A stretch of 64,000 bases of DNA from Galliscardovia ingluviei (lineage in GTDB: Bacteria; Actinomycetota; Actinomycetes; Actinomycetales; Bifidobacteriaceae): contig NZ_BMDH01000002.1 in assembly GCF_014635685.1 (NCBI RefSeq), positions 216,472-280,471 on the forward strand, in the 5' to 3' direction. A program made the position numbers and the translations under genes. Below, piece by piece: positions 1 to 64,000 of the stretch. Numbering within the stretch: position 1 is the stretch's first letter; every line of letters starts with the position of its first letter. The notes beneath the pieces are model-generated. The model was not told where the DNA came from and did no database searches. It saw only the letters and a list, made by a program, of their open reading frames with translations.

Positions 1-560
1 GCTTTGCCACTGGAGAGCGTTTGGAATGTCGATGTACCGACGGTGACTTTATCAAACTCACCTTTACCGCCATCGTGTTCAATCATGCGCTTAATCACAG
101 CATCCGATTCATTAGAACCAAATGTTGCAAAAGTTTTGCCGTCAAAATCTTTTGGTCTGGTAATAGCAGTATTTGATTGCAGCGAGCACCAAATAGCACT
201 TGGCTTTTGTTGTACTTGTAATACTTGCAGTAGTTGCGCGTCCTTGGTACTGGCTATAGAAACATTTGTGAGATTAGATAGTGCAAAATCAGCATTACCA
301 CTATTCACTGCCTGCTCAGCACCTGCTTGAGCTACTGCAACAATATCGGGCTGCAGCCCAGCTTTGGCATAATATCCTAAATGTTTGGCAACGTAGACAC
401 CAATATGGTTAGTGTCTGGTGCCCAAGAAAGCATAAACGTTACTTTTTTCAACCCATGTTGTTCACTCTGCGCTGCGCTCGAAGAGCATGCTGCCAACGA
501 AAATGGTAAACAAGCTGCTAATACCGTGCACAATATTGCACGCCAATATCGCTTTTGCAT
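1..560 (-). CDS. ABC transporter substrate-binding lipoprotein, NMT1/ThiY-like (partial, 3' end outside window)
   Basis: Only the first 186 codons are present; the gene runs off the left edge. The start ATG is at 560-558. The N-terminus is a lipoprotein signal with lipobox LAAC (Cys25), so the protein should be tethered outside the membrane. The mature start (LSWAPDTNHIGVYVAKHLGYY) is the hallmark of the NMT1/THI5-like family, which binds pyrimidine precursors of thiamine, or alkanesulfonates and nitrate in related branches. The exact substrate cannot be read from the sequence. No permease or ATPase is adjacent within the window; partners may lie to the left. The leader carries two interlocking inverted repeats, listed separately. 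No TPP-riboswitch core was found in the leader. Confidence 0.85.
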   Translation of the reverse strand, partial: MQKRYWRAILCTVLAACLPFSLAACSSSAAQSEQHGLKKVTFMLSWAPDTNHIGVYVAKHLGYYAKAGLQPDIVAVAQAGAEQAVNSGNADFALSNLTNVSIASTKDAQLLQVLQVQQKPSAIWCSLQSNTAITRPKDFDGKTFATFGSNESDAVIKRMIEHDGGKGEFDKVTVGTSTFQTLSSGK

Positions 561-585
561 GGAATCCCTAGTTCCTTCACTCATG

Positions 586-643
586 TACTGTATCTGGGAA
601 GCCACACAATTTGCAATAGATACAGTATGAGGATTGCAAATTG
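586..643 (-). promoter_or_regulatory. Interlocking inverted repeats (possible H-type pseudoknot) in the leader of the binding-protein gene
   Basis: On the minus strand the order is arm A (643-633), arm B (627-618), A' (617-607), B' (595-586). A and A' are CAATTTGCAAT and ATTGCAAATTG, 11 bp and perfect. B and B' are TACTGTATCT and AGATACAGTA, 10 bp and perfect. The A-B-A'-B' order with connecting loops of 5, 0 and 11 nt is the geometry of an H-type RNA pseudoknot or of two mutually exclusive hairpins. B' ends 25 nt before the start codon. Overlapping DNA operators are the alternative. Confidence 0.5.
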
Positions 644-668
644 CTCCGTCCCTGCCCCCATAGACCAC

Positions 669-705
669 AAAAACGTGCAGGCATGGTAGAACCACACGCT
701 GCACG
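669..705 (-). terminator. Rho-independent terminator-like hairpin after the FAH-family gene
   Basis: On the minus strand a 7-bp stem CGTGCAG/CTGCACG (705-699 with 680-674) has inner pairing and is followed directly by a run of five T's. It lies about 50 nt past the stop codon of the upstream FAH-family gene. Confidence 0.6.
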
Positions 706-756
706 CCTATTCCTGTGGACTATAGTTTGCCACACATGGATTTGGCTGGGGTTATT

Positions 757-1572
757 TTAGCCACGAACCACTACATTACGCAACTGCCCGATACCTTCCA
801 CGCTCACCACAGCCTCGTCTCCTGGATGCAACGAACCTGTAGCGTTTGGCGTTCCTGTCAAAATAACATCTCCTGGAAGCAACGTGCTGAACTGTGAAAT
901 TGCGGCAATCTGCTGAGGAATTGAATGAATCAGATGAGCAGTAGTGCCACTTGCTTCAGGAACTACTTCACCATTTAAGCTAAAACCAATGCGAGCATCT
1001 GTGTAATCAAGTTCAGTCTCAATCCAAGGGCCGAGTGGGCAAGCCGTGTCAAATCCCTTAGCACGTGTCCACATTGGATCTGACATTTGCAAATCGCGTA
1101 AAGTCACATCGTTGGTGCAAGTGTAGCCGAGCACATAATCCATAGCACGCTCGACCGGAACATATTTTGCAATACGCCCGATTACAACAGCTACTTCCGG
1201 CTCAAAATTCATATCGTTGGAATATGAAGGGAACACAATAGGATCGTCTGGACCGATAACTGCCGTGGATGGTTTGGTGAAAATCATCATTTCGCCAGGT
1301 TTTGGAGTAGCTGTGGTTAAATGGTGCTCATCCATGTATTGGGCATGTGCTTGATAGTTTTTTGCAAGTCCGAAAATTTTTGACGGAATAATTGGTGCAA
1401 GCAAACGCACACCTTCTGCGTCCAAAGCATAGCGTTCACCTGTTGGATGAACTTGTCCTGCTGCCAGAGGGAAGCCATCTAATGCTACTAAATAATCTTT
1501 GCCTTCATATTCGTCAGTCTGCACAAAGGCATAACGAACATTGTCATTAAGGGAAAACCGTGCAATTCTCAT
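757..1572 (-). CDS. Fumarylacetoacetate hydrolase (FAH) family protein
   Basis: A 271-residue protein of the FAH superfamily, metal-dependent enzymes that hydrolyse, decarboxylate or isomerise short beta-diketo or oxo-acid substrates in the cytosol. The family core is clear: KIFGLAKNY, then EPEVAVVIG with the two metal-binding acidic residues, YTCTNDVTLRDLQ, AKGFDT and LLPGDVILTGTPNATG near the end. The substrate is unknown; close relatives include oxaloacetate tautomerase/decarboxylase-type proteins. I chose the ATG at 1572 because homologues begin with MRIARF; an upstream in-frame start exists at 1605. No ribosome-binding site precedes 1572, but TACACT ends 6 nt before the ATG, which suggests a leaderless mRNA. 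Confidence 0.88.
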   Translation of the reverse strand: MRIARFSLNDNVRYAFVQTDEYEGKDYLVALDGFPLAAGQVHPTGERYALDAEGVRLLAPIIPSKIFGLAKNYQAHAQYMDEHHLTTATPKPGEMMIFTKPSTAVIGPDDPIVFPSYSNDMNFEPEVAVVIGRIAKYVPVERAMDYVLGYTCTNDVTLRDLQMSDPMWTRAKGFDTACPLGPWIETELDYTDARIGFSLNGEVVPEASGTTAHLIHSIPQQIAAISQFSTLLPGDVILTGTPNATGSLHPGDEAVVSVEGIGQLRNVVVRG

Positions 1573-1663
1573 AATCACAGTGTAGCGATATGCCCATATC
1601 AGCATCGACTACAGGGCTACATGAATCTATTTTTACGCACTCAGCGCAGAGCATGTGAGCCAA

Positions 1664-2509
1664 TTATATAAAATCACGAGCGCCAAATAATGCCGTTCCA
1701 ACGCGCACCAAAGTTGAACCTTCTGCAATCGCATACTGCAAATCACCACTCATACCCATAGATAGGGTCTGCGCATGCTCAGTGCCGTGTTCTTTGGATG
1801 CGAGCACTTGGTCGCGCAAAGATTGTAGATGAGCAAAGCCAGCACGAATCGTGCGCCCATCATCAACATGCGCACCAATCGTCATAAACCCTTGTAGTTG
1901 CAGTCCTTCGCACTGTGCAATAGCATATGCGATATCCAGTGCTTCCTGTGGATCACAGCCAGATTTTGATACTTCGCCAGATTCGTTCACTTCCAGTAGC
2001 ACCCCTAATGGCGCAACTGCTATGCCTTTACTTGCAAGTTCTTGATTTCGTACTTGAACACGTTTGGCAATTTTTTGTGCTAGATCTAAGCTATCTACAG
2101 ATTCAACAGCATTGACAATAGGTAGCACTTTGTTAATTTTATTTGACTGCAATTGTCCAATGCAATGAACATCAATATGGACTTCCGCATCGGTGTGATA
2201 CGGCAAGCTTGCGCCGTACTGCCAACCTAGCTCTTGGCATGCTGTGTGCAAGCCATCGACTTTTGCAGTGAGTTCTTGTGGACGATTTTCACCGATAGTG
2301 CGAATACCTGCGCGCAATGCTGCCATAATTTCACCCACATCGCGTGTCTTGGTTGCCGCTAAAAGTGTCACTTCCTGCGCACTGCGACCAGCGGCTTGTG
2401 CAGCCTCTTCAATACGTTCTTGTACGCGATGCACATTATCAGCGATTTCTTGTGCTCGTTGATCACTAATTTGCGTATTTGCTAAATTTTTGTGATCCAT
2501 ATATGCCAC
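1664..2509 (-). CDS. YggS/PLPBP family pyridoxal-phosphate homeostasis protein
   Basis: A PLP-binding protein with the alanine-racemase N-terminal barrel fold. The family has no known enzymatic activity and buffers pyridoxal phosphate in the cytosol. Visible marks are AATKTRDVGEI with the PLP lysine, IGENRPQEL, HCIGQLQSNKINKVLP and the C-terminal SMGMSGDLQYAIAEGSTLVR phosphate-binding stretch. The length of about 280 residues is slightly above the usual 230-260 because of an N-terminal extension and a small insert near residue 110. A GGAGGG box sits 5 nt before a GTG at 2509; an ATG at 2500 (spacing 14) and a GTG at 2524 are alternatives. It lies 91 bp upstream of the FAH-family gene on the same strand. 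Confidence 0.9.
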   Translation of the reverse strand: MAYMDHKNLANTQISDQRAQEIADNVHRVQERIEEAAQAAGRSAQEVTLLAATKTRDVGEIMAALRAGIRTIGENRPQELTAKVDGLHTACQELGWQYGASLPYHTDAEVHIDVHCIGQLQSNKINKVLPIVNAVESVDSLDLAQKIAKRVQVRNQELASKGIAVAPLGVLLEVNESGEVSKSGCDPQEALDIAYAIAQCEGLQLQGFMTIGAHVDDGRTIRAGFAHLQSLRDQVLASKEHGTEHAQTLSMGMSGDLQYAIAEGSTLVRVGTALFGARDFI

Positions 2510-2620
2510 AATTGCCCTCCACACGTGTTACTTGCAATGCAATCATAGCGCATTGCATAACAGGTTGAGAGTAACAGCTCATGACAGCGCTAAGCAATTA
2601 TTTTTACATACTTACTTAAC

Positions 2621-3118
2621 TTATGCGCTTTGGTCGTCTACTTGATCTTGCACATTGTCCATGCGCTCTTTAATCTGACTGACCTCACGCTCAAGATCAT
2701 CAATACGTCGTAGCTGATGCGCGATGAGGATGTCATAATGCCCATTTTGAATCATTGCCATATATGGGTTTAGCGTTCTACTGATAGTTTCTACGGTTTC
2801 ATCGGTTTCAACGGGCGTATATGATGCCGCTGGCAATGGCTGTGATTCTTCTTCAGCAGACTGCGCACTGATATCAACTGTTTGCTTCCATCGAGCAATG
2901 CAACGCTCAATTCTCTTATATCCAATAAGCGCTGAATCCAAACCGGCTGCTCTGAAAATTACTACTGGAGAATCTCCTGCAGCATATCTACGCATCACAT
3001 ATCGCTTAAATTCTTCTGTATATTCGATTCGCTTATTGCTCACACGTTCTACTGCTGGAAGCGACTGTAAATATGCCACTTCACGCGCACTAAACGAACC
3101 ACCACCCAAGGTACCCAT
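2621..3118 (-). CDS. HTH-domain protein, transposase-OrfA-like fold, with C-terminal coiled coil
   Basis: A 165-residue protein. Residues about 22-75 (VSNKRIEYTEEFKRYVMRRY... AAGLDSALIGYKRIERCIARW) match the pattern of stand-alone HTH proteins related to IS3-type OrfA, in which EFKRYVMRRYAAGDSP is followed by the recognition region. A low-complexity acidic linker follows, then a heptad-like helix (LRRIDDLEREVSQIKERMDNVQDQV) likely to form a coiled coil. No OrfB or terminal inverted repeats are visible, so a domesticated DNA-binding protein is more likely than an active transposase. The start is supported by AAGGGGAA about 5 nt upstream of the ATG. Its target is unknown. Confidence 0.7.
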   Translation of the reverse strand: MGTLGGGSFSAREVAYLQSLPAVERVSNKRIEYTEEFKRYVMRRYAAGDSPVVIFRAAGLDSALIGYKRIERCIARWKQTVDISAQSAEEESQPLPAASYTPVETDETVETISRTLNPYMAMIQNGHYDILIAHQLRRIDDLEREVSQIKERMDNVQDQVDDQSA

Positions 3119-3564
3119 AATATTCCCCTTTTCCTTCTCTCTTTAGTGAATAATGTTGCGCCTTATGAGTGTTCATACTCTCCAGTTCGTTGTGTATCAC
3201 AGTGTTACTATCGCATGTTTGTAACCAATACGGTTACCAAGGTTCTCTTCGTACCGAAGTATATTGGCATTTTTTCAATGCCGCATACCCCCGTAAAATA
3301 AGAACCAATCCCCCTTATTCATGGATTTTATGGAGCATGCTACACAAATTGCTTAAAAAATAACCCCCCTTGGACCAAAAAATTTATTGTAAAAATTACA
3401 CAACTCACAAGCTCTATACCATCTCTCCTCCCTCTTAGAAACCGCCCATACCTCTATGTATGAGACGCATTCCATATTTGCAACACCGCGTAGTTAAGTA
3501 CAGTATACCCCCTACTCAAAGGGGTGGTGTGATTTAGCACACGGTGTTCCAAAAATTTCCAAAG
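3119..3564. other. 446-bp non-coding stretch with three consecutive hairpins
   Basis: No convincing gene is seen in either strand. Three perfect short inverted repeats follow each other: GTAACC/GGTTAC (3221-3237), CTTCG/CGAAG (3247-3259) and GGCATT/AATGCC (3266-3282). Further on are several C-runs (3288-3292, 3310-3314, 3364-3369) and a CCCC/GGGG hairpin at about 3509-3524. The stretch holds the HTH gene promoter and the 3' flank of the GluQRS gene, and might encode a small RNA. Confidence 0.4.
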
Positions 3565-4767
3565 TTACGCCAAGCTACCCAATATTGCAGCCATATCGCA
3601 TACTGTATCGCTATATACGCGATCCCCGTGCCGGCACTTCCATAAATACTGCAACTCATTACTAGTAACCGGCGTGAAAGAGTCCTGCAATCCCAGTAAC
3701 TGCGCACATATTCCAAGCACAGCTTGAGCAGAGTGCGTAGATTGGCGAATGACACCCATATCAATCGATTGCAACCGTTTAGCCATGCGCGTACCATCAC
3801 TATCACGAATCAAACCAATATGAGCGAACTGCGGATCTGGAACCACTGGCACTATATGAGCCTGTTGCAATACATGCCGTATATAAAGCTGCAATGCTGT
3901 AGAGCGCAATAAATCACGACCACGCACCACTTGCGTAACCCCCATCAGCGCATCATCCACACTCACCGCCAACTGATAGGAAAATAATCCATCAGATCTG
4001 CGCAATATCGTATCGCCTAGTTGCTGCGCTACAGCGTACTCTTGCACGCCCGCATGTTCATCAGTGAAGCGGATAACCGACTCAGACTCACCCAACTGTG
4101 GAACTGCTAGTCTCCACGCAAAACGCTGATGCGCGTTCGTTTGCCGCTCCACTACCGGTCGATTTTGTGCCAACCACTCTTTGCCCTCTGCAAAGTCTTG
4201 CCGCTCAACAGCGCTATACAATCCAGGTGTCACATGCTTCGGCCGACATGTGCCAGGGTACAGCACAAAACCATCACCCTCTTGCGGAGCTGATGCTGCG
4301 CGAATTTGTGCCCTAGTACAATAACACGGATAAACTGGCAAATTGCGCAGTGCCTCAGTATAGAATTCCGTGCGCTGTGATTGATACTGCGGCTCTCCGA
4401 CCCAATCTAAACCAAGCCAATGTAAATCGTCCATAATCCATCGGTCGGCATCTTGGCGAGCACGATCGGTATCAACATCTTCAATACGCAGCAGCATATT
4501 TCCTTCACACGCTGCCCAAGCTGCCACTGCTGCCACAATATTGCCCAGATGCATTCTGCCAGTTGGAGATGGCGCAAATCGACCAAGCGGTTTAGACTGC
4601 TTCGTAGTGACATTACTATGCGCAATATGGGTGTTATGTACAAGAGCGGTATTTTGCACACAATATTGCCCAGCATTATTCACTGTTTGTTCAACACAAT
4701 GTTTCATGGAATACGAAGAGACGGTAGACCCTACACAAGAATCTACCGTCTGATTATCTGCTGTCAT
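3565..4767 (-). CDS. gluQ: Glutamyl-queuosine tRNA(Asp) synthetase (GluQRS)
   Basis: A truncated GluRS paralogue that activates glutamate and attaches it to queuosine in the anticodon loop of tRNA-Asp. It has the class I catalytic core, RFAPSPTGRMHLGN (HIGH motif), LLRIEDVDTDRA and a degenerate KMSKS (RMAKR), but lacks the anticodon-binding domain of gltX. A zinc-type Cys pattern, CYC followed by YPGTC, is typical of GluQRS. The protein is 400 residues, longer than the usual ~300, because of a roughly 60-residue N-terminal tail with no recognisable domain. No Shine-Dalgarno sequence precedes the ATG; TACACT lies 7 nt upstream, suggesting leaderless transcription. Confidence 0.9.
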   Translation of the reverse strand: MTADNQTVDSCVGSTVSSYSMKHCVEQTVNNAGQYCVQNTALVHNTHIAHSNVTTKQSKPLGRFAPSPTGRMHLGNIVAAVAAWAACEGNMLLRIEDVDTDRARQDADRWIMDDLHWLGLDWVGEPQYQSQRTEFYTEALRNLPVYPCYCTRAQIRAASAPQEGDGFVLYPGTCRPKHVTPGLYSAVERQDFAEGKEWLAQNRPVVERQTNAHQRFAWRLAVPQLGESESVIRFTDEHAGVQEYAVAQQLGDTILRRSDGLFSYQLAVSVDDALMGVTQVVRGRDLLRSTALQLYIRHVLQQAHIVPVVPDPQFAHIGLIRDSDGTRMAKRLQSIDMGVIRQSTHSAQAVLGICAQLLGLQDSFTPVTSNELQYLWKCRHGDRVYSDTVCDMAAILGSLA

Positions 4768-4814
4768 ATGCTCTAGTGTACCTGTTTTACAACCAAAGCA
4801 TTGAACTTTTTAGC

Positions 4815-5555
4815 TTATAGTGCCACTGCAAACAGTGCTTTATATAGCAGTACACCAACAATAGCGCCAACAATCGGAGCAACAACTGGAATCCATGCTT
4901 CACCCCAGCGAGAAGATCCCTTATGCTCAATTGGCAACAACTGATGCAATATTCGTGGCATCAAATCACGAGCTGGGTTCAATCCAGGACCTGTAGGACC
5001 GCCAAGAGACGTCACCAAACCCCACACAATAAAGCCAACAACAATAGAAGCGGCAGCATGATTGGCTTCACCCCAAGGCATAGTCAAGCACAGCAAAGCA
5101 CCCAAAACAAGTACCAACGTACCGAAGAACTCATTGACGAAGTAGTTGAACTTTGATTCGCCTGCATTTGTAGTCGAGAATGAGGCAAAAATAGCATCAG
5201 CATCCGTTGTTTCACGATAATGAGGCCAATATGCTGCGACAATAATAAGCTGACCAATAACAGCACCAACAAGCTGAGCTACAATATATGGCGCAACTTT
5301 TGCCCATGGGAACATGCCAGCTACCGCTTGGGCGATTGTCATTGCAGGATTGATATGTGCACCAGAAACTGCACCAAACATAAGCACTGGGAACATTACG
5401 CCAAAACCGTAACCCATAGCGATATTAAGCCAGCCAGATTTATGACCCTTAGTGCGCGCAAGCTCTGTATTTGCTACTGCACCATTACCAAAAATCATTA
5501 GAAATGCTGTACCAACACATTCAGCAGCAAGCTGTGTGGTAAGTGAAAAGTCCAC
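4815..5555 (-). CDS. glpF: Aquaglyceroporin / glycerol uptake facilitator (MIP family)
   Basis: A channel protein of the major intrinsic protein family with six membrane helices and the two half-helix NPA motifs, SGAHINPAMT and PGLNPARD. The Asp after the second NPA (NPARDLMPR) is characteristic of glycerol-conducting members rather than strict aquaporins. Predicted function is facilitated diffusion of glycerol and small polyols across the plasma membrane. I place the start at a GTG (5555-5553) because GGAG lies 6 nt upstream and homologous sequence begins about there; an in-frame ATG-initiated extension to 5636 adds 27 residues with no family similarity. No glycerol kinase is adjacent. A candidate -10 box (TATAAT on the minus strand) is at 5758-5753. 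Confidence 0.9.
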   Translation of the reverse strand: MDFSLTTQLAAECVGTAFLMIFGNGAVANTELARTKGHKSGWLNIAMGYGFGVMFPVLMFGAVSGAHINPAMTIAQAVAGMFPWAKVAPYIVAQLVGAVIGQLIIVAAYWPHYRETTDADAIFASFSTTNAGESKFNYFVNEFFGTLVLVLGALLCLTMPWGEANHAAASIVVGFIVWGLVTSLGGPTGPGLNPARDLMPRILHQLLPIEHKGSSRWGEAWIPVVAPIVGAIVGVLLYKALFAVAL

Positions 5556-5787
5556 GTCATTCTCCGCTCTATCAGTAATGCACGTTAGATCACACTTATG
5601 CATAAAAATCGCAAGTGCGCATGAGTACGCAAACATACTGCTTTACACTCGCATCGCAACGATGTCATCTAACGCTTGCAACCGCAGAGATTGTACAGGA
5701 AACTATGCCCTAAGCAAAATCACTTGACTTTATTTGATACTTGGTAACAGTAATTATACGCAAAACTGAGAACACGGAAATCTAAAC

Positions 5788-6687
5788 CTATCCAAGCTCG
5801 GGAGGATATGGCTTGCGGCTCATCGTGGCATAATCCCAATACCCTTCTGCAGGTTCTTGCTCACCGCGAATCTCAGCCATCATCGCATTCATGCGCTTCA
5901 ACACACGCATAGTCAATGCTTCAACAGCATGAGCAGGAGGCTGATCCCCCCAAGAATCTTGATCAGCTAACAAATCCGCATAATCAATAGCCGATCCATA
6001 ATGCAGTACAACATTTTTGCGCGGCCACGGCCACCAATGGTTGATACTCGCCGCACCCCATGTTACCGCAGGAAAAAGAGGCACTTGATAGCCTAATCTG
6101 CGCGACGACTCCAATGCCACAATTGCCATACCAGCTTTGAGACTCATTACCCATTTTTTCGGATCGCGCGTCACTGTCCCCTCAGGCCACACGGTAAGCG
6201 GACGACCGGAGGTAACAATACGAATCGACTCATCGATAATGGCATGCCCCTGACCAGAACGCCTTGCAACAGGCTGCATACCAACAAGTTGAAACCATTT
6301 ACCCAGCACCGGCCACGTTGCAAGCTCCGCTTTAGCCATATATCGCGGTCTGCGCCCCATATGAAACAGTGCTGACATAGGCACAAACACGTCATACATG
6401 GTTACATGACTAGCAGCAGTAATAAATGGTCCAGTCTGCGGCACCTGATCCAATCCCCACGCGCGCACTTTACTATGCATACGCAGCACCAGAGAAGTTC
6501 CCGCAAGCAATCGATCAGTTGCCTTGGGATTCTGCGCATTGATTTCTGCCTCATTCGGTCTTACTACACCAGTTGGGTAATAGCGCGTACTATCAACCAA
6601 AGTGTGCTCTTGAGCAAGTTTTGCTACCTGCTCATCAGAAAGCGGTGTAACTGCGCTACGCGGAGAAGGAGTACCTTTAGAAACCAT
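5788..6687 (-). CDS. plsC: PlsC-type 1-acyl-sn-glycerol-3-phosphate acyltransferase
   Basis: A 299-residue lysophospholipid acyltransferase. The HX4D catalytic motif is HVTMYD, the glycerol-phosphate-binding motif is WPEGTVTRD, and a block around RYMAKAELATWPVLG matches the family. It should acylate lysophosphatidic acid at the membrane. About 75 extra N-terminal residues precede the acyltransferase domain, and the C-terminus has a tail ending YWDYATMSRKPYPPELG. Two starts are plausible: ATG 6696 with a GAGG 4 nt upstream, or ATG 6687, which has TACAAT 7 nt upstream and fits leaderless expression. I list the latter. A 23-bp tandem repeat lies just upstream. Confidence 0.9.
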   Translation of the reverse strand: MVSKGTPSPRSAVTPLSDEQVAKLAQEHTLVDSTRYYPTGVVRPNEAEINAQNPKATDRLLAGTSLVLRMHSKVRAWGLDQVPQTGPFITAASHVTMYDVFVPMSALFHMGRRPRYMAKAELATWPVLGKWFQLVGMQPVARRSGQGHAIIDESIRIVTSGRPLTVWPEGTVTRDPKKWVMSLKAGMAIVALESSRRLGYQVPLFPAVTWGAASINHWWPWPRKNVVLHYGSAIDYADLLADQDSWGDQPPAHAVEALTMRVLKRMNAMMAEIRGEQEPAEGYWDYATMSRKPYPPELG

Positions 6688-6740
6688 AGTTGGCATTGTA
6701 CCTCATGCGCTTCTAATAACAATCTAGGCGCGACATTTAT

Positions 6741-6803
6741 GATAATCAGGGAGTAGACCCTACGATAATCCTCCAGTAGACCCTACGATAATCAGGGAGT
6801 AAC
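6741..6803. repeat. 23-bp tandem repeat, about 2.7 copies, upstream of plsC
   Basis: Units start at 6741, 6764 and 6787 with shared GATAATC....AGTAGACCCTAC. The first and third carry AGGG after GATAATC, and the middle carries CTCC. Each AGGG copy can pair with the CCCT that follows. It sits 54-116 nt upstream of the plsC start. Confidence 0.8.
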
Positions 6804-6940
6804 TATTCTTTTTGCTTGAAATTCCAATAAAAAAGTGTGGTATATTGCTATACCACACTATGGTTATCAAAAAAATATTGAGCTACTCATGTGTAATACC
6901 AAATACACGGTATTACACATACACGCCATATTACAAAGAA

Positions 6941-8266
6941 CTAGTCAATTTGCGCACCAAGAGCTGTCAATTTGCCACGGAAGTCTGCATACCCACGGTC
7001 AATCAGCGAAATACCGTGCACGTCAGAAGGACCGCTTGCAGTCAATGCCGCAATCAGATGACTAAAGCCTCCACGCAAATCAGGCACGTCAATATCTTGA
7101 CCAGTAAGTGGAGTTGGCCCAAAAATAACAGCTGAATGCTTGTAATTACGCTGCTGGAAACGGCAAGGCAACGATCCTAGGCACTCCCGATACAGTTGCA
7201 CAGTTGCACCCATTTGCACGAGTGGCTTAGTAAAACCAAAGCGATTCTCATACACCGTCTCGTGCACAATAGACAAGCCTTTAGCCTGAGTTAAAGCCAC
7301 GACCAACGGCTGCTGCCAATCAGTCATAAACCCAGGGTGTACATCTGTTTCAATAGCAACTGGCTTCAAATCGCCACCTGGATGCCAGAATCTAATACCA
7401 GCATCAGTGATATCAAATTCTCCGCCAATCTTGCGGAATACATTCAAGAAGGTCATCATCTCAGGCTGAGTAGCACCCTTAACAAACACGTCACCATGCG
7501 TTGCTAATGCTGCCGAAGCCCAGCTTGCCGCCTCAATGCGATCCGTAAGCGCCGTATGCGTATAGCCCTTAAGCTCTTTAACACCTTCAATACGGAATGT
7601 ACGGTCTACATCAACCGAAATAATGGCGCCCATTTTCTGCAAAACAGCAACCAAGTCCATAATTTCCGGCTCAGTAGCAGCACCAGAAAGCTCAGTTTTG
7701 CCCTCAGCAAGCACTGCTGCAAGCAATGTCTGCTCAGTGGCACCAACCGAAGGGTATGGCAGATGAATTTTAGCGCCTTTTAAGCCGTTTGGCGCAGTAA
7801 TATGAATACCATCTGCATGTTCTTTATCAACTTTGGCACCCAATTTGCGCAATGTATCTAAATGGAAGTCAATTGGACGTCCACCAATATTGCAACCACC
7901 CAAGGCTGGAATAAACGCTTCACCAAGACGATGCAACAACGGTCCGGAGAACAGGATTGGGATACGCGAAGAGCCAGCCAAAGTATCCACATCAGCAACA
8001 CTTGGCATTTCCACATGTTTGGCATCAATAGTGACTACGCCTTGAGCACCATCAACATCAACATGAATACCGTGCAAGCGCAATAAATCTGACACTACAT
8101 GCACATCACGAATTTCCGGAACATTGCGCAATACCGAAGTCCCCGGAGCCAGTAGCGCTGCAACCATCGCTTTACTGACAAAGTTCTTAGCACCGCGAAC
8201 TTTGATTGTTCCATGAAGTGGCTTACCACCAACAACGTGGAGCACGTCCTCGTTTTGATTACTCAC
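6941..8266 (-). CDS. murA: UDP-N-acetylglucosamine 1-carboxyvinyltransferase (MurA)
   Basis: Catalyses the first committed step of peptidoglycan synthesis, transferring enolpyruvate from PEP to UDP-GlcNAc in the cytosol. The 441-residue length and EPSP-synthase-like two-domain repeat are as expected. The active-site lysine is in VRGAKN (Lys27), and the catalytic loop LGGCNIGGRPIDFHL carries Cys125, the residue alkylated by fosfomycin. The C-terminal block VPDLRGGFSHLIAAL and RGYADFRGKL matches the family. The usual GAKNAALP motif reads GAKNFVSKA. The start is a GTG at 8266 preceded by AGGGAG. An unusual CTAG-rich repeat array lies 80-200 nt upstream. Confidence 0.96.
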   Translation of the reverse strand: MSNQNEDVLHVVGGKPLHGTIKVRGAKNFVSKAMVAALLAPGTSVLRNVPEIRDVHVVSDLLRLHGIHVDVDGAQGVVTIDAKHVEMPSVADVDTLAGSSRIPILFSGPLLHRLGEAFIPALGGCNIGGRPIDFHLDTLRKLGAKVDKEHADGIHITAPNGLKGAKIHLPYPSVGATEQTLLAAVLAEGKTELSGAATEPEIMDLVAVLQKMGAIISVDVDRTFRIEGVKELKGYTHTALTDRIEAASWASAALATHGDVFVKGATQPEMMTFLNVFRKIGGEFDITDAGIRFWHPGGDLKPVAIETDVHPGFMTDWQQPLVVALTQAKGLSIVHETVYENRFGFTKPLVQMGATVQLYRECLGSLPCRFQQRNYKHSAVIFGPTPLTGQDIDVPDLRGGFSHLIAALTASGPSDVHGISLIDRGYADFRGKLTALGAQID

Positions 8267-8345
8267 TATGTTCTCCCTGGCTTAACGCTTTCTCCTGCAG
8301 GTTTTCACCGGTAGCAGTTTCGTTTACATCGTCATTACGATAATT

Positions 8346-8466
8346 CTAGTACCAAATACTAGTTGTAATACCTCATCACTAGCCTGTACAACTAGCTATA
8401 CTAGTTGGAATACTAGCTGTAATACTAGGTCACTACTCTAGCATGAGTGCTACACGGTTTAGCTAG
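8346..8466. repeat. CTAG-rich 12-bp iteron array upstream of murA
   Basis: A 12-bp unit of consensus TACTAGYTGKAA is seen at 8357 (TACTAGTTGTAA), 8399 (TACTAGTTGGAA), 8411 (TACTAGCTGTAA) and, degenerate, at 8377, 8389 and 8423. The copies at 8399, 8411 and 8423 are head-to-tail. CTAG occurs nine times in 121 bp, although it is rare in most bacterial DNA. The array lies between the stop codon of the TraX-family gene and murA, so it most likely belongs to the murA control region. Confidence 0.75.
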
Positions 8467-8516
8467 TAGTGTGACACAGATTTTGTGAATAGTGCGTGAA
8501 TGGCGCTCACAACATA

Positions 8517-9344
8517 CTACGCTAATACAGCCAGCACAGCAAAAAGCACAAGGTGCACTACATAGTACACATAAAAACCAAGACCTACCGCCTTCTTGGT
8601 ATATCCTAACTGGTCATTGTGATAATGCACCACTGCCACGCCTAATCCTGGCGTTAGACCTGCAAGAGCACCTACCACAGCCGCAGAGTACATCATCGTA
8701 TTTTCATGACGATGCAGTATTTCAAAAATAATAACCATGGCAAGGAGCACCAGTCCCTCATTCATCACACCTACACGCACACCAAAATGACCAAGGATTA
8801 ACCAAAGCACAGCAGCAGCACAAACCACTATCCGAATACCAATACTTTGTCCATAGCTCACCTGATATACAGGACCTGTGTAGGCATCATGCACTGGACG
8901 TGTGTCTAATGATCGCAATACCACAATCACTACTATGCAAACAGCAACAGCCCACACAGGATTATTCGATGTGCTGTCGAACCACACATGACTGGTTGCC
9001 ATATCATAGGGCACTTCACTCAGTGCAGCAAGCAACAGCACTCTACCTAAGTAATGCCACAGGTGCTGTGAATGATGCACACCCATAACGGTAATCCACG
9101 CAAATATTGGTATGGCGACCCAACTTACCGCGTCAAGCAATATGGCAAGTGTTAAATCACCTATATTATTCATATCAATATGCGGCATTACAACAGCGGT
9201 ATTCAGCGTCCCTAAGGTAAGTAAAACCATAGCGATGATTTTTAGCCGAAACATACTCAACCCACGCTGACGTTTACGCCGCCTCGGAGCCTCTGGAGCT
9301 GACTGATGGATACTGGTATTCCATTCACGTTTATATAATGCCAC
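8517..9344 (-). CDS. TraX-family integral membrane protein
   Basis: A multi-pass membrane protein of the TraX family (named after the F-plasmid pilin N-acetylase but common on chromosomes with unknown role). The family signature is visible: FRLKIIAM, then an IPIFAWITVMGVHHSQHLWHYLGRVLLLAALSEVPYDMA block, followed by about six further hydrophobic helices. A basic RRRKRQR stretch precedes the first helix. The start is chosen at GTG 9344, which has AGGGG 5 nt upstream; a TTG at 9374 gives a longer reading. The function in this organism is unknown; acetyl transfer to a surface component is a family-based guess. Confidence 0.75.
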   Translation of the reverse strand: MALYKREWNTSIHQSAPEAPRRRKRQRGLSMFRLKIIAMVLLTLGTLNTAVVMPHIDMNNIGDLTLAILLDAVSWVAIPIFAWITVMGVHHSQHLWHYLGRVLLLAALSEVPYDMATSHVWFDSTSNNPVWAVAVCIVVIVVLRSLDTRPVHDAYTGPVYQVSYGQSIGIRIVVCAAAVLWLILGHFGVRVGVMNEGLVLLAMVIIFEILHRHENTMMYSAAVVGALAGLTPGLGVAVVHYHNDQLGYTKKAVGLGFYVYYVVHLVLFAVLAVLA

Positions 9345-9398
9345 TATATCCCCTATGTTATCTATACCAAGCAAATAGCAACGTGTGCACTATCACTG

Positions 9399-10241
9399 CT
9401 ATTCATTGCTATTGAGCAATCGATCTATTTGCTGTACTGCTTCGCCTGTCAAACCGTTATGCTGAGCAATATATTGAGCCAGACGGTAATAATCTGCTCC
9501 TTGCACTGAGCACACGGCATCTTGGGCAATCTCAGGCTGTCCCCATGAAGCAGGAGAAGTATGCAAGTAAAATGCATCAATTCCCGCCCTACCAGCTCCC
9601 TGAATATCATTGACTTCTTCATTTCCAACCATCAGAGCAGACTGCGCCGCACAGGGCACCAGCGCACACGCCCGCTCAAAAAACGCTTTATTCGGTTTAC
9701 GGATTCCTTCTTCTGAAGAGATAAGCACATGATCAAAACTCTTCGCTAAGCCACAATCTTCCAGTTCTGGTCGTGTAAATAGTGACTGCGCATTGGAAAC
9801 TAGTACTGTAGTGAGCCCCCATGCGCGCAATAGTACTAAAAGCGATGCAGCATGAGAGTAAGGCTCAAGCTTGCGATTACTAGCCACTCTAAATGCTGTA
9901 GCACATGCTTGTACCATCGATGCAGTTATGGCACTATGGGCACCCATGCCCGCACGAAGAATACTGACAAAAACAGGGGCAATATCAAATTCATGCTCAA
10001 TATCCGCAACTCCGTTAGGCAGTGCCGATTGCACTTGCAACAATGCTTTACGATAGCGTTCTCGCAAAACAACAGCCGATGCAAAATGGCAACCCTGTGC
10101 ACTCAACCATCTGTTAAATTCCTCAAACGTTTGCAGTTCATCTTCCTCAGTATGCGCATCAACAAGTGTGCCATACAAATCAAAGAAAATCGCGGTATAT
10201 GGTTCGTGTGAAATACTACTTGCTCTAGAATCAGATTCCAT
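9399..10241 (-). CDS. HAD-superfamily hydrolase (YjjG-like phosphatase)
   Basis: A 280-residue haloacid-dehalogenase-type hydrolase, probably a small-molecule phosphatase in the cytosol. Motif I is FFDLYGTLVD with the nucleophile Asp, motif II is LVSNAQS, the conserved lysine is in IRKPNKAFF, and motif IV is MVGNEEVNDIQGA. A helical C1 cap of about 100 residues lies between motifs I and II. The order matches YjjG/pyrimidine-nucleotidase-like enzymes, but the substrate cannot be assigned. The start ATG at 10241 is preceded by AAGGA at 6 nt. A longer in-frame reading to 10331 has no such site. Confidence 0.85.
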   Translation of the reverse strand: MESDSRASSISHEPYTAIFFDLYGTLVDAHTEEDELQTFEEFNRWLSAQGCHFASAVVLRERYRKALLQVQSALPNGVADIEHEFDIAPVFVSILRAGMGAHSAITASMVQACATAFRVASNRKLEPYSHAASLLVLLRAWGLTTVLVSNAQSLFTRPELEDCGLAKSFDHVLISSEEGIRKPNKAFFERACALVPCAAQSALMVGNEEVNDIQGAGRAGIDAFYLHTSPASWGQPEIAQDAVCSVQGADYYRLAQYIAQHNGLTGEAVQQIDRLLNSNE

Positions 10242-10379
10242 GGTGAATCCTTGCTTAACGACAGGTATCTTATGTGCAGTATATCGCAATCCGTAAGGTA
10301 ACTTGTTGACATACTGCGCTTCATTAACCAAAGTATCAGGCTGAACTTCAATATAGAAACGGATAGGCTACATGGAAAT

Positions 10380-10407
10380 GGGGAGACTACGTCACCGCAA
10401 TCTCCCC
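10380..10407 (-). terminator. Hairpin after malG
   Basis: A 7-bp GGGGAGA/TCTCCCC stem lies about 42 nt past the malG stop codon on the minus strand. There is no strong T-run after it, so its termination activity is uncertain. Confidence 0.45.
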
Positions 10408-10449
10408 TAGAATGTAGAAGAAAGAATTAGGTTGTCTATGTACTGCCTT

Positions 10450-11364
10450 CTAGCCCTTGGTAGAACCTGCCATTGATTCTTGATAGAACCGTTGCATCAC
10501 GATAAACAAGATGGCAATTGGAATGGAAACAAGCACTGCGCCAGCGGCAAATCGCGCATAGTAGCTATGGATATATTCCTTTTGCAGCATATTCCACAGA
10601 CCCAATGAAACAGTGTATCCTTCCTGCGTAGTGGCAATCGTTTTCACCAGCACGAAGTCAAGCCATGGAGTCAGGAATGAGACAATTGCCTGATATACAA
10701 TCATCGGCTTGGTAATTGGGATAATAATCTTAGTAAATACTTGCCAATTATTGCAACCATCAAGGCGAGCGGCTTCATCAAGAGAGTATGGAATAGTATC
10801 CATATATCCCTTCATCACATAAAAACCAGCGCCAGAACCAGCAGAATACACCAAAATCAGCGCAATAACAGTCATGTTTGCAGAAGTTAAACCAGCAGCC
10901 TTCAAAATAAAGTAGATTGCCACCACAGCCATAATTGCTGGGAACATACCCAAAATAAGCACTATATTCATGAAGGTGCGACGCATGCGGAAACGCAAAC
11001 GGGACATACAGTATGCCACTGAAAGCACAAAGAATACGGATATTAAGCATGTAAATATTGCAATAATCAACGTATTCATGTACATACGTGGGAAATCAAA
11101 TACTGATTTATCCGCAAATAATTGCACATAATTATTGAGCGAGTACTCTTTAGGGAAAAAGGTCTCTTGGTATGGCTGAGGGTCTGCATTAAATGACTCA
11201 AGTACCACCCATACAATTGGCACAAGCCAGACAATACCAAGAACAGTAAGTAACAGGTAGCTGAGCACATCACCTGCTACACGACGACCATAGAAATTTT
11301 TCTTTGGCAATTCGCCACCTGTGCTAGTTGCAGATACTGAACGCGAAACGGATGCACTACTCAC
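10450..11364 (-). CDS. Carbohydrate ABC transporter permease, MalG-like
   Basis: A 304-residue inner subunit of a CUT1-family sugar importer. It has six membrane helices and the EAA loop MDTIPYSLDEAARLDGCNNWQVFTKIIIPITKP, which docks the ATPase. It overlaps the end of malF by 4 nt (GTGA), with AGGAGG 7 nt before the GTG start, so the two are translationally coupled. Together with the MalF-like and MalE-like proteins it should import malto-oligosaccharides or a related alpha-glucoside; substrate assignment rests on similarity and the divergent GH13 enzyme. No ATPase gene is present, so a shared MsiK-type ATPase elsewhere is expected. Confidence 0.92.
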   Translation of the reverse strand: MSSASVSRSVSATSTGGELPKKNFYGRRVAGDVLSYLLLTVLGIVWLVPIVWVVLESFNADPQPYQETFFPKEYSLNNYVQLFADKSVFDFPRMYMNTLIIAIFTCLISVFFVLSVAYCMSRLRFRMRRTFMNIVLILGMFPAIMAVVAIYFILKAAGLTSANMTVIALILVYSAGSGAGFYVMKGYMDTIPYSLDEAARLDGCNNWQVFTKIIIPITKPMIVYQAIVSFLTPWLDFVLVKTIATTQEGYTVSLGLWNMLQKEYIHSYYARFAAGAVLVSIPIAILFIVMQRFYQESMAGSTKG

Positions 11365-12782
11365 CTGAATGCCTCCTCATTCTTATAAGAGCCGCTTGAA
11401 CGGTATGTAATCAAGGAAACTACAGCAAGCACAATAAAGGTGAAAATACCGATAACTGCACCAATATTGTAATTATTCTTATCCACAGTTAGCTTGTACA
11501 ACCATGTAATCAGCAAATCTGTCTTACCCGCAGAGGAACCAACCGGTGTCGGATCTCCACCAGAAAGCAGGTAGATAACGTTGAAATTATTAACATTTGC
11601 AGTAAAGGTCGTAATCAAATACGGCGTCATCACAAAAATAATGTATGGCATCGTAACATTAGTAAAGCGCTGCCACCAATTTGCACCATCCAATGTTGCT
11701 GCTTCTGTAAGCTCTCCAGGAATATTTTCCAAGATACCGGTGATCTGCATAATGGTAAATGGAATACCAACCCACAAATTGATAATAATTACTGTTACAC
11801 GAGCCCACGTTGGATCAGTAAAGAATGGCAATGGCTGATCAATCCAACCCCATTGCATAAATAATCGGTTAATAGCACCATTCTGCTGCAGCATCTGGCG
11901 CATAACCAGCAAAGACACGAATTGTGGTACTGCAATAGACATGGAAAAGATTGCGCGCCACATGCCCTTAAGCCTTGTTGTAGGGCGCTCAATCACCATA
12001 GCTAAGAACATGCCGAGGAAGAAGTTCAAGAATGTTGCAAAGAAAGCCCAAACCAACGTCCAGATAAGAACTTCAGTAAAAATTGCAAAATTTACTGTGG
12101 AACCTGTTGTTGAAAACAGCTGACCGAAGTTTTGCAAACCAACCCAGTCAAACTTTGTTGGGTGTTTCGCATCATAACTCGTAAATGCCATAGAAATCAT
12201 GAAGATCAATGGCAAGACGGTAAACGTGAAAATGCCCAGAGTTGGTAATGTCATCAGCGTAAGCCACAAACGTCCAGAAAGCAGATCTTCACAATCTTCT
12301 TTGAACGTAGGTGCGTGTCCTTGTGTGCTTGCTAAATACTGAGCCTTGTATTGCGAGCGCATCATTACTGTCCAGAACCATGCAATAAGCACAATCATGA
12401 CCAGTGATGAAACGCCATACAACAGTAAAACAACAGATGGTGTCGGCACTATAGTCTGCCAGAAACCGTCAGCATCCTTAACTTTTTCTACTTTTCCTGT
12501 ACCAAGTCCTGGCAACTGTGCCAATGATGGTATTGCGCCAACGATAATAAATGCAATAGCAGCAATTTCTATGGCAAAAAACAGTACAGCTTTAACGTAC
12601 TGCTTTCGCACTACATTACTTAAACCCCAGATTAGCGCCGATAAGCGGGTGAAAATATCACCTTGTTGCAATGCTGCGCGTAAAGTCCAAGGTTCAGCAG
12701 GCACATAATCTGCACCAATTTTTTTCGGTTTGCGTGCATGAGCACGCCTTGTCGATGGCGCTACTGTTGTGGTACCAGCCAT
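11361..12782 (-). CDS. Carbohydrate ABC transporter permease, MalF-like
   Basis: A 473-residue permease of the CUT1 sugar-importer family. About 140 N-terminal residues hold two extra hydrophobic segments, as in MalF; the transport core follows, with the EAA loop ENIPGELTEAATLDGANWWQRFTNVTMPYI. The C-terminal part contains NVNNFNVIYLLSGGDPTPVGSSAGKTDLLITWLYKLT, which is typical of maltodextrin permeases. The ATG at 12782 has AAGGG 5 nt upstream. It is 178 bp downstream of the binding-protein gene, with a hairpin in between that probably lowers permease expression relative to the binding protein. Confidence 0.92.
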   Translation of the reverse strand: MAGTTTVAPSTRRAHARKPKKIGADYVPAEPWTLRAALQQGDIFTRLSALIWGLSNVVRKQYVKAVLFFAIEIAAIAFIIVGAIPSLAQLPGLGTGKVEKVKDADGFWQTIVPTPSVVLLLYGVSSLVMIVLIAWFWTVMMRSQYKAQYLASTQGHAPTFKEDCEDLLSGRLWLTLMTLPTLGIFTFTVLPLIFMISMAFTSYDAKHPTKFDWVGLQNFGQLFSTTGSTVNFAIFTEVLIWTLVWAFFATFLNFFLGMFLAMVIERPTTRLKGMWRAIFSMSIAVPQFVSLLVMRQMLQQNGAINRLFMQWGWIDQPLPFFTDPTWARVTVIIINLWVGIPFTIMQITGILENIPGELTEAATLDGANWWQRFTNVTMPYIIFVMTPYLITTFTANVNNFNVIYLLSGGDPTPVGSSAGKTDLLITWLYKLTVDKNNYNIGAVIGIFTFIVLAVVSLITYRSSGSYKNEEAFR

Positions 12783-12872
12783 GTCGACCCTTTCACATGT
12801 AAATGGAAAACTACTTTATTCCCATTAAATCTTCTCTTGATAAGAGTATGGATATCAAACTCACATAAAACA

Positions 12873-12899
12873 GGGGTATGCCATGTAGCGACATACCCC
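12873..12899 (-). terminator. Intercistronic hairpin between malE- and malF-like genes
   Basis: An 8-bp GGGGTATG/CATACCCC stem is followed on the minus strand by TGTTTTATG. Its position just after the binding-protein gene fits a partial terminator or mRNA-stabilising hairpin that sets binding protein in excess over permeases. Confidence 0.6.
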
Positions 12900-12960
12900 A
12901 TTCAAATCTTACCATAAATGACTATGTCTTAACTTCAAGAAAAGTCTCAGTAAGAACGGC

Positions 12961-14193
12961 TTACTGCTTGTTTAGCTGAGCTACCCAAGCCTCAGTTTTT
13001 TCAGCAGCATTGTCAGGAGTTACATCCTTTTGTACCAATGCCTTACCAAATGCCTGAGTTGGATCCCAGAAGTTGGACATCTCAGTAATGGTTGGCTGCA
13101 ATACTGCAGTGTTTGCAATCGTTGCTGCCTGTGCTTGTGCGGCAATATCGTTCTTAACTTTGTCATTGTCAAGCAAAGACTTGATAGTTGGTACTACACC
13201 ACGCTTCTCATAGTGAGCAAGCTGAGCTTCCTCAGAACCAAGGAATGCAGCAAACTGTGCAGCAGCCTTCTGGAACTTGGAGTTAGGATTGTAAGCTACA
13301 GCCTTAGAGCCTGCAAAGCTCTTCATCTGCTGCTCTTTACCGTCAATGGTTACAGTTGGCAGCTGTGCAGCAGCATAGTTATCGCCGAGTGCTTTCTTAA
13401 CATTCTCTGCATCCCAAGTACCAGAGAAGATCACGTCTACAGAGCCATTGCCCAAACCAGCAAGACCGGAGCCATCCACATCATCAATAATCTTGCCTGC
13501 AGCAATGTTTTCAGCAAGGAACTTAGTTACAGCAGCGCCCTGCTCACCACCGAATTGTGCACCAGCACTAGCGTCAGTACCGTCTGGACCGTAGAGTGTG
13601 CCACCGTTTGCATAATAGAATGCTGGCAGATACCAAGAGTTGTCAATGGAGAAGGAAACCTTTGCCTTATCCATCATGGTGTTGAAATTCTTCACATCAG
13701 CATCGGAGAGCTTGGACTTGTTGTAATACATAAACCAAGTATTTCCAGTAAATGGCACGCCATAGAGCTTGCCATCATTGGTTACAGACTGAACCATAGC
13801 TTCATCATTATCAGCCTTTACTTGTTCAGCAGCAGAATCAGACAACTCACCGATTGCATTTGCTTCTACGAGCATACCCAGCTGATCGTTTGCAAAGAGG
13901 TATACATCAGCAGCGGCTGCAGGATCCTTCTTTACTGTGGTACCAGTATCACCCTCGGAAACTACTTTATTCGTCCAAGTAATCTTATATTCAGGATGTG
14001 CCTTTTCAAATGCTTTTTCTTGATCTTGGATCCATCCAGCCTTCTGGTCCTCCTGAGGTGTCCAAACTAGCAGCTTGACATCTTCACTCGACCCTGAACC
14101 AGAGCTTGAGCTACCACTATTACCACACGCAGCAAGGCTACCCAGCATAGCAACAGATGCTGCGATTGCAAGAATCTTCTTTGAGTTGTTCAT
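12961..14193 (-). CDS. Carbohydrate ABC transporter substrate-binding lipoprotein, MalE-like
   Basis: A 410-residue cluster-1 solute-binding lipoprotein. The signal peptide ends in LAAC (Cys23), followed by a Ser/Gly linker. The mature protein has the maltose-binding fold pattern: VKLLVWTPQEDQKAGWIQDQEKAFEKAHPEYKITW, then DVYLFANDQLGMLVEANAIGEL and the hinge region PFTGNTWFMYYNKSKL. The ligand is probably a malto-oligosaccharide. The ATG is preceded by GGGAGAG. It is the first gene of malE-malF-malG and faces the GH13 gene across a promoter region with two LacI-type operators. An antisense open frame of 346 codons over this gene is a shadow. Confidence 0.93.
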   Translation of the reverse strand: MNNSKKILAIAASVAMLGSLAACGNSGSSSSGSGSSEDVKLLVWTPQEDQKAGWIQDQEKAFEKAHPEYKITWTNKVVSEGDTGTTVKKDPAAAADVYLFANDQLGMLVEANAIGELSDSAAEQVKADNDEAMVQSVTNDGKLYGVPFTGNTWFMYYNKSKLSDADVKNFNTMMDKAKVSFSIDNSWYLPAFYYANGGTLYGPDGTDASAGAQFGGEQGAAVTKFLAENIAAGKIIDDVDGSGLAGLGNGSVDVIFSGTWDAENVKKALGDNYAAAQLPTVTIDGKEQQMKSFAGSKAVAYNPNSKFQKAAAQFAAFLGSEEAQLAHYEKRGVVPTIKSLLDNDKVKNDIAAQAQAATIANTAVLQPTITEMSNFWDPTQAFGKALVQKDVTPDNAAEKTEAWVAQLNKQ

Positions 14194-14322
14194 TTATCTC
14201 TCCCACCTCATACACGGGATTCGTAGGTATTGTCTCTTCTTATATCTCCAACTGTATGTTGTGCAACATTGCATGCCAGATGAAGAGACTATGGGTAATA
14301 TAGCAGTTTTTTGCAAAAAAGT

Positions 14323-14339
14323 ACAATCGTTTTCATTGT
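14323..14339. promoter_or_regulatory. LacI-type operator candidate, malE side
   Basis: A 17-bp near-palindrome, ACAATCGTTTTCATTGT, sits 130 bp upstream of the malE-like start. It shares the core GAAAACGATT (read on the minus strand) with the operator at 14605-14628. This core is typical of LacI-family maltose regulators. Confidence 0.6.
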
Positions 14340-14604
14340 GTAATATCATTATTTCTGTAATATTTAATTAGTTTAATGCCTTTACGAATGCAAAAGTTTG
14401 CAAAATAGGGGGTTTCTGTTCAGTAAATTGCAGCATTTTTAAAATTACCTGCGTGTCTCTCCAGACTACAGCTTCGTTAGTTTAATTATTAAATTAAATA
14501 CGAATAGAGATAATACGCCCTAGAATCACTGCAATTACTTGTATCTTGCCTACACGGCCGGCAGTGCATCGAATATATACACACGTACTTCACTTGATAC
14601 TATC

Positions 14605-14628
14605 ATTATCGAAAACGATTTCAATAAT
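14605..14628. promoter_or_regulatory. LacI-type operator candidate, GH13 side
   Basis: A 24-bp near-palindrome with outer arms ATTAT/ATAAT and centre CGAAAACGATTTC. It is 162 bp upstream of the GH13 start codon. No LacI-family regulator gene lies in the window, so the cognate protein must be encoded elsewhere. Confidence 0.65.
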
Positions 14629-14789
14629 TGATAGAGAAACTCGTTCAATACACATACTCTCTTTTGCACAACCTATTGCCTCGCCTATCGCCTTATCTAC
14701 AAGCTGACCAGCCATACGCAACGTTTGCCATAACCTCATACTCCGTGTATAACAGTCGTAGATATTGCAACGACGCCAAAAGGAATATC

Positions 14790-16502
14790 ATGACAACACA
14801 ACATAACCAGCATGCACTGCATCGCCCATCCGATTTCGTCAAAGTCGATCAACAAGCAGCCCTATTCCATCATCCAAGTTGGTTACGGGACGCAGTGTTT
14901 TACGAAATTTATCCACAATCGTTTGCAGATGCTAACGCAGACGGCATCGGTGATATTCAAGGCATTATTCAACACCTCGATTATATTGACTCCCTTGGGG
15001 TGACAGCATTATGGTTAAACCCCTGTTTCACATCACCATTTCAAGATGCCGGATATGATGTAGCTGATTATCTTAATGTTGCCGAACGATACGGCACGAA
15101 CGATGACCTCATTGAGCTATTTCATCAAGCGCATCAGCGCAGTATCAAAGTCCTGCTTGATCTTGTCCCAGGACATACTTCTATCCAACATCCATGGTTC
15201 ATCGCATCGCAACAGCCGCATATTGAGGATCGTGGAGCATATAGCGATCGTTACCTTTGGACAAATACTGCATTTGAATCAAGTGCTGGCATGCCTGCAA
15301 TTTCAGGCACGACTCCACGCGATGGTTCATATATTGTCAACTTTTTTGCATTCCAACCAGCATTAAATTATGGATTCCGCAATCCAGATCCTGCCAAGTC
15401 TTGGCAAGTAGATATCAATGCCTCTGCCCCAACTGCTACTCGTGAAGCTATGCGAGAAGTGATGCGATTTTGGCTTAACGCCGGAGCTGACGGGTTCCGC
15501 GTCGATATGGCTGATTCCTTGGTCAAAAATGACGATACCGAAAAATCGCAAACCATCGAATCATGGAGAAGAATGCTTGCCCCTATTAAGGCACAATTCC
15601 CCGAGGCAGCCTTTGTATCTGAATGGTCAAGACCCTGGCAATCATTACGTGCCGGTTTTGATATGGACTTTTATCTTGACTGGGGATGGGTGCCAAATGG
15701 CTACAACCTATTAACTAGGAGAACCGAACACCAGCTTAGCCACGACCATGATGCAAGCTATTTCAATGCCGATTCAGCACAATCACCGCTGGCATTTTTA
15801 GCCGATTGGCAACCACAATATCAAAACACTAAGGCACTGGGTTATTTCTCATTCATTACCAGCAATCATGATTCACCGCGCATGGCGCCACGTCTTACTG
15901 ACACAGAACGTCGAATAGCCTTTGCTTTATTACTACTCATGCCAGGTGTGCCATTTTTATACTATGGCGATGAAATTGGTATGCGTATGCAGGAGTTGGT
16001 CAGCGTTGAAGGAGGATATCAACGCACTGGCGCAAGAACTCCTATGCAATGGAATGCGAAACCAAACTTAGGATTTTCTGCTGCAAGCGCTGAACAATTA
16101 TACCTGCCAATTGACCATGGAAACGATGCTCCAACGGTCGCCGCACAGGAAGCTGATACAACTTCTATCTTGCACTGCGTGCGTCATATTATTGCTGTAC
16201 GACATGCTAACCGATGCTTACAAGCAGATGCCGATACACAAGTAGTATTTGCTGACGACAATCAGCGCACGTTAATTCTACTACGCACTGACAGTGTCTC
16301 AGGTAAGCAAGCCTTAATAGCAGTTAATCCTGGAAGACATGACGAAACTTGCGAACTCAACGGAACGAACACGCTATCATATGACCCAGCTACTGCAATC
16401 GTAGACGCAATCGTTGGCTCAGGCAATATACAGCAGCAAACACCACAAGCACCACTAAGCCTACATATTGAAGCACAGTCTGCGCTCGTTATACTGCTGT
16501 AA
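14790..16502 (+). CDS. GH13 alpha-amylase-family glycoside hydrolase (probable alpha-glucosidase)
   Basis: A 570-residue cytosolic enzyme of glycoside hydrolase family 13, with no signal peptide. Catalytic regions are DLVPGHTS (Asp124-His129), GFRVDMADS with nucleophile Asp239, VSEWSRP with acid/base Glu278, and FITSNHDSPR with His360-Asp361. The calcium-loop-like DANADGIGDIQGI and SLGVTALWLNP segments confirm the TIM barrel. The paired malto-oligosaccharide importer suggests intracellular hydrolysis of imported alpha-glucosides, but trehalose- or sucrose-active members cannot be excluded. The start ATG has AAAAGGA 6 nt upstream. LacI-type operators upstream suggest carbohydrate-controlled expression shared with malEFG. 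Confidence 0.92.
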   Translation: MTTQHNQHALHRPSDFVKVDQQAALFHHPSWLRDAVFYEIYPQSFADANADGIGDIQGIIQHLDYIDSLGVTALWLNPCFTSPFQDAGYDVADYLNVAERYGTNDDLIELFHQAHQRSIKVLLDLVPGHTSIQHPWFIASQQPHIEDRGAYSDRYLWTNTAFESSAGMPAISGTTPRDGSYIVNFFAFQPALNYGFRNPDPAKSWQVDINASAPTATREAMREVMRFWLNAGADGFRVDMADSLVKNDDTEKSQTIESWRRMLAPIKAQFPEAAFVSEWSRPWQSLRAGFDMDFYLDWGWVPNGYNLLTRRTEHQLSHDHDASYFNADSAQSPLAFLADWQPQYQNTKALGYFSFITSNHDSPRMAPRLTDTERRIAFALLLLMPGVPFLYYGDEIGMRMQELVSVEGGYQRTGARTPMQWNAKPNLGFSAASAEQLYLPIDHGNDAPTVAAQEADTTSILHCVRHIIAVRHANRCLQADADTQVVFADDNQRTLILLRTDSVSGKQALIAVNPGRHDETCELNGTNTLSYDPATAIVDAIVGSGNIQQQTPQAPLSLHIEAQSALVILL

Positions 16503-16571
16503 CCCAACGAACGTGTACACACAGGTATGCGCGTAAGTAAGAGTGTAGGTAGGTAGATAAGTAAGTCGTGT

Positions 16572-16600
16572 GTAGGTGCTCGTATTATTTGAGCACCTAC
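16572..16600. terminator. Bidirectional terminator-like hairpin between GH13 gene and pyrD-like gene
   Basis: A perfect 10-bp stem GTAGGTGCTC/GAGCACCTAC with a 9-nt AT-rich loop lies between convergent genes. Just before it (about 16530-16565) is a simple GTAA/GTAG tetranucleotide run. Confidence 0.6.
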
Positions 16601-16618
16601 ATATCCAATAATACCCAG

Positions 16619-17839
16619 CTAGTGCTTGATTCCTTCTTGCTCTAGTATTTCTTGAGCTAAGTATGGGTTGAACATAGCACCAGTAGCACTCATCACAGCG
16701 TCAGCTCCAGCTACACGATATGCATGATAATCCTGTGCGTTAGTTACACCGCCCACGCCAATAATGGTCATATCTAAGCCCATGCGCTCTCGAATATCAG
16801 CAAGGCGCGTCACCATATTAAGCCCTGCCTGACGAATAGCCGCACCACATACACCACTGCGCTCTCTGCCTTCACCAGGAAGCGCCTGACGCCCTTGAGC
16901 ATCGACCAGCTTCGCAGAAATCGTGTTAATCGTTGCAAAACCTTGCACTGTTCCACGTGAAACAGTATGCGCAATCATAGCTTCTAAAGCATCATTATCA
17001 GGAATATATGCCAATTTAACAACAAGCGGAATATCACCAATCTGCTCTTTTACCGCTTCACAAATACGACCCACCAACTCAGGATCATGACACAGCAATC
17101 GATTGTGTCCTTCATTAGGACAACTGGTGTTCATTTCCATCATAGTTGCACCAGTTTCCTGCACTAGCCGAGCAGTAAGCACATGATCGGCAATGTAATC
17201 CTCAGTGCTCATACCGGCAGTTCGAGAGCCTTGAAAACTTGGGATAACAACCTGACCAGACTGCGCTGCGGACAATGCCTGCGCTAAATCAGGCTGCCAA
17301 ATCTCAGGATCCTGTGATGGTACGCCAAAGGAATTAGAAATAGAAACTGGCAGCTGGTAATGGGTATCTGCCAAAATTCCTTCATCACATTCACGGCTTT
17401 CAGGACGCAATACACCATCATGGGCGCTTGGATGCACAGCAAGCACATTGGGGAAAGGATTGCAAGCCCACGCTCTAGAACGTACAGTTTTATACACCAC
17501 CATGTCATAGTCCATACGCAGTGCCGCAGTAGTGAACTTACTATTGAGCAATGGTCCTGCTGGAATACCAAATGGCAGGCGAACTTGATGCCCGAGCACA
17601 GTGTAAGGCAAGGATTCGTGTGGCAAAGATTCGTGTGCCAAGGATTCAGCTTCAGCATCCTGACCATGAGTGATATCTGCATGTTCTACAGCACTGGAAA
17701 CGCCCGTATCAGCAGTAGTAGCAGTATCAACGGCATCAAAAGTAGTATGTAATGCCTGCGCAAACGCACCAAAAGGACCCTGTGCATAGTTATCCTCATA
17801 AGTACGCGTAACATCATAGATTGGCTCAAGTTCCACCAT
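16619..17839 (-). CDS. Dihydroorotate dehydrogenase-like flavoprotein (PyrD family)
   Basis: A 406-residue FMN-dependent TIM-barrel protein resembling dihydroorotate dehydrogenase, which oxidises dihydroorotate to orotate in pyrimidine synthesis. Visible marks are LPFGIPAGPLLNSKFTTAALRMDYDMVVYKTVRS, SISNSFGVPSQDP, EMNTSCPNEG with the active-site loop, VVKLAYIPD and TIIGVGGVTNAQDYHAYRVAGADAVMSATG. An unusual insert of roughly 50 acidic residues lies near the N-terminus (about 27-80), ending in three HESLP-like repeats. The GGAGG before ATG 17839 supports the start. No other pyr genes are nearby, so a dihydrothymine-type activity is possible. Confidence 0.82.
   Translation of the reverse strand: MVELEPIYDVTRTYEDNYAQGPFGAFAQALHTTFDAVDTATTADTGVSSAVEHADITHGQDAEAESLAHESLPHESLPYTVLGHQVRLPFGIPAGPLLNSKFTTAALRMDYDMVVYKTVRSRAWACNPFPNVLAVHPSAHDGVLRPESRECDEGILADTHYQLPVSISNSFGVPSQDPEIWQPDLAQALSAAQSGQVVIPSFQGSRTAGMSTEDYIADHVLTARLVQETGATMMEMNTSCPNEGHNRLLCHDPELVGRICEAVKEQIGDIPLVVKLAYIPDNDALEAMIAHTVSRGTVQGFATINTISAKLVDAQGRQALPGEGRERSGVCGAAIRQAGLNMVTRLADIRERMGLDMTIIGVGGVTNAQDYHAYRVAGADAVMSATGAMFNPYLAQEILEQEGIKH
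17607..17651 (-). repeat. 15-bp in-frame tandem repeat inside the PyrD-like gene
   Basis: Three head-to-tail copies (17607, 17622, 17637) of GGCAAGGATTCGTGT with small differences encode the repeated ESLAHESLPHESLP segment in the N-terminal insert. In-frame units of this kind can vary in number between strains. Confidence 0.8.
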
Positions 17840-17968
17840 ACATCCTCCATGTGGTATATGGTTCAGCCAGCAGTCTGACTAATACCAATCGCATTATACA
17901 CGCAACGCTACAATCAACTTGAGCGCAGACCATAGCGCTACACACTTACTTGATGCAGCGTCTCAGGC

Positions 17969-18649
17969 CTAGCGTGTAGCTAATGGTCCTGCCCAATCAC
18001 TGTCATCTACTTCGCGTGCAGAAGATACAGTCTGAGATTGCCAATGCTTTGCAGGAATAGTTTTTGGCTTAAATGGGAAACGCTCAGCACGCTTGGCCTC
18101 ATACGCCGCAATATCATCTTCATGCTGCAATGTCAGGTCGATATCATCATACCCATTCATCAGGCGCCAGCGCGTATAGTCATTAACTTCAAACGGCAGG
18201 ACGACATCTGCACAAGTGACGATACGTTCCCCCAAATCGACGGTAAGAGTTCTACCCGGTTCTTCTTCTAACAGCTTCCAGAGCAGCTCGATAGATTCCA
18301 TAGGCATAATTGCAGCTAGCACACCATTCTTTGCAGTATTGCCATAGAAGATATCAGCAAAGCGCGGCGCAATGACTACGCGGAAACCATAATCATGCAG
18401 TGCCCAAACCGCGTGCTCTCGAGATGAACCAATACCAAAATCAGGTCCGGTTACTAGTATGCGTCCTGCTTTATACGGGTCTTGGTTAAGCACGAAATTT
18501 GGATCGCGTCTCCACGCATAAAACAGAGCATCATCAAAACCTGTTTTAGTTACGCGCTTCAAAAATACTGCCGGAATAATCTGGTCAGTATCTACATTTG
18601 AGCGCCTCAGAGGTACGCCAACACCTGTAATTGTTGTAAGTTTTTCCAT
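17969..18649 (-). CDS. leuD: 3-isopropylmalate dehydratase small subunit (LeuD)
   Basis: Small subunit of the isopropylmalate isomerase that converts 2- to 3-isopropylmalate in leucine synthesis; it forms a heterodimer with LeuC. The 226-residue sequence starts [32 protein letters not shown] and contains [17 protein letters not shown], the conserved swivel-domain loop. It lies 101 bp downstream of leuC on the same strand. Two adjacent ATGs (18652 and 18649) follow AGGGTGG; I use the second, which matches homologues. The C-terminal tail after about residue 195 is lower in conservation. Confidence 0.95.
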
Positions 18650-18750
18650 CATGCACCACCCTATTTGTATGCACATGTATACACCTGTATGCGCTTATTT
18701 CTTTGCGCTGGTATGCATTGCTTGAGGTTCGATTTACGATTAATAACGTT

Positions 18751-20154
18751 TTATAAGTCTGCTGGAGAGCTGATAGTTCCACGAATTGCCGTTGCCGCAG
18801 CTACTAGCGGAGAAGCTAAATGAGTGCGACCACCCTTGCCTTGGCGACCTTCAAAATTACGATTTGAGGTGGAGATGCAACGTTCACCCGGCACGAGCTT
18901 GTCGGGATTCATACCCAAGCACATTGAGCAGCCGGCATTGCGCCATTCTGCACCAAAGTCCTTAAATACCTGATCCAGGCCTTCAGCCTCTGCCTGTAAA
19001 CGCACTCTGGAAGATGCAGGAACAACAAGCACACGGTGAATCGAATCTGCCTTATGATGACCGCGCATAATTTCAGCAGCAGCACGCAGATCTTCGATAC
19101 GCCCATTGGTGCATGAGCCGATAAATACAGTATCAACCGCAATATCTTTAATTTTAGTTCCAGGCTCTAAGCCCATATACGTAAGTGCATTCTGAGCAGC
19201 TGTACGTGCTGTGGCATCACTAAAGCTTTCTGGTTCAGGAACACTTGCCGTAATAGGAAGTCCTTGCCCCGGGTTGGTACCCCATGTAACGTACGGCTGA
19301 AGTTCGTCTGCATGTAGAGTGACTTCTGCATCAAATACTGCGTCATCATCAGTACGTAGCGTCTTCCAATAAGCAACTGCTTGATCCCACAGCTCGCCTG
19401 TTGGCGCATGAGGACGACCTTTAATATATTCAAAAGTAGTTTCATCTGGAGCAATCATGCCAGCTCGAGCACCTGCTTCAATAGACATATTGCAAATAGT
19501 CATACGAGCATCCATTGAAAGTTTACGGATTGCTTCGCCGCGATACTCCAGCACATAACCCTGACCGCCGCCTGTGCCAATTTTGGCGATAATAGCAAGA
19601 ATAATATCTTTTGCCGTAGTGCCCGGCGCCAGTTCACCTTCAATATTGATAGCCATAGTCTTAAATGGCTTAAGGCTCAGAGTTTGTGTAGCCATAACAT
19701 GTTCTACTTCTGAAGTACCAATGCCAAAAGCAAGGGCTCCAAAAGCACCATGCGTGGAAGTATGCGAATCGCCGCATACAATGGTCATCCCAGGCTGGGT
19801 AAGTCCTAAAATTGGTGCGAACGCATGTACAATACCCTGATCTGCATCACCTAGTGGGTGCAGTCGCACACCAAATTCTTTACAGTTGCGCTCCAGCGTA
19901 CTTAACTGGGTAGCACTGGTTTCGTCTGGATTTGGGCGATCGATATTGATTGTTGGCGTATTGTGATCTTCGGTAGCGATGGTCAACTCAGTGTGACGCA
20001 ACTGACGACCAGCTAAGCGCAAGCCTTCAAATGCTTGAGGGCTTGTGACTTCGTGCATTAACTGTAAGTCAATATAGATTAAGTCTGGCTCACCGTTCTG
20101 CCCCTGACGGACCAGATGGTCAGCCCACACTTTTTCTGCGAGCGTGGTTCCCAT
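18751..20154 (-). CDS. leuC: 3-isopropylmalate dehydratase large subunit (LeuC)
   Basis: Large, iron-sulfur subunit of isopropylmalate isomerase (leucine biosynthesis). Substrate-binding blocks [26 protein letters not shown] and [32 protein letters not shown] are present. The 4Fe-4S cysteines are in [14 protein letters not shown] and [13 protein letters not shown]. The 467-residue length is normal for the family. AAGGAG lies 5 nt before the ATG. The gene is divergent from an IclR-type regulator of LtbR type, which in corynebacteria represses leuCD. An ATGAAA/TTTCAT inverted repeat at 20234-20249 is a candidate operator in the shared promoter region. Confidence 0.97.
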
Positions 20155-20428
20155 AACAACTCCTTAAGTGGAAACATTGGCTCACGTGCGTATTAGCAGT
20201 AGCTTCATAGCGCAACACGCTTGCAACAGCTAGATGAAAAGGATTTCATTTTTTTCTGTTCGCTATAAGCATATTTTCAATACACACGCTTAGCTGTATT
20301 TACTCCGTGCGTCACTAGTTATGGCAATACAACTAGTACTTCGAGTATGACTTGTTTTCTACATAATGAACACTCGGATTTCACAATATGAGATTAGTTA
20401 ATCCATATGAGATGGCATAATTCAAAGT
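20155..20428. promoter_or_regulatory. leuC / ltbR divergent control region
   Basis: This 274-bp region holds an inverted repeat ATGAAA-AGGA-TTTCAT (20234-20249) on the leuC side. On the ltbR side is a direct repeat ATATGAGAT at 20386-20394 and 20405-20413, followed by an extended -10 (TGGCATAAT, 20413-20421) that ends 7 nt before the ltbR ATG. Confidence 0.55.
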
Positions 20429-21349
20429 ATGGCAACACAACACAATGAAAATCAATCGATGCAGGTGCCCCAAAGTCCAATTCCTGCATCCCACGGCACA
20501 ACGAATGTGCCGTCTCAACATGCGGTATCAAACCCGTCAAACCCGAGCGCTACTAGCTCAGCACCTAGTGCGGCAAGCGCAACATCAAACAGCACCAAAC
20601 GCTATCCGCGCGATAACGATATTCACTCTGGCGTGGGCGTGTTGGACAAAACCGCAAAAATTCTTGACACGTTAGAGGGCGGACCAGCAACACTAGCACA
20701 GCTTGTCAATGAAACAGGACTAGCTCGACCAACCGCTCACCGTCTGGCTATCGCTCTTGAAAAGCACCGCTTTATTGTCCGAGATCAGCACGGTCGCTTC
20801 GTGCTCGGCTCGCGCTTCGCGGAACTTGCTGCAGCAGCCGGCGAAGACCGATTACTCACCATGAGCGGACCAATTTTGCAAACCTTGTTAGACCGCACTG
20901 GTGAATCCGCACAGATTTACCGCCGCCAAGGCGACCAGCGTGTATGCATCGCCGCCGTAGAACGATCCAGCGGCCTGCGCGATTCTATTCCAGTAGGCGC
21001 TATTCTATCTATGGAAGCCGGCTCAGCAGCCCAAATTTTGCTCGCTTGGGAAGATCCTGAACGCATGCATCAAGGATTGCGACGCGCTAAATTCACAGTG
21101 GCTAAACTTGCCACAGTGCGTAAACGCGGGTGGGCTGAGTCTGTCAACGAGCGCGAGCCAGGCGTCGCCTCTGTTTCGGCACCAATTCGTAATGCCTCTG
21201 GTCAGGTAATTGCAGCCATTTCTGTATCCGGTCCTACCAACCGTATGGGCTCTACCCCAGGGCATCATTTCGCGCCGCTAGTAATGGCAGCAGGCAAATA
21301 CTTATCCGACGCACTTATCCGCGCCCACGCCTCTGCAGGATTACAGTAA
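20429..21349 (+). CDS. ltbR: IclR-family regulator of leucine biosynthesis (LtbR-like)
   Basis: A 306-residue transcription factor with a Ser/Asn-rich N-terminal tail (residues 1-62), an IclR winged helix (about 68-125; VLDKTAKILDTLEGGPATLAQLVNETGLARPTAHRLAIAL) and the IclR effector domain (about 135-300). It is divergent from leuCD, the same arrangement as LtbR of corynebacteria, which represses leuB and leuCD; the assignment rests on this synteny. There is no ribosome-binding site. The start codon lies 7 nt after an extended -10 (TGGCATAAT), so the mRNA is probably leaderless. Direct repeats ATATGAGAT just upstream could allow autoregulation. Confidence 0.85.
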   Translation: MATQHNENQSMQVPQSPIPASHGTTNVPSQHAVSNPSNPSATSSAPSAASATSNSTKRYPRDNDIHSGVGVLDKTAKILDTLEGGPATLAQLVNETGLARPTAHRLAIALEKHRFIVRDQHGRFVLGSRFAELAAAAGEDRLLTMSGPILQTLLDRTGESAQIYRRQGDQRVCIAAVERSSGLRDSIPVGAILSMEAGSAAQILLAWEDPERMHQGLRRAKFTVAKLATVRKRGWAESVNEREPGVASVSAPIRNASGQVIAAISVSGPTNRMGSTPGHHFAPLVMAAGKYLSDALIRAHASAGLQ

Positions 21350-21672
21350 TTACATTTAGTCACCGAAATATTCTTTTTGCCCTAGCTGCAGAAAACAGCT
21401 GGGGCATTACCATACCTACATCTTTCCACACTAGATTCTTAGAATGTTATGGCAGTTAGCAGTTACATGCTCTGTTAAAAGTACGGTTTGACGCATACAT
21501 GTTTTGTTAAACCAGTTACTGGTCTCAACTAGCGGTATTGTGGCCTAAATATGCATTAGCGAAACCAGTTACTAGTTCAAAGCATGCAAAAACGGAACAT
21601 GCACAGGCCACGACCAAAGCCTCATAGCGCCGCCATAAACTAATGGCCTCACACCCGCAAAGCAAAGCAATA
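21350..21672. other. Intergenic region with hairpin and a spaced direct repeat
   Basis: No gene is seen. A 10-bp hairpin (GCCCTAGCTG with CAGCTGGGGC, 21379-21405) follows ltbR and may end its transcript, although no T-run follows. A 15-bp repeat AAACCAGTTACTGGT / AAACCAGTTACTAGT occurs at 21509-21523 and 21562-21576; the first copy is itself palindromic (ACCAG-TTA-CTGGT). Confidence 0.5.
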
Positions 21673-22971
21673 TCAGTGCTTTTTCCTAAAAAGCCCAGAC
21701 TTATACACTAAATTCCACCCACGCCCAGGAGTGGTATCCACCCGTTCAATACCAAACGTGTAGGCCTGCGATGATTTCGCACGCTGCCCAATATCTCCAA
21801 ATTCTAGTAATTGCGTGCGCGGGTTAAAAGGATGCCGAATATCAAATTCAATTAACCGCACTGCCCGCTTAGCTAATGTCGGACCATACGTATCAAAGCC
21901 ACAAGTAGGTGTAATAGCACACAACAACTCTCGCTGCTCGCTCAGGCTTTCCTCATCGCTATTACCGTCACCGACAATCGAGTCAGCACCAGCGGTCAGA
22001 GCCCTAGCACTAACACACGCCTGCGCTACAAAGCCATTGCGGTGATCATGTCCTGCGAATACACCAGCATATCCACCTTGCGCGAGCACCATATCTTCGC
22101 GCATATCGTCAGCGCAACTAATGCCCTCGCCCAAATAACTACTTGGCTCAGTACGCGCATCATCAAGCACAAAATACCGACCTTCAAAGGTGCGATATCC
22201 TTCAACCGCATAGGCAGTCGAAGCATCCACCTCTTGTAATGCCTGATAGAAGGTAGCTAATGGCAAATGCTGGAATAGCATAGTCTGTACATGATTTGGT
22301 AGCACCTGAGGTAATTCGCGCAGCCATTGCAATACCTCATCACTTGGGCCAATATACCCGCCTTGTGCCGCATAATCACCAACATGTGCCAAAGCCAAGT
22401 TAAAGACCAAATGACCAGCAGTATCGCGAATAGGCAGTGCTAACGTCCCCGCCCCACACGCAAAGCGCTCAAGCCAAGGTTGCTCAGGCAGTACTACAGA
22501 AACTTGACCATTTAAGCAACCCGTAAATTGCATGGCAAGACGTTCTAATTCATCAGCATCCAAACCGCATTGCACATCATGGTTGCCAAAAGTCATAGCA
22601 AATGGAATACCGCGCTCAACTAAAGGCATCAGCACGCTGCTATAAGCAGCGGTAACAAGCTCACGTGTATGTTCAAGGTCGTCCTCATTTGTAGAGCTTG
22701 CTTCCAACCATGGGCGTCTACGGAAGGTAGCGCTAAACTCCGGACTGTATCCTGCAATAATGTTGCCTGTAAAAATAACAATATCTGGACGCGCAGCATC
22801 AACAGCTGTAGCAATCAGCGTTGCTGTGCTTTTTGAAGGCTTTGCTCCATCTTGAATATCACTAATATGCAATACTCTGAACTTGCCAGAACGATGAAAT
22901 GACAACGCTCCTAGACGTGCAGATACAGAAAGAGACTGTTTACGCCAACTCTCGACCTGAGTTTCGTTCAT
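21673..22971 (-). CDS. Calcineurin-like metallophosphoesterase
   Basis: A 432-residue protein of the calcineurin-like phosphoesterase superfamily. The metal-site motifs are HISDIQDG (Asp-His block), VIFTGN, FGNHD, FQHLP and FAGHDHRNG. The second motif reads TGN where most members have GD, so one bridging Asp may be absent. There is no signal peptide, so the protein is probably cytosolic, although some relatives act outside the cell. The substrate is unknown. An insert of about 60 residues with a Ser/Glu/Asp-rich segment (ADSIVGDGNSDEESLSEQ) interrupts the C-terminal half. The start ATG at 22971 has GAGG 8 nt upstream. Confidence 0.82.
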   Translation of the reverse strand: MNETQVESWRKQSLSVSARLGALSFHRSGKFRVLHISDIQDGAKPSKSTATLIATAVDAARPDIVIFTGNIIAGYSPEFSATFRRRPWLEASSTNEDDLEHTRELVTAAYSSVLMPLVERGIPFAMTFGNHDVQCGLDADELERLAMQFTGCLNGQVSVVLPEQPWLERFACGAGTLALPIRDTAGHLVFNLALAHVGDYAAQGGYIGPSDEVLQWLRELPQVLPNHVQTMLFQHLPLATFYQALQEVDASTAYAVEGYRTFEGRYFVLDDARTEPSSYLGEGISCADDMREDMVLAQGGYAGVFAGHDHRNGFVAQACVSARALTAGADSIVGDGNSDEESLSEQRELLCAITPTCGFDTYGPTLAKRAVRLIEFDIRHPFNPRTQLLEFGDIGQRAKSSQAYTFGIERVDTTPGRGWNLVYKSGLFRKKH

Positions 22972-23003
22972 GCACTCAACCTCGCAATGCAAACGCCAGA
23001 TAC

Positions 23004-23027
23004 GAAAAAAGCCTCGCTATGCGAGGC
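23004..23027 (-). terminator. Intrinsic terminator after the tRNA pair
   Basis: A perfect 7-bp stem GCCTCGC/GCGAGGC with a 3-nt loop is followed on the minus strand by six T's. It lies 5 nt past the end of tRNA-Gln. Confidence 0.9.
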
Positions 23028-23032
23028 ATTCG

Positions 23033-23104
23033 CTGGGGTACCTGGACTCGAACCAAGAATGGATGAACCAGAATCACCTGTGTTGCCAATTACACCATAC
23101 CCCA
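23033..23104 (-). tRNA. tRNA-Gln (anticodon CTG)
   Basis: A 72-nt cloverleaf. The acceptor stem is TGGGGTA with TACCCCA, discriminator G. The D arm is GGTGTAATTGGCAACAC. The anticodon loop TTCTGGT gives CTG, reading CAG codons. The T arm contains GGTTCGAGTCC. The 3' CCA is not encoded. It is co-transcribed downstream of tRNA-Glu and followed by a strong terminator. Confidence 0.92.
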
Positions 23105-23139
23105 ATTGGCAGGCGCAACGTCAAACGTTCCGTCAGTCG

Positions 23140-23212
23140 TACCTCCAACCGGATTTGAACCGGTGTTGGCGCCGTGAGAGGGCGTAGTCCTAGACCGCTA
23201 GACGATGGAGGC
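23140..23212 (-). tRNA. tRNA-Glu (anticodon CTC)
   Basis: A 73-nt cloverleaf starting GCCTCCATCGTCTAGCGGTC, a typical tRNA-Glu 5' half. The anticodon loop CTCTCAC gives CTC, reading GAG codons. The T arm contains GGTTCAAATCC. The acceptor stem pairs GCCTCCA with TGGAGGT (one G-T pair), discriminator A. CCA is not encoded. It lies 35 bp upstream of tRNA-Gln. Confidence 0.93.
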
Positions 23213-23238
23213 ATCGTCGCTGTAAGCAACGAATGATT

Positions 23239-23267
23239 ACTATACACAAACCGCCACCAGCACGCAA
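23239..23267 (-). promoter_or_regulatory. Promoter of the tRNA-Glu/tRNA-Gln unit
   Basis: On the minus strand, -35 TTGCGT (23267-23262) and -10 TATAGT (23244-23239) are separated by 17 nt. The tRNA-Glu 5' end is 26 nt downstream of the -10. Confidence 0.7.
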
Positions 23268-23367
23268 CACCGGCGTGTCGCACAATTCGTTAAGGTGTTC
23301 GTTATGCTGTCTGCACTACAAACTCCCTTACAGTTCCTCTAGCCGTATATACATAAAGCCAATGCAT

Positions 23368-23408
23368 AAAGCCCTGCACACTAGATAACACTATGTATGC
23401 AGAGCTTT
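23368..23408 (-). terminator. Terminator-like hairpin after gltX
   Basis: An 11-bp stem with one mismatch (AAAGCCCTGCA with TGCAGAGCTTT) lies 41 nt past the gltX stop codon; the minus-strand product ends in GGGCTTTAT. Confidence 0.55.
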
Positions 23409-23448
23409 AATACACACAGATACTCAAAACGAGCAAACAGAGCCGCAA

Positions 23449-25017
23449 CTACAGCGTGCTACGCAAAAACTTCAAACGCGCCACACTAATATCCTTGCCA
23501 ACAATCTCCATCGACTCAAACAATGGAGGAGAAACCCTGCGCCCGCTCATAGCCACACGAACCGGACCGAAAGCCAAGCGAGGCTTAAAACCAGCCTCCT
23601 CCACCAAAGCCTTCGACAGCAATTCATGCAAGTACTCATGATTCCACTGTGCAGCATCTACACCTTCCAATGCCGCAATTGCCGCATCCAGCACATCAGC
23701 TGCAGAATCCTTAAGCTGCTTTTGCGCATCCTCATCAGGCTCAATCTCCCCAGAAGTGCTGAGCAGAGAGCCAACCATGCCGCCAACTTCACCAAGCAAG
23801 CGCACACGAGGCTGAACCAAAGGGGCTGCCGCAGTCAAAATCTCACGCTCGCGGTCACTCAATGCATCCCAAGAGTCCGCAGATACCAACCCCTCGGCAG
23901 CTAAATATGGCACCGAGCGGTTCAAGAAATCTTGAGGCTCAAGCACACGAATATGCTCAGCGTTAATCGCAATAGCCTTATCGATGTCAAAATGAGCAGG
24001 ATTGGCCTTCACATTGCGCACATCAAAGGCTTCGATCATTTCATCCATGCTAAAGACATCACGGTCAGCAGCAATAGACCAGCCAAGCAATGCTAGGTAA
24101 TTGAGCAGACCCTCACGAATAAAGCCATGGTCACGATGCAAGAACAAATTCGACTCTGGATCGCGCTTTGACAGCTTCTTTTTGCCCTTACCCATCACAT
24201 ATGGCATATGCCCAAATAACGGCATTTCCTTAGCAATACCAAGCTCCATCAAGCAACGATACAGCACAATCTGGCGCGGCGTAGAACTCAGCAAATCTTC
24301 ACCACGCAACACCACATTGATTCGCATCATAGCGTCATCAACTGGATTGGTCAGCGTGTAAAGAGGATCACCATTCGGGCGCACAATCACATAATCAGGA
24401 ACTGACCCTGCCTTAAATTCGATGCGACCACGAATTAAATCATCAAAAGCAATATCTTCGTCTGGCATACGCAAGCGGATAGCAGGCTTACGACCCTCAG
24501 CACGATACGCTGCCTTCTGCTCTTCTGTCAAATTGCGATCATAACCATCATAGCCAAATGCCGCTGGACGACCTGCAGCCACATTACGAGCCTCAATCTC
24601 TTCAGAAGTCGAATACGACTCGTACGCATAGCCTGCCTCAAGTAGCTTTTGCGCTACATCGCGGTAAATATCACCGCGCTCAGACTGGCGATATGGTCCG
24701 TCAGGACCGCCGACTTCCACACCCTCATCCCAGTCAATACCAAGCCAATGCAAAGCGTCAAGAATCTGATTGTAGCTTTCCTCACTATCACGCGCAGCGT
24801 CAGTATCTTCGATTCTAAACACGAAAGTACCGCCAGTATGACGTGCTTCTGCCCAGTTAAATAAAGCAGTACGCACCATGCCTACGTGTGGCGTCCCAGT
24901 TGGGGATGGACAAAAACGGACACGAACATGCTCAGGCAATGCAGGTTTACCATCATCCTGAGCAGTAGTATTACTGTGTGCAACAGTTGTTTGCGTTTCA
25001 CCTAATTGTGCAGTCAT
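23449..25017 (-). CDS. gltX: Glutamyl-tRNA synthetase
   Basis: Class I synthetase that charges tRNA-Glu and, in bacteria without GlnRS, also tRNA-Gln before amidation. The HIGH motif is [11 protein letters not shown], the KMSKS motif is KLSKRDPES, and the catalytic insert [22 protein letters not shown] is typical. The C-terminal helical anticodon-binding region is complete. The length of 522 residues is as expected. ATG 25017 has CACAAT 7 nt upstream (leaderless-type); ATG 25026 has AAGGGG 4 nt upstream and is an equally credible start. It lies about 240 bp from the tRNA-Glu/tRNA-Gln pair, whose products are its substrates. Confidence 0.96.
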
Positions 25018-25225
25018 GAGCACCATTGTGCCCCTTAACACCGACTTACACACACCTACACACGGTTTCATGCTTGCAAACGTATTACGCATGGAAACAT
25101 GTATGGAACCATACTTGCGCACGTATACACACATACGCACCAGCCACTACCAAGCGAGTGCTGTATTCAAGTGCCGTATCAAATAAAGAGCCTCTCATAT
25201 ACCCATACTCGTATGATGGTACTCC

Positions 25226-26035
25226 GTGAAGCAAGCAACAGGAATATCTCAGCGCACTCGACGCAGGCGTACTGCTATTGCCCGCATACTGCCATGCACA
25301 CTTACAGTAATTGCATTGATTATTGTGTGGCAAGTATGGGTAAGCGTGGCACATATTCCCAGCTCAGTCTTTTCTTCACCCACTGAAATTATTCATGCCA
25401 CTATTGAAGCTTGGCCAACGCTAAAACCTGCTCTCCTTATTACTACATACGAAGGTGTTATTGGATTCATCTGTGCATGCTTCTGCGGCATTATATTAGG
25501 TGTTGCTTGCTATAGTTGGCGAGCGCTGAATGACGCCGTATTCCCTTTGCTTTCTGCTGCACAAACGATGCCGTTAATTTCTATAGCCCCTCTGTTTTTG
25601 CTCTGGTTTGGTTTTGAACCAATGGGCAAAATTGTGATTGTTACTCTTTTTGCGCTCTTCCCTATTGCCGTACAGACTATTCGCGGTCTACAAGCTGTTC
25701 CTCAGTTTTTTGTTGATGTTGCGCTTACTTGTGGTGCGACGCGCACATGGACACTATGGCATGTTCAATTGCGCGTTGCTGCTCGACAGATTTTTGGAGG
25801 CATTCGTATTAGCGCCGCGTATGTGTTTGCTACTGCGGCAACTGCAGAATATTTAGGAGCACGTGGTGGGCTTGGTATTTGGCTACAAGCAGCATATAAC
25901 TCTTTTAGAACACCACTTATTTTTTCTGCTACTGTTGTCATTATTGCATTAACTGGTATATTGCTGCTTATTATTCATGCTATTGAGCGGATACTCCTTG
26001 GTCCAGATGAACGTTGGGATGGCTCGGGGCAGTAA
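25226..26035 (+). CDS. ABC transporter permease, SsuC/ThiX-like
   Basis: A 269-residue permease of the nitrate/sulfonate/thiamine-precursor branch of ABC importers. It has a basic N-terminus (RTRRRRTA), about six hydrophobic helices, and family blocks PSSVFSSPTEIIHATIEAW and AAQTMPLISIAPLFLLWFGFEPMGKI, followed by the EAA-like loop VDVALTCGATRTWTLWHVQL. The start is a GTG with no clear ribosome-binding site. It stands alone: no ATPase or binding protein adjoins it. The NMT1-like binding lipoprotein at the left edge belongs to the same transporter branch, so the two could be separated parts of one system; this is inference. Confidence 0.85.
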   Translation: MKQATGISQRTRRRRTAIARILPCTLTVIALIIVWQVWVSVAHIPSSVFSSPTEIIHATIEAWPTLKPALLITTYEGVIGFICACFCGIILGVACYSWRALNDAVFPLLSAAQTMPLISIAPLFLLWFGFEPMGKIVIVTLFALFPIAVQTIRGLQAVPQFFVDVALTCGATRTWTLWHVQLRVAARQIFGGIRISAAYVFATAATAEYLGARGGLGIWLQAAYNSFRTPLIFSATVVIIALTGILLLIIHAIERILLGPDERWDGSGQ

Positions 26036-26110
26036 GTATTTTTAGCGAAATCAGCATAATTGCTCTATAAATATGCGATAATACTAGAAAAGATTAAGCA
26101 AGGGGGCATT

Positions 26111-27286
26111 ATGGCTGACTCACAAACACCAATTCCGCAATCACCAAATAATTCAGAACCGACGTCATCAAATATTTCATCAGATGCACAACCTATTGTG
26201 CCTAATGTGCCAACGATGGCTGCCATGCCAAGTATTCATGTACCTAATTTGAATACTGAGTCAGAGACAACACCAACGCAAGCAACGCAGCCTACACAAC
26301 CACCACAGTCTGCACAGTCATCACAGTCTATGCCTGCACAAGCAATGCCGCCATCGCAGACAAATCCATCTGCACAATCTGTACCACCAGAGCAACCACA
26401 ATATGCATCTCCCGTACCACAGACAGACATACCTCAGACAGGCGCAGCGCAGCCAAGCGTACCACAGTATGGCACACCACAATTTGGTACGCCGCAACAG
26501 CCAAGTGCTCCTCAGCCACAATTTGGCGCATACGCTCCTCAACAGCCTATGCCAACAGTACCGACTGGACAGACGGCTCCATCAGGGCAAGCTAATCCAG
26601 CTCAGCCACAACCTAATCCTTACGGCGATCCTGTAACTCCGCCACAGTACGGAGCACCTGCTGGCGCTCCAATGTATGGCGCGTATGGTCAGCCAATGAA
26701 TCAAGGATTCCCTACAGCGCCGGGTGCGCCAATGCCTCAGTATGCTACTCAACCGGGTTCTGGAGATACTTCAATCGAACCTCCAATTTGGCATCCATGG
26801 TATGGCATTTCGTTCCCGGGATCTATTACGCGCTTCTTCAAGAAGTACGCCACGTTCAATGGCAGAGCTTCCCGTAGCGAATACTGGTGGGTTGTACTAT
26901 TTTTGGCGCTCGTACAGATCGTATTCGCTATTCTTGAATCTGCAACCAATGGCAGTTCTGCGGTGAGTCTACTCCAAGGTCTATGGTCATTGGCTATTTT
27001 AGTTCCACAGCTAGCACTTTCCGTGCGCCGCTTACATGATGCGAATCTTTCCGGCTGGTGGATTATTGTGCCTTACATTCTTGCCGTAACTGGCACTATT
27101 CTTATGTTTGTTGGCGGCATGGGTGCGGTGTTGAGCATTGCTTCTGATACTACTGGTGCCACGGCTGGTTTAGGTGCTGCTATGATTGGCGTATTCATGG
27201 CACTGGTCGGCGGCATTATGAGCATTGTGTTTACTCTGCTTCCTTCAAAGCCAGAGGGGGCACGGTTCGATAAGCCAACGCTCTAA
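26111..27286 (+). CDS. DUF805 membrane protein with long Pro/Gln-rich N-terminal tail
   Basis: A 391-residue protein. Residues 1 to about 220 are low-complexity Pro/Gln/Ala/Thr-rich sequence with many QPQ, PQYG and QTxP units. The C-terminal 170 residues are a DUF805 domain: FKKYATFNGRASRSEYWWVVLF, then SVRRLHDANLSGWWIIV, and four predicted membrane helices. DUF805 proteins are of unknown function. The ATG at 26111 has AAGGGGGC just upstream. A GATAAT box at about 26078-26083 may be its -10. The tail probably sits in the cytosol and could serve in protein-protein contacts. Confidence 0.85.
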   Translation: MADSQTPIPQSPNNSEPTSSNISSDAQPIVPNVPTMAAMPSIHVPNLNTESETTPTQATQPTQPPQSAQSSQSMPAQAMPPSQTNPSAQSVPPEQPQYASPVPQTDIPQTGAAQPSVPQYGTPQFGTPQQPSAPQPQFGAYAPQQPMPTVPTGQTAPSGQANPAQPQPNPYGDPVTPPQYGAPAGAPMYGAYGQPMNQGFPTAPGAPMPQYATQPGSGDTSIEPPIWHPWYGISFPGSITRFFKKYATFNGRASRSEYWWVVLFLALVQIVFAILESATNGSSAVSLLQGLWSLAILVPQLALSVRRLHDANLSGWWIIVPYILAVTGTILMFVGGMGAVLSIASDTTGATAGLGAAMIGVFMALVGGIMSIVFTLLPSKPEGARFDKPTL

Positions 27287-27433
27287 ATCCATCGCAATGT
27301 ATTAGCGCAGCCAATAGCTAGAACGCGGGACATACTGTTTCTTGAGATTTGAGGATATTTGGTGTGAGCGTTTTCTGCCTATATGCCTGTTTTTGCAAAA
27401 AGTGGCTGTTTTGGAATATCAGTGCAAATGCAT

Positions 27434-27459
27434 GATGGCTCCTGAATTCAGGAGCCATC
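27434..27459. terminator. 26-bp perfect palindrome between convergent genes
   Basis: A perfectly self-complementary 26-bp sequence centred on GAATTC, with 11 paired bases per arm if a 4-nt loop is allowed. It lies between the convergent DUF805 gene and the unknown gene at 27503. No T-run follows on either strand, so it may act as a bidirectional terminator or as a protein-binding site. Confidence 0.6.
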
Positions 27460-27502
27460 GTCGTATCAGGTATTATATCAGGTACTCATCATCTAAAGTT
27501 GC

Positions 27503-28363
27503 TTATAATTCCACTGCTTCTTTATTTGGGTCGTCCTGAATATGCGCAAATTTAGCAGCCAAAGCCTCACGAGATTTACGCTCATCTTCTTCTTTGGCCT
27601 GCTTCTTAGCCTCCTCTGGATCCCAAAGCACATCATCATAGTGCTTCTGCCATTCAGCTTGCGCTATCTGCGCAAACTGTGTAGCCACCGCATCAACATC
27701 ACCGCGTACAGCCTGCGCGCTTAATGCTTTCCACTGATCTAATTTAGCAAAAACCGCTGGCACACCAGCAAGTTCGGCACACTCAATAGCAGCAAGCATC
27801 ACTACGGCAATATTGCGATCAGCATCTGTGCCAATATCATTGCTTGCCGTCAACAGCGCACATAATTGTGCTACTACTGCACCAACCCATGCTGCACGCT
27901 CATCAAAAGGTAGCGTGCTCACATGCTCGACCTGCTGTGTAACTTCATGTAAAACATCGACCAGTGTATCCTGCTTCTGACCTTGGCAAGCCTCAATAAT
28001 TTGAGCACTTTCAGCAAGATGTGAAGCGTCAGCATCCTCACTGAATGCCGCAGCAGCATCATAGGCATCATTAGCTGCTAACAAGGCTTCTACAATAGAC
28101 TGGGGTCGTCCCGGGATCTCATCTGCGCCCTCATACACATACTCAGCGTCTGGCATAGTAACCCGCTCGCCGCTTAATATTTGCGCAATCTGGCGTGTAA
28201 TACGTACTTGCAAATCTTCTGCATATTTGACGTCATTGTCGATGCGAACATGATCATGTAATGGCCACAATGCCACTAAACGATTACCCACTGCTGCTGC
28301 ATCAACCATGGCGGCAGCGCTCTTAAACTGCGCTACAGTAGACATCCATGTGAATTCGCTCAT
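27503..28363 (-). CDS. Conserved-type hypothetical protein, acidic, alpha-helical
   Basis: I do not recognise the family. The 286-residue product is soluble and Ala/Glu/Asp-rich, with no signal peptide and no membrane segment. The N-terminal third (VGNRLVALWPLHDHVRIDNDVKYAEDLQVRITRQIAQILSGERV) looks like a folded domain. The middle is helical and acidic, and the end has a charged helix (DPEEAKKQAKEEDERKSREALAAKFAHI). The ATG at 28363 has no ribosome-binding site; CATACT lies 6 nt upstream. An alternative ATG is at 28345, and an open frame extends to 28411. Confidence 0.6.
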   Translation of the reverse strand: MSEFTWMSTVAQFKSAAAMVDAAAVGNRLVALWPLHDHVRIDNDVKYAEDLQVRITRQIAQILSGERVTMPDAEYVYEGADEIPGRPQSIVEALLAANDAYDAAAAFSEDADASHLAESAQIIEACQGQKQDTLVDVLHEVTQQVEHVSTLPFDERAAWVGAVVAQLCALLTASNDIGTDADRNIAVVMLAAIECAELAGVPAVFAKLDQWKALSAQAVRGDVDAVATQFAQIAQAEWQKHYDDVLWDPEEAKKQAKEEDERKSREALAAKFAHIQDDPNKEAVEL

Positions 28364-28577
28364 ATATGTAGTATGACGCTCTTTACAAGTCAATGTGCCG
28401 AGGCACGCCAAGAACTTACCAAATCGTGACCAAATTCACTTCAATGGCACTGATTTGCATTGCAACATTGAAGTGCGCCACAATTCATGCGCATGCAACA
28501 TAAGGTATGTGCGGTATCAGCACCCAGCATCACAAGCCATCACAGGAATGTCAAATGCTCTACCACGATATACCAAG

Positions 28578-29237
28578 CTATGCCACATCTGCAGCGGGAT
28601 TTGCATAACTAATACTGAGCAGCTCATGACTATCACAATCAAAACTCAAACTCGTAATCGACGCCAAGGCTGTGCGTCGCGCAAACATCCAATGCTCTGG
28701 CGAACCCTGTTCTAACAACATGCGCAATGACCAAATCGGAGACTCATGGCTTACTGCTAGCACTTGCTGCCCAGGATGTGCATCAACTAAATCGAGTACT
28801 ACCTCATGCATACGCTGCGCAATATGCTCATAGGATTCTCCCCAAGAAGGTTTGTGCAAATTGGCAATTAGCTTCCAGTTTTTCGGTCTCCACAATGCCC
28901 CTTGCCCATAGCCGATGCGCGTGCCTCGAAATTCGTTGGAGGCTTCAATCAGCCGCTCATCGGTGTGACACACTAATGCTGGTAGATGATGAGTCTGTCT
29001 AAAGGTATTAATGCGGTCGGTAATAATCTGCGCAGTTTGACGTGTGCGCTCCAATGGCGAGCTCACTACATGAGCAACATTTTGAAAAGGCGCAAATGAA
29101 GCCATAAATTCTCCAGTTGCAGCTGCCATACGCTCTCCGCGTTCAGAAAGTGGGAAACCTTCAAGGCGCTCGTACAAAATATGATCAGGGTTTTCTACTT
29201 CACCATGGCGGACTAAATGCACTGTAGTAACACTCAT
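28578..29237 (-). CDS. Histidine phosphatase family protein (phosphoglycerate-mutase-like)
   Basis: A 219-residue member of the histidine phosphatase superfamily. The catalytic block is VHLVRHGEVENP (RHG), with SSPLERTRQTAQII supplying the second Arg, and AVSHESPIWSLR near the end holding the second His. It lacks the glycolytic GpmA insert, so a small-molecule or protein phosphatase is likelier than a mutase; substrate unknown. The ATG at 29237 is preceded by AGGAG at 5 nt. A true GpmA is encoded elsewhere in the window. Confidence 0.85.
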   Translation of the reverse strand: MSVTTVHLVRHGEVENPDHILYERLEGFPLSERGERMAAATGEFMASFAPFQNVAHVVSSPLERTRQTAQIITDRINTFRQTHHLPALVCHTDERLIEASNEFRGTRIGYGQGALWRPKNWKLIANLHKPSWGESYEHIAQRMHEVVLDLVDAHPGQQVLAVSHESPIWSLRMLLEQGSPEHWMFARRTALASITSLSFDCDSHELLSISYANPAADVA

Positions 29238-29635
29238 GTCTACTCCTGACCTCAATGTACATGGTGCAACACTACGCAGCTATATAGCTATGCATCCATA
29301 TATCTACATGTATACGCAATCTACATAATTGTACGAATACGCCGCGTTCCACAATCACGATCTATAGCATATGAGCATATACCTAATCTGAAGATTCAGT
29401 CTTACCCAATGCTCTATTCGTCAAACGTAAAACGCACGGTAAATCATAGAATACGGATGGTACACAGTATCATGTTCTCGTATCGCATAATTTACCCCCG
29501 TTATACCCTCTATTTTGCTCGGGGGCGCGTGTCGTCTCCAATAAGGCATTAGCATACACTTAGTACAATTACTTTACCAACAAAAGTAAAGCGAAACTTT
29601 CGTTAGACCACGTTCATACTCTAGGATCCCGCCTT
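29238..29635. other. Divergent intergenic region without recognisable gene
   Basis: A 398-bp stretch between the histidine phosphatase and the MFS gene. It contains a short palindrome (AGCTATATAGCT, about 29279-29290) and AT-rich sequence but no ORF with family similarity and no repeat array. It should contain promoters for both flanking genes. Confidence 0.4.
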
Positions 29636-30976
29636 ATGTCAGCACTGCACGCCATACGTGATATCAATCATCGCCTGTTCGCCGGCTATGCCGAACTTTT
29701 GCGTATCCCACAAACGCCACGATTCGCTATCGGAGCGGTAATCGCCTCAATACCATTTCCTATGATTGGCATGACTATCACCATCTCAGTGCAAAATCAT
29801 TATGGTAGCTACGGACTGGCAGGCGCACTTACTGCTGTACAAGCTATCGCCTTAGCCGTACTCGGCCCACAATTTGGCAAACTGATTGACAAATTCGGTC
29901 AAAAGCAAGTCTCCATACCTATTATTATCGTTTGGACGCTTGCTGCTATCGCTATGGTAACTGCCATCAATCTTCAAGCGCCGCCATGGTTACTGTACTG
30001 TATTGTGCCATTTTTAGCGTTTGTGCCACCATGGGGCGCAATGAGCCGCGCACGCTGGACGTATTTACTCAAAGGTAAACCGGCGAAAATCAACCAAGCA
30101 CTCTCTTTATCGAGCGTCTTTGACGAATGTATGTGGGTTGTCGGCAATCCGCTTGCATCAATTTTGGCGGTTATTTCAGGTATTCTCGCCTTTTCCTTCA
30201 CTGGGATATGCGTGCTTATAGGCGCTGCCATGTTTTTAAGCGTTACCTCCTATACCCCGCCTTCACAAACAGAACTTGCCAAAGCGTCTGGCTTAACGAG
30301 AGCACAGTACCGCGCCAAAGAAGCACAGCGATCGGCACAATTACAAAGCGATACCAGCAGCGCCAAACGCGCCGCCCGCTCAGCAAGCCTATGGGGTACT
30401 GGCATGATTGCTATCTGCGCCACTTGGTTCAGTGTTGGCGCATTCCAGAGTGCTACTGGTATCTCTATTATTGCTTTTGCTAAAGAGCAAAATATGGCGC
30501 AATACACAGGCTTTGTGTTTGCCTGCTTCTCGTTCAGCTCGCTTATGGGCGCACTCATCTATGGCGCGAAAAACTGGATGATTCCACTGTGGAAACGTTT
30601 CTACTTCTGCCTTGCCGTTGTCAATATAGGTATCGGCTCATTTGTTTTTGCCAAGCATTTGTGGGTAATTATGATTATTTACCTGCTTATTGGCGTATGT
30701 CAGGCACCAACATGGATTAACGGTAACCAGATCATGCTGCATCTCGTACCTCCATCACGATTTACTGAAGGCGTGGCTTGGATGGGCGCTATGAATGCTA
30801 TCGGCTCATCATTTGGATCAGCTATTGCAGGTCAGTTTATTGATCGCTATGGTTCCCATGGTGGATTTGTAGCAGTAACAACATTGGCACTGATTTCCCT
30901 ACTTGTGGCATTTGTGGGATTTAAGCAAATTAAAACAAGTACGGAAACACCTGTACTCAATGAAGTACAGGTGTAA
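29636..30976 (+). CDS. Major facilitator superfamily transporter
   Basis: A 446-residue polytopic membrane protein with about 12 predicted helices in two bundles. The loop after helix 2 contains GPQFGKLIDKFGQKQVSIPI, an MFS motif A variant, repeated in the second half as GQFIDRYGSHGGF. A basic loop (LTRAQYRAKEAQRSAQLQ...AKRAARSA) separates the halves. The substrate is unknown; the overall pattern suits drug- or metabolite-efflux members. An AGGA lies 9 nt before the ATG. The 3' end of the coding region, including the first base of the stop codon, forms an 11-bp hairpin (30947-30974). Confidence 0.82.
   Translation: MSALHAIRDINHRLFAGYAELLRIPQTPRFAIGAVIASIPFPMIGMTITISVQNHYGSYGLAGALTAVQAIALAVLGPQFGKLIDKFGQKQVSIPIIIVWTLAAIAMVTAINLQAPPWLLYCIVPFLAFVPPWGAMSRARWTYLLKGKPAKINQALSLSSVFDECMWVVGNPLASILAVISGILAFSFTGICVLIGAAMFLSVTSYTPPSQTELAKASGLTRAQYRAKEAQRSAQLQSDTSSAKRAARSASLWGTGMIAICATWFSVGAFQSATGISIIAFAKEQNMAQYTGFVFACFSFSSLMGALIYGAKNWMIPLWKRFYFCLAVVNIGIGSFVFAKHLWVIMIIYLLIGVCQAPTWINGNQIMLHLVPPSRFTEGVAWMGAMNAIGSSFGSAIAGQFIDRYGSHGGFVAVTTLALISLLVAFVGFKQIKTSTETPVLNEVQV
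30947..30974. terminator. Hairpin overlapping the MFS stop codon
   Basis: An 11-bp perfect stem (ACACCTGTACT with AGTACAGGTGT, loop CAATGA) lies within the last codons of the MFS gene. It faces the convergent GtrA gene 49 bp away and may act in both directions. No T-run follows. Confidence 0.5.
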
Positions 30977-31022
30977 ACCTGACGCCTATTGTCTAGCGTC
31001 TAATGTCTATAGTGTCTAACGC

Positions 31023-31580
31023 CTATTTCCAACCAAACGGAGCGTGGTCTATAGACCACATGCCGAGTTTATGTGCAAAACTACGATTGCGCTTTTCCTC
31101 AAGTTCTTGAGCGCTCAATTTGTTATCGCCAGTACGCAAACGATTCATCGCGTTAGTATGTGTATCGTCGAGTAGCCATTTACGAATAACGAAATTCCAA
31201 ACCGCTACAACGACTGTTGCCACAATTTTGCCGATATTCGTCAATAATACATATCGTGCATGGTCTGTGTGAATCGCATCCGCAGGCAACGTTGCTGTAG
31301 AAAGGCCGATAATAGCGTCATTGATAAGCAAACCAATAACCGAGGAAACAACAAAAATCAGCATTTCCATCCAACGAGCCATATCCTCACGATGCTTGAA
31401 TACGAAACGCATGCTCGCCAAATAGTTAAAGCACAATGCAATAGTAAATGAGATGGTTGCAGCAACCACATTGTTCATGTGCAGGTGTCCAACCAAAAGA
31501 TTCAAGATACCGAAGTCAATAACAAAGGCTATGACGCCAACAACACCGAACTTCATGAGTTGCGCAAATAATTTTCTCAT
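31023..31580 (-). CDS. GtrA-family membrane protein
   Basis: A 185-residue GtrA/DPMS-type membrane protein with four hydrophobic helices. The family start (LMKFGVVGVIAFVIDFGILNLLVG) and mid-block (ALCFNYLASMRFVFKHREDM) are clear. GtrA proteins help move polyprenyl-linked sugars, or associate with glycosyltransferases that decorate the cell wall. A 40-residue polar C-terminal tail is extra. No glycosyltransferase is adjacent. There is no strong ribosome-binding site; TATAAC lies 8 nt before the ATG. Confidence 0.85.
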   Translation of the reverse strand: MRKLFAQLMKFGVVGVIAFVIDFGILNLLVGHLHMNNVVAATISFTIALCFNYLASMRFVFKHREDMARWMEMLIFVVSSVIGLLINDAIIGLSTATLPADAIHTDHARYVLLTNIGKIVATVVVAVWNFVIRKWLLDDTHTNAMNRLRTGDNKLSAQELEEKRNRSFAHKLGMWSIDHAPFGWK

Positions 31581-31653
31581 AATTGACTGTTATACCGAAT
31601 GCTCAAGTCAAAACAGCCTCACATCTTGTAGCAAGGGGTATTTTCTGACGAAT

Positions 31654-31772
31654 ACTTCACAACTCAACATATCCCCACGCATGCTCACTGGCTGAATGAG
31701 AGAAAGCTATATTTTGCAACTGTTTAAAGATATGCATAGATGTAATCGTATTTATGACATGAGTTGTGAAGT
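31654..31772. repeat. 119-bp segment bounded by 13-bp perfect inverted repeats
   Basis: ACTTCACAACTCA at 31654-31666 and its exact complement TGAGTTGTGAAGT at 31760-31772 flank 93 bp of AT-rich DNA. There is no coding capacity and no obvious target-site duplication. It could be a small MITE-like remnant, paired regulator sites, or a long RNA hairpin. Confidence 0.55.
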
Positions 31773-31795
31773 GATTAACCGTACAAACCCAGCAT

Positions 31796-31827
31796 TGTGG
31801 TCTACAATAGGTGTGGTCTACAATAAG
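31796..31827 (+). promoter_or_regulatory. Tandem 16-bp duplication containing two -10 boxes
   Basis: TGTGGTCTACAATAGG and TGTGGTCTACAATAAG are adjacent direct copies, each with a TACAAT -10 (31803-31808 and 31819-31824). TTGTGG at 31795 is a possible -35 for the second copy, with 18-nt spacing. The MIF-like gene starts 74 bp downstream. Confidence 0.55.
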
Positions 31828-31901
31828 TGTAATTTACATAGATGTAGCAAGGCGCAAGTCCTTATTGCACCATGAACACGATAGGCGGGTAAAGGAGTAT
31901 T

Positions 31902-32249
31902 ATGCCTGTAATTCATACTCATGTCAGTGTAAAAACCACAGCAGCACAGCGTGAAGCCCTGAAAAAAGCCTATGGCAAAGCTATTAGTGCAGTTCCTGGC
32001 AAGTCTGAGGGCTGGCTGATGTGCCCATTTGAAGACAATATGCCTATATATTTTGCCGGCGATGGCGAGGAGCCTGCTGCATATGTGGAAGTAAATGTAT
32101 TCGGCTCTTCCGTACCACGTGCAGCTTGGGAACAATTGACCGCAGCAATTTGCGAAGCCCTAGATAAGCAGCTGGCTATTCGCGCTGACCGTATCTATAT
32201 TCGGTATACGGCTACCACAGATTGGGGCTGGAACGGCTCCAACTTCTAA
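31902..32249 (+). CDS. MIF-like tautomerase-superfamily protein
   Basis: A 115-residue protein with the fold of macrophage migration inhibitory factor and D-dopachrome tautomerase. Pro2, which becomes the N-terminal catalytic proline after Met removal, begins MPVIHTHVSV; AAYVEVNVFG and the C-terminal DRIYIRYTATTDWGWNGSNF match the family. The physiological substrate is unknown; phenylpyruvate tautomerisation is the usual test activity. A good AAAGGAG precedes the ATG. A shared bidirectional terminator separates it from rplI. Confidence 0.88.
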   Translation: MPVIHTHVSVKTTAAQREALKKAYGKAISAVPGKSEGWLMCPFEDNMPIYFAGDGEEPAAYVEVNVFGSSVPRAAWEQLTAAICEALDKQLAIRADRIYIRYTATTDWGWNGSNF

Positions 32250-32270
32250 ATAAAATCCGCGATTCCAAAC

Positions 32271-32300
32271 AAAAATCCCCGAGCAATGCTCGGGGATTTG
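32271..32300. terminator. Bidirectional intrinsic terminator between MIF-like gene and rplI
   Basis: An 8-bp GC-rich stem CCCCGAGC/GCTCGGGG with a 3-nt loop is flanked by AAAAAT and ATTT. On the minus strand it is followed by ATTTTTG, ending the ribosomal protein operon. Confidence 0.9.
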
Positions 32301-32324
32301 GCTTAAGCACAGTGTTGTACTGCC

Positions 32325-32777
32325 TTAGGCAGCAACAACCTTAACAGTGAAGTTAGCAGAAATTTCTGGGTGGAGCTTTACTGTAGCAGCAAAGTCGCCA
32401 GTGGTCTTAATGCTTGGCACAGTAATGGCCTTTGCATCAACAGCATTGCCAGCCTCTTGCAAAGCCTTAGCAACGTCAACAGCGGAAATACCACCGAACA
32501 GCTTGCCAGATTCAGAAACCTTAGCAGCAATTTCAACAGTGCTGCCTTCGATCTGTGCCTTTGCAGCAACAGCATCTTCACGGCTTGCGAGTGCTGCAGC
32601 ACGACGTGCACGCTGCATCTGCTCAATCTGAGCAGCAGCATTCTTGGACCATGCGAATGCCAAGCCCTGAGGAATCAGGTAGTTACGTGCATATCCTGGC
32701 TTAACAGTGACAACATCGCCGGACTGACCCAATTCGCCTACAGTGGCAGTAAGAATGACTTTTGTTTCCTTGGCCAT
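32325..32777 (-). CDS. rplI: 50S ribosomal protein L9
   Basis: A 150-residue ribosomal protein with the L9 signature [25 protein letters not shown] near the N-terminus, a long central helix, and a compact C-terminal domain that binds 23S rRNA. It is the last gene of rpsF-ssb-rpsR-rplI, 16 bp after rpsR, with AGGAGG before its start. A strong terminator follows. Confidence 0.97.
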
Positions 32778-32793
32778 GACTCAATGCCTCCTA

Positions 32794-33042
32794 TCAGCGA
32801 CCAGTTGCAGCGTATGGCAACAAAGCCATTTCGCGTGCATTCTTAATAGCTTTTGCAATCTTGCGCTGTTCCTGAACGGTTACGCCGGTGATACGGCGGG
32901 AACGAATCTTACCGCGATCAGAAATGAACTTGCGCAACAAAGCGACGTCTTTGTAATCGATTTCGGTAATCTTAGCAGCCTTCAATGGGTTTGGCTTCTT
33001 CTTGAAAGGCTTCACCGGTGGCTGTGGCCTCTTGCGTGACAT
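32794..33042 (-). CDS. rpsR: 30S ribosomal protein S18
   Basis: An 82-residue protein, rich in basic residues, with the family core [49 protein letters not shown]. It binds the S6 partner encoded upstream and sits in the 30S platform. It has no N-terminal zinc-binding cysteines (C-minus form). AAGGAGT precedes the ATG. A 106-bp gap separates it from ssb. Confidence 0.97.
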
Positions 33043-33148
33043 ATGAACTCCTTAAGGATATTTACAGGTATCTGCTGTACTTGCAATACATTACGTGTGT
33101 ATCAATACTGAGTTTGGTTTGCTACGTTCTTATGTTGTGTACTGGGAG

Positions 33149-33742
33149 TTAGAACTCTGGCTCATCTGATGATCCGCCAAAATCATCTGACGCACCAAAA
33201 GAGCCAAACGAGCTACCACTACTAGCGCTAGTTGACCAAGGATCCACTGCAGGAGCACCCTGCGCGGCAGCAGCTGGTTGGGCTGAACTTCCACCTTGGT
33301 AACCGCCTTGATATCCCCCTTGAGCTGGCTGGCTAAACCCGCCTTGAGCACCGCCATGATTGTTATTCGTATTACGCACTACTTGCGCAGTATTACGTGA
33401 CAGTGCTGGCCCAATTTCATCCACACGCAATTCGATAACCGTGCGGTTAGTGCCATCATTAGCAGTATAGGAACGCTGGGAAAGTCGTCCTTGCGCAATA
33501 ACGCGCATACCTTTTGCCAATGAAGCTTGAATATTATGAGCCATTGGATTGTAGGAGGAATCCCATGCAGAGCAGTTCAAAAACAGTGGTTCGCTTTCTT
33601 CCCACTGCTGCGTCTGGCGATTATAGGTACGAGAAGTTGAAGCAATAGTGAAATTTACTACACTTGCTCCGCTAGCAGTCGTTCGCAATTCTGGATCGCG
33701 AGTAAGATTACCAACTACTGTAATTACTGTTTCCCCTGCCAT
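33149..33742 (-). CDS. ssb: Single-stranded DNA-binding protein
   Basis: A 197-residue SSB. Residues 1-110 are the OB fold (TVVGNLTRDPELRTTASGASVVNFTIASTSRTY). A Gly/Gln-rich linker with GYQGG repeats follows, and the acidic C-terminal tip reads DDFGGSSDEPEF. The tip normally ends in DDIPF or DEPPF; here EF follows Pro, a mild variant of the partner-binding peptide. It lies between rpsF and rpsR, the standard bacterial arrangement. Confidence 0.95.
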   Translation of the reverse strand: MAGETVITVVGNLTRDPELRTTASGASVVNFTIASTSRTYNRQTQQWEESEPLFLNCSAWDSSYNPMAHNIQASLAKGMRVIAQGRLSQRSYTANDGTNRTVIELRVDEIGPALSRNTAQVVRNTNNNHGGAQGGFSQPAQGGYQGGYQGGSSAQPAAAAQGAPAVDPWSTSASSGSSFGSFGASDDFGGSSDEPEF

Positions 33743-33809
33743 AATAACCTTCTTTGCATGGTTGTAATGTATTGTGGGACATGGCGACTAGCGCCTTGCC
33801 ATTAACGCT

Positions 33810-34106
33810 TTACTTAGCGTCCTTACGCAGGATCTTGGTACGAATAATCTGTTCGTTCAGGTTCAGCTGACGATCAAGCTCATCGCTTACTGCTGGCTCT
33901 GCAGTGTAGTTTACTACTGCATAGTTGCCTTCAAGATTGCCATCAATTTCGTAAGCGAGCTTGCGACGACCCCAGATATCGGTGTCTTCAACGCTACCCT
34001 TACCATCGGTGACTACAGTGAGGAACTGGTCAACCAGCTTCTTCAAGCCACGCTCATCCAATTCAGGATCGGCAATGAGCATCAGTTCATATTTATGCGC
34101 AGACAT
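33810..34106 (-). CDS. rpsF: 30S ribosomal protein S6
   Basis: A 98-residue ribosomal protein with KYELMLIADPELDERGLKKLV, then WGRRKLAYEIDGNLEGNYAVVNYTAEP, and no acidic tail. It pairs with S18 on the 30S platform. It leads the rpsF-ssb-rpsR-rplI operon. AAGGAGG lies 6 nt upstream of ATG 34106, so the longer open frame to 34145 is not used. The leader contains two strong hairpins that may take part in S6:S18 autoregulation. Confidence 0.96.
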   Translation of the reverse strand: MSAHKYELMLIADPELDERGLKKLVDQFLTVVTDGKGSVEDTDIWGRRKLAYEIDGNLEGNYAVVNYTAEPAVSDELDRQLNLNEQIIRTKILRKDAK

Positions 34107-34129
34107 CACCCACCTCCTTCGGTCTATCG

Positions 34130-34192
34130 GCTGTGGACGTTCCACAGCAGGAGTGTGTTAGCGCGTGCCTAAAGTCAAATCAGCTTTAGGCA
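34130..34192 (-). promoter_or_regulatory. rpsF leader with two strong hairpins
   Basis: On the minus strand TGCCTAAAG/CTTTAGGCA (34192-34166) is followed by GCTGTGG/CCACAGC (34148-34130). After these, CCGATAGACCGAAGGAGG leads into the rpsF ribosome-binding site. Leaders of rpsF often bind the S6:S18 complex; I cannot confirm the conserved motif by eye. Confidence 0.4.
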
Positions 34193-34235
34193 ACTCTCTA
34201 ACAATACGCGCACCAAAAGACTTTGTGCATTCGGT

Positions 34236-34514
34236 TTAATCTAATCCCAAATCGTAGGCAGCGTCCATCTGGTGCTTGGAATATGTTTTGAATGCTATCA
34301 AGGTCTGTGTGCGCAGTACTCCAGGAATTGCAGCAATACCATCAGGGATAATCTGGGCAATGCTTTCTCCTTGATTTGCATGAACCACTGCTACTAAATC
34401 TACTTCGCCAGCAACAGAATACACTTCGCGCACGCCTGCAAGATCGGCAATTTGACGGGCTACTTTGGTAGCACTTCCAGCTTCAACATCGATCAGAACA
34501 ATTGCATCAGACAT
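34236..34514 (-). CDS. Stand-alone Lrp/AsnC ligand-binding (RAM) domain protein
   Basis: A 92-residue protein equal to the C-terminal effector domain of Lrp/AsnC regulators (SDAIVLIDVEAGSATKVARQIADLAGVREVYSVAGEVDLVAVVHAN), without the DNA-binding HTH. Such small proteins form ring oligomers and bind amino acids; their role is poorly known. AAGGAG lies 8 nt before ATG 34514. It is divergent from an aminotransferase gene 61 bp away, which suggests an amino-acid-related function. Confidence 0.85.
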   Translation of the reverse strand: MSDAIVLIDVEAGSATKVARQIADLAGVREVYSVAGEVDLVAVVHANQGESIAQIIPDGIAAIPGVLRTQTLIAFKTYSKHQMDAAYDLGLD

Positions 34515-34575
34515 TTTGCATACTCCTTCACGTCTTGCAGGTATTATATACACAGCAACTTAAGGAGTGCACATT

Positions 34576-35763
34576 ATGATCAATACTTCGTATAAAGCCA
34601 TGCTTGGTGGTAAGTCAGTAATTCGACAACTGAGTGAATACGCTACCGCGCGTAAAGCACAGGTTGGCGCAGATCATGTGTATGATTTTTCGCTTGGCAA
34701 TCCAAGCGTGCCCACAGCACCAGAATTTACCGAAGCAATGCTTGATTTATATGCGCATGATGATCCAGTAGCACTCCATGGCTACAGTCCGTCTCTTGGA
34801 ATTACTCAAGTGCGTGAAGCTGTAGCAGCAAGCCTTAATCAGCGTTTCGGTATGAACTACACCTATGAGCATATTTTCATGACTTCAGGTGCGGCAGGAG
34901 CACTCTCCCATGCACTGCGTGCTGTTACCAAGCCGGGTGATGAAGTAGTTACTTTTGCACCATACTTCCCTGAATATCACCCGTATGTAGAAGGTACTGG
35001 AGCGATCTTACGTGTTGTAGAGCCTGGAGAGCATTTCCAAATCAATTTTGATGCCTTAGAGCGCACACTCAATCCGAACGTCACTGCTGTGCTCATTAAC
35101 ACACCAAACAACCCTTCTGGTGTGGTCTACTCAGATGCTACTCTCACCAAATTGGCAGCAATATTGTCTGCAAAGCAAACAGAGTATGGGCATGATATTT
35201 TCTTGATTAGCGATGAACCGTACCGTGAAATTGTCTTTGACGGGCAAAACCAGCCTTATCCGAGTAAGTATTATGCGAATACATTGTCATGCTATTCGTT
35301 TTCTAAATCACTGTCGCTGCCGGGAGAGCGTATCGGCTATGTAGCGGCTCATCCTCAATGCACAGACGCGCTACTGATTGCACCAATCTGTGGACAAATC
35401 AGTCGCGGTACTGGCCATAATTGTCCTCCATCGAGTATTCAACTTGGTGTGGCTCGCGTTTTAGACAAAACAAGTGATTTGCGTGTGTATGAAACCAATA
35501 TGAATTTGCTCTATGATGCACTGACTGATATCGGTTTTTCAGTAGAGCGACCGGGCGGCACATTCTATATTTTCCCGAAGGCACTGGAAGCAGACGCTAA
35601 TGCATTTTGTATGAAAGCTAAGGATTATGACCTTATTTTGGTGCCGTCTGATAGTTTTGGCTGCCCTGGCTATTTCCGTATGGCATATTGCACTACAACT
35701 GAATTAGTAGAACGCACTATCCCGGTATTGCGCAAATTTGCCCACGAACAATACGGTTTATAA
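34576..35763 (+). CDS. Class I/II pyridoxal-phosphate aminotransferase
   Basis: A 395-residue fold-type I aminotransferase. The PLP lysine is in SFSKSLSLPGERIGY, with YDFSLGNPS, TSGAAGALSHALRA, INTPNNPSGVVYS and SDEPYREIVFDG as family blocks. It is probably an aspartate/alanine/aromatic-type transaminase; the exact substrates cannot be read. AAGGAG lies 8 nt before ATG 34576. The divergent RAM-domain protein shares the short promoter region. Confidence 0.92.
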   Translation: MINTSYKAMLGGKSVIRQLSEYATARKAQVGADHVYDFSLGNPSVPTAPEFTEAMLDLYAHDDPVALHGYSPSLGITQVREAVAASLNQRFGMNYTYEHIFMTSGAAGALSHALRAVTKPGDEVVTFAPYFPEYHPYVEGTGAILRVVEPGEHFQINFDALERTLNPNVTAVLINTPNNPSGVVYSDATLTKLAAILSAKQTEYGHDIFLISDEPYREIVFDGQNQPYPSKYYANTLSCYSFSKSLSLPGERIGYVAAHPQCTDALLIAPICGQISRGTGHNCPPSSIQLGVARVLDKTSDLRVYETNMNLLYDALTDIGFSVERPGGTFYIFPKALEADANAFCMKAKDYDLILVPSDSFGCPGYFRMAYCTTTELVERTIPVLRKFAHEQYGL

Positions 35764-35868
35764 GAGAAGCTTCGGCAAGTTAGGAAGATCTTGGCAAGCT
35801 AGGAGGTTTTCAAATAAGGTTCACGGGTAGGCAAAGCTGTATCGTAGCGCAGTTGCTAGTAGCACTCA

Positions 35869-36792
35869 TTAACGGTGAAAACTAATATCCGTAATAGTGC
35901 CACCCCAAGCTTTTTCTAACTGCTTAGCCTTGGTTTTCTCCCCAACTACTACCCAGCGTTTGCCTGCAATAGTTGCCCACTGTGTGCCCTGTGCTTCACC
36001 AGAATGTTCAGAGAGCAATTCAGCAGCCTTAGATTGAATCATTGGAGCACGGGCCGCGTAAGCAGTGTCATTATCAAATGTGGCATACGCTGTGCGCGTA
36101 TCAAGGCAATATTGGATAGAAGAAACTCCGGGGAACTGTGAAGCATCAATATGCTGCCAGCCATCAGCACATGAGCCATATACTGCTTCAACACCTGATT
36201 GCATAGCTTGAGTGTCGGATATTGGCGCTTCATCGCGTACTGGAGGCTTCGCTACGCCTTCTGGAGCAATAGTTTGTAGTGCGTATGCTCCTGCAGACAG
36301 CATCAGTGCAAGCACAATAGCTAAAATACCCCAGATTGTTGAACGAGTTTTACGTCGATTACGCGCAGCTCTCAGACGTGCAATAATCACCAACACCAGT
36401 GTAAGAGCCGCTAATACACAAGTGACAGGAATAATGTCATGTGCACTAGAGGCTGGAAGTTGTGGCACAGCTCGCGTATTCCAAGCGCGCATCACACTGA
36501 GTACGCCAGTAGCTACTGCGATAGAGCCAGCAATGGCGCACATTATGCCCCAAATACCTGATGCAGAACGTTTTGTAGATGATACTCTCGTTGTACCGCC
36601 GGAGCCGGCCGAACTCAGCGAGTGAGACGACCGGGCCGAACGGGTTTGGCGCACGTTCAGTTCGGGCTGAGATGGCTGAACCACGTTGGATTCGTCGGAA
36701 TGAGTAACTTCAGGATCGCGGGGCCCCGAAACCGGTATGCGTTCCACGTTATTATTCCAGGCTTCTCCATTACGGTTCTCACTAGTCATCAT
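35869..36792 (-). CDS. Hypothetical membrane protein with Ser/Arg-rich N-terminal tail
   Basis: I do not recognise the family. The 307-residue product has an 80-residue polar N-terminal tail, then three hydrophobic segments (about 80-100, 118-138 and 152-172), then a 130-residue C-terminal domain probably outside the membrane. That domain holds two cysteines (YGSCADGW and IQYCLDTR) that could form a disulfide. The pattern of a C-terminal extracellular domain fits a cell-envelope sensor or adaptor. GGGAGG lies upstream of two adjacent ATGs. It is 30 bp downstream of another Pro-rich membrane protein on the same strand. Confidence 0.65.
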   Translation of the reverse strand: MMTSENRNGEAWNNNVERIPVSGPRDPEVTHSDESNVVQPSQPELNVRQTRSARSSHSLSSAGSGGTTRVSSTKRSASGIWGIMCAIAGSIAVATGVLSVMRAWNTRAVPQLPASSAHDIIPVTCVLAALTLVLVIIARLRAARNRRKTRSTIWGILAIVLALMLSAGAYALQTIAPEGVAKPPVRDEAPISDTQAMQSGVEAVYGSCADGWQHIDASQFPGVSSIQYCLDTRTAYATFDNDTAYAARAPMIQSKAAELLSEHSGEAQGTQWATIAGKRWVVVGEKTKAKQLEKAWGGTITDISFHR

Positions 36793-36822
36793 AGGCCTCC
36801 CGTCTGTGAGCCAACCTCTACT

Positions 36823-37374
36823 CTAATATGTTGGGGGGTCAAATTGCAAAACCGTTGCGCTACTACGATCAAGTTCGCCAGTATTTGCAGTGTCTGAAGA
36901 GCTACCAGATGTCACGGCAAGCGCCAAACCCGATAGCATCAAAATTGCAGCAAGGACAAAACACAGCACAATGATGAACGTTCTTCTACGTCGTGTAGCC
37001 CCAACGCGCATAGGCAAAATATAGGGACCAGGACCTGGGGTGCGTCTGCCTGAGGGGAGATAGTATCCGCTTTCCTGCATATTGCGCTGAGGCAATGGCT
37101 CCGGTGGTAACACATCATACGGCAGCATTATTGGAGTGTATGCAGGCATACCTTGATACGGCATACCCTGATTCAACGCACCTTGATACGGCATACTTTG
37201 ATTCGGTATGCTCGACCCCGGTATCCTCTGGTCAGGCATACCCTGATTTGGCATATTTGGTGCCGACATGTCTTGAACCGGCATTGAAGGATATGCCGGC
37301 GGCACACTGCCTTCCTGTACTGGTGGATAAGGAGGCACATTGTTGCCCTGTTGCTGGTTGTTTGGTTCACTCAT
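36823..37374 (-). CDS. Hypothetical Pro/Met/Gln-rich single-pass membrane protein
   Basis: A 183-residue protein. Residues 1-125 are Pro/Gln/Met-rich with repeated NQGMP, YQGMP and NQSMP units, followed by a basic stop (RRRR) and one membrane helix (about 131-152, TFIIVLCFVLAAILMLSGLALAV). The outside tail is about 30 residues and ends near DPPTY. No family was recognised. The Pro-rich tail resembles those of other actinobacterial membrane proteins, such as the DUF805 protein in this window. AAGGAT lies before the ATG. It may form a unit with the membrane protein 30 bp downstream. Confidence 0.65.
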   Translation of the reverse strand: MSEPNNQQQGNNVPPYPPVQEGSVPPAYPSMPVQDMSAPNMPNQGMPDQRIPGSSIPNQSMPYQGALNQGMPYQGMPAYTPIMLPYDVLPPEPLPQRNMQESGYYLPSGRRTPGPGPYILPMRVGATRRRRTFIIVLCFVLAAILMLSGLALAVTSGSSSDTANTGELDRSSATVLQFDPPTY

Positions 37375-37563
37375 AGCTCATCCTTACCACTCGTTACACG
37401 CATGTACCACGTATCTATATGGCACTTCATAGCACTTTCTAGCACTTTCTATGTGCCATTCTACACATATCGCTACATCTACAAATAAGAGCTGCAACTA
37501 CACGCTATCATTGCAACTCCTCGATAGCATGGCAACTACCCGCCATCGCCTCAACTACAATTT

Positions 37564-38106
37564 TTACTGCGCCTGCTCAGCTGGCTCACTTGCCTGTTGT
37601 CGCACAGTATCAAGTGCTGTATTAAATGCTTCTGTAGTCCAGCTAGCACCAGCTACCGTATCCACATGCAGACCTTTAAGCGGCTTGCCAATGACTACTG
37701 CACCAATATTGCTCGCAAAATTATCTTGATGTTCTTTGGAAATAGACGTAAATGGGTGTCCTACAATACTGACATCGCTGATATTGCCTGACTGCACCGT
37801 AACATGCACATCAATCGTATCTTCTCCAACAGGCCCGTACTGCCCTGCTACATCATAGGTGCCGTCTTTATACACCCCAGTATCTTGTGCAGCATTAGTA
37901 TCGCCAGTATTTCCTTTGGCACTGTTATTGCTATTGCCTTGAGTGGCAGTGGAACCATTACTGCTTTCGCTACCACCGGTGTTGCTGGTAAATTCATCAT
38001 TCATAGGAACGGCTTGAGGCTCACCGCATCCTGCTAATAATGCTCCCGTGGCACTGAGTAATGCCAATGTTGCTGCAGTAGTTCGTATTGTATGTGACTG
38101 TGCCAT
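37564..38106 (-). CDS. FMN-binding-domain lipoprotein of the iron-uptake operon
   Basis: A 180-residue lipoprotein (lipobox LAGC, Cys27) with a Ser/Asn/Gly linker and an FMN_bind domain (about 78-172; YKDGTYDVAGQYG). The segment DTVAGAS (149-155) matches the ApbE flavinylation pattern Dxx(s/t)gA(S/T), with Ser155 as predicted FMN acceptor. It is the last gene of the iron operon, 21 bp after the ABC ATPase. I infer that covalently bound FMN on the outer face passes electrons to ferric iron or to partner proteins. Its presumed modifying enzyme, ApbE, is encoded divergently at 46023. Confidence 0.88.
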   Translation of the reverse strand: MAQSHTIRTTAATLALLSATGALLAGCGEPQAVPMNDEFTSNTGGSESSNGSTATQGNSNNSAKGNTGDTNAAQDTGVYKDGTYDVAGQYGPVGEDTIDVHVTVQSGNISDVSIVGHPFTSISKEHQDNFASNIGAVVIGKPLKGLHVDTVAGASWTTEAFNTALDTVRQQASEPAEQAQ

Positions 38107-38127
38107 TTCCCTACGTATAAGCCTTCC

Positions 38128-38898
38128 CTACTGTTTGGTAATGCGCTGTATTGTTTGATCGTCTGCTAATACACCCTCAAGATGAGCACCAGTACTTGCC
38201 GGCAATCCACCTTGTGCTTCATAGCGCTGACGTGCTTGCTCATCATTCCAACGCTCACCCACCAGCACACCATGGTTCAGCATAATCTCACGTTCTGAAC
38301 ATTGCGCTACTGCAGTATCATGCGTTACCACAATAATAGTAGTACCTTGGCTATGCTGCTTGCGCAAAATATCAAGAACTAACTGCTCATTATGCTCATC
38401 AAGATTGCCAGTCGGCTCATCAGCCAAAATAAGACGTGGACAGTTAATCAGCGCACGCGCAATACATACTCGCTGCTGCTCACCACCAGAAAGCTCTCCT
38501 GGCAGATGCTTCGCACGATCGGCAAGTCCTACTTGAGCGAGCGCCTCTCGCGCTTCATCAGCATTAACAACAGAATGGTAATACTGCGCCATCATCACAT
38601 TTTCTAGAGCAGTCAAATGTGGCACTAAATGGAATTTTTGAAATACCAAACCAATTTCATTTTTGCGCACATCGGCTAGCTGTTTTGCATTCAAATCATT
38701 TAATACGCGCCCATCAAGGGTAACCGTCCCCTTGGAAGGCGTATCCATACAGCCGATAATATTCATTAACGTGGTTTTGCCTGATCCACTTGAGCCAACA
38801 ATAGACAGCCACTGACCTTCTGGTACCGTTAAATTCAAATCATCAACAGCATGTAGGTCGCCGTAAATCTTACTAATATGTTCTAGTTCAAGTAGCAT
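38128..38898 (-). CDS. ABC transporter ATPase, MacB/LolD-like, iron-uptake operon
   Basis: A 256-residue ATPase with Walker A VGSSGSGKTTL, Q-loop LVFQKFHLVPHLTALENVM, signature LSGGEQQRV and Walker B LILADEPTGNLD, of the MacB/LolD branch that works with FtsX-type permeases rather than with solute importers. The 30-residue tail is variable. AGGAG lies 4 nt before the ATG and overlaps the stop codon of the permease gene upstream, so the two are coupled. It probably energises the two permeases encoded just upstream. Confidence 0.93.
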   Translation of the reverse strand: MLLELEHISKIYGDLHAVDDLNLTVPEGQWLSIVGSSGSGKTTLMNIIGCMDTPSKGTVTLDGRVLNDLNAKQLADVRKNEIGLVFQKFHLVPHLTALENVMMAQYYHSVVNADEAREALAQVGLADRAKHLPGELSGGEQQRVCIARALINCPRLILADEPTGNLDEHNEQLVLDILRKQHSQGTTIIVVTHDTAVAQCSEREIMLNHGVLVGERWNDEQARQRYEAQGGLPASTGAHLEGVLADDQTIQRITKQ

Positions 38899-38899
38899 G

Positions 38900-40180
38900 T
38901 TACTCCTCTCGCAACACTACGGCTGGATCAATGCTTGCAGCGCGACGCACTGGAGGAATGCATGCCACGATATCAATAATGATGGCTGCTCCTACAGTAA
39001 TTAACGCTAAAAGTGGGTTAAATGGCAAACTGCGATCAAAAACGGTTTGGCATAGCACACTTGCAACTATTTGCCCGATACCAATACCAAGCAATGCACC
39101 GATTACGCCATACAGCACTGATTCAATACAAAATTCCATACCAATCGACCATGATGATGCACCGAGTGCTTTGCGCAAACCGATTTCATTACGTCGCTGC
39201 CCTACCATCGATGCCATAGTGGTGGAAACACCTACTAAAGTCAAGGCAAGCACTACCAGAGAAACCATCCAAAATAGTGTTTGTAGCATGGTGATAATGC
39301 GTTCGTTTGATGAGGTCATACGAGATACTTGCCGAGCACTGACTGGCACGCTTAACCCATCTTGTGCTGCAATGGCTTGCGACATACTAAACAGCGTATC
39401 AGCGTCAGCATCTACAGCAAACTCAATTACATCAACGCCACGCTCACCGGCTAATTGGTTCACATCATGATTAGTGGCGTAAATAATATCGTCTTCATTA
39501 CCTCCGGTGTCAACAATGCCACCTACTTGGAATTTGGTGCCACCGCCTTGCAAAATATCCGTTGATACACGACCATCTCGGCTATGCGACTGGGTAGACT
39601 CTTGCCCCTGATTCGCTTGGTTAGTAGATTGCGCTTGGTTAGTAGACTGCGTTTGGCTGCCAAATTGCGCGTTATCGTCAGCACGATACGCTATTTCCAA
39701 CGTAGAGCCAACCTTCAAATCCAACGCGGTCGCCACATCGCGACCAACCATAATATGACCATTACTTGGCCAATGACCATCCACCGACCAATGATGATTG
39801 ATTGCTTGCACATCGTTACTATCAATGCCGGCAAGCATGTATGGTGCTGCATGGATGCGAACATTTTCATATCGATAGGTTGCACTTTGTGCATCCCCTA
39901 CCGCTGTCACATCTTGGGTAATAGTGCGAACATCCTGTGTGCTTGCCCCACCATCAGAGGCACGAACGATAAGATTTGCGCCAAAGGATCGCATATCATC
40001 GCGCATTTGCTGTGGCACCACGATACACACTGCAGCAAGGCAAAATAATGTAGCAGCACCCACTAATGTCGCTACAATGGCCATGAGTGCGCGAGATCGT
40101 CTACGAAACACAGCACCACGGATCATGGTGGCAAACATGCGTCTATTAGAGACATCATGTGCAGTATGAATATTCACCAT
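38900..40180 (-). CDS. FtsX/MacB-type ABC permease, iron-uptake operon (second permease)
   Basis: A 426-residue permease. One N-terminal membrane helix (about 23-45) is followed by a large extracytoplasmic MacB-like domain of roughly 250 residues, then three helices and the FtsX family block MASMVGQRRNEIGLRKALGASSWSIGMEF. The extracytoplasmic domain contains a Gln/Ser/Asn-rich stretch (SQTQSTNQAQSTNQANQGQE). GAAGG precedes ATG 40180. It is one of two dissimilar permeases in the operon, likely a heterodimer. Related permease pairs accompany P19/FTR1 iron systems in other bacteria. Confidence 0.9.
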   Translation of the reverse strand: MVNIHTAHDVSNRRMFATMIRGAVFRRRSRALMAIVATLVGAATLFCLAAVCIVVPQQMRDDMRSFGANLIVRASDGGASTQDVRTITQDVTAVGDAQSATYRYENVRIHAAPYMLAGIDSNDVQAINHHWSVDGHWPSNGHIMVGRDVATALDLKVGSTLEIAYRADDNAQFGSQTQSTNQAQSTNQANQGQESTQSHSRDGRVSTDILQGGGTKFQVGGIVDTGGNEDDIIYATNHDVNQLAGERGVDVIEFAVDADADTLFSMSQAIAAQDGLSVPVSARQVSRMTSSNERIITMLQTLFWMVSLVVLALTLVGVSTTMASMVGQRRNEIGLRKALGASSWSIGMEFCIESVLYGVIGALLGIGIGQIVASVLCQTVFDRSLPFNPLLALITVGAAIIIDIVACIPPVRRAASIDPAVVLREE

Positions 40181-40216
40181 TTTGTACCTTCTCAGCTGTA
40201 GTCCCATGTATCGTCT

Positions 40217-41698
40217 TTACCGTCCATGCAGCACTTGCGCCGGCTGCACGCGCACAATCGCACGAATTGAAGAAATAGAAGCAATGAGCACAGTAAGTGT
40301 TAGTAACACTGCCACGAGCACAAATACCATCGGGCGCATGGTAATGCCACTACCAAATACCACGTGTCCAACCAGCTGAGCTGCTCCTGACCCTACAAGC
40401 GCTCCAATAACCGCACCCACAGCAGCGATAATGCCTGTTTCAGCAAGCATCAGCCGAATAACTGCTCCATCAGTTGCACCAATAGCTTTAAGCAGAGCCA
40501 ATTCTCGGGCGCGCTGAGCAAGCGAAGATGCCATTAAATTAGCAATAGCAATAGCTGCCGCTATCAGAGAAAGCACCGTCATAACAATCATTACCGTGCG
40601 CGTTTTTTGTAATACTTCACCTTGTAATGCAGAAACCTGGCGAACCTGCTTGGCAACTGCTACAGAAATTACTTCTTCTATCTGATAGGCAATCGAGCTT
40701 GGATATGCTGTGCAATACCATGTTTCCCAATCTTCGCGACTGAGAGCAGCTGGATTTTTTGCAGCACGACGCGCTAAATCATTTTCTGGTGTCGTTAATG
40801 CTTTGACTTCAATGCGATCCACGCTATCTGGCAAATTAGCCAGTTCTTGAGCAATGCCTGTTGGAATAATAACTTGCTGTGCAGCACCATCATGCGAATC
40901 ATAAATACCGGCTACGGTAACAACCAACTCACTATGATGGTCACCAGCGGCCATTTTATGCATTGTCATACGCGAGCCAACATGCAAACCTAACGCCTGT
41001 GCAATATCCTTACCGACCAGCGCCTCTTGAGCTTGATCTTTAGGCCAAGCGCCTTCAATACTCCACCACGAGCGCATCCCCTGAATACCAGCAACTGTGG
41101 TTTCGCCAGTTGGCAACGATAGTTTTTTCGCAAACCATGTGCCCATAACCGGCACAGATACACAACCTGAACCTTTAGCCATGCAGTCGCGCTTACCAAG
41201 GGCAACTTGCGCGTGAATATTGAGTTCTGGAGCGAAGTTTGTAATATTGTATGCCCAGAAAATAGTCTTTATTTTCGCAGCATCTGATTCTTTAAGCAAG
41301 TTGCTACCATCTGCTGCGCTATCTGCGGCTGTTGGCTCGCTATCACCTATGCTGGTAAGTCCGCCAGTTTCTGACTTGCGCTGCATACTACTATCCGCAG
41401 CATTATCTGCACTGTGCTGACTATGCGTTGCATCAGACGTACTAGAAGCGCTGCCTGACATAGCATCTGCCCCACTTGCAGTGCCATACAGCTCATCAAT
41501 TACAGAATCTGCGCGAGGCTGCACCGTAATATTGGAACCGTAGGTTGTTAATTCAGCATTCAGCTTGTCACCTACATCGAAAACAATACCGAGCATAGCC
41601 ACGCAAATTGTTGCACACAAAGCTACTGTAAGGGCGATAAGCGAGCGCTTGGCGAATTGTTTACTCAGTGAGCGCAGCACCATGCGTAATCCAAACAT
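40217..41698 (-). CDS. FtsX/MacB-type ABC permease, iron-uptake operon (first permease)
   Basis: A 493-residue permease with an N-terminal helix (about 20-42), an extracytoplasmic domain of about 330 residues and three C-terminal helices. The cytoplasmic block SSLAQRARELALLKAIGATDGAVIRLM is typical. The extracytoplasmic domain has a Ser/Ala/Asp-rich insert (about 70-125) and two cysteines close together (KRDCMAKGSGC). AAGGAGGG precedes the ATG. It is 11 bp after the DUF2318 gene and 36 bp before the second permease. Confidence 0.9.
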   Translation of the reverse strand: MFGLRMVLRSLSKQFAKRSLIALTVALCATICVAMLGIVFDVGDKLNAELTTYGSNITVQPRADSVIDELYGTASGADAMSGSASSTSDATHSQHSADNAADSSMQRKSETGGLTSIGDSEPTAADSAADGSNLLKESDAAKIKTIFWAYNITNFAPELNIHAQVALGKRDCMAKGSGCVSVPVMGTWFAKKLSLPTGETTVAGIQGMRSWWSIEGAWPKDQAQEALVGKDIAQALGLHVGSRMTMHKMAAGDHHSELVVTVAGIYDSHDGAAQQVIIPTGIAQELANLPDSVDRIEVKALTTPENDLARRAAKNPAALSREDWETWYCTAYPSSIAYQIEEVISVAVAKQVRQVSALQGEVLQKTRTVMIVMTVLSLIAAAIAIANLMASSLAQRARELALLKAIGATDGAVIRLMLAETGIIAAVGAVIGALVGSGAAQLVGHVVFGSGITMRPMVFVLVAVLLTLTVLIASISSIRAIVRVQPAQVLHGR

Positions 41699-41709
41699 TG
41701 CTGCCCTCC

Positions 41710-42984
41710 TTACTTAAAATGTGATGATAAAGCGTCCAAATCAGCAGTATGTATCGTAATATGACCACCGCTTGCAGTGTATGGCACCGGAATAGGATTG
41801 CAGCCTCCCTTAAAGCCGATAGTGGCAAGGTTAATAGCTACATCGCAACGTTTGCAAATAATTTTGCCGCCCTTCTCATAGTAGCCGGCATCGCCGCATG
41901 TTTCGCATGCATCAAGTGCTACTCCGTAAGCACCACCATTTTTCTTAATCACAATAAAGCGCATGGCTGTGCCATCTTTTGCTTTGTAGGCAAATCTATG
42001 CAAATGCCCGTCAGCAACTTGCTCAAAAGTAATAGTCGCGGTATCGGCTTGTAATGAGTACTCTTCTGGCTCAGAAAGGGTTGGCACTTTGCGGGTTTGA
42101 GATACACCAACCGTGAGCGCAATACTTACTGCAATCAATGCCACACACACCCAGAGTGCAGAGCTTATCGCATGGCGGCGCAGCGCGGAGGTTTGTCTTA
42201 CTTGTGCTTGATTGGCTTGGCTTGGTGCTTTGGCTTTAAAGCCCAGCACCAATGAAGCGAGAATTGGCAGTACGAATACAGCCAGCTGAGCCAGGGTCAA
42301 AGGAATTGTGGCATTATGCACACTGATCAGTGCTCTAAATGGCGCTCCATGCAAACGCAAAATAAGCATATTCATCAGCAGAACAATCAGCTCAGTGAAG
42401 TGCAATACCACATTAATGGCTACCACACACCATGCTGCAATGGTGAACCAGCGACGAATCTGCACAGTGCGCAAGGTATAGACGGTAACTGCTGCAAGCA
42501 CTGCCGTAGCAATACCTAATACAAAGCCCAGGGAGCGAATCAGCATTTCAGAGGTAAATGGAGAATCCCCTGGCTCTACTACGCGAGTTAATTGCAAAAT
42601 AACATCTGGTAGTGCATACAGGGTGGCCGCAGCAATATTAAGCGCTGCAATGGCATTCGCTATATGAAGCTGTACAGGATGCTGTTGCCAATCGGTAGTT
42701 GTGCGCCAAGCCCTAGCAACAACGACAAGCATCAGCACATCGGTAAGTATGCAGAGCACCAACAGCGGTAGATTAAGCGTAGAACGGCGGTCAAGTACCG
42801 CTGTGGTGCGTAGTAGAGCAAAAACGATGGCTGCAAGCACACCAATACCAAGTCCGTATAGTCTCCAATATTTGGAACGCGGTCGATTCTTGCCCTCTCC
42901 CACTGTAAGCAGGACTGAGCATCCTACTACCAGAAGACTTGGTGCTAACGTGCCAGCAAGCGCATGCACGTATTGCTCTAACAT
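41710..42984 (-). CDS. DUF2318-domain membrane protein of the iron-uptake operon
   Basis: A 424-residue protein. About nine hydrophobic helices fill residues 1-300; the C-terminal 110 residues form a DUF2318 domain with cysteine pairs CETCGDAG and ICKRCDVAIN, then FKGGCNPIPVPY. These Cys pairs look like a metal or redox site and lie after the last helix, probably outside. DUF2318 proteins occur with P19 and FTR1 in bacterial iron-uptake clusters, where their role is proposed to be electron transfer or metal handling. AGGAG lies 6 nt before the ATG. Confidence 0.88.
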   Translation of the reverse strand: MLEQYVHALAGTLAPSLLVVGCSVLLTVGEGKNRPRSKYWRLYGLGIGVLAAIVFALLRTTAVLDRRSTLNLPLLVLCILTDVLMLVVVARAWRTTTDWQQHPVQLHIANAIAALNIAAATLYALPDVILQLTRVVEPGDSPFTSEMLIRSLGFVLGIATAVLAAVTVYTLRTVQIRRWFTIAAWCVVAINVVLHFTELIVLLMNMLILRLHGAPFRALISVHNATIPLTLAQLAVFVLPILASLVLGFKAKAPSQANQAQVRQTSALRRHAISSALWVCVALIAVSIALTVGVSQTRKVPTLSEPEEYSLQADTATITFEQVADGHLHRFAYKAKDGTAMRFIVIKKNGGAYGVALDACETCGDAGYYEKGGKIICKRCDVAINLATIGFKGGCNPIPVPYTASGGHITIHTADLDALSSHFK

Positions 42985-43021
42985 ACTATTCTCCTATTAT
43001 GGCGTGCTTTATTGCATACTG

Positions 43022-43130
43022 TTGTCAGTAGTACTTGTTCTTGTCAGTAGTACTTGCGATACGGTTTACCACTGGCTCATGGTTTTCCACTGGTGCACTA
43101 ACTACCACTGGGGGCACTAACTACCACTGG
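43022..43130. repeat. Two pairs of direct repeats between DUF2318 and P19-like genes
   Basis: TTGTCAGTAGTACTTG is duplicated at 43022-43037 and 43041-43056. GCACTAACTACCACTGG is duplicated at 43095-43111 and 43114-43130. The second copy of the latter overlaps the last codons and stop of the P19-like gene, so the 3' end of that gene has been duplicated. Confidence 0.75.
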
Positions 43131-43780
43131 TGCACAGTGTAATCCCAATCAAATACTGCTTCTAGCGGCTCAGTCCAGTAATGACCTTTCACGCCGGTTT
43201 CTGGATCTACGTGCAGCATCCACCCGTTTTCTGCTGGGGAGTGAATTTTCAACGTGAGCGTGTATTCTCCGTCCTTATCAAGCTTGATATTGCCGCCATA
43301 ATGTGGTCCATCAGAGGCTACCATTTCCATAAAGGTGCCTTCTTGTGTATTTGATGGATCGTTTTTATCAGTAATCGTATAATCAACGGTCAGTCCCGGC
43401 ACAAATTCTCCAGCACCGTACCCGAGATTATTGTCTTTAAGCGCGTGAATATCGGCTTCCAAATGCAAATTAGAGTCAGCAGCGCTTAATCCCATACCTG
43501 CTGGTTCCATATCAATAGGCTGGAAGTATACTGCAGCAACATTCAACGGTCCTACTTCAATATCAGTATTGCCATTGGCATCATAGATTGGAATTTCTTC
43601 AAATCCAGCACTTTTGCTTTGCTCGCTACGTGCCTGATCAGATTGGCTTGATGACGCAGCACTATTGGAGGAGGCAGTATTGCCGCTACCACATGCTGCA
43701 AGTGACATACTTACTGTCGCAGCCAATGAAAGCGCCGCAATACGGCGTACCCATGGTTGGTTGGTAAAATTCAGGGACAT
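43121..43780 (-). CDS. P19/Tpd-type iron-transport lipoprotein
   Basis: A 219-residue lipoprotein (lipobox LAAC, Cys30) with a Ser-rich linker and the iron-transport P19 domain. Metal-site blocks are DMEPAGMGLSAADSNLHLEADIHA, with the conserved Glu, Met and His residues, VASDGPHYGGNI and GHYWTEPLEAVFDWDY. P19 proteins bind iron (and copper) outside the membrane and hand it to an FTR1 permease. AGGAGGG lies before the ATG. It is 71 bp after FTR1 and upstream of the DUF2318 gene. Confidence 0.93.
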   Translation of the reverse strand: MSLNFTNQPWVRRIAALSLAATVSMSLAACGSGNTASSNSAASSSQSDQARSEQSKSAGFEEIPIYDANGNTDIEVGPLNVAAVYFQPIDMEPAGMGLSAADSNLHLEADIHALKDNNLGYGAGEFVPGLTVDYTITDKNDPSNTQEGTFMEMVASDGPHYGGNIKLDKDGEYTLTLKIHSPAENGWMLHVDPETGVKGHYWTEPLEAVFDWDYTVHQW

Positions 43781-43851
43781 GATGTTCCCTCCTATGTGTT
43801 TATTGTGTTGTAGTGTGTTTTAGATTTTCAAGTAAGGTCAATGAGCGCGTA

Positions 43852-45693
43852 TTAGTTGGTATATTCTTGAGCGCGAATAGCGCGTTGTTTATAGAATTCA
43901 TAAATAAACAACCCTATAACAACAGCAACTGCTATTGCCTGTGCAATAAGCGTTTCTGCATATGGATATACGCCTAACCAGTCGCTTGTTGGCACGCCTG
44001 CAAGGTAGATTCCCGGCAACACATCGCCTTCAATAAGCGCGTGCACACCGCCTCCTGCAAAAACAACAACTAAAACCGACAGCAAGACTGAGGTAATAGT
44101 GAAGAAGGGGCCAATTGGAATTTGTACCGAAGTAAAGCGCAGCAGCACGAAAATCACCAGCAATACTATGGAAGCAGCAATAGCTCCTGCCCACATGCCA
44201 GCACTATCACGTGTCATGCCATACACAGATTCGTAGAAAATAACAGTTTCTGCACCTTCTCTAAATACTGCGAGAAAACTGAGCAGCGCTAATGAGGCTA
44301 TTGCAGAAAACGAAAGCGCCCCTTGCTCAACTTGGGTCTTGGCTTGAGCAACTGCTGATTGAGTTTTTTCTCGAATATAGCGATTCCATGAGGCTACACT
44401 AGCTTTACCGAGCATCCAATTGGATGTATACAGCAACATCACCATAGCTACCAACGCACAAACGCCTTCGAGAATTTCTTGCTGCGGACCGCTACCGCCA
44501 AAGAGTTGCATAAATACCACAGCAACTAATCCTGCGCCTGCAAGACCAGCAAGTACGCCAAGGTAGATCCAGCGAATAAGTTTGCGATTATTGGTTTTGA
44601 CTAAATATGCCACAATTGCCGTTACTACCAGTAGCGCTTCTAATCCTTCACGAATCAGAATTAAGAACGCCTGACCAAAGGTGCTGGTAATCCAGCGCAT
44701 AACCGTATTGCCATGTTCTCCTGCGCCTTGGTCTAGCTCCTGCGCATCTTGCACTAGCATTGTTTTGAGGCTGGCGATGTGCTGTTGAGCAGCCTTAGTA
44801 TCCCCAGCATTCATAGCTTTGCGCGCCTCTTTGAAGGTGCTTTCCACAAGGGAAACTCGCGAACCACTAATAGCGTTCATGACATTCTTTTCAAAGCCGA
44901 GTTTCTCATAATACTGGTAGTAGGCGTTATTCACGCCTTGAGCGCCAGCTTTGCCATTGCCTGCCTGAGCATCTTTCAATGCTTTGCCCAAAATAGTATT
45001 CATTTGTTCGGCAATTTGGCTCCATGTTTGTTCGCCTTTGCCTGCATTATGATTGACTTTTGCTGCATCTAAGGCTTTGCGTTCTTGTGCAGTCTGTTCG
45101 GCACGAGCTTTAGCATAGTCACGCGGATTGGCAAGATCTGACTGTGCATCAAGTGTGGCAGCTACGGTGCGCAAGGTATTGCATAAGTTGGTTACTGTAG
45201 TTTGCAATACCTCATCTTGATTCGCTGTGCGTGCTTGTGTTTGAGCACTGGTAAAGAGTTGCTGGATACTTTGGTTTTGCTCTGCTGATATGCGTGTTTG
45301 GACAACCTGTCCTAAATTACTTGCCACATACAGCACATTTCGTGTGGAGCGAATATCTGAAGCTGCTCCTGCAAAATCTTTAGCTTGATATTGCTTAAGC
45401 GCTGCTTGGAGCTGCGCCACGATTTGATCAACTAGTGCACTCCATGAATCATAGTCTGACGCAGTAGCGCTAATGGATTGGTCGGATTTTTTGGATTGGG
45501 CGGTTTGCTTGGATTGATTGGATTGTTGAGCAGATGCGAGGCCGTCTTTAGACACACTTGCCGCACTTGTTGTTGCTGACTGCTCCTGCGCGTAGGCACC
45601 CATCGGCAGTATGCCAACTATCAGTACCAGTAATGCAAGCAGTGCACCGAGTGCATACAAGTGTTGTGTCAGTTTGCGTTGACACTGCCCCAT
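43852..45693 (-). CDS. FTR1-family iron permease
   Basis: A 613-residue iron permease. A signal peptide is followed by an extracytoplasmic helical region of about 290 residues, Gln/Lys/Ala-rich, and then the seven-helix FTR1 core. The core has both REXXE iron-binding motifs: LIREGLEALLVVT and VFREGAETVIFYES. FTR1 moves ferric iron coupled to oxidation or handover by a partner such as P19. It is the first gene of the operon. AGGAG lies 4 nt before ATG 45693; upstream in-frame starts exist to 45738. Its leader folds into a hairpin (TATGGTA/TACCATA at 45722-45766). Confidence 0.92.
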   Translation of the reverse strand: MGQCQRKLTQHLYALGALLALLVLIVGILPMGAYAQEQSATTSAASVSKDGLASAQQSNQSKQTAQSKKSDQSISATASDYDSWSALVDQIVAQLQAALKQYQAKDFAGAASDIRSTRNVLYVASNLGQVVQTRISAEQNQSIQQLFTSAQTQARTANQDEVLQTTVTNLCNTLRTVAATLDAQSDLANPRDYAKARAEQTAQERKALDAAKVNHNAGKGEQTWSQIAEQMNTILGKALKDAQAGNGKAGAQGVNNAYYQYYEKLGFEKNVMNAISGSRVSLVESTFKEARKAMNAGDTKAAQQHIASLKTMLVQDAQELDQGAGEHGNTVMRWITSTFGQAFLILIREGLEALLVVTAIVAYLVKTNNRKLIRWIYLGVLAGLAGAGLVAVVFMQLFGGSGPQQEILEGVCALVAMVMLLYTSNWMLGKASVASWNRYIREKTQSAVAQAKTQVEQGALSFSAIASLALLSFLAVFREGAETVIFYESVYGMTRDSAGMWAGAIAASIVLLVIFVLLRFTSVQIPIGPFFTITSVLLSVLVVVFAGGGVHALIEGDVLPGIYLAGVPTSDWLGVYPYAETLIAQAIAVAVVIGLFIYEFYKQRAIRAQEYTN

Positions 45694-46022
45694 ATTGCTC
45701 CTATCCCAAGCGACCATCAGGTATGGTAGTTTGCACACGCTGTACTAGTATGCAGCAGATACCATAACTCTTGCGTAACGTAACTGAATTTCGCTACAAA
45801 GTATAGTCTTGACTTTTTTGCGTGATTATGATATATAATCTCTTTTTTCTACACAACTTATCAAACTATTGAAAAATAAGGGAAAACTGCCTATTAGTTT
45901 AGTATGTTATCAACCGATTGCCTACATATTCGCCAACACGCCGTCCAAAATATGAACTCATCTCAGATTGAGAGAGTTAAGAAGATGTAAAAGCGTCAAG
46001 CAGAAGCAATAGAGTACAAGAT
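45694..46022. promoter_or_regulatory. Divergent control region of the iron operon and apbE
   Basis: A 329-bp non-coding stretch. It contains a leader hairpin on the FTR1 side (45722-45728 with 45760-45766), a promoter toward apbE (-35 TTGACT 45809-45814, -10 TATATA 45832-45837, 17-nt spacing) and a perfect inverted repeat over that -10. The apbE ATG has no good ribosome-binding site. Confidence 0.55.
45824..45840. promoter_or_regulatory. Operator candidate GATTAT-N5-ATAATC
   Basis: The 17-bp sequence GATTATGATATATAATC is a perfect 6-bp inverted repeat with 5-bp spacer and overlaps the -10 of the apbE-direction promoter. It resembles Fur-type boxes in composition more than the actinobacterial DtxR/IdeR box. 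Confidence 0.5.
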
Positions 46023-47189
46023 ATGGCTGGCACACCTACCAAAATCCAAACACCACACAACCAAACTCACAGCACCGACGAAACCCACGGCACAACTCAC
46101 GAAACCCACAGTACCAACGAAACCCGCAGGCTTCCGTATAATACTACATTCCCTCACGCCTTTGGCACCGGCATTATTATAAGTACCAGTCAGCCAATAC
46201 CACAGGACTTATATTCACGCCTTACCGACTGCATTGAAACTATTGATCGTACCCTATCGCGATTTCGAGAAGACTCTCTGGTCAGCGCTATGAGGCAGGC
46301 ACCACACGGAGGCAGTTTTACCTTCCCTATGTGGTGTCAAGCGGTATTTGACTGTGCAGATAAGATGTTCCACCTTACCCAACATGCCCTCGACCCGTGC
46401 GTTGGTGAGGAACTTGGGCTACTTGGATACGGTCCAGCACTACAGCTCAATACCAGCAACACTACCAACACGAATATTGCAACCACATGGGCAACAGCAA
46501 TTACCAGAGAGCAAGACCAACCAACAATCTTGCACACAACAGCTCCTGTTGCTCTTGATTTTGGTGCTTTTGGCAAAGGTTTTGCAGTTGATCGCATTGC
46601 ACAGCTCTTAGAGACCTACCCAGCGTGGCAGCACAATAAGTCGCTTAACGCACACCACCCCAGCCCATCATTAGAGTACCCATTATTAGAGTACGTTATT
46701 AACGCTGGAGGCGATGTGCGCGTCTTATTGCACACCAATCCCCCATACCGCATTGGATTAGAAGATCCTCACAATCCGGACCTTGCTATCGGCGTGATGC
46801 CTATCCAGCAAGGTGCATTATGCGCTTCTTCACCAAGTAGACGCCACTGGGAGCAACAGCGCTTTGCAGCCATGCACACAGTGCATCATCTTCTCGATGC
46901 GAGAACAGGACAACCAGTACAAGATACACTTGCCAGTTGGGCTGCAATACCACTCGATATGCTTCAACAACTACCCGCTGAAACTACCGATGACCAGCGC
47001 CTTGCATACCATCTGTGTACAAAGTACCCTACGATGATTGCTGATGCACTGGCAACAGCACTGTTTACTACATCGGCTACCACACTCAGTACACGTTTTG
47101 CTGTACCAATGCTGGCACTCGATACCAGTTACAAGATTAGTTCACAATGCCAGTGGTATGGCACGCTGTTTACTGCAGCTGCTGACTAA
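46023..47189 (+). CDS. apbE: FAD:protein FMN transferase (ApbE)
   Basis: A 388-residue ApbE family enzyme that transfers FMN from FAD to Ser/Thr in FMN-binding domains. Visible motifs are DRTLSRFREDSLVS, ALDFGAFGKGFAVDRIAQLLE, VINAGGDVRV, HHLLDARTGQPV and MIADALATALF with the metal-site Asp. Residues 1-40 are a Thr/His/Glu-rich repeat (THSTDETHGTTHETHSTNET) with no signal peptide or lipobox. The target is probably the FMN-binding lipoprotein of the divergent iron operon. No good ribosome-binding site precedes the ATG. The 3' end overlaps the convergent phosphatase gene by 20 bp. Confidence 0.92.
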   Translation: MAGTPTKIQTPHNQTHSTDETHGTTHETHSTNETRRLPYNTTFPHAFGTGIIISTSQPIPQDLYSRLTDCIETIDRTLSRFREDSLVSAMRQAPHGGSFTFPMWCQAVFDCADKMFHLTQHALDPCVGEELGLLGYGPALQLNTSNTTNTNIATTWATAITREQDQPTILHTTAPVALDFGAFGKGFAVDRIAQLLETYPAWQHNKSLNAHHPSPSLEYPLLEYVINAGGDVRVLLHTNPPYRIGLEDPHNPDLAIGVMPIQQGALCASSPSRRHWEQQRFAAMHTVHHLLDARTGQPVQDTLASWAAIPLDMLQQLPAETTDDQRLAYHLCTKYPTMIADALATALFTTSATTLSTRFAVPMLALDTSYKISSQCQWYGTLFTAAAD

Positions 47190-47682
47190 CCCAATCCATA
47201 ATATACGGAGCTGCCTGCTCAATTTGTGTAATAGCAACTTCAAATTCATGAGGACCGCCATACCAAGGATCCGCCAAATCCATATCAGACTGACGACCCT
47301 GATAGTGTGCAAATTGTGGCATAAACGAGCGATACATATGTACAGCATCGCGTTTCTGAGCTGGTAACTGTCGCAAAAGCGCCTGCATATGAGAAGCAGT
47401 CATAGGTAGGAAGAGATCTGTCTGAGCAATTTCATCGCGAGTAATTTTATGCGCAAAATGATAGCCAGGCAGACTAAAACCATGCTCTACCAATACTTTG
47501 CGAGCGCGTGGATCGATAGGATTGCCATGCTCTTCACTGCTAACACCGCTCGAAAGCACGCGCACTTGATCGGTGAGTCCACGCTGCTCAACAAAGTCTT
47601 GCAACACAATTTGTGCCATAGGAGAACGGCAAATATTGCCAGTACATACGGTCATAATGGTAAATGGCTGAATATCTTGCAT
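47170..47682 (-). CDS. Low-molecular-weight protein-tyrosine phosphatase
   Basis: A 170-residue cytosolic phosphatase of the LMW-PTP family. The CX5R P-loop is VCTGNICRSP (Cys13, Arg19) and the general-acid Asp is in LADPWYGG near residue 135. In actinobacteria such enzymes dephosphorylate cell-wall or polysaccharide regulators, but no partner kinase is nearby. AAGGAGG lies 4 nt before the ATG. The 3' end overlaps apbE by 20 bp. Confidence 0.93.
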   Translation of the reverse strand: MQDIQPFTIMTVCTGNICRSPMAQIVLQDFVEQRGLTDQVRVLSSGVSSEEHGNPIDPRARKVLVEHGFSLPGYHFAHKITRDEIAQTDLFLPMTASHMQALLRQLPAQKRDAVHMYRSFMPQFAHYQGRQSDMDLADPWYGGPHEFEVAITQIEQAAPYIMDWVSQQLQ

Positions 47683-47767
47683 GGTCCTCCTTAAATACTG
47701 GTAGTGCTGCTGTCAAACTGCTATCACTACTATTTCATTAGATTATTAGTCATGAAATCATTGGCTA

Positions 47768-48565
47768 TTAAATCATTGCTTGGCGTACACTCTGTGGATC
47801 GGTGCGCTCATAGTCAACGAAACGATAGCCGCGAATCGCCACTGGTTGAGGATCCTGCGTCTCGCTAGTAGTCCCTCCGGCAGTATGTTGCGCCTGATTT
47901 GCATGCACAGTACCAAGTTTTGCAATGGCTTTAATTTTTGGTGACACTTGCTTAGGCTGCATCCACCCGGTTTCACTTACTCTGCGCCATTGCCCATCAC
48001 GGACAAGTTGCTCAATATCAGGAGCGAATACATCAGCTGCTACTTCGGCATCAATATCAGTCACAAATACCCGATGTGCATACGGTAGTGCGTCAGCAAA
48101 TACTTGACCGCCACCGATAACCCACAGCTCATTGCGTTCAATACCATCATCAGGTATTGATTCCTGCCGCGCTAAATCGAGAGCCGCCTCCATGGAATCA
48201 ACAACCGTAGCTCCACTAGCGCGATACTGCGGATTTGAAGAAATCACAATGTTATCGCGGTTTGGCAAAGGCCTGCGTTTTTCTGACAATGATTCCCAAG
48301 TTTTTCTGCCCATAATCACTGGATGTGAAATGGTTAAACTCTTGAAATGCTTTAAGTCTTCAGGCAGATACCACGGCATGCCCCCGCCAACGCCAATCGC
48401 GCCTTCGCGACCATCGGTAGACCGTGCTTGTGCCCATATTAAATTAACCACAATTGGGCGAAGATCATCATCATGTAAATCCTCGTTTTCCCAATCGTTT
48501 TCTTCACGCCCGACTTGCTCGGGCTTGGGTTCGTGATAGCCGCTGCGGCTACTATCATGCTCCAT
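47768..48565 (-). CDS. folA: Dihydrofolate reductase
   Basis: Reduces dihydrofolate to tetrahydrofolate with NADPH; the partner thyA upstream makes the dihydrofolate. Family blocks are VNLIWAQARSTDGREGAIGVGGGMPWYLPEDLKHFKSLT, VIMGRKTWESL, ELWVIGGGQVFADALPYAHRVFVTDID. The protein is 265 residues, longer than the usual 160-170, with an acidic tail of about 35 residues before the enzyme and about 50 after it. AAGGAG precedes the ATG. It follows thyA by 48 bp. Confidence 0.95.
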   Translation of the reverse strand: MEHDSSRSGYHEPKPEQVGREENDWENEDLHDDDLRPIVVNLIWAQARSTDGREGAIGVGGGMPWYLPEDLKHFKSLTISHPVIMGRKTWESLSEKRRPLPNRDNIVISSNPQYRASGATVVDSMEAALDLARQESIPDDGIERNELWVIGGGQVFADALPYAHRVFVTDIDAEVAADVFAPDIEQLVRDGQWRRVSETGWMQPKQVSPKIKAIAKLGTVHANQAQHTAGGTTSETQDPQPVAIRGYRFVDYERTDPQSVRQAMI

Positions 48566-48613
48566 CTTCGCTACTCTCCTTAAAACAGTTGCCCCACTAT
48601 GGTAACGGTTTGC

Positions 48614-49483
48614 TCAGACCGCGACAGGCGCTGTAATAGTTGGATGATATTGATAGTTTACAATTTCAAAATCTTCATAGGTATATTCGCTAATTGAAGG
48701 TGCCTTATGAAGCTGTAACTGTGGGTATGGGTATGGTGTTCTACCGAGTTGTTCTAATACTTGTTCCATATGATTGCTATATACATGGCAATCACCGCCA
48801 GTCCACACAAACTCACCTGGTTCAAGACCCGCTTGCTGTGCCATCATCATGGTAAGCAGAGCGTACGAAGCAATATTAAATGGCACACCTAAGAACATAT
48901 CACAAGAGCGCTGATACAGTTGGCAGCTGAGCTTACCGTCTGCCACATAGAATTGGAATAGCGTATGGCATGGCGGTAATGCCATCTGCTCTACTTCCGC
49001 AGGATTCCACGCAGAAACAATCATGCGACGCGAATCAGGGTGATGACGCAATAAGTCAAGCACATTGGCAATTTGATCAATAGTGCGATTGGGATCATCT
49101 GGCGTGGGTGCGGGCCAGCTTCGCCACTGCACACCATACACTGGTCCTAAATCGCCATGTTCATCTGCCCATTCATCCCAAATATGTACATTGTGCTCTT
49201 GCAACCAACGCACATTTGATGAACCTTTCAAAAACCATAGCAGCTCGTAGGCGATGCCCTTAAAAAAGACACGCTTTGTGGTCAGTAATGGGAAACTTTG
49301 TGAAATATCAAAACGAATTTGTTGTCCAAACAGCGACACGGTACCCGTGCCAGTGCGGTCTGTTTTGAGCGTGCCCTCCATAACAATTTTGCGCACTAAA
49401 TCCTCATATGGCATTGGAATATCAGTTTTCGGACGTTCAGGCATGCGCTCACGAATTGCTTGTAATTGTTCTTGGGTCAAACT
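48614..49483 (-). CDS. thyA: Thymidylate synthase (ThyA)
   Basis: Makes dTMP from dUMP and methylene-tetrahydrofolate. The catalytic Cys173 is in [50 protein letters not shown] and [10 protein letters not shown] complete the family set. The length is 289 residues. ATG 49483 has TACACT 7 nt upstream and no ribosome-binding site, suggesting a leaderless mRNA; the open frame extends to 49546 without support. It heads a thyA-folA unit. Confidence 0.97.
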
Positions 49484-49735
49484 CATGCGCACTAGTGTAT
49501 CAAGAAGCGCGTGTTTTCTCAGCTTTCTTCTCTTAGCGAGCGTCATGCTGCTCGGCTATCAGCCTGCAGTATGGCATTTGCAGTCTATATCGCATAGAAA
49601 TAGCTGCATAGTATTGGTAATACGCACCATATGTAATACGCAGCATGCACAAATGTCTCAGGTGCGCTAGAGTTACAGTATTACCGTATTACTTATTGGT
49701 ATCCGCTGATTACCAACTAGCATAAGGAGCACAAT

Positions 49736-50149
49736 ATGGCGAAAAAACTCTGGGTAGAGCGTAACAAGGATGGCTCGTGGGACGCGCGCAGCGAAGATGG
49801 TGCTCATCTCAAATTTGGTAAAGGTAAAGGGCTCTTTAGCCCGGGTGAACTCAGCATGATTGCTCTTGCAGCATGTGCTGCCTTAACAAGCCAGTTTGCT
49901 GTGGAATCTGCTACTGGTGAGGGCAATGGTGCAAAAGTGACTATTGAAGGTCGCTATGACCCGAATACTGACTCATATTTAGATTTCTCTGAGCAGATTA
50001 TTGTCGATGCTCTTGAGGCAGGACTTTCTCCTGAAGATGTTGCTAAGCTCAAAGAACGTATCCGCCGACATATTGACAAGGCGTGCACAGTCAAGCACAC
50101 GTATGAGCAAGGTGCTCCTTGTCGTATGGATATTACAGTACGCAGTTAA
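49736..50149 (+). CDS. OsmC-family peroxiredoxin-like protein
   Basis: A 137-residue protein of the OsmC/Ohr fold, thiol-dependent hydroperoxidases. The first Cys region reads MIALAACAALTSQF and the second CTVKHTY near residue 118, with a third Cys in GAPCRM. These fit OsmC more than Ohr. It should act in the cytosol on organic peroxides. AAGGAG lies 6 nt before the ATG. A hairpin pair between it and the USP gene ends transcription from both sides. Confidence 0.85.
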   Translation: MAKKLWVERNKDGSWDARSEDGAHLKFGKGKGLFSPGELSMIALAACAALTSQFAVESATGEGNGAKVTIEGRYDPNTDSYLDFSEQIIVDALEAGLSPEDVAKLKERIRRHIDKACTVKHTYEQGAPCRMDITVRS

Positions 50150-50227
50150 GTGGCGTTACTGTAGCAATGTAGCGTACACCACTATGAGGGTGCCACACTA
50201 CTCAGCGCATAAACACCTTGAATATAT

Positions 50228-50288
50228 AAACCCCGCCCTATCCGGCTATGTAAATTCGTGTGAATCTACACCTGAAAGAGCGGGGTTT
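50228..50288. terminator. Two-tier hairpin between convergent OsmC and USP genes
   Basis: The outer stem AAACCCCGC (50228-50236) pairs with GCGGGGTTT (50280-50288), 9 bp. Inside it a second hairpin, TGTAAATTC/GAATCTACA (50249-50257 with 50262-50270), has one mismatch. This is a likely bidirectional terminator, unusual in its 43-nt structured interior. Confidence 0.55.
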
Positions 50289-50358
50289 AATTTATGCAAC
50301 ATCGTATAAAAGTAGCTTATACGTGATTTACTGTACTACTGCGTGTTACTCTACGGCA

Positions 50359-51438
50359 TTAGCGAGCTTTGAATTCAGGATCAATTGCCGCATCAATATC
50401 TTGAGCAACTTGACGCTCAGCTGTTGGCACAGAAACTTCATGCACGCCGGTAATATCACCCAAATTCTTTGGCTTCACATCAGCAGGAGAAGCAGGAACC
50501 GTATCCATGCGGCTTTCTGCAGCCTCCACATACTTGCGTGGCACCACATATACTGGGCTTACCGCATGCTGCAGCAGCCCTTGGCTAGTAGATCCTAAAA
50601 TAAGACCAGTAAAGCCACCGCGACCGCGAGAACCGACAACCACAACATCACTATTGTGGCTAGCGTCAGTTAAAGCGGTAACTGCAGAACCTGGAACCAC
50701 AGACTTGGCAATCTTCAAATCTGGGTAACGCTCCTGAATTGGGGCAATACGCACATTCAAATCTTCCAAATAGGATTCCATAATAGATTCTGCCTCAGTG
50801 CCGCCAGCACCGCCGCTAGAAGCAAACATACCCATGCCGCCAAAGCTAGGAACCGCAGAAAGCACAGTAAGTTTTGCATCCCACTGATGGGCAAATTCAG
50901 CAGCAATATCAAGCGCCTTTAACCCCCACTTAGATTCATCAGAGCCAACAACCACGCTAGTAATGGTGTTGCTCAAATGCATTAAGTGTCCCTCATCATC
51001 AGTGTATGGAACAACCACAATTGGGCAGTACGCATACGCTGGCAGGCTGGAACTTGTTGTGCCCAGCAGACGCTCAGCAAGACCACCTTTACCGCGGTTG
51101 CCAATAACAATCAAATTATAATTACGCGAAAGTTCAACGAATACTGAACTTGGATCTCCAGTCACAATCAACGTAGTTGCTTGCACACCCTGTTCGTCGG
51201 CAATTGCCTTTGCCTTAGAAAGGATTTCTTGCGCGTCAGTATGCGCTACATTGTCATCACCCATTGCAGTATAGGTGGCATCAAAAGAGACAGCAGCGTA
51301 ACTCGGCAGTGAGTACGCGCATACAATTTGTAAGGTCAGTCCTGCATGCTTAGCGTAGTTTGCAGCCCACCATGTTGCTTTGTAGCTTGCATCTGAGCCA
51401 TCAACGCCAACTAGAATTGCTTTCTCATTCACAGTCAT
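50359..51438 (-). CDS. Tandem universal stress protein (UspA x2)
   Basis: A 359-residue protein with two USP domains. Domain 1 (about 1-145) has ILVGVDGSDASYKATWWAANYA and the ATP-binding loop VIGNRGKGGLAERLLGTTS; domain 2 (about 155-305) has VVVGSDESKWGLKALDIAAEFA and VVGSRGRGGFTGLILGSTSQGLL. Both carry the G2xG9xGS-type nucleotide site. A roughly 50-residue tail is Glu/Asp/Pro-rich. Its role in stress or dormancy is inferred from the family. ATG 51438 has AAGGAGG just upstream. Confidence 0.92.
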   Translation of the reverse strand: MTVNEKAILVGVDGSDASYKATWWAANYAKHAGLTLQIVCAYSLPSYAAVSFDATYTAMGDDNVAHTDAQEILSKAKAIADEQGVQATTLIVTGDPSSVFVELSRNYNLIVIGNRGKGGLAERLLGTTSSSLPAYAYCPIVVVPYTDDEGHLMHLSNTITSVVVGSDESKWGLKALDIAAEFAHQWDAKLTVLSAVPSFGGMGMFASSGGAGGTEAESIMESYLEDLNVRIAPIQERYPDLKIAKSVVPGSAVTALTDASHNSDVVVVGSRGRGGFTGLILGSTSQGLLQHAVSPVYVVPRKYVEAAESRMDTVPASPADVKPKNLGDITGVHEVSVPTAERQVAQDIDAAIDPEFKAR

Positions 51439-51753
51439 GACGACCTCCTTGAATGTTGCGAAAACATACTGTGTACCAGCATGTATTGGTATCACACAGT
51501 AACCATAGCGCTACAAAACCATATGTCAATACGGAATGTAGTTCTAATAGCTACCTGCTCTATTAGCATACTCGACATAAACCGAAACATGCGTTAACGC
51601 CACGAGATTTCATAGAATTCACAGATTTATTGTGATCGGCATAGGAAATACTGGGCTTATAGAACGGTTTGCAACACGGCTTATAGAACGGCATGAAAAA
51701 GCCACACACTAGTAGATTAAGTGTGTGGCTTGAAACTTAAACTAGCAGTACAA
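51439..51753. other. Intergenic region with terminator and 14-bp direct repeat
   Basis: No gene is seen in 315 bp. GGCTTATAGAACGG is repeated at 51654-51667 and 51678-51691, with 24-bp periodicity. The NlpC/P60 terminator is at 51694-51731. The rest should hold the USP promoter. Confidence 0.5.
51694..51731 (-). terminator. Intrinsic terminator after NlpC/P60 gene
   Basis: A perfect 12-bp stem AAGCCACACACT/AGTGTGTGGCTT with a 9-nt loop is followed on the minus strand by TTTTTCATG. It lies 23 nt past the stop codon. Confidence 0.85.
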
Positions 51754-52476
51754 CTACTGAATTAAGCGATAGTACTCAAAACTAGCCCAAGATGTTGATT
51801 CAATCAGTGTGCCACTACTTGGGGTTGCAGCATGAATCATTTTGCCGCCGCCAATGTAAATACCAACATGTCCCGGCATCCACATGAGATCTCCAGGCTG
51901 CGGATTAGAAACACGCACACCATGAGATTGCCCATAGGCACGTTGTGCAGCATCGGTTCGTCCAATTTCAAGTCCGAACTGACGGAATACATACGAAGTG
52001 AATCCAGAGCAATCCCAGCCAGCTGGCGTGGTACCACCAAATACATATGGCGCACCCAGATACTGCATAGCTGTGGAAACGACTGCACTACCACTTGCAC
52101 TTGCTGGAAGTTCTACAGCGGCACTAGCAGCTTGACGTGCTGCAGATCGACTTGCGGCTTGGGCTGCCTGTTGTGCAGCTTGAGCTGCCTGCGCAGCTTC
52201 GAGCGCACGCTGTGCCTGTGCCTCAGCATCTTTTTCAGCCTGAGACTTAGTTTGTGGCACACTTAAGGATTCAATACCACCATAATTGGCATCAACTTTC
52301 ACCGATACTGCCTCATCAAGAAGCTTAGCGTCGCGTGACTGAACACCCTTAAAAGAACGCGAAGCACTCACAACAGGAGCATCTTGAACCGCTGTCGCCG
52401 CAGGCACAATCCCTGCTGTAAGCGTCAGTGCTGCAAGCATAGTTACTACAATTGTTTTTGGCTTTTTGATCTTCAT
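51754..52476 (-). CDS. Secreted NlpC/P60 peptidoglycan endopeptidase
   Basis: A 240-residue exported cell-wall hydrolase. A signal peptide (about 1-30), a charged helical region rich in Gln/Ala (about 75-115) and a C-terminal NlpC/P60 domain (about 130-240) follow in order. The catalytic Cys is in AGWDCSGFTSYVF, the His in MPGHVGIYIGG, and a third polar residue in MIHAATP. It should cleave D-glutamyl links in stem peptides outside the cell. ATG 52476 has no ribosome-binding site; TATAGT lies 8 nt upstream. A second putative hydrolase gene lies just upstream on the same strand. Confidence 0.9.
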   Translation of the reverse strand: MKIKKPKTIVVTMLAALTLTAGIVPAATAVQDAPVVSASRSFKGVQSRDAKLLDEAVSVKVDANYGGIESLSVPQTKSQAEKDAEAQAQRALEAAQAAQAAQQAAQAASRSAARQAASAAVELPASASGSAVVSTAMQYLGAPYVFGGTTPAGWDCSGFTSYVFRQFGLEIGRTDAAQRAYGQSHGVRVSNPQPGDLMWMPGHVGIYIGGGKMIHAATPSSGTLIESTSWASFEYYRLIQ

Positions 52477-52620
52477 CACCAACAACTATAAAACATGCCT
52501 CTAACAAAAGCAATACGTCTTGTTATATGGTCTTCCCTTATTGTATGACCAACTCGTATTGCAATCACTGTCGCAAATCACTCTTGCACGTGTTTGTGCA
52601 GTAACACAGCACGCAGTACT

Positions 52621-53568
52621 TTAGAAATGAATGTACTGATAATTACCTACGTCTGTATAGGTCTTTGAATAAGTTTTACCATTCATTACAGCACCACACT
52701 CAGAGGTGATAACTTTGCCATCTTCAATAGCCTCAACAATGGCAACATGTCCATAGAGCGGATCCGTACCGTCTTGCCCCGGCGCAAACACCATAATATC
52801 GCCAACCTGAGGAGTATTATCAACCCAGTACCCCAAAGCACGAGCCGAAGTAGCCCACTGACCGCCATTGCCAAGATAAGAGCCAACTGGAAGTCCGAGC
52901 TGATGTCTGCGAGTATAAGCCCACCATGTGCACTGTGAAAACTCATATGCTAAACCAGAGTCACCAGTAGCATGATTAGGATTAAAACCATCAGGAAGCT
53001 TCAAACCTTGCTCTTTTGCCTGATCAATACGAGCAGCCACTACAGGATTAGACACTGTAGATTTGGACATTTGACCAGAATCCAGACTGCTTTCATCAGC
53101 AGAAAGTGACCAATTTCCTTGTGATGACTGAGTTGTGGTTTCACTCAGTGCCGTGCGCTCAGAAGAACGCGATGCTGATGAAGTAGTAGACGAAGACTGC
53201 ATTCCAGAACCAGGATATGCTGCGATAATACCAGTATCTTCTGCAGAAGAACGAGCAAAAGGACTTGCTGCGCTTGTTGTAGCGAAAATAGAGCCAGTTG
53301 TTGCTGCCAATAATGTAAAAGCACCAGCAGCCATAAACTGCTTTTTACGATTTTGCTGACGTGCAGCTTCACGAATCTGACGACGTGTAACAGGTGCAGC
53401 AGCATTTAATTCTTCAATAACTTGAGGAACAAGATCAGCATTCCATGCCTCTTGTGCACGATGTGTAGCACGAGCAACTGTAGCTGTGATGGCGGGCATT
53501 ACTGATGGCGCAGCAGCATGTGCTTTATGCTGCTTCACGCGCTTAGCAGAATGGGCGCCTCGAGTCAT
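52621..53568 (-). CDS. CHAP-domain cell-wall amidase/endopeptidase
   Basis: A 315-residue protein. About 75 polar N-terminal residues (with the basic RRQIREAARQQNRKKQ) precede one hydrophobic segment (about 78-98) that is a signal-anchor. A Ser/Thr-rich linker (about 100-170) leads to a CHAP domain (about 205-315): FSQCTWWAYTRRHQLGLP with the catalytic Cys, WATSARALGYWVDNTPQVGDIMVF and YGHVAIVEAIEDGK with the catalytic His. It probably acts in daughter-cell separation or wall turnover. AAGGAG lies 6 nt before the ATG. Confidence 0.88.
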   Translation of the reverse strand: MTRGAHSAKRVKQHKAHAAAPSVMPAITATVARATHRAQEAWNADLVPQVIEELNAAAPVTRRQIREAARQQNRKKQFMAAGAFTLLAATTGSIFATTSAASPFARSSAEDTGIIAAYPGSGMQSSSTTSSASRSSERTALSETTTQSSQGNWSLSADESSLDSGQMSKSTVSNPVVAARIDQAKEQGLKLPDGFNPNHATGDSGLAYEFSQCTWWAYTRRHQLGLPVGSYLGNGGQWATSARALGYWVDNTPQVGDIMVFAPGQDGTDPLYGHVAIVEAIEDGKVITSECGAVMNGKTYSKTYTDVGNYQYIHF

Positions 53569-53663
53569 GAGTTCTCCTTAAATCTCGTCAAACCTCCTTA
53601 AGTTTAGACCAACCCTTTGAACTGTGCAAGAACCATTGAAAAATGTGGAAAAGTGAGATGTGT

Positions 53664-53775
53664 AAATAAGGCAGCCAAGCCACAATCCGCCAACATTTGA
53701 ACAGTTATGCATGAATCGAACAAATAAGGCACACTGCTACGCCAACATTTGAACAGTTGCCCATGAATACGAACC
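53664..53775. repeat. Imperfect ~55-bp tandem duplication between CHAP gene and serC
   Basis: Both units contain AAATAAGGCA, then CGCCAACATTTGAACAGTT, then CATGAAT and CGAAC. The 19-bp CGCCAACATTTGAACAGTT is exact at 53688-53706 and 53740-53758. It lies in the divergent promoter region and ends close to the serC start. Confidence 0.75.
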
Positions 53776-53795
53776 ACACCACGTATGCTTAAACC

Positions 53796-54983
53796 ATGAA
53801 TGAGTTGCAGATTCCACAAGAACTATTACCATCCGATGGACGCTTCGGCAGCGGTCCAAGCAAAATTCGCACTGCACAGATAGATGCTCTCGCCAGCGCT
53901 GGTACCACCCTACTCGGTACCAGCCATCGACAGAAGCCAGTGCGTGACCTCGTAGCGTCTATTCAATCTGGAATTCGTGAACTGTTCAATCTTCCCGAGG
54001 ACTACGAAGTAGTACTCGGTAACGGTGGTGCTAGCGCATTTTGGGATATCATATGCGCCAGCCTGATTATCCAACGAGCAGCAGTAGGAAGCTATGGTTC
54101 ATTCAGCGGCAAGCTCGCGGCTAGTATCGCTGCGGCACCCTTCCTTGATAATCCCGTAGTATACGAGGCGCCATACGGTAGCATGGCACTACCTCAATCC
54201 ACACCTGGCGCCGATGTATACGCTTGGGCACACAACGAAACTTCCACGGGTGTGATGGCTCCCGTAGTGCGCGCGCAAGTACAGGCAGATCACATTGCTC
54301 AAGCTCCAAATCCTCAAGACCAGCACATCTATAATCCACTCACGATTATTGACGCCACCAGTGCTGCGGGAGGACTGCCAGTCGATATCACGCAGGCGGA
54401 TGTGTATTACTTCTCTCCACAAAAAGCGTTTGGTTCAGAGGGCGGGCTTTGGGTAGCCATATGCTCTCCACAAGCTATTGAGCGTGCGCACTATGTGGAA
54501 AAGCTGGCAGCTCAGCCGGAATCTGGACGCTGGGTGCCGCCATTTTTGTCCTTAACCAAGGCAATTACTAATAGTCGCAAAAACCAAACCTTAAATACTC
54601 CATCGATTAGCACGCTGCTACTCATGCATGAGCAGATTCAATGGATACTCGCACAAGGCGGTCTCACTTGGGCAACTGAGCGATGCGCTCACAATGCGCA
54701 GCTGCTCTACACATGGGCTGAACAACACCAATATCTCACACCATTCGTTGAGCACAATGCATGGCGCTCAAACGTGGTAGTTACCATTGATGTTGACCCA
54801 TCGCTTGACGCAGACGATATTATTGCTTGCTTGCGTAAGTATGGCATTGTTGATATTGCCGGATACCGTGCTCTAGGGCGCAATCAGCTACGTATTGCTG
54901 TATTCCCATCAGTGGAACCTGAGGATGTGCAACGCCTTATCCAATGCGTTAATGTGGTAATTGACTATCTCATCCAGCACTAA
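53796..54983 (+). CDS. serC: Phosphoserine aminotransferase (SerC)
   Basis: Converts 3-phosphohydroxypyruvate and glutamate to phosphoserine, in serine and also PLP synthesis. The actinobacterial-type N-terminus is ELLPSDGRFGSGPSKIR. The PLP lysine is in YFSPQKAFGSEGGLW; other blocks are LGNGGASAFWD, AHNETSTGVM and IDATSAAGGLP. The length of 395 residues is normal. No ribosome-binding site is present; TATGCT lies 6 nt before the ATG. The promoter region carries a 55-bp imperfect tandem duplication. Confidence 0.95.
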   Translation: MNELQIPQELLPSDGRFGSGPSKIRTAQIDALASAGTTLLGTSHRQKPVRDLVASIQSGIRELFNLPEDYEVVLGNGGASAFWDIICASLIIQRAAVGSYGSFSGKLAASIAAAPFLDNPVVYEAPYGSMALPQSTPGADVYAWAHNETSTGVMAPVVRAQVQADHIAQAPNPQDQHIYNPLTIIDATSAAGGLPVDITQADVYYFSPQKAFGSEGGLWVAICSPQAIERAHYVEKLAAQPESGRWVPPFLSLTKAITNSRKNQTLNTPSISTLLLMHEQIQWILAQGGLTWATERCAHNAQLLYTWAEQHQYLTPFVEHNAWRSNVVVTIDVDPSLDADDIIACLRKYGIVDIAGYRALGRNQLRIAVFPSVEPEDVQRLIQCVNVVIDYLIQH

Positions 54984-55157
54984 ACCCTCATACGAAGCGC
55001 AACTACACACAAATATCGCAGAGTGAGAGCCTGCATAAAGCTACACACTACTTGTAGGCTCCCGCTCATACATTCACACGCTCATACACTCACGCACTCT
55101 GCGCAAAGTACGCCAACCAATTTGATTATTGGCGTGAGTGTCTTGTATGGTAATGGC

Positions 55158-55529
55158 ATGAGGTTGGCGCCAATTCTAGATCCGAGTAAACGAAAGCCAG
55201 GCCCAAAGCCTGCCCAAGTTGATTTGCATCGCGTATTTTTTATTGGCACTTTCATCTGGTGCATAGCCGCACTAACCTGCCTTATACTACTCTTTATCAG
55301 CGGCGAAGCGTGGGCTGCACCATTAATTATTTGCACTGCAGGCATGATTATTGGCGTACTTATGCTGATTTGGGAGCATTTCAATCGCTGGTATTATCGC
55401 AGGCTGGGCAATGGAGTAACTGCAAAACGGACTTCTAAGAAAGAACCCGACCAACGAGTAACCGCTGCATACACACATACTGCTCAAGAAATCGCAAAAG
55501 CCTCAGACCGTAACCGCCCTGCAAAATAG
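55158..55529 (+). CDS. DUF2530-like small membrane protein
   Basis: A 123-residue protein with a basic, Pro-rich N-terminus (PSKRKPGPKPAQVDLH), two membrane helices (about 28-48 and 56-76) and a polar C-terminal tail. The pattern, with VFFIGTFIWCIAALTCLILLF followed by CTAGMIIGVLMLIWEHFNRWYYRR, matches actinobacterial DUF2530, of unknown function. I chose ATG 55158; TATGGT lies 6 nt upstream and TTGATT 18 nt before that, which fits a leaderless promoter. A longer open frame to 55023 has no supporting features. Confidence 0.7.
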   Translation: MRLAPILDPSKRKPGPKPAQVDLHRVFFIGTFIWCIAALTCLILLFISGEAWAAPLIICTAGMIIGVLMLIWEHFNRWYYRRLGNGVTAKRTSKKEPDQRVTAAYTHTAQEIAKASDRNRPAK

Positions 55530-55623
55530 CACTGATAGCAATTATTTGCTCACACCAGCTCAAACAAACATATATTAACGCTACGGTAGTTTCAATAACC
55601 GACAGTGAATAACCTACAGTACC

Positions 55624-57012
55624 TTATGGCAAAGCAGGCACGGTCAGCGTAAAAGTACTACCCGACCCCGGCCTACTCCACGCCAAAGCACTACCGCCAT
55701 GAGTAAGCGCCACATGCTTAACAATAGCCAGCCCTAAACCAACACCGCCGGAAGCACCACCATGCTCAATATCATCACGCCCTGGCCAATGAGGCTGATT
55801 GCTCCCACGATAAAAACGCTTAAATACATGTGGCAAATCCTGTGTAGCAATACCCACACCACGATCAATAACACGCACTCTTGCGACACGACCATTGCCT
55901 GACGCTGACTGCACGGCATCAACCGTATCAATAACCACATCAACACTCGAACCCGAAGGCGAATAGATAATCCCATTAGCCAGTAAACATGCCACAGCAG
56001 CACGTACTTGGTGCGCATCTATCTCAACATGGATCGTCTGACTATACCGCACACGCACTTCAACCCGCGCATACTGTACCATCTGACCCATATCATCTAC
56101 CGCACCACGCACCACATCATTAATATCCACGACTTCGCCATGAGTGTCATCAATAGGCGTCTGAGCCTGAATCAACAGCAGTAAATCATCTAAAATATGC
56201 GCGGTTACCGAAGCATAATCGTGCACTTTGCCCGCACTCGCCATCACCTGATCAATCTCAGCATCATCTTGACTTAAATCATCACCGAGACTTTTCAACG
56301 CTCGCATTGGCTCAAGCAACCGCTGCGAAACATTCGTCACAAAATCCTCCTGCACCCGAGCAAAGCGCCGCGCCGCACTAGTATCTCGTATGAGCACAGC
56401 AACAAGTCCTGAACCTAATGAACCAACAGTAACATCAAGCCAATTACGCCTCGACACCTCAATACGCAACGCTGTCTCATCAGAAAGCGACGCCGACACA
56501 CCATGCTCTGACGCCCCATGCTCATCCTCATCATCGAGGCGTTGCTCATAGCGTTTTGGCGTCTGTGTCACCACCTGTAGCACCGTACTACCGCCAGTAT
56601 GCCGAACCTGAGCTACTGCCTGCGCAATACGCTCATCAATAATCACATCATCATCTACAACACCAAACTGGTAGGCCTTCGGATTCGCGCGCAATACCCT
56701 ACCCGAGTCATCAGTAAGCACAGCCACCATAGGCAACATCGCCAACAGCCGAGTGGCCTGAGCATTCAAATCATCCTCGTCTGACTCGCTATCTTCACGT
56801 TCATCAACCCAAGGAAGTTTTGCCAGCAAACCATGCCACCACATTCGCATATCTTCACGCCACTGTTCAACCTGAGATATGAACGATGCCGGAATCGCGC
56901 TCGCAAACATATGCACCAACCCAAGCAGTACAGCACCAAGCGCAATCACCGCCATAACTGCAAAAACGAGCAAAATAATTATGGTTATCGGTGTTATATG
57001 TTCACTGCCCAT
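55624..57012 (-). CDS. SenX3/PhoR-like sensor kinase lacking the phosphoacceptor His
   Basis: A 462-residue membrane kinase. One N-terminal helix (about 10-42) precedes an acidic linker, a PAS-like domain (about 86-212; VAVLTDDSGRVLRANPKAYQFG), a HisKA-type helix and an HATPase domain (about 290-460). The ATPase boxes are intact: LLANGIIYSPSG, VIDRGVGIATQDLPHVFKRFYRG and GVGLGLAIVKHVA. The HisKA H-box reads FVTNVSQRLLEP where SenX3 kinases have FVANVSHELKTP, so the phosphoacceptor is Gln230 (codon 56323-56325). No response regulator gene is nearby. It lies beside phoU and gpmA, as senX3-type loci do in related bacteria. Confidence 0.85.
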   Translation of the reverse strand: MGSEHITPITIIILLVFAVMAVIALGAVLLGLVHMFASAIPASFISQVEQWREDMRMWWHGLLAKLPWVDEREDSESDEDDLNAQATRLLAMLPMVAVLTDDSGRVLRANPKAYQFGVVDDDVIIDERIAQAVAQVRHTGGSTVLQVVTQTPKRYEQRLDDEDEHGASEHGVSASLSDETALRIEVSRRNWLDVTVGSLGSGLVAVLIRDTSAARRFARVQEDFVTNVSQRLLEPMRALKSLGDDLSQDDAEIDQVMASAGKVHDYASVTAHILDDLLLLIQAQTPIDDTHGEVVDINDVVRGAVDDMGQMVQYARVEVRVRYSQTIHVEIDAHQVRAAVACLLANGIIYSPSGSSVDVVIDTVDAVQSASGNGRVARVRVIDRGVGIATQDLPHVFKRFYRGSNQPHWPGRDDIEHGGASGGVGLGLAIVKHVALTHGGSALAWSRPGSGSTFTLTVPALP

Positions 57013-57175
57013 ACCATTATTGTGTCACACATACCGTATTAGACAACAAGCATGCAAAGTGAACTTTAGGCAAACTTTATACAAATAATGCTGTTCTCTT
57101 AGCGTCTGCGCCAACTCCTCCCGTACAATAGAAGCGGAAGTCAACACCGCACTCGAGTAGAGGATAGTGAAGCAT

Positions 57176-57868
57176 ATGCGCGTTATCTTTAATGAAGAAC
57201 TTAATCAAGTCGCTGACGATTTAGATCATATGGCTCATCGCGTACACACTGCCATCGAAGGCGCCGGGCAGGCATTACTTCACCAAGATATTGATGCTGC
57301 ACAACAAGTAATCGACGGTGATTTAGAAATTGATGCCCTTGAAACCAGCATTATCAATCAATGCGTACAGCTACTTGCCAAGCAGGGTCCGGTAGCAACA
57401 GATTTGCGTGTGGTAGTTTCTACACTGCGTCTTGCTTCTACCTTTGAGCGTATGGGAGATTTAGCACGTCATGTGGCTGAAATTGCACGCCGCACCTACC
57501 CTCAGCCTGCGCTGCCAGCTGAAATTACCAACATATTTGTGCGCATGCAAGCCTTTGTCAGCAATGTCTCTGAGCAGCTTATTACTATGCTTTCCAGCAA
57601 AGACGAGGCACTTATCGAACGCATTATCACAGGAGACGATCAATTAGATGATATTCATCGCCAGATTTTCACCATTATCAATAGTGATGCATGGACTGGC
57701 AGTAAACAGCAAACCATTGACACAGTATTGCTCGGTCGTTTCTATGAGCGATTCGGCGACCACGCCGTATCTGCTGCTCGCCGCGTAGGCTATATTGTCT
57801 CCGGCTTTGATCCGACAAAAGAGCCACAAAATATGCACAGCGCTCATGAGGACACAGTTTTAGGCTAA
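57176..57868 (+). CDS. phoU: Phosphate-signalling protein PhoU
   Basis: A 230-residue PhoU with two three-helix bundles, MRVIFNEELNQVADDLDHMAHRVHTAIEGAGQALL and the mirrored second half MQAFVSNVSEQLITMLSSKDEALIERII. Metal-binding acidic clusters are EIDALE, ERMGDLARHVAEIA and ERFGDHAVSAARRV. PhoU couples the phosphate importer to the PhoR/SenX3-type kinase. It is divergent from such a kinase gene. GAGG lies 12 nt before ATG 57176; a GTG at 57167 is closer to it. Confidence 0.95.
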   Translation: MRVIFNEELNQVADDLDHMAHRVHTAIEGAGQALLHQDIDAAQQVIDGDLEIDALETSIINQCVQLLAKQGPVATDLRVVVSTLRLASTFERMGDLARHVAEIARRTYPQPALPAEITNIFVRMQAFVSNVSEQLITMLSSKDEALIERIITGDDQLDDIHRQIFTIINSDAWTGSKQQTIDTVLLGRFYERFGDHAVSAARRVGYIVSGFDPTKEPQNMHSAHEDTVLG

Positions 57869-57942
57869 TCATTACCTTACTCTGCTTAGCACAACATAGC
57901 GTCTATACATCACTTAAATCTACATGCGCTCTAAATGTCATA

Positions 57943-57978
57943 AAAGAGTCCAGCTTCATCATGAAAACTGGACTCTTT
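57943..57978. terminator. Bidirectional terminator between phoU and gpmA
   Basis: An 11-bp perfect stem AAAGAGTCCAG/CTGGACTCTTT with a 14-nt loop separates the convergent genes. T-rich sequence follows on both strands. Confidence 0.85.
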
Positions 57979-58027
57979 ATATATACGTACGCTATCTGTT
58001 ATAGCACGCGCATTACATCGACATTAC

Positions 58028-58768
58028 TTACTTCTGTCCCTGAGCAGCAACAGCGGCAGCACCAGCAGCAGCAGCTTCTGGATCGAGATACTCACCGCGT
58101 GGCTTGATTGGCTTGAAGTTTTCATCAAGTTCATACAACAGTGGGATTGCTGTTGGAATATTGACCTTAGCAATCTCTTCTTCGCTCAAATTATCAAGCA
58201 TCTTCACAATTGCGCGCAAGGAATTACCATGAGCTGCGATCAGTACTGTCTTACCAGCCTTAAGCTCAGGAATAATTGCAGACTCCCAGTAAGGGGTTAC
58301 ACGCTCAACAACATTAGCGAGCGCCTCAGTTTCTGGAACTGGCTCACCTGCATAGCGTGGATCGTTGTTCTGAGCGTACTCATCATTTGGATCAATGGCT
58401 GGAGGTGGGGTTGCATAAGAACGACGCCAGATCATGAACTTTTCATCACCATACTCTTGGCGAATTTCGGTCTTATTCTTGCCCTGAAGAGCGCCATAAT
58501 GACGTTCGTTCAGGTGCCAGCTACGCTCTACTGGAATCCAGAGGCGATCTGCCTCATCAAGAGCGATATTTGCAGTGTTAATAGCACGGCGCAGCAATGA
58601 AGTAAATACGATGTCAGGAAGGACATTCTTTTCCTTCAAAAGCTGTCCGCCACGCTTAGCTTCTTCAACACCCTGCTCGGTTAATGGGACATCAACCCAG
58701 CCGGTGAACTGGTTTGTTTTATTCCATGCGCTCTGGCCATGCCTGAGCAATACTAATTTGTATGTCAT
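58028..58768 (-). CDS. gpmA: 2,3-bisphosphoglycerate-dependent phosphoglycerate mutase
   Basis: A glycolytic enzyme interconverting 3- and 2-phosphoglycerate. The phospho-His is His10 in [48 protein letters not shown] and [13 protein letters not shown] are diagnostic of dPGM. The C-terminus is Ala-rich ([16 protein letters not shown]). ATG 58768 has TAGACT 8 nt upstream and no good ribosome-binding site; the open frame extends to 58819. It is near phoU and the SenX3-like kinase, as in mycobacteria. Confidence 0.96.
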
Positions 58769-58929
58769 AGTTGACCAGTCTACGCGCTCAACACGACTGA
58801 GTTGTGAACTAGAACACACTCAGTCTTCTTACAGACGCTACAGTAGTATAAGCATACTGAACTGATACTTCCAGAGCTTTGCAATTATGCAGCTTGGCAA
58901 TACACATACCTGTACGGTGAAAGTGACTT

Positions 58930-61179
58930 ATGACCCATAACGCATCTTCCTTATCGCACACAACGCCAACCAGCACTCAAGCAGACACTACCTCTGACAC
59001 GGCAGCTGGCATGGCAACGCGCGCTGCAATGCCAATGCCAACAGGTGCGCAAAGACTGGGTTCTATTGCGCGATGGACATTAGTTACTCTTGCCGCGGCG
59101 TGGATTGGGTTATGCACAGCAGTAGGTCCCATATACCGCGCGGATGGTTCTATTACACAGTGGTCTTGGGTACAAACCGTGATATTTGTAGGAATGACTG
59201 CGCTAGTACTAGGGCTTGTTATTGGCATTACTCGCAGTATACGCACTACCCGTACTACGAGCACTATCGGCACTACCCGTACTACGAGCACTGCTAGCGC
59301 TATAAACACAGTCCAGCAGCCAAGCACTATCGGCACTGCACTACAAGATCCCGCTAACACATCAAGTACTGCACATAAGCATGGGCAACGCGGGCTTAAA
59401 TGCTGGCAACGACTTCGCCAATACTGCCACGCATTGCCATGGCTTCAGCGTTTCCTTCGCTTTGCCACACGAGTAACCGGTAATCCTCGAATACTATGGT
59501 GCGTAATCCTGCTTGGCTGGCTGTGGGCATGGATTTGTTTTGCTGTAGTACTGGGTGCCGATGTTTTTTCACAAATTAACGAATTTACTGCATTCTGGCA
59601 TCACGCTCATGGGCAACCGCTACCTTACAGTAAGTCGAGTTTGAGTTATCAGGCAGATAACCAAGGAATATTGCAATTTGCCACCATCATGGATATCTAC
59701 CCTACTGCGCATTATCTTTGGCCCGACCAGCCAACCTTTCTTACCAATCACCACAATATTGTGCTGACCCTGTTTTACGGAGCCATAGCATATGCTTCAC
59801 AGCACTACACTGGCAGTGTTGCACTTGGTTTGATACTGCTTGCCGCAGCGCAATATGTGCTCTGCGCTTGGATTGTTGCTAGAACAGTAGTGCGTTTTGT
59901 AGAGCCAAGCTGGTTTATTACACCGCGCCTACCTCATCAGCTACGCCCCCAGCCTCTTGCCCAAACATTAAGCAGCACAACTGCCAGCACAATAGCCAGC
60001 ACATCGCCTTCTATAACGACCAGCGCACTGCCTTGCGCAACACCAGCAGCTCGAGCTTTAGTACTGATTGCCATACTCAACCCAGCTTTTGCAGTAAGCA
60101 GTTTGGGATTAACTAAGTCTCCTCTCTTTGCAGCAGCCCTTATTTGGTGGTTTGGTTGCTGCTATCAATTCACCTGCACTCACCGCGCATACACCATGCA
60201 CTCGCTACAGCTTAAGGCTCGCGCGCTTGGCTGGCGTTTTCTCATTGAATGGGGATTAGCAACGAGTCTTATGCTTATCAGCGCTAAATATGCTGCCCCG
60301 CTTATTGCTATTGCAAGTATTACTATGTTCCTTGCTTTTGCGCATAGCCGTAGTATTCCCCTGTACACTATGCTGCTGCCACTGATTGTTTTTCAGTGCG
60401 CCCTTGGCGGAGCTATTCATGCAGGTCTGATTATCGATGGGGATCCTATTGAAGGTAAGTCCATGCAATTGCAGCAAATTAGTCGCACCGCGCAGCGCAA
60501 TCGTGCAGCATTTACGCCTGAGCTTATGCGCAAACTGGATCCTATTATTGACATCAATCAGGCTGCGCTTGCCTACTATCCTCAAGACGCTGACCGAGTA
60601 AAATCTTCCGGAGGCGAGATTCATAAGCGCGTAGTATACCGCTGGGCAACTGTTAGCAAAGAAGATATGGCGCAGTTTAATACTGCCTGGCTGGAGCTTG
60701 GTAAGCGAGCACCTATTGAGTATATTGATGCTTTTCTAGCTAACTCCTATGGATATTTTGATATTGCAGATGTGCCGTATGTATCTGCATTCTACTATGC
60801 CGATAATGCTCAATTTGCTCGTGTACCTGTACTCCAAGACTGGCTCGGCGGTATTCGTCATCCTATAGCAGCATTCTTACAAGGCTGGTCGCGTATTCCA
60901 GTACTTGGCTGGCCATTACACGGTAATTTTTGGACTGTGCTTGCCCTTATTGCAGGGTCGTGCATGGTGATACTGCGCAGATGGAAGCTTCTTTCTTGGC
61001 AAATAGTAGTGGTATTGCTGATGGGTGTGATGATTTTGGCACCGGCTAATAATTTTGATCGTCATATGCTGCCATTGTTCATTATTGCGCCGTTGATGTT
61101 GGTAGCATTATCGTCCTCACGCACCTTGTCACCTATTGCGCGCGCAGCACACAAGCAAAAGCATGCAAGAACACAGTAG
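58930..61179 (+). CDS. Large polytopic membrane protein, DUF6020/GT-C-like
   Basis: A 749-residue protein with about 14 hydrophobic helices. A Thr/Ser/Ala-rich N-terminus (1-45) and a Thr/Arg-rich cytosolic loop (about 104-150) flank the first two helices. A long extracytoplasmic region (about 225-275) contains QPTFLTNHHNIVLTLFYG, and another (about 510-640) contains QISRTAQRNRAAFTPELMRKLDPIIDINQ. The organisation resembles DUF6020 and GT-C glycosyltransferases that use polyprenyl-linked sugars. No catalytic assignment is possible by eye. A 27-bp in-frame tandem repeat encodes TTRTTST repeats. Confidence 0.65.
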   Translation: MTHNASSLSHTTPTSTQADTTSDTAAGMATRAAMPMPTGAQRLGSIARWTLVTLAAAWIGLCTAVGPIYRADGSITQWSWVQTVIFVGMTALVLGLVIGITRSIRTTRTTSTIGTTRTTSTASAINTVQQPSTIGTALQDPANTSSTAHKHGQRGLKCWQRLRQYCHALPWLQRFLRFATRVTGNPRILWCVILLGWLWAWICFAVVLGADVFSQINEFTAFWHHAHGQPLPYSKSSLSYQADNQGILQFATIMDIYPTAHYLWPDQPTFLTNHHNIVLTLFYGAIAYASQHYTGSVALGLILLAAAQYVLCAWIVARTVVRFVEPSWFITPRLPHQLRPQPLAQTLSSTTASTIASTSPSITTSALPCATPAARALVLIAILNPAFAVSSLGLTKSPLFAAALIWWFGCCYQFTCTHRAYTMHSLQLKARALGWRFLIEWGLATSLMLISAKYAAPLIAIASITMFLAFAHSRSIPLYTMLLPLIVFQCALGGAIHAGLIIDGDPIEGKSMQLQQISRTAQRNRAAFTPELMRKLDPIIDINQAALAYYPQDADRVKSSGGEIHKRVVYRWATVSKEDMAQFNTAWLELGKRAPIEYIDAFLANSYGYFDIADVPYVSAFYYADNAQFARVPVLQDWLGGIRHPIAAFLQGWSRIPVLGWPLHGNFWTVLALIAGSCMVILRRWKLLSWQIVVVLLMGVMILAPANNFDRHMLPLFIIAPLMLVALSSSRTLSPIARAAHKQKHARTQ
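59244..59292 (+). repeat. 27-bp tandem repeat inside the DUF6020-like gene
   Basis: A 22-bp identical segment beginning CACTACCCGTACTACGAGCA occurs at 59244-59265 and 59271-59292, period 27 bp. It encodes TTRTTST twice in a cytosolic loop. Confidence 0.8.
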
Positions 61180-61211
61180 GTATTGCATGCACACACAATA
61201 CACTGTTTGCA

Positions 61212-61235
61212 CACGCAATATTTCACGCAATATTT
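61212..61235 (+). promoter_or_regulatory. Tandem 12-bp repeat abutting the fasR-like ribosome-binding site
   Basis: CACGCAATATTT occurs twice head-to-tail (61212-61223 and 61224-61235), directly before AAGGAG. It may be an autoregulatory operator. Confidence 0.6.
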
Positions 61236-61245
61236 AAGGAGTGCT

Positions 61246-62505
61246 ATGACTACAACAACTATTTTAAGTCCAGCTCTCCGCAAACTGTCGCTGAGCGCCA
61301 GACTGACATTGCGTGCTGAATTTGCTTGGTATCGTGATTTGCAAGAGGATGATCGAGCACTGGTACACGCCATGATCGATAGTGCTCTTGCTCAGTTTTC
61401 ATCATGGTTTACGCAATACAACGAGCATCCGGATCAGCATCCTCAAGTGCAGGTTGGCACTATTTTCACACTCGGTTCTGTGCAATTAACTGAACATATT
61501 TCCTTACAACAAACACTTGATCTTACGCGCTTTTTTGTTGATTTCTTAGAGCTACATCTCGATGGCTTTACCCTGCCAAGCCAGCAGCAGTATGCGCGTG
61601 AAGCTATGGCAATATTTGCTAAAGAAATTGCTTTTGCTGCGGCACAAGTTTATGCCAACGCTGCACAAACTAAACACATCCACCAAACTGATAATTGGCA
61701 GGAAATACACACACGCGCTCTACAAACTCTTATCAAGCAGTCGCTTGATCTTCATGCGCTCCAGTCTCAAGCAGTGCAACATGCGTTAGCGCAACTATAT
61801 TGGGATACTACTATGCCAAGTACTGCTATTATTGCAGCCCTTGACGCGCACGTCACGCTGAATACTATAAAAGCTACGATTGAACAAGATGGCGGTCGGT
61901 GCATATTGGCATTACTTGATGCACTTGATACTTCATCGTTGCCTGATTATTTGCAAATGGCGCAATTAGCCGATTCTCATGATCAGCAAGCACAGCATTT
62001 CATAGGAGTGGTAAGTGGTCCTGCTGAACAGCTTGCTGATATGGTGAATCATGCACTGGCATACTGCACTACTCATACAGTCTGTGTTGGTTCTACAGGC
62101 GTAGATACTATCGCTCTGGTGCGTTCGCTGCATGAAGTCTGCAGTACAGCTCGTACATTGCCTGCGTTGATGGAACCAGGGTATATTGTCTACGCTCATA
62201 TGATGCTCCCAGAACGTGCTTTGCTTGGCGACGATCTTGCCAAGCAGCAGCTTATTCATACCGTGTTTGAAGTTTTGGTTGAGCAAGGCAGCGATGATCC
62301 GATGGCCAATACTGTTACCACATTTTTGCGTGCGGGTTCGTCACTTGAAGCAACTGCGCAACTCTTGCATGTTCATCCCAATACTGTGCGCTATCGGCTT
62401 AAGCGTTCGGCGGAATTAACTGGTTGGGATCCGCTTATCCCCCGCGATGCTTATGTACTGACTACTGCGCTGTCATTAGGATTGATGCAGTATAGTGCAA
62501 AATAA
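61246..62505 (+). CDS. PucR/CdaR-family regulator, FasR-like
   Basis: A 419-residue regulator. The N-terminal domain (SARLTLRAEFAWYRDLQEDDRALVHAMIDSALAQFSSWF) matches FasR, the PucR-type activator of fatty-acid synthase genes in streptomycetes and relatives. The C-terminus carries the PucR HTH (about 365-415; SSLEATAQLLHVHPNTVRYRLKRSAELTGW). No fatty-acid genes are in the window, so the target is inferred only. AAGGAG lies 4 nt before ATG 61246. A direct 12-bp repeat (CACGCAATATTT, 61212-61235) abuts the ribosome-binding site. Confidence 0.85.
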   Translation: MTTTTILSPALRKLSLSARLTLRAEFAWYRDLQEDDRALVHAMIDSALAQFSSWFTQYNEHPDQHPQVQVGTIFTLGSVQLTEHISLQQTLDLTRFFVDFLELHLDGFTLPSQQQYAREAMAIFAKEIAFAAAQVYANAAQTKHIHQTDNWQEIHTRALQTLIKQSLDLHALQSQAVQHALAQLYWDTTMPSTAIIAALDAHVTLNTIKATIEQDGGRCILALLDALDTSSLPDYLQMAQLADSHDQQAQHFIGVVSGPAEQLADMVNHALAYCTTHTVCVGSTGVDTIALVRSLHEVCSTARTLPALMEPGYIVYAHMMLPERALLGDDLAKQQLIHTVFEVLVEQGSDDPMANTVTTFLRAGSSLEATAQLLHVHPNTVRYRLKRSAELTGWDPLIPRDAYVLTTALSLGLMQYSAK

Positions 62506-62573
62506 TGCGCGATTGACGAAGATATAACAAAAATAAGCAGCACAAAAAGCAGAATAATGCGCGATTGACGAAG
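62501..62573. repeat. 21-bp direct repeat straddling the fasR-like stop codon
   Basis: A 21-bp sequence beginning AATAATGCGCGATTG is exact at 62501-62521 and 62553-62573. The first copy includes the stop codon of the fasR-like gene. Confidence 0.8.
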
Positions 62574-62617
62574 GGTTAGCGAAGAACTCGCACAGGCAGA
62601 ATCGTATTATTTTCGCT

Positions 62618-62691
62618 ATACGAAACACCGTATGTATTTGTCAAGAATACACATTATGCTACGTACTGCGTAGCGCTACGAAATGCGTAGC
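62618..62691 (+). promoter_or_regulatory. Three TACG/CGTA palindromes upstream of the YhgE/Pip gene
   Basis: ATACG-N6-CGTAT (62618-62633), GCTACG-N5-CGTAGC (62658-62674) and GCTACG-N5-CGTAGC (62675-62691) share TACG...CGTA arms. The last two are directly adjacent. The YhgE ATG is 24 nt downstream. This is the pattern of repeated operator sites for a dimeric repressor such as a TetR-family protein. Confidence 0.6.
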
Positions 62692-62715
62692 GAATCGGGA
62701 GAATACGAGGTACCC

Positions 62716-64000
62716 ATGCATAATGTGTTAGCAGTACTGCGCCGCGATATTGTGCGCATTGCTCGTGTCCCCTCAGCACTTATTGTTGCAGTTGGCATCA
62801 TCATCATTCCAGCACTATATGCATGGTTTAACACAGTAGGATTCTGGAATCCATACGGCAATACGCAAGGCATTAAAGTTGCGATTGTTAATGAAGATTC
62901 TGGAGCATTCAGCAATTCACTCGGCAAACTCAACCTCGGCCGACAAATCGTCGATGAGCTTAATAACAACGATCAACTCGGATGGTATAACACCTCACAT
63001 GCCAATGCACTTGATGCAGTGCGCAAAGGTAACACTTCCGCGGCTATTATTATCCCCCAGGATTTCAGCGCAACACTTGTGCATTTAATTGAAACCGGTG
63101 AAGGCGAGCGCCCCACGCTACAATACATAGTAAATCAAAAAGCCAATGCTATCGCCGCGAAAATCACTGATACCGGTGCTGATACTGTTGATCGTCAAAT
63201 TAACGACACGTTCGTTTCCACAGCTGGCGATGTTGTTGCCAAAACTATTAACACGGCAGCAGATAGTGTAGATACCACTACTACTCAAACCAAAAACAAC
63301 GTCACTACTAAGCTCAACGAAGCAGCGCAAAGTATTGCACAGTTGCGTGATACTATTACGCGAACTGAACACCAGCTTGAACAAGTCCCCACGCAAACAG
63401 CAAACGCCCGAACTGCATTAGGCAGAGCGCGTCTTGCTAATACCAGCGGCTCGGATGCGTTAGCGCGTGTTTCACAAAGCCTGACCACCACGCAGCAGGC
63501 AGTGAACAATTTCGCAACCTCCTCTTCTTCTGTACTTGACACAAGTTCTGCTATGCTTTCGCAAGCCTCACGCAATACCAATGAGGCAATCAGTTCACTG
63601 AATAGCGCGTTAACCGGCGCCAACCAGACCCTCGGTAATACCCTTACTCAAGCACAGCAATTACAAGCACAAACACAGCAAATTCTTGAGCAATTGCAAA
63701 CATTGCCACTGCCTGTTACCAGCACCGTTGTCAAAGACCTGGCACAGGCGAATGCAAAACTTGGCACTGCTATAGGACATATTTCATCAACCAATACTGA
63801 CGCTGGCAAAACTATTACTTCCACAACTCACACCATCAATGCGCTTGATTCGAACACACAGCAAACCCTCTCCGCATTTGGTACAGCCCGTAATACTCTT
63901 AATACCAGCGCATTGCAGCAATTAAACACCGGCTTTACCACACTTGCTGCTGCTAGCGGTAACCTCGCAGGATCAGTTCAAGCGCGCAATAGCGTCATTA
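62716..64000 (+). CDS. YhgE/Pip-domain membrane protein (partial, 3' end outside window)
   Basis: The first 428 codons of a large membrane protein. An N-terminal helix (SALIVAVGIIIIPALYAWFN) followed by GFWNPYGNTQGIKVAIVNEDSGA and AAIIIPQDFSA defines the YhgE/Pip N-terminal domain of the ABC-2-like family, found in phage-infection proteins and type VII-linked exporters. A long helical Thr/Gln/Asn/Ser-rich region (about 180-428) should be outside the cell and coil-like. C-terminal helices lie beyond the window. GAGG lies 5 nt before the ATG. Three palindromes upstream suggest repressor control. Confidence 0.9.
   Translation, partial: MHNVLAVLRRDIVRIARVPSALIVAVGIIIIPALYAWFNTVGFWNPYGNTQGIKVAIVNEDSGAFSNSLGKLNLGRQIVDELNNNDQLGWYNTSHANALDAVRKGNTSAAIIIPQDFSATLVHLIETGEGERPTLQYIVNQKANAIAAKITDTGADTVDRQINDTFVSTAGDVVAKTINTAADSVDTTTTQTKNNVTTKLNEAAQSIAQLRDTITRTEHQLEQVPTQTANARTALGRARLANTSGSDALARVSQSLTTTQQAVNNFATSSSSVLDTSSAMLSQASRNTNEAISSLNSALTGANQTLGNTLTQAQQLQAQTQQILEQLQTLPLPVTSTVVKDLAQANAKLGTAIGHISSTNTDAGKTITSTTHTINALDSNTQQTLSAFGTARNTLNTSALQQLNTGFTTLAAASGNLAGSVQARNSVI

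Follow-up and report, generated by a model that had tools for sequence, protein, structure and literature searches.

Introduction

Iron importers that combine an FTR1 permease with a P19-type lipoprotein have been described in Bifidobacterium breve as bfeUO-sifABCDE (Lanigan 2017, PMC5449479) and in Campylobacter as fetMP-fetABCDEF, and the former is the Gram-positive form of the latter. The exchange between a thioredoxin and an FMN-binding protein has already been published (Liu 2018, PMC6083913; Meheust 2021, PMC8238504), and the general idea of flavin-coupled iron uptake is likewise in print in these two papers and in Lanigan 2017. Iron-limitation phenotypes are on record for the B. breve cluster, whose iron-dependent induction is described as well, and for apbE, which Lanigan 2017 reads as a gene of Fe-S repair, with SifABCDE read as a siderophore/ferrous uptake system (PMC5449479). 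Here we compare with these systems a gene cluster of Galliscardovia ingluviei; "the window" denotes the whole 64,000-nucleotide stretch of DNA that was analysed.

Results

Gene content and order of the cluster

The cluster is a bifidobacterial copy of the already described iron-import gene cluster carrying a flavin-binding lipoprotein (Table 1). The original prediction had placed seven minus-strand genes facing apbE, and a profile scan of ten proteins confirmed this layout, with all eight genes at the predicted positions and each above its curated Pfam cut-off. FTR1, P19, the DUF2318/FtrD-like protein, two FtsX permeases and the ATPase follow one another in the order of the bfeUO-sifABCDE and fetMP-fetABCD importers, and the seventh operon gene encodes an FMN_bind lipoprotein, as expected for bfeUO-sifABCDE. 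The intergenic gaps, from FTR1 to SifE, are 71, 136, 11, 9, 1 and 21 bases, and FTR1 probably starts at Met16 of the listed 628-residue frame.

Table 1 Features of the iron-import cluster and apbE in the window.
Feature	Positions	Strand	Evidence
FTR1 iron permease, bfeU/fetM type, long N-terminal part	43852..45738	-	Pfam FTR1 2.3e-28
P19/FetP/BfeO iron-binding lipoprotein	43121..43780	-	Pfam Iron_transport 2.3e-56
FtrD-like (old DUF2318) membrane protein, SifA/FetA type	41710..42984	-	Pfam PF10080 2e-33
Permease 1, FtsX/MacB-type (SifB/FetB)	40217..41698	-	Pfam FtsX + MacB_PCD
Permease 2, FtsX-type (SifC/FetC)	38900..40207	-	Pfam FtsX 7.7e-18
ABC ATPase (SifD/FetD)	38128..38898	-	Pfam ABC_tran 4.8e-36
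FMN_bind lipoprotein (SifE)	37564..38106	-	Pfam FMN_bind 23.3 bits
apbE, FAD:protein FMN transferase	46023..47189	+	Pfam ApbE 1.3e-32
Divergent intergenic region, FTR1/apbE	45739..46022		284 bases

Both sequence hallmarks of this importer type are present. The window's FTR1 has REXXE motifs at residues 363 and 493, and two such motifs occur in 51 of 51 aligned FTR1 relatives; its FtrD-like protein carries CxxC-x13-CxxC-x14-C at residues 360-395, within the CxxC-x13-CxxC-x14/15-C definition that we took from Liu 2018 (PMC6083913), and the Cys motif is kept in 49/49 aligned relatives. P19 of the window matches solved structures of its type, with 3nrp in first place (9.3e-43) and P19 of C. jejuni, 3lzl, at 6.7e-33, and the best NCBIfam models for the ATPase were FtsE, MacB and LolD, with no match over its cut-off among the matches listed (25 of 189). 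The structure model of the FtrD-like protein has a multi-helix N-terminal region at moderate confidence (mean pLDDT 71.9) and found no meaningful match among PDB folds (best E 0.46); its membrane domain was considered as a candidate for a known kind of electron conduit.

An EfeUOB importer carries the EfeB peroxidase and EfeO beside its FTR1 permease, whereas a siderophore ABC importer has a FecCD-type permease and a siderophore-binding lipoprotein. No Pfam match to EfeB or EfeO was obtained among the ten proteins scanned, and the features of a siderophore ABC importer were absent, the permeases matching FtsX and the two lipoproteins matching P19 and FMN_bind. FtsX/MacB-type permeases belong to a family known for export and mechanical transmission rather than for import.

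We also scored the FTR1-apbE region and the upstream regions of relatives for a DtxR-type iron box against a consensus; overall, the best matches did not exceed those of shuffled sequence, and the box was dropped as a sign of regulation. An Rfam scan of the whole window at gathering thresholds returned two tRNAs only.

SifE and its candidate flavinylation site

SifE of the window contains DTVAGAS with Ser155, and AGAS is kept in 31 of 31 aligned FMN proteins, making Ser155 the likely flavinylation site by motif. SifE has an FMN_bind domain with a candidate for the conserved Ser/Thr acceptor of ApbE substrates, although its Pfam score, the weakest of the eight genes, is barely above the cut-off (22 bits). 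The SifE model was closest in fold to 3o6u and the SaFMN3/CbFMN4 domains (E 0.006-0.018), although IscU entries also appeared in this group of matches; no PDB fold matched with E < 0.001, and the profile of the FMN alignment found nothing at 0.001 among PDB sequences. The 3o6u entry is a flavinylated structure.

Co-inheritance of the transporter, the FMN_bind gene and apbE

In the transporter-bearing set (133 Bifidobacteriaceae genomes with FtrD), ApbE and an FMN_bind gene were both present in 116 genomes and both missing from 17. The FMN gene of the 116 ApbE genomes was recognised by Pfam in 113 and only by blastp in three (G014, G099 and G121). By Pfam, FMN_bind lay within 8 kb of FtrD in 111/133; in G116 and G188 the only match was on another contig, and no FMN_bind gene was found after the ATPase of G188. 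On a quick operon tree of 49 rows (the window and 48 loci, rather than all 133 genomes), the 17 double absences are two joint losses, and because there are only two, the support from co-loss is modest. Fisher p-values ignore descent and would treat these two events as 17 cases; they were set aside as a statistical argument. Since 17/133 transporter genomes have no FMN module, the module is accessory rather than indispensable.

The prediction of a conserved linkage between apbE and the cluster held for many relatives, whereas the divergent arrangement seen in the window occurs in only part of the family. The matches listed placed ApbE and FtrD on one contig in 82 genomes; no more than 8 kb separated them in 47 of these and no more than 50 kb in 80, a comparison in which fragmented assemblies favour short distances and any ApbE on the contig counted. 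Again among the matches listed, ApbE was on another contig in 27/116 genomes and had no row in 7/116, one of which (G022) was nevertheless linked; the single-contig genomes with ApbE numbered 23, with 21 within 50 kb and two far. At class level, a search of 394 genomes found an FtrD-like protein in two, the window's own genome and another whose match was below cut-off.

ApbE, its export signal and TatC

ApbE of the window shows the ApbE domain with candidate catalytic residues Ser269, His289 and Asp341, which are invariant in 42/42 aligned ApbE and were assigned, by residue-to-residue correspondence read from alignments, to the Ser/His/Asp triad described in the literature (PMC12052999); the ApbE profile also matches solved ApbE structures. 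The export as a lipoprotein that is usual for ApbE was not recognised in this protein by our signal test, a hydropathy/lipobox rule rather than SignalP. An h-region together with a lipobox was found in none of 43 family ApbE frames (a set in which L082 and L100 are one gene and L065 and L066 come from one genome) and in none of 50 cytosolic ATPase controls, as against 30/31 SifE and 51/51 P19 proteins. Because family ApbE show no signal either, they were unusable as a positive control; E. coli ApbE was used, which scored positive and is the single such control beside SifE and P19. Two of the 43 frames (L101 and L086) had a hydrophobic stretch without a lipobox, and two (L104 and L016) a lipobox-like match without a hydrophobic stretch.

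A second set of 30 ApbE loci, which favours the best-scoring ApbE, also had none with both features, L213, L218 and L220 showing a lipobox-like match without a hydrophobic segment. Outside the family, 61 loci were picked non-randomly, by similarity to the window's ApbE (three Bifidobacteriaceae loci of 64 were skipped). A hydrophobic segment was found in none of these ApbE, with one (L186) giving a lipobox-like match with no scorable upstream stretch, and 60 had an FMN_bind gene within 1.5 kb; among these 60 neighbours, the hydrophobic rule was passed by 47 and that for the lipobox by 51. TatC was found neither in the window's own genome nor in 183 of the 189 genomes searched. Export does not define the ApbE family as a whole, since cytosolic members are known (PMC12052999). 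The original prediction had ApbE acting outside the cell; the lack of a recognisable signal in the window's ApbE and its relatives and the failure to find TatC in most genomes speak against this here and suggest that flavinylation takes place before Sec export.

Phenotypes of B. breve mutants

An iron phenotype of apbE and lipoprotein mutants, as had been expected, is already published. The B. breve sif Tn5 mutants, sifE included, show sensitivity to dipyridyl and phenanthroline and none to ciclopirox, and the Tn5 mutant of the unlinked apbE (Bbr_1825) resembles them, more mildly in dipyridyl; the two chelator patterns are similar, neither identical nor unique (PMC5449479). The mntH mutant is likewise dipyridyl sensitive and not ciclopirox sensitive, so that the pattern is not unique to sif, and the mutant of apbC, the other Fe-S gene of the screen, is ciclopirox sensitive too, unlike that of apbE (PMC5449479). 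The genome that we examined was called B. breve on primers, 13 of 16 published ones (PMC5449479) matching exactly, one with one mismatch and two, upstream of bfeU, without a match. It has one ApbE match and one FMN_bind match, and the apbE iron phenotype therefore fits a loss of SifE flavinylation. Among the open-access PMC papers listed by our searches, we found none linking Bifidobacterium apbE to SifE flavinylation and none on pre-export flavinylation of an FMN_bind lipoprotein.

Discussion

Gene content, conserved motifs, co-inheritance, the failure to recognise a signal on ApbE and the failure to find TatC are established at the level of sequence. Taken together, they lead us to propose a bfeUO-sifABCDE/fetMP-fetABCD importer whose SifE would be flavinylated by a cytosolic ApbE before Sec export and would shuttle electrons, a reading to which we give a probability of roughly 0.6. 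P19 would bind iron outside the membrane and hand it to the FTR1 permease, and redox or mechanical work by the FtrD-like protein and by the ABC unit of FtsX type would support import. SifE, with covalent FMN on Ser155, would fill the slot of the Campylobacter thioredoxin-like FetE/FetF and either pass electrons to the iron site or take them from it. We infer that a short linear motif of the SifE precursor receives this FMN from ApbE while still in the cytosol, and that the flavinylated, still unfolded precursor leaves via Sec and is then lipidated; passage of a flavin-bearing chain through Sec is thus a predicted step. This cytosol-first order is the most likely one because no export signal could be recognised on ApbE and the search for TatC found none in the window's genome. 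According to a review, ApbE is able to modify a seven-residue tag, and truncated ApbE co-expressed with NqrC in the E. coli cytosol yields covalent FMN (PMC12052999).

The earlier idea of iron import with a flavin module belonging to the importer is supported by these data. The role in maintenance that had been assigned to the ABC unit is putative; the Campylobacter fetB, fetC and fetD deletions are as iron-sensitive as the fetP deletion (PMC10783030). As for transmembrane electron donors, our search covered NqrB/RnfD, Ferric_reduct and DsbD_TM; none of the three was found in the window's genome, which counts against the proposal, and across 12 genomes NqrB/RnfD and Ferric_reduct were found in none and DsbD_TM in one (G036, below cut-off).

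Electrons may also flow the other way, with SifE, like FetE/FetF, accepting them and keeping iron or the FtrD cysteines oxidised. We consider this somewhat unlikely; it is proposed because FTR1 permeases are "oxidase-dependent", moving iron on oxidation, but bifidobacteria are fermentative anaerobes, and an extracellular electron sink is therefore not obvious in them. Yeast Ftr1p requires a ferroxidase and FtrABCD has been modelled as oxidase-driven (PMC11966278), FetE is similar to thiol oxidases, and extracts reduce more DTNB once fetEF is lost (PMC10783030), and the sensitivity of B. breve sif mutants to ferrous chelators only has been read as ferrous uptake (PMC5449479). Nevertheless, Liu 2018 (PMC6083913) and Meheust 2021 (PMC8238504) favour reduction, by inference, and the 2023 Campylobacter model still includes relayed reducing power (PMC10783030).

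It is improbable, in our estimate, that ApbE leaves the cell along a pathway needing no recognisable signal, to flavinylate SifE on the outside like exported ApbE elsewhere. Most ApbE enzymes are seemingly secreted, and in Salmonella a cytosolic ApbE failed to replace the exported form in thiamine-free growth, which also counts against a cytosolic route (PMC12052999). However, 21 of the 43 family ApbE frames have at most 24 residues ahead of the domain, and the 61 ApbE outside the family lack a hydrophobic segment while nearly all (60/61) lie near an FMN_bind gene.

Still more doubtful is a reading, after Lanigan, in which the apbE iron phenotype is unrelated to SifE and ApbE serves cytosolic Fe-S cluster repair. 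Salmonella apbE mutants have Fe-S defects (cited in PMC5449479), the window's ApbE is predicted to be cytosolic by the signal rule, and the chelator pattern alone, being shared by mntH, is not specific to sif; against this, ApbE tracks the presence and absence of the FMN gene across the 133 transporter genomes, lies near the operon in 80/82 same-contig genomes among the matches listed, meets no further FMN_bind match in the B. breve genome examined, and differs from apbC in the ciclopirox response noted above. That SifABCDE, as a system separate from BfeUO, combines a ferric reductase with ABC-type siderophore import, as Lanigan 2017 put forward from annotation and as the sensitivity of bfeUO, but not sif, mutants to a ferric chelator might suggest (PMC5449479), is very unlikely with permeases that are FtsX/MacB-type by Pfam.

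The operon itself adds little new. What is new is the lack of a recognisable export signal on the enzyme that should attach the flavin; attachment, proposed here to be intracellular, may precede SifE export. Two published facts can be joined, in that the iron-sensitive apbE and sifE mutants of B. breve may report one ApbE-to-SifE pathway. Flavin attachment before Sec export, if true, would revise the usual view that ApbE works beyond the cytoplasmic membrane; it would need no FAD export and would place prosthetic-group attachment ahead of Sec translocation. Tentatively, and at somewhat less than even odds, we extend the proposal to the Bifidobacteriaceae, and probably many Actinomycetes and some other lineages, in which signal-less cytosolic ApbE would flavinylate exported FMN_bind lipoproteins before Sec.

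Comparison with known systems

The closest relative is bfeUO-sifABCDE of B. breve (Lanigan 2017, PMC5449479), which has the identical seven-gene order and whose proteins are each 51-81% identical to their counterparts in the window. In contrast to the divergent neighbour in the window, apbE of the B. breve genome examined lies 1.9 Mb from the cluster, or about 0.36 Mb in the opposite direction should the 2.27 Mb contig be circular. The C. jejuni fetMP-fetABCDEF cluster (1649-1656; PMC6083913, PMC10783030) orders FTR1, P19, DUF2318, two permeases and the ATPase alike and has the Cys motif in common with the window's FtrD-like protein, but encodes the thioredoxin-like FetE/FetF where the window has the FMN lipoprotein (PMC6083913). 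A Fur box is described for C. jejuni fet (PMC6083913), whereas the window was searched for a DtxR-like box only, and none was found. FtrABCD of Brucella and Bordetella shares an FTR1-type permease, FtrC, and FtrD, the namesake of the Pfam family (PMC11966278). No match to the FtrB cupredoxin was obtained by Pfam among the ten window proteins, and the description of FtrABCD in PMC11966278 mentions neither an ABC unit nor a flavoprotein. Meheust 2021 describes 260 P19 clusters that include an FMN-binding gene, most of them from Gram-positive bacteria, and the cluster is in line with these (PMC8238504). As to the enzyme, the cytosolic ApbE of Klebsiella pneumoniae has no signal peptide, as in the window, and acts on a soluble fumarate reductase (review PMC12052999), whereas the expected substrate of the window's ApbE is an exported lipoprotein.

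Gene content of the locus

All eight genes of the original prediction, a minus-strand row of seven facing apbE, were found in place, each scoring above its own Pfam cut-off. The row is tightly packed (gaps of 71, 136, 11, 9, 1 and 21 bases), and apbE and FTR1 are divergent, 284 bases apart. The predicted motifs were verified in the window and are kept in aligned relatives: two REXXE motifs in 51/51 FTR1 proteins, CxxC-x13-CxxC-x14/15-C in 49/49 FtrD-like (DUF2318, SifA) proteins and AGAS in 31/31 FMN lipoproteins (SifE). The P19 of the window matches solved P19-type structures. FMN_bind is the weakest Pfam assignment (23.3 bits against a cut-off of 22). The predicted fold of SifE has FMN-binding proteins as its top matches (3o6u, the SaFMN3 and CbFMN4 domains); IscU entries are interspersed among these, and E-values never fall below 0.001.

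The source genome (2.09 Mb, 12 contigs) groups with eight others in one genus of the Bifidobacteriaceae. The window has a GC content of 46.7% (positions 1-64000), which is low for a bifidobacterium, and its importer proteins form a long branch (0.56) on the operon tree.

Coordinates of features in the window and in locus L122 (Bifidobacterium cuniculi)
Feature	Sequence	Position	Strand	Remark
sifE	window	37564-38106	-	candidate flavinylation site Ser155 in DTVAGAS
apbE	window	46023-47189	+	
FTR1 and P19 remnants	L122	6921-8685		FTR1 in at least two fragments
ApbE frame	L122	from 10001		matched part without internal stop

ApbE and SifE go together

In Bifidobacteriaceae genomes that bear the transporter, ApbE and SifE go together. 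Among 189 genomes, FtrD-like proteins occur in 133, ApbE in 125 and FMN_bind in 118. ApbE and a Pfam FMN_bind protein are both present in 113 of the 133 FtrD-like genomes, ApbE with an FMN gene detected by blastp only in three, and neither in 17. FMN_bind lies within 8 kb of FtrD in 111 of the 133; in G116 and G188 the only match is on a different contig from FtrD, and a search behind the ATPase of G188 found no FMN gene. The 17 genomes (L046-L062) still have the other six importer genes in place, with no FMN gene detected behind the ATPase. They represent two losses on a quick 49-row operon tree, and thus two independent joint losses of ApbE and SifE rather than seventeen. Outside the 133, ApbE occurs in nine genomes (four with FMN_bind) and FMN_bind in five, so the pairing is not absolute family-wide. 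In at least nine genomes of the module-free 13-genome clade, the ATPase is followed by a large gene of convergent orientation whose product has a hydrophobic N-terminus.

Physical linkage was assessed in 116 genomes with FtrD and ApbE, 109 of them having ApbE among the matches listed. Among those matches, ApbE is less than 8 kb from FtrD in 47 genomes, 8-60 kb away in 33 (largest distance 48.7 kb), more distant in two and on a separate contig in 27. The divergent FTR1/apbE arrangement recurs in 7/8 examined loci of the window's own genus, the contig of the eighth stopping at FTR1, and in several other Bifidobacteriaceae loci; in the Gardnerella locus L084, ApbE has the operon's own orientation. 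L122, with no FtrD-like, permease, ATPase or FMN match at the thresholds used, looks like a decaying importer with apbE lingering.

ApbE lacks a recognisable export signal

The proposed interpretation is partly supported; the sequence does not bear out its claim that ApbE acts outside the cell. A hydrophobic segment plus lipobox ahead of the ApbE domain, our rule for an export signal, was found in 0/43 frames from the window and its relatives. The rule was positive for 30/31 SifE, 51/51 P19 and 0/50 cytosolic ATPase proteins, and a similar rule was positive for E. coli ApbE. A hydrophobic stretch occurs without a lipobox in two ApbE frames (L101, L086) and a lipobox-like match without such a stretch in two others (L104, L016); in 21/43 frames at most 24 residues precede the domain. 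A TatC search was positive in only 6/189 Bifidobacteriaceae genomes (five over the cut-off), the window's genome not among them, against 11/14 of a control set; it is therefore unlikely that a folded flavoprotein leaves the cell by Tat.

In 61 non-family loci chosen for similarity to the window's ApbE, the enzyme never carries a hydrophobic segment and in one case shows a lipobox-like match. An FMN_bind gene lies within 1.5 kb of ApbE in 60 of them; of these neighbours, 47 are positive for a hydrophobic segment and 51 for a lipobox. ApbE was present in 54 of 79 genomes drawn from across the class, and none of the 30 loci examined showed a hydrophobic segment with a lipobox. Meheust et al. describe keeping for their analysis only genes with a signal peptide or lipidation site (PMC8238504), which may be why signal-less ApbE went unnoticed.

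Some Bifidobacteriaceae (L106-L111, L119, L120) have a second FMN_bind gene adjoining a second ApbE, apart from the iron cluster, and this ApbE, too, shows neither a lipobox nor a clear hydrophobic segment. In five further loci (L155, L174, L180, L193, L196), which bear the labels Saccharibacteria, Nomurabacteria, Uhrbacteria or uncultured bacterium, a signal-less ApbE again accompanies an FMN_bind protein whose N-terminus is strongly hydrophobic.

Proposed place of flavinylation and route of electrons

In the mechanism that we consider most likely, P19 and FTR1 import iron, ApbE would attach FMN to SifE at Ser155, and flavinylated SifE would trade electrons with the iron site or the FtrD cysteines. 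It is plausible that flavinylation occurs in the cytosol, at a linear motif of the unfolded SifE precursor, and that Sec export follows. As reviewed in PMC12052999, a seven-residue tag can be an ApbE substrate and truncated NqrC is flavinylated by ApbE in the E. coli cytosol, so such a motif is a plausible cytosolic target; against this order, the same review describes exported Salmonella ApbE as not replaceable by cytosolic ApbE. We found no mass spectrometry of SifE flavinylation in the literature open to search. The lasting value of these observations is that they make the place and timing of ApbE action in this lineage concretely testable.

The phenotype of a B. breve apbE mutant (Bbr_1825) bears on the role of SifE. 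It is reported as sensitive to dipyridyl and phenanthroline and not to ciclopirox, the general sif-mutant pattern, milder in dipyridyl, and was read by Lanigan et al. as a matter of Fe-S repair (PMC5449479). G036, identified as B. breve from exact matches to 13/16 published primers, has one ApbE match and one FMN_bind match, far from each other. Because each is single, we infer that failed SifE flavinylation is the simpler explanation. Counting against it, an mntH mutant reportedly shows a similar pattern (PMC5449479), which by itself is therefore unspecific.

As to the direction of electron flow, published accounts of the FMN form favour reduction (PMC6083913, PMC8238504), whereas oxidation has been argued for FetE/FetF (PMC10783030) and for FTR1 permeases in general (PMC11966278). 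Searches of the window's genome and 11 relatives gave no Nqr/Rnf-type or ferric-reductase-type donor and no DsbD_TM match over the cut-off. Thus SifE, if a reductant, would be fed by an unrecognised source, for which FtrD is still a membrane candidate.

Relation to known systems

The seven genes match bfeUO-sifABCDE of B. breve in content and order, and the first six have their counterpart in Campylobacter fetMP-fetABCD. Lanigan et al. report poor growth of B. breve Tn5 mutants of the cluster, including sifE, under iron chelation, its presence in 35/47 bifidobacterial species, and a missing sifE in bumblebee species (PMC5449479). Liu et al. (2018) describe an FMN-binding protein in Actinobacteria and others where most Proteobacteria have thioredoxin, propose a redox role and list one Bifidobacterium (PMC6083913); Meheust et al. 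(2021) report P19 clusters with an FMN-binding gene (n=260; PMC8238504). According to Richardson-Sanchez et al. (2023), fetA, fetB, fetC and fetD each have their own growth defect, and FetE and FetF are redundant in role (PMC10783030). The central idea of the original prediction is therefore already published, and the main lines of the bfeUO-sif-type system are already described.
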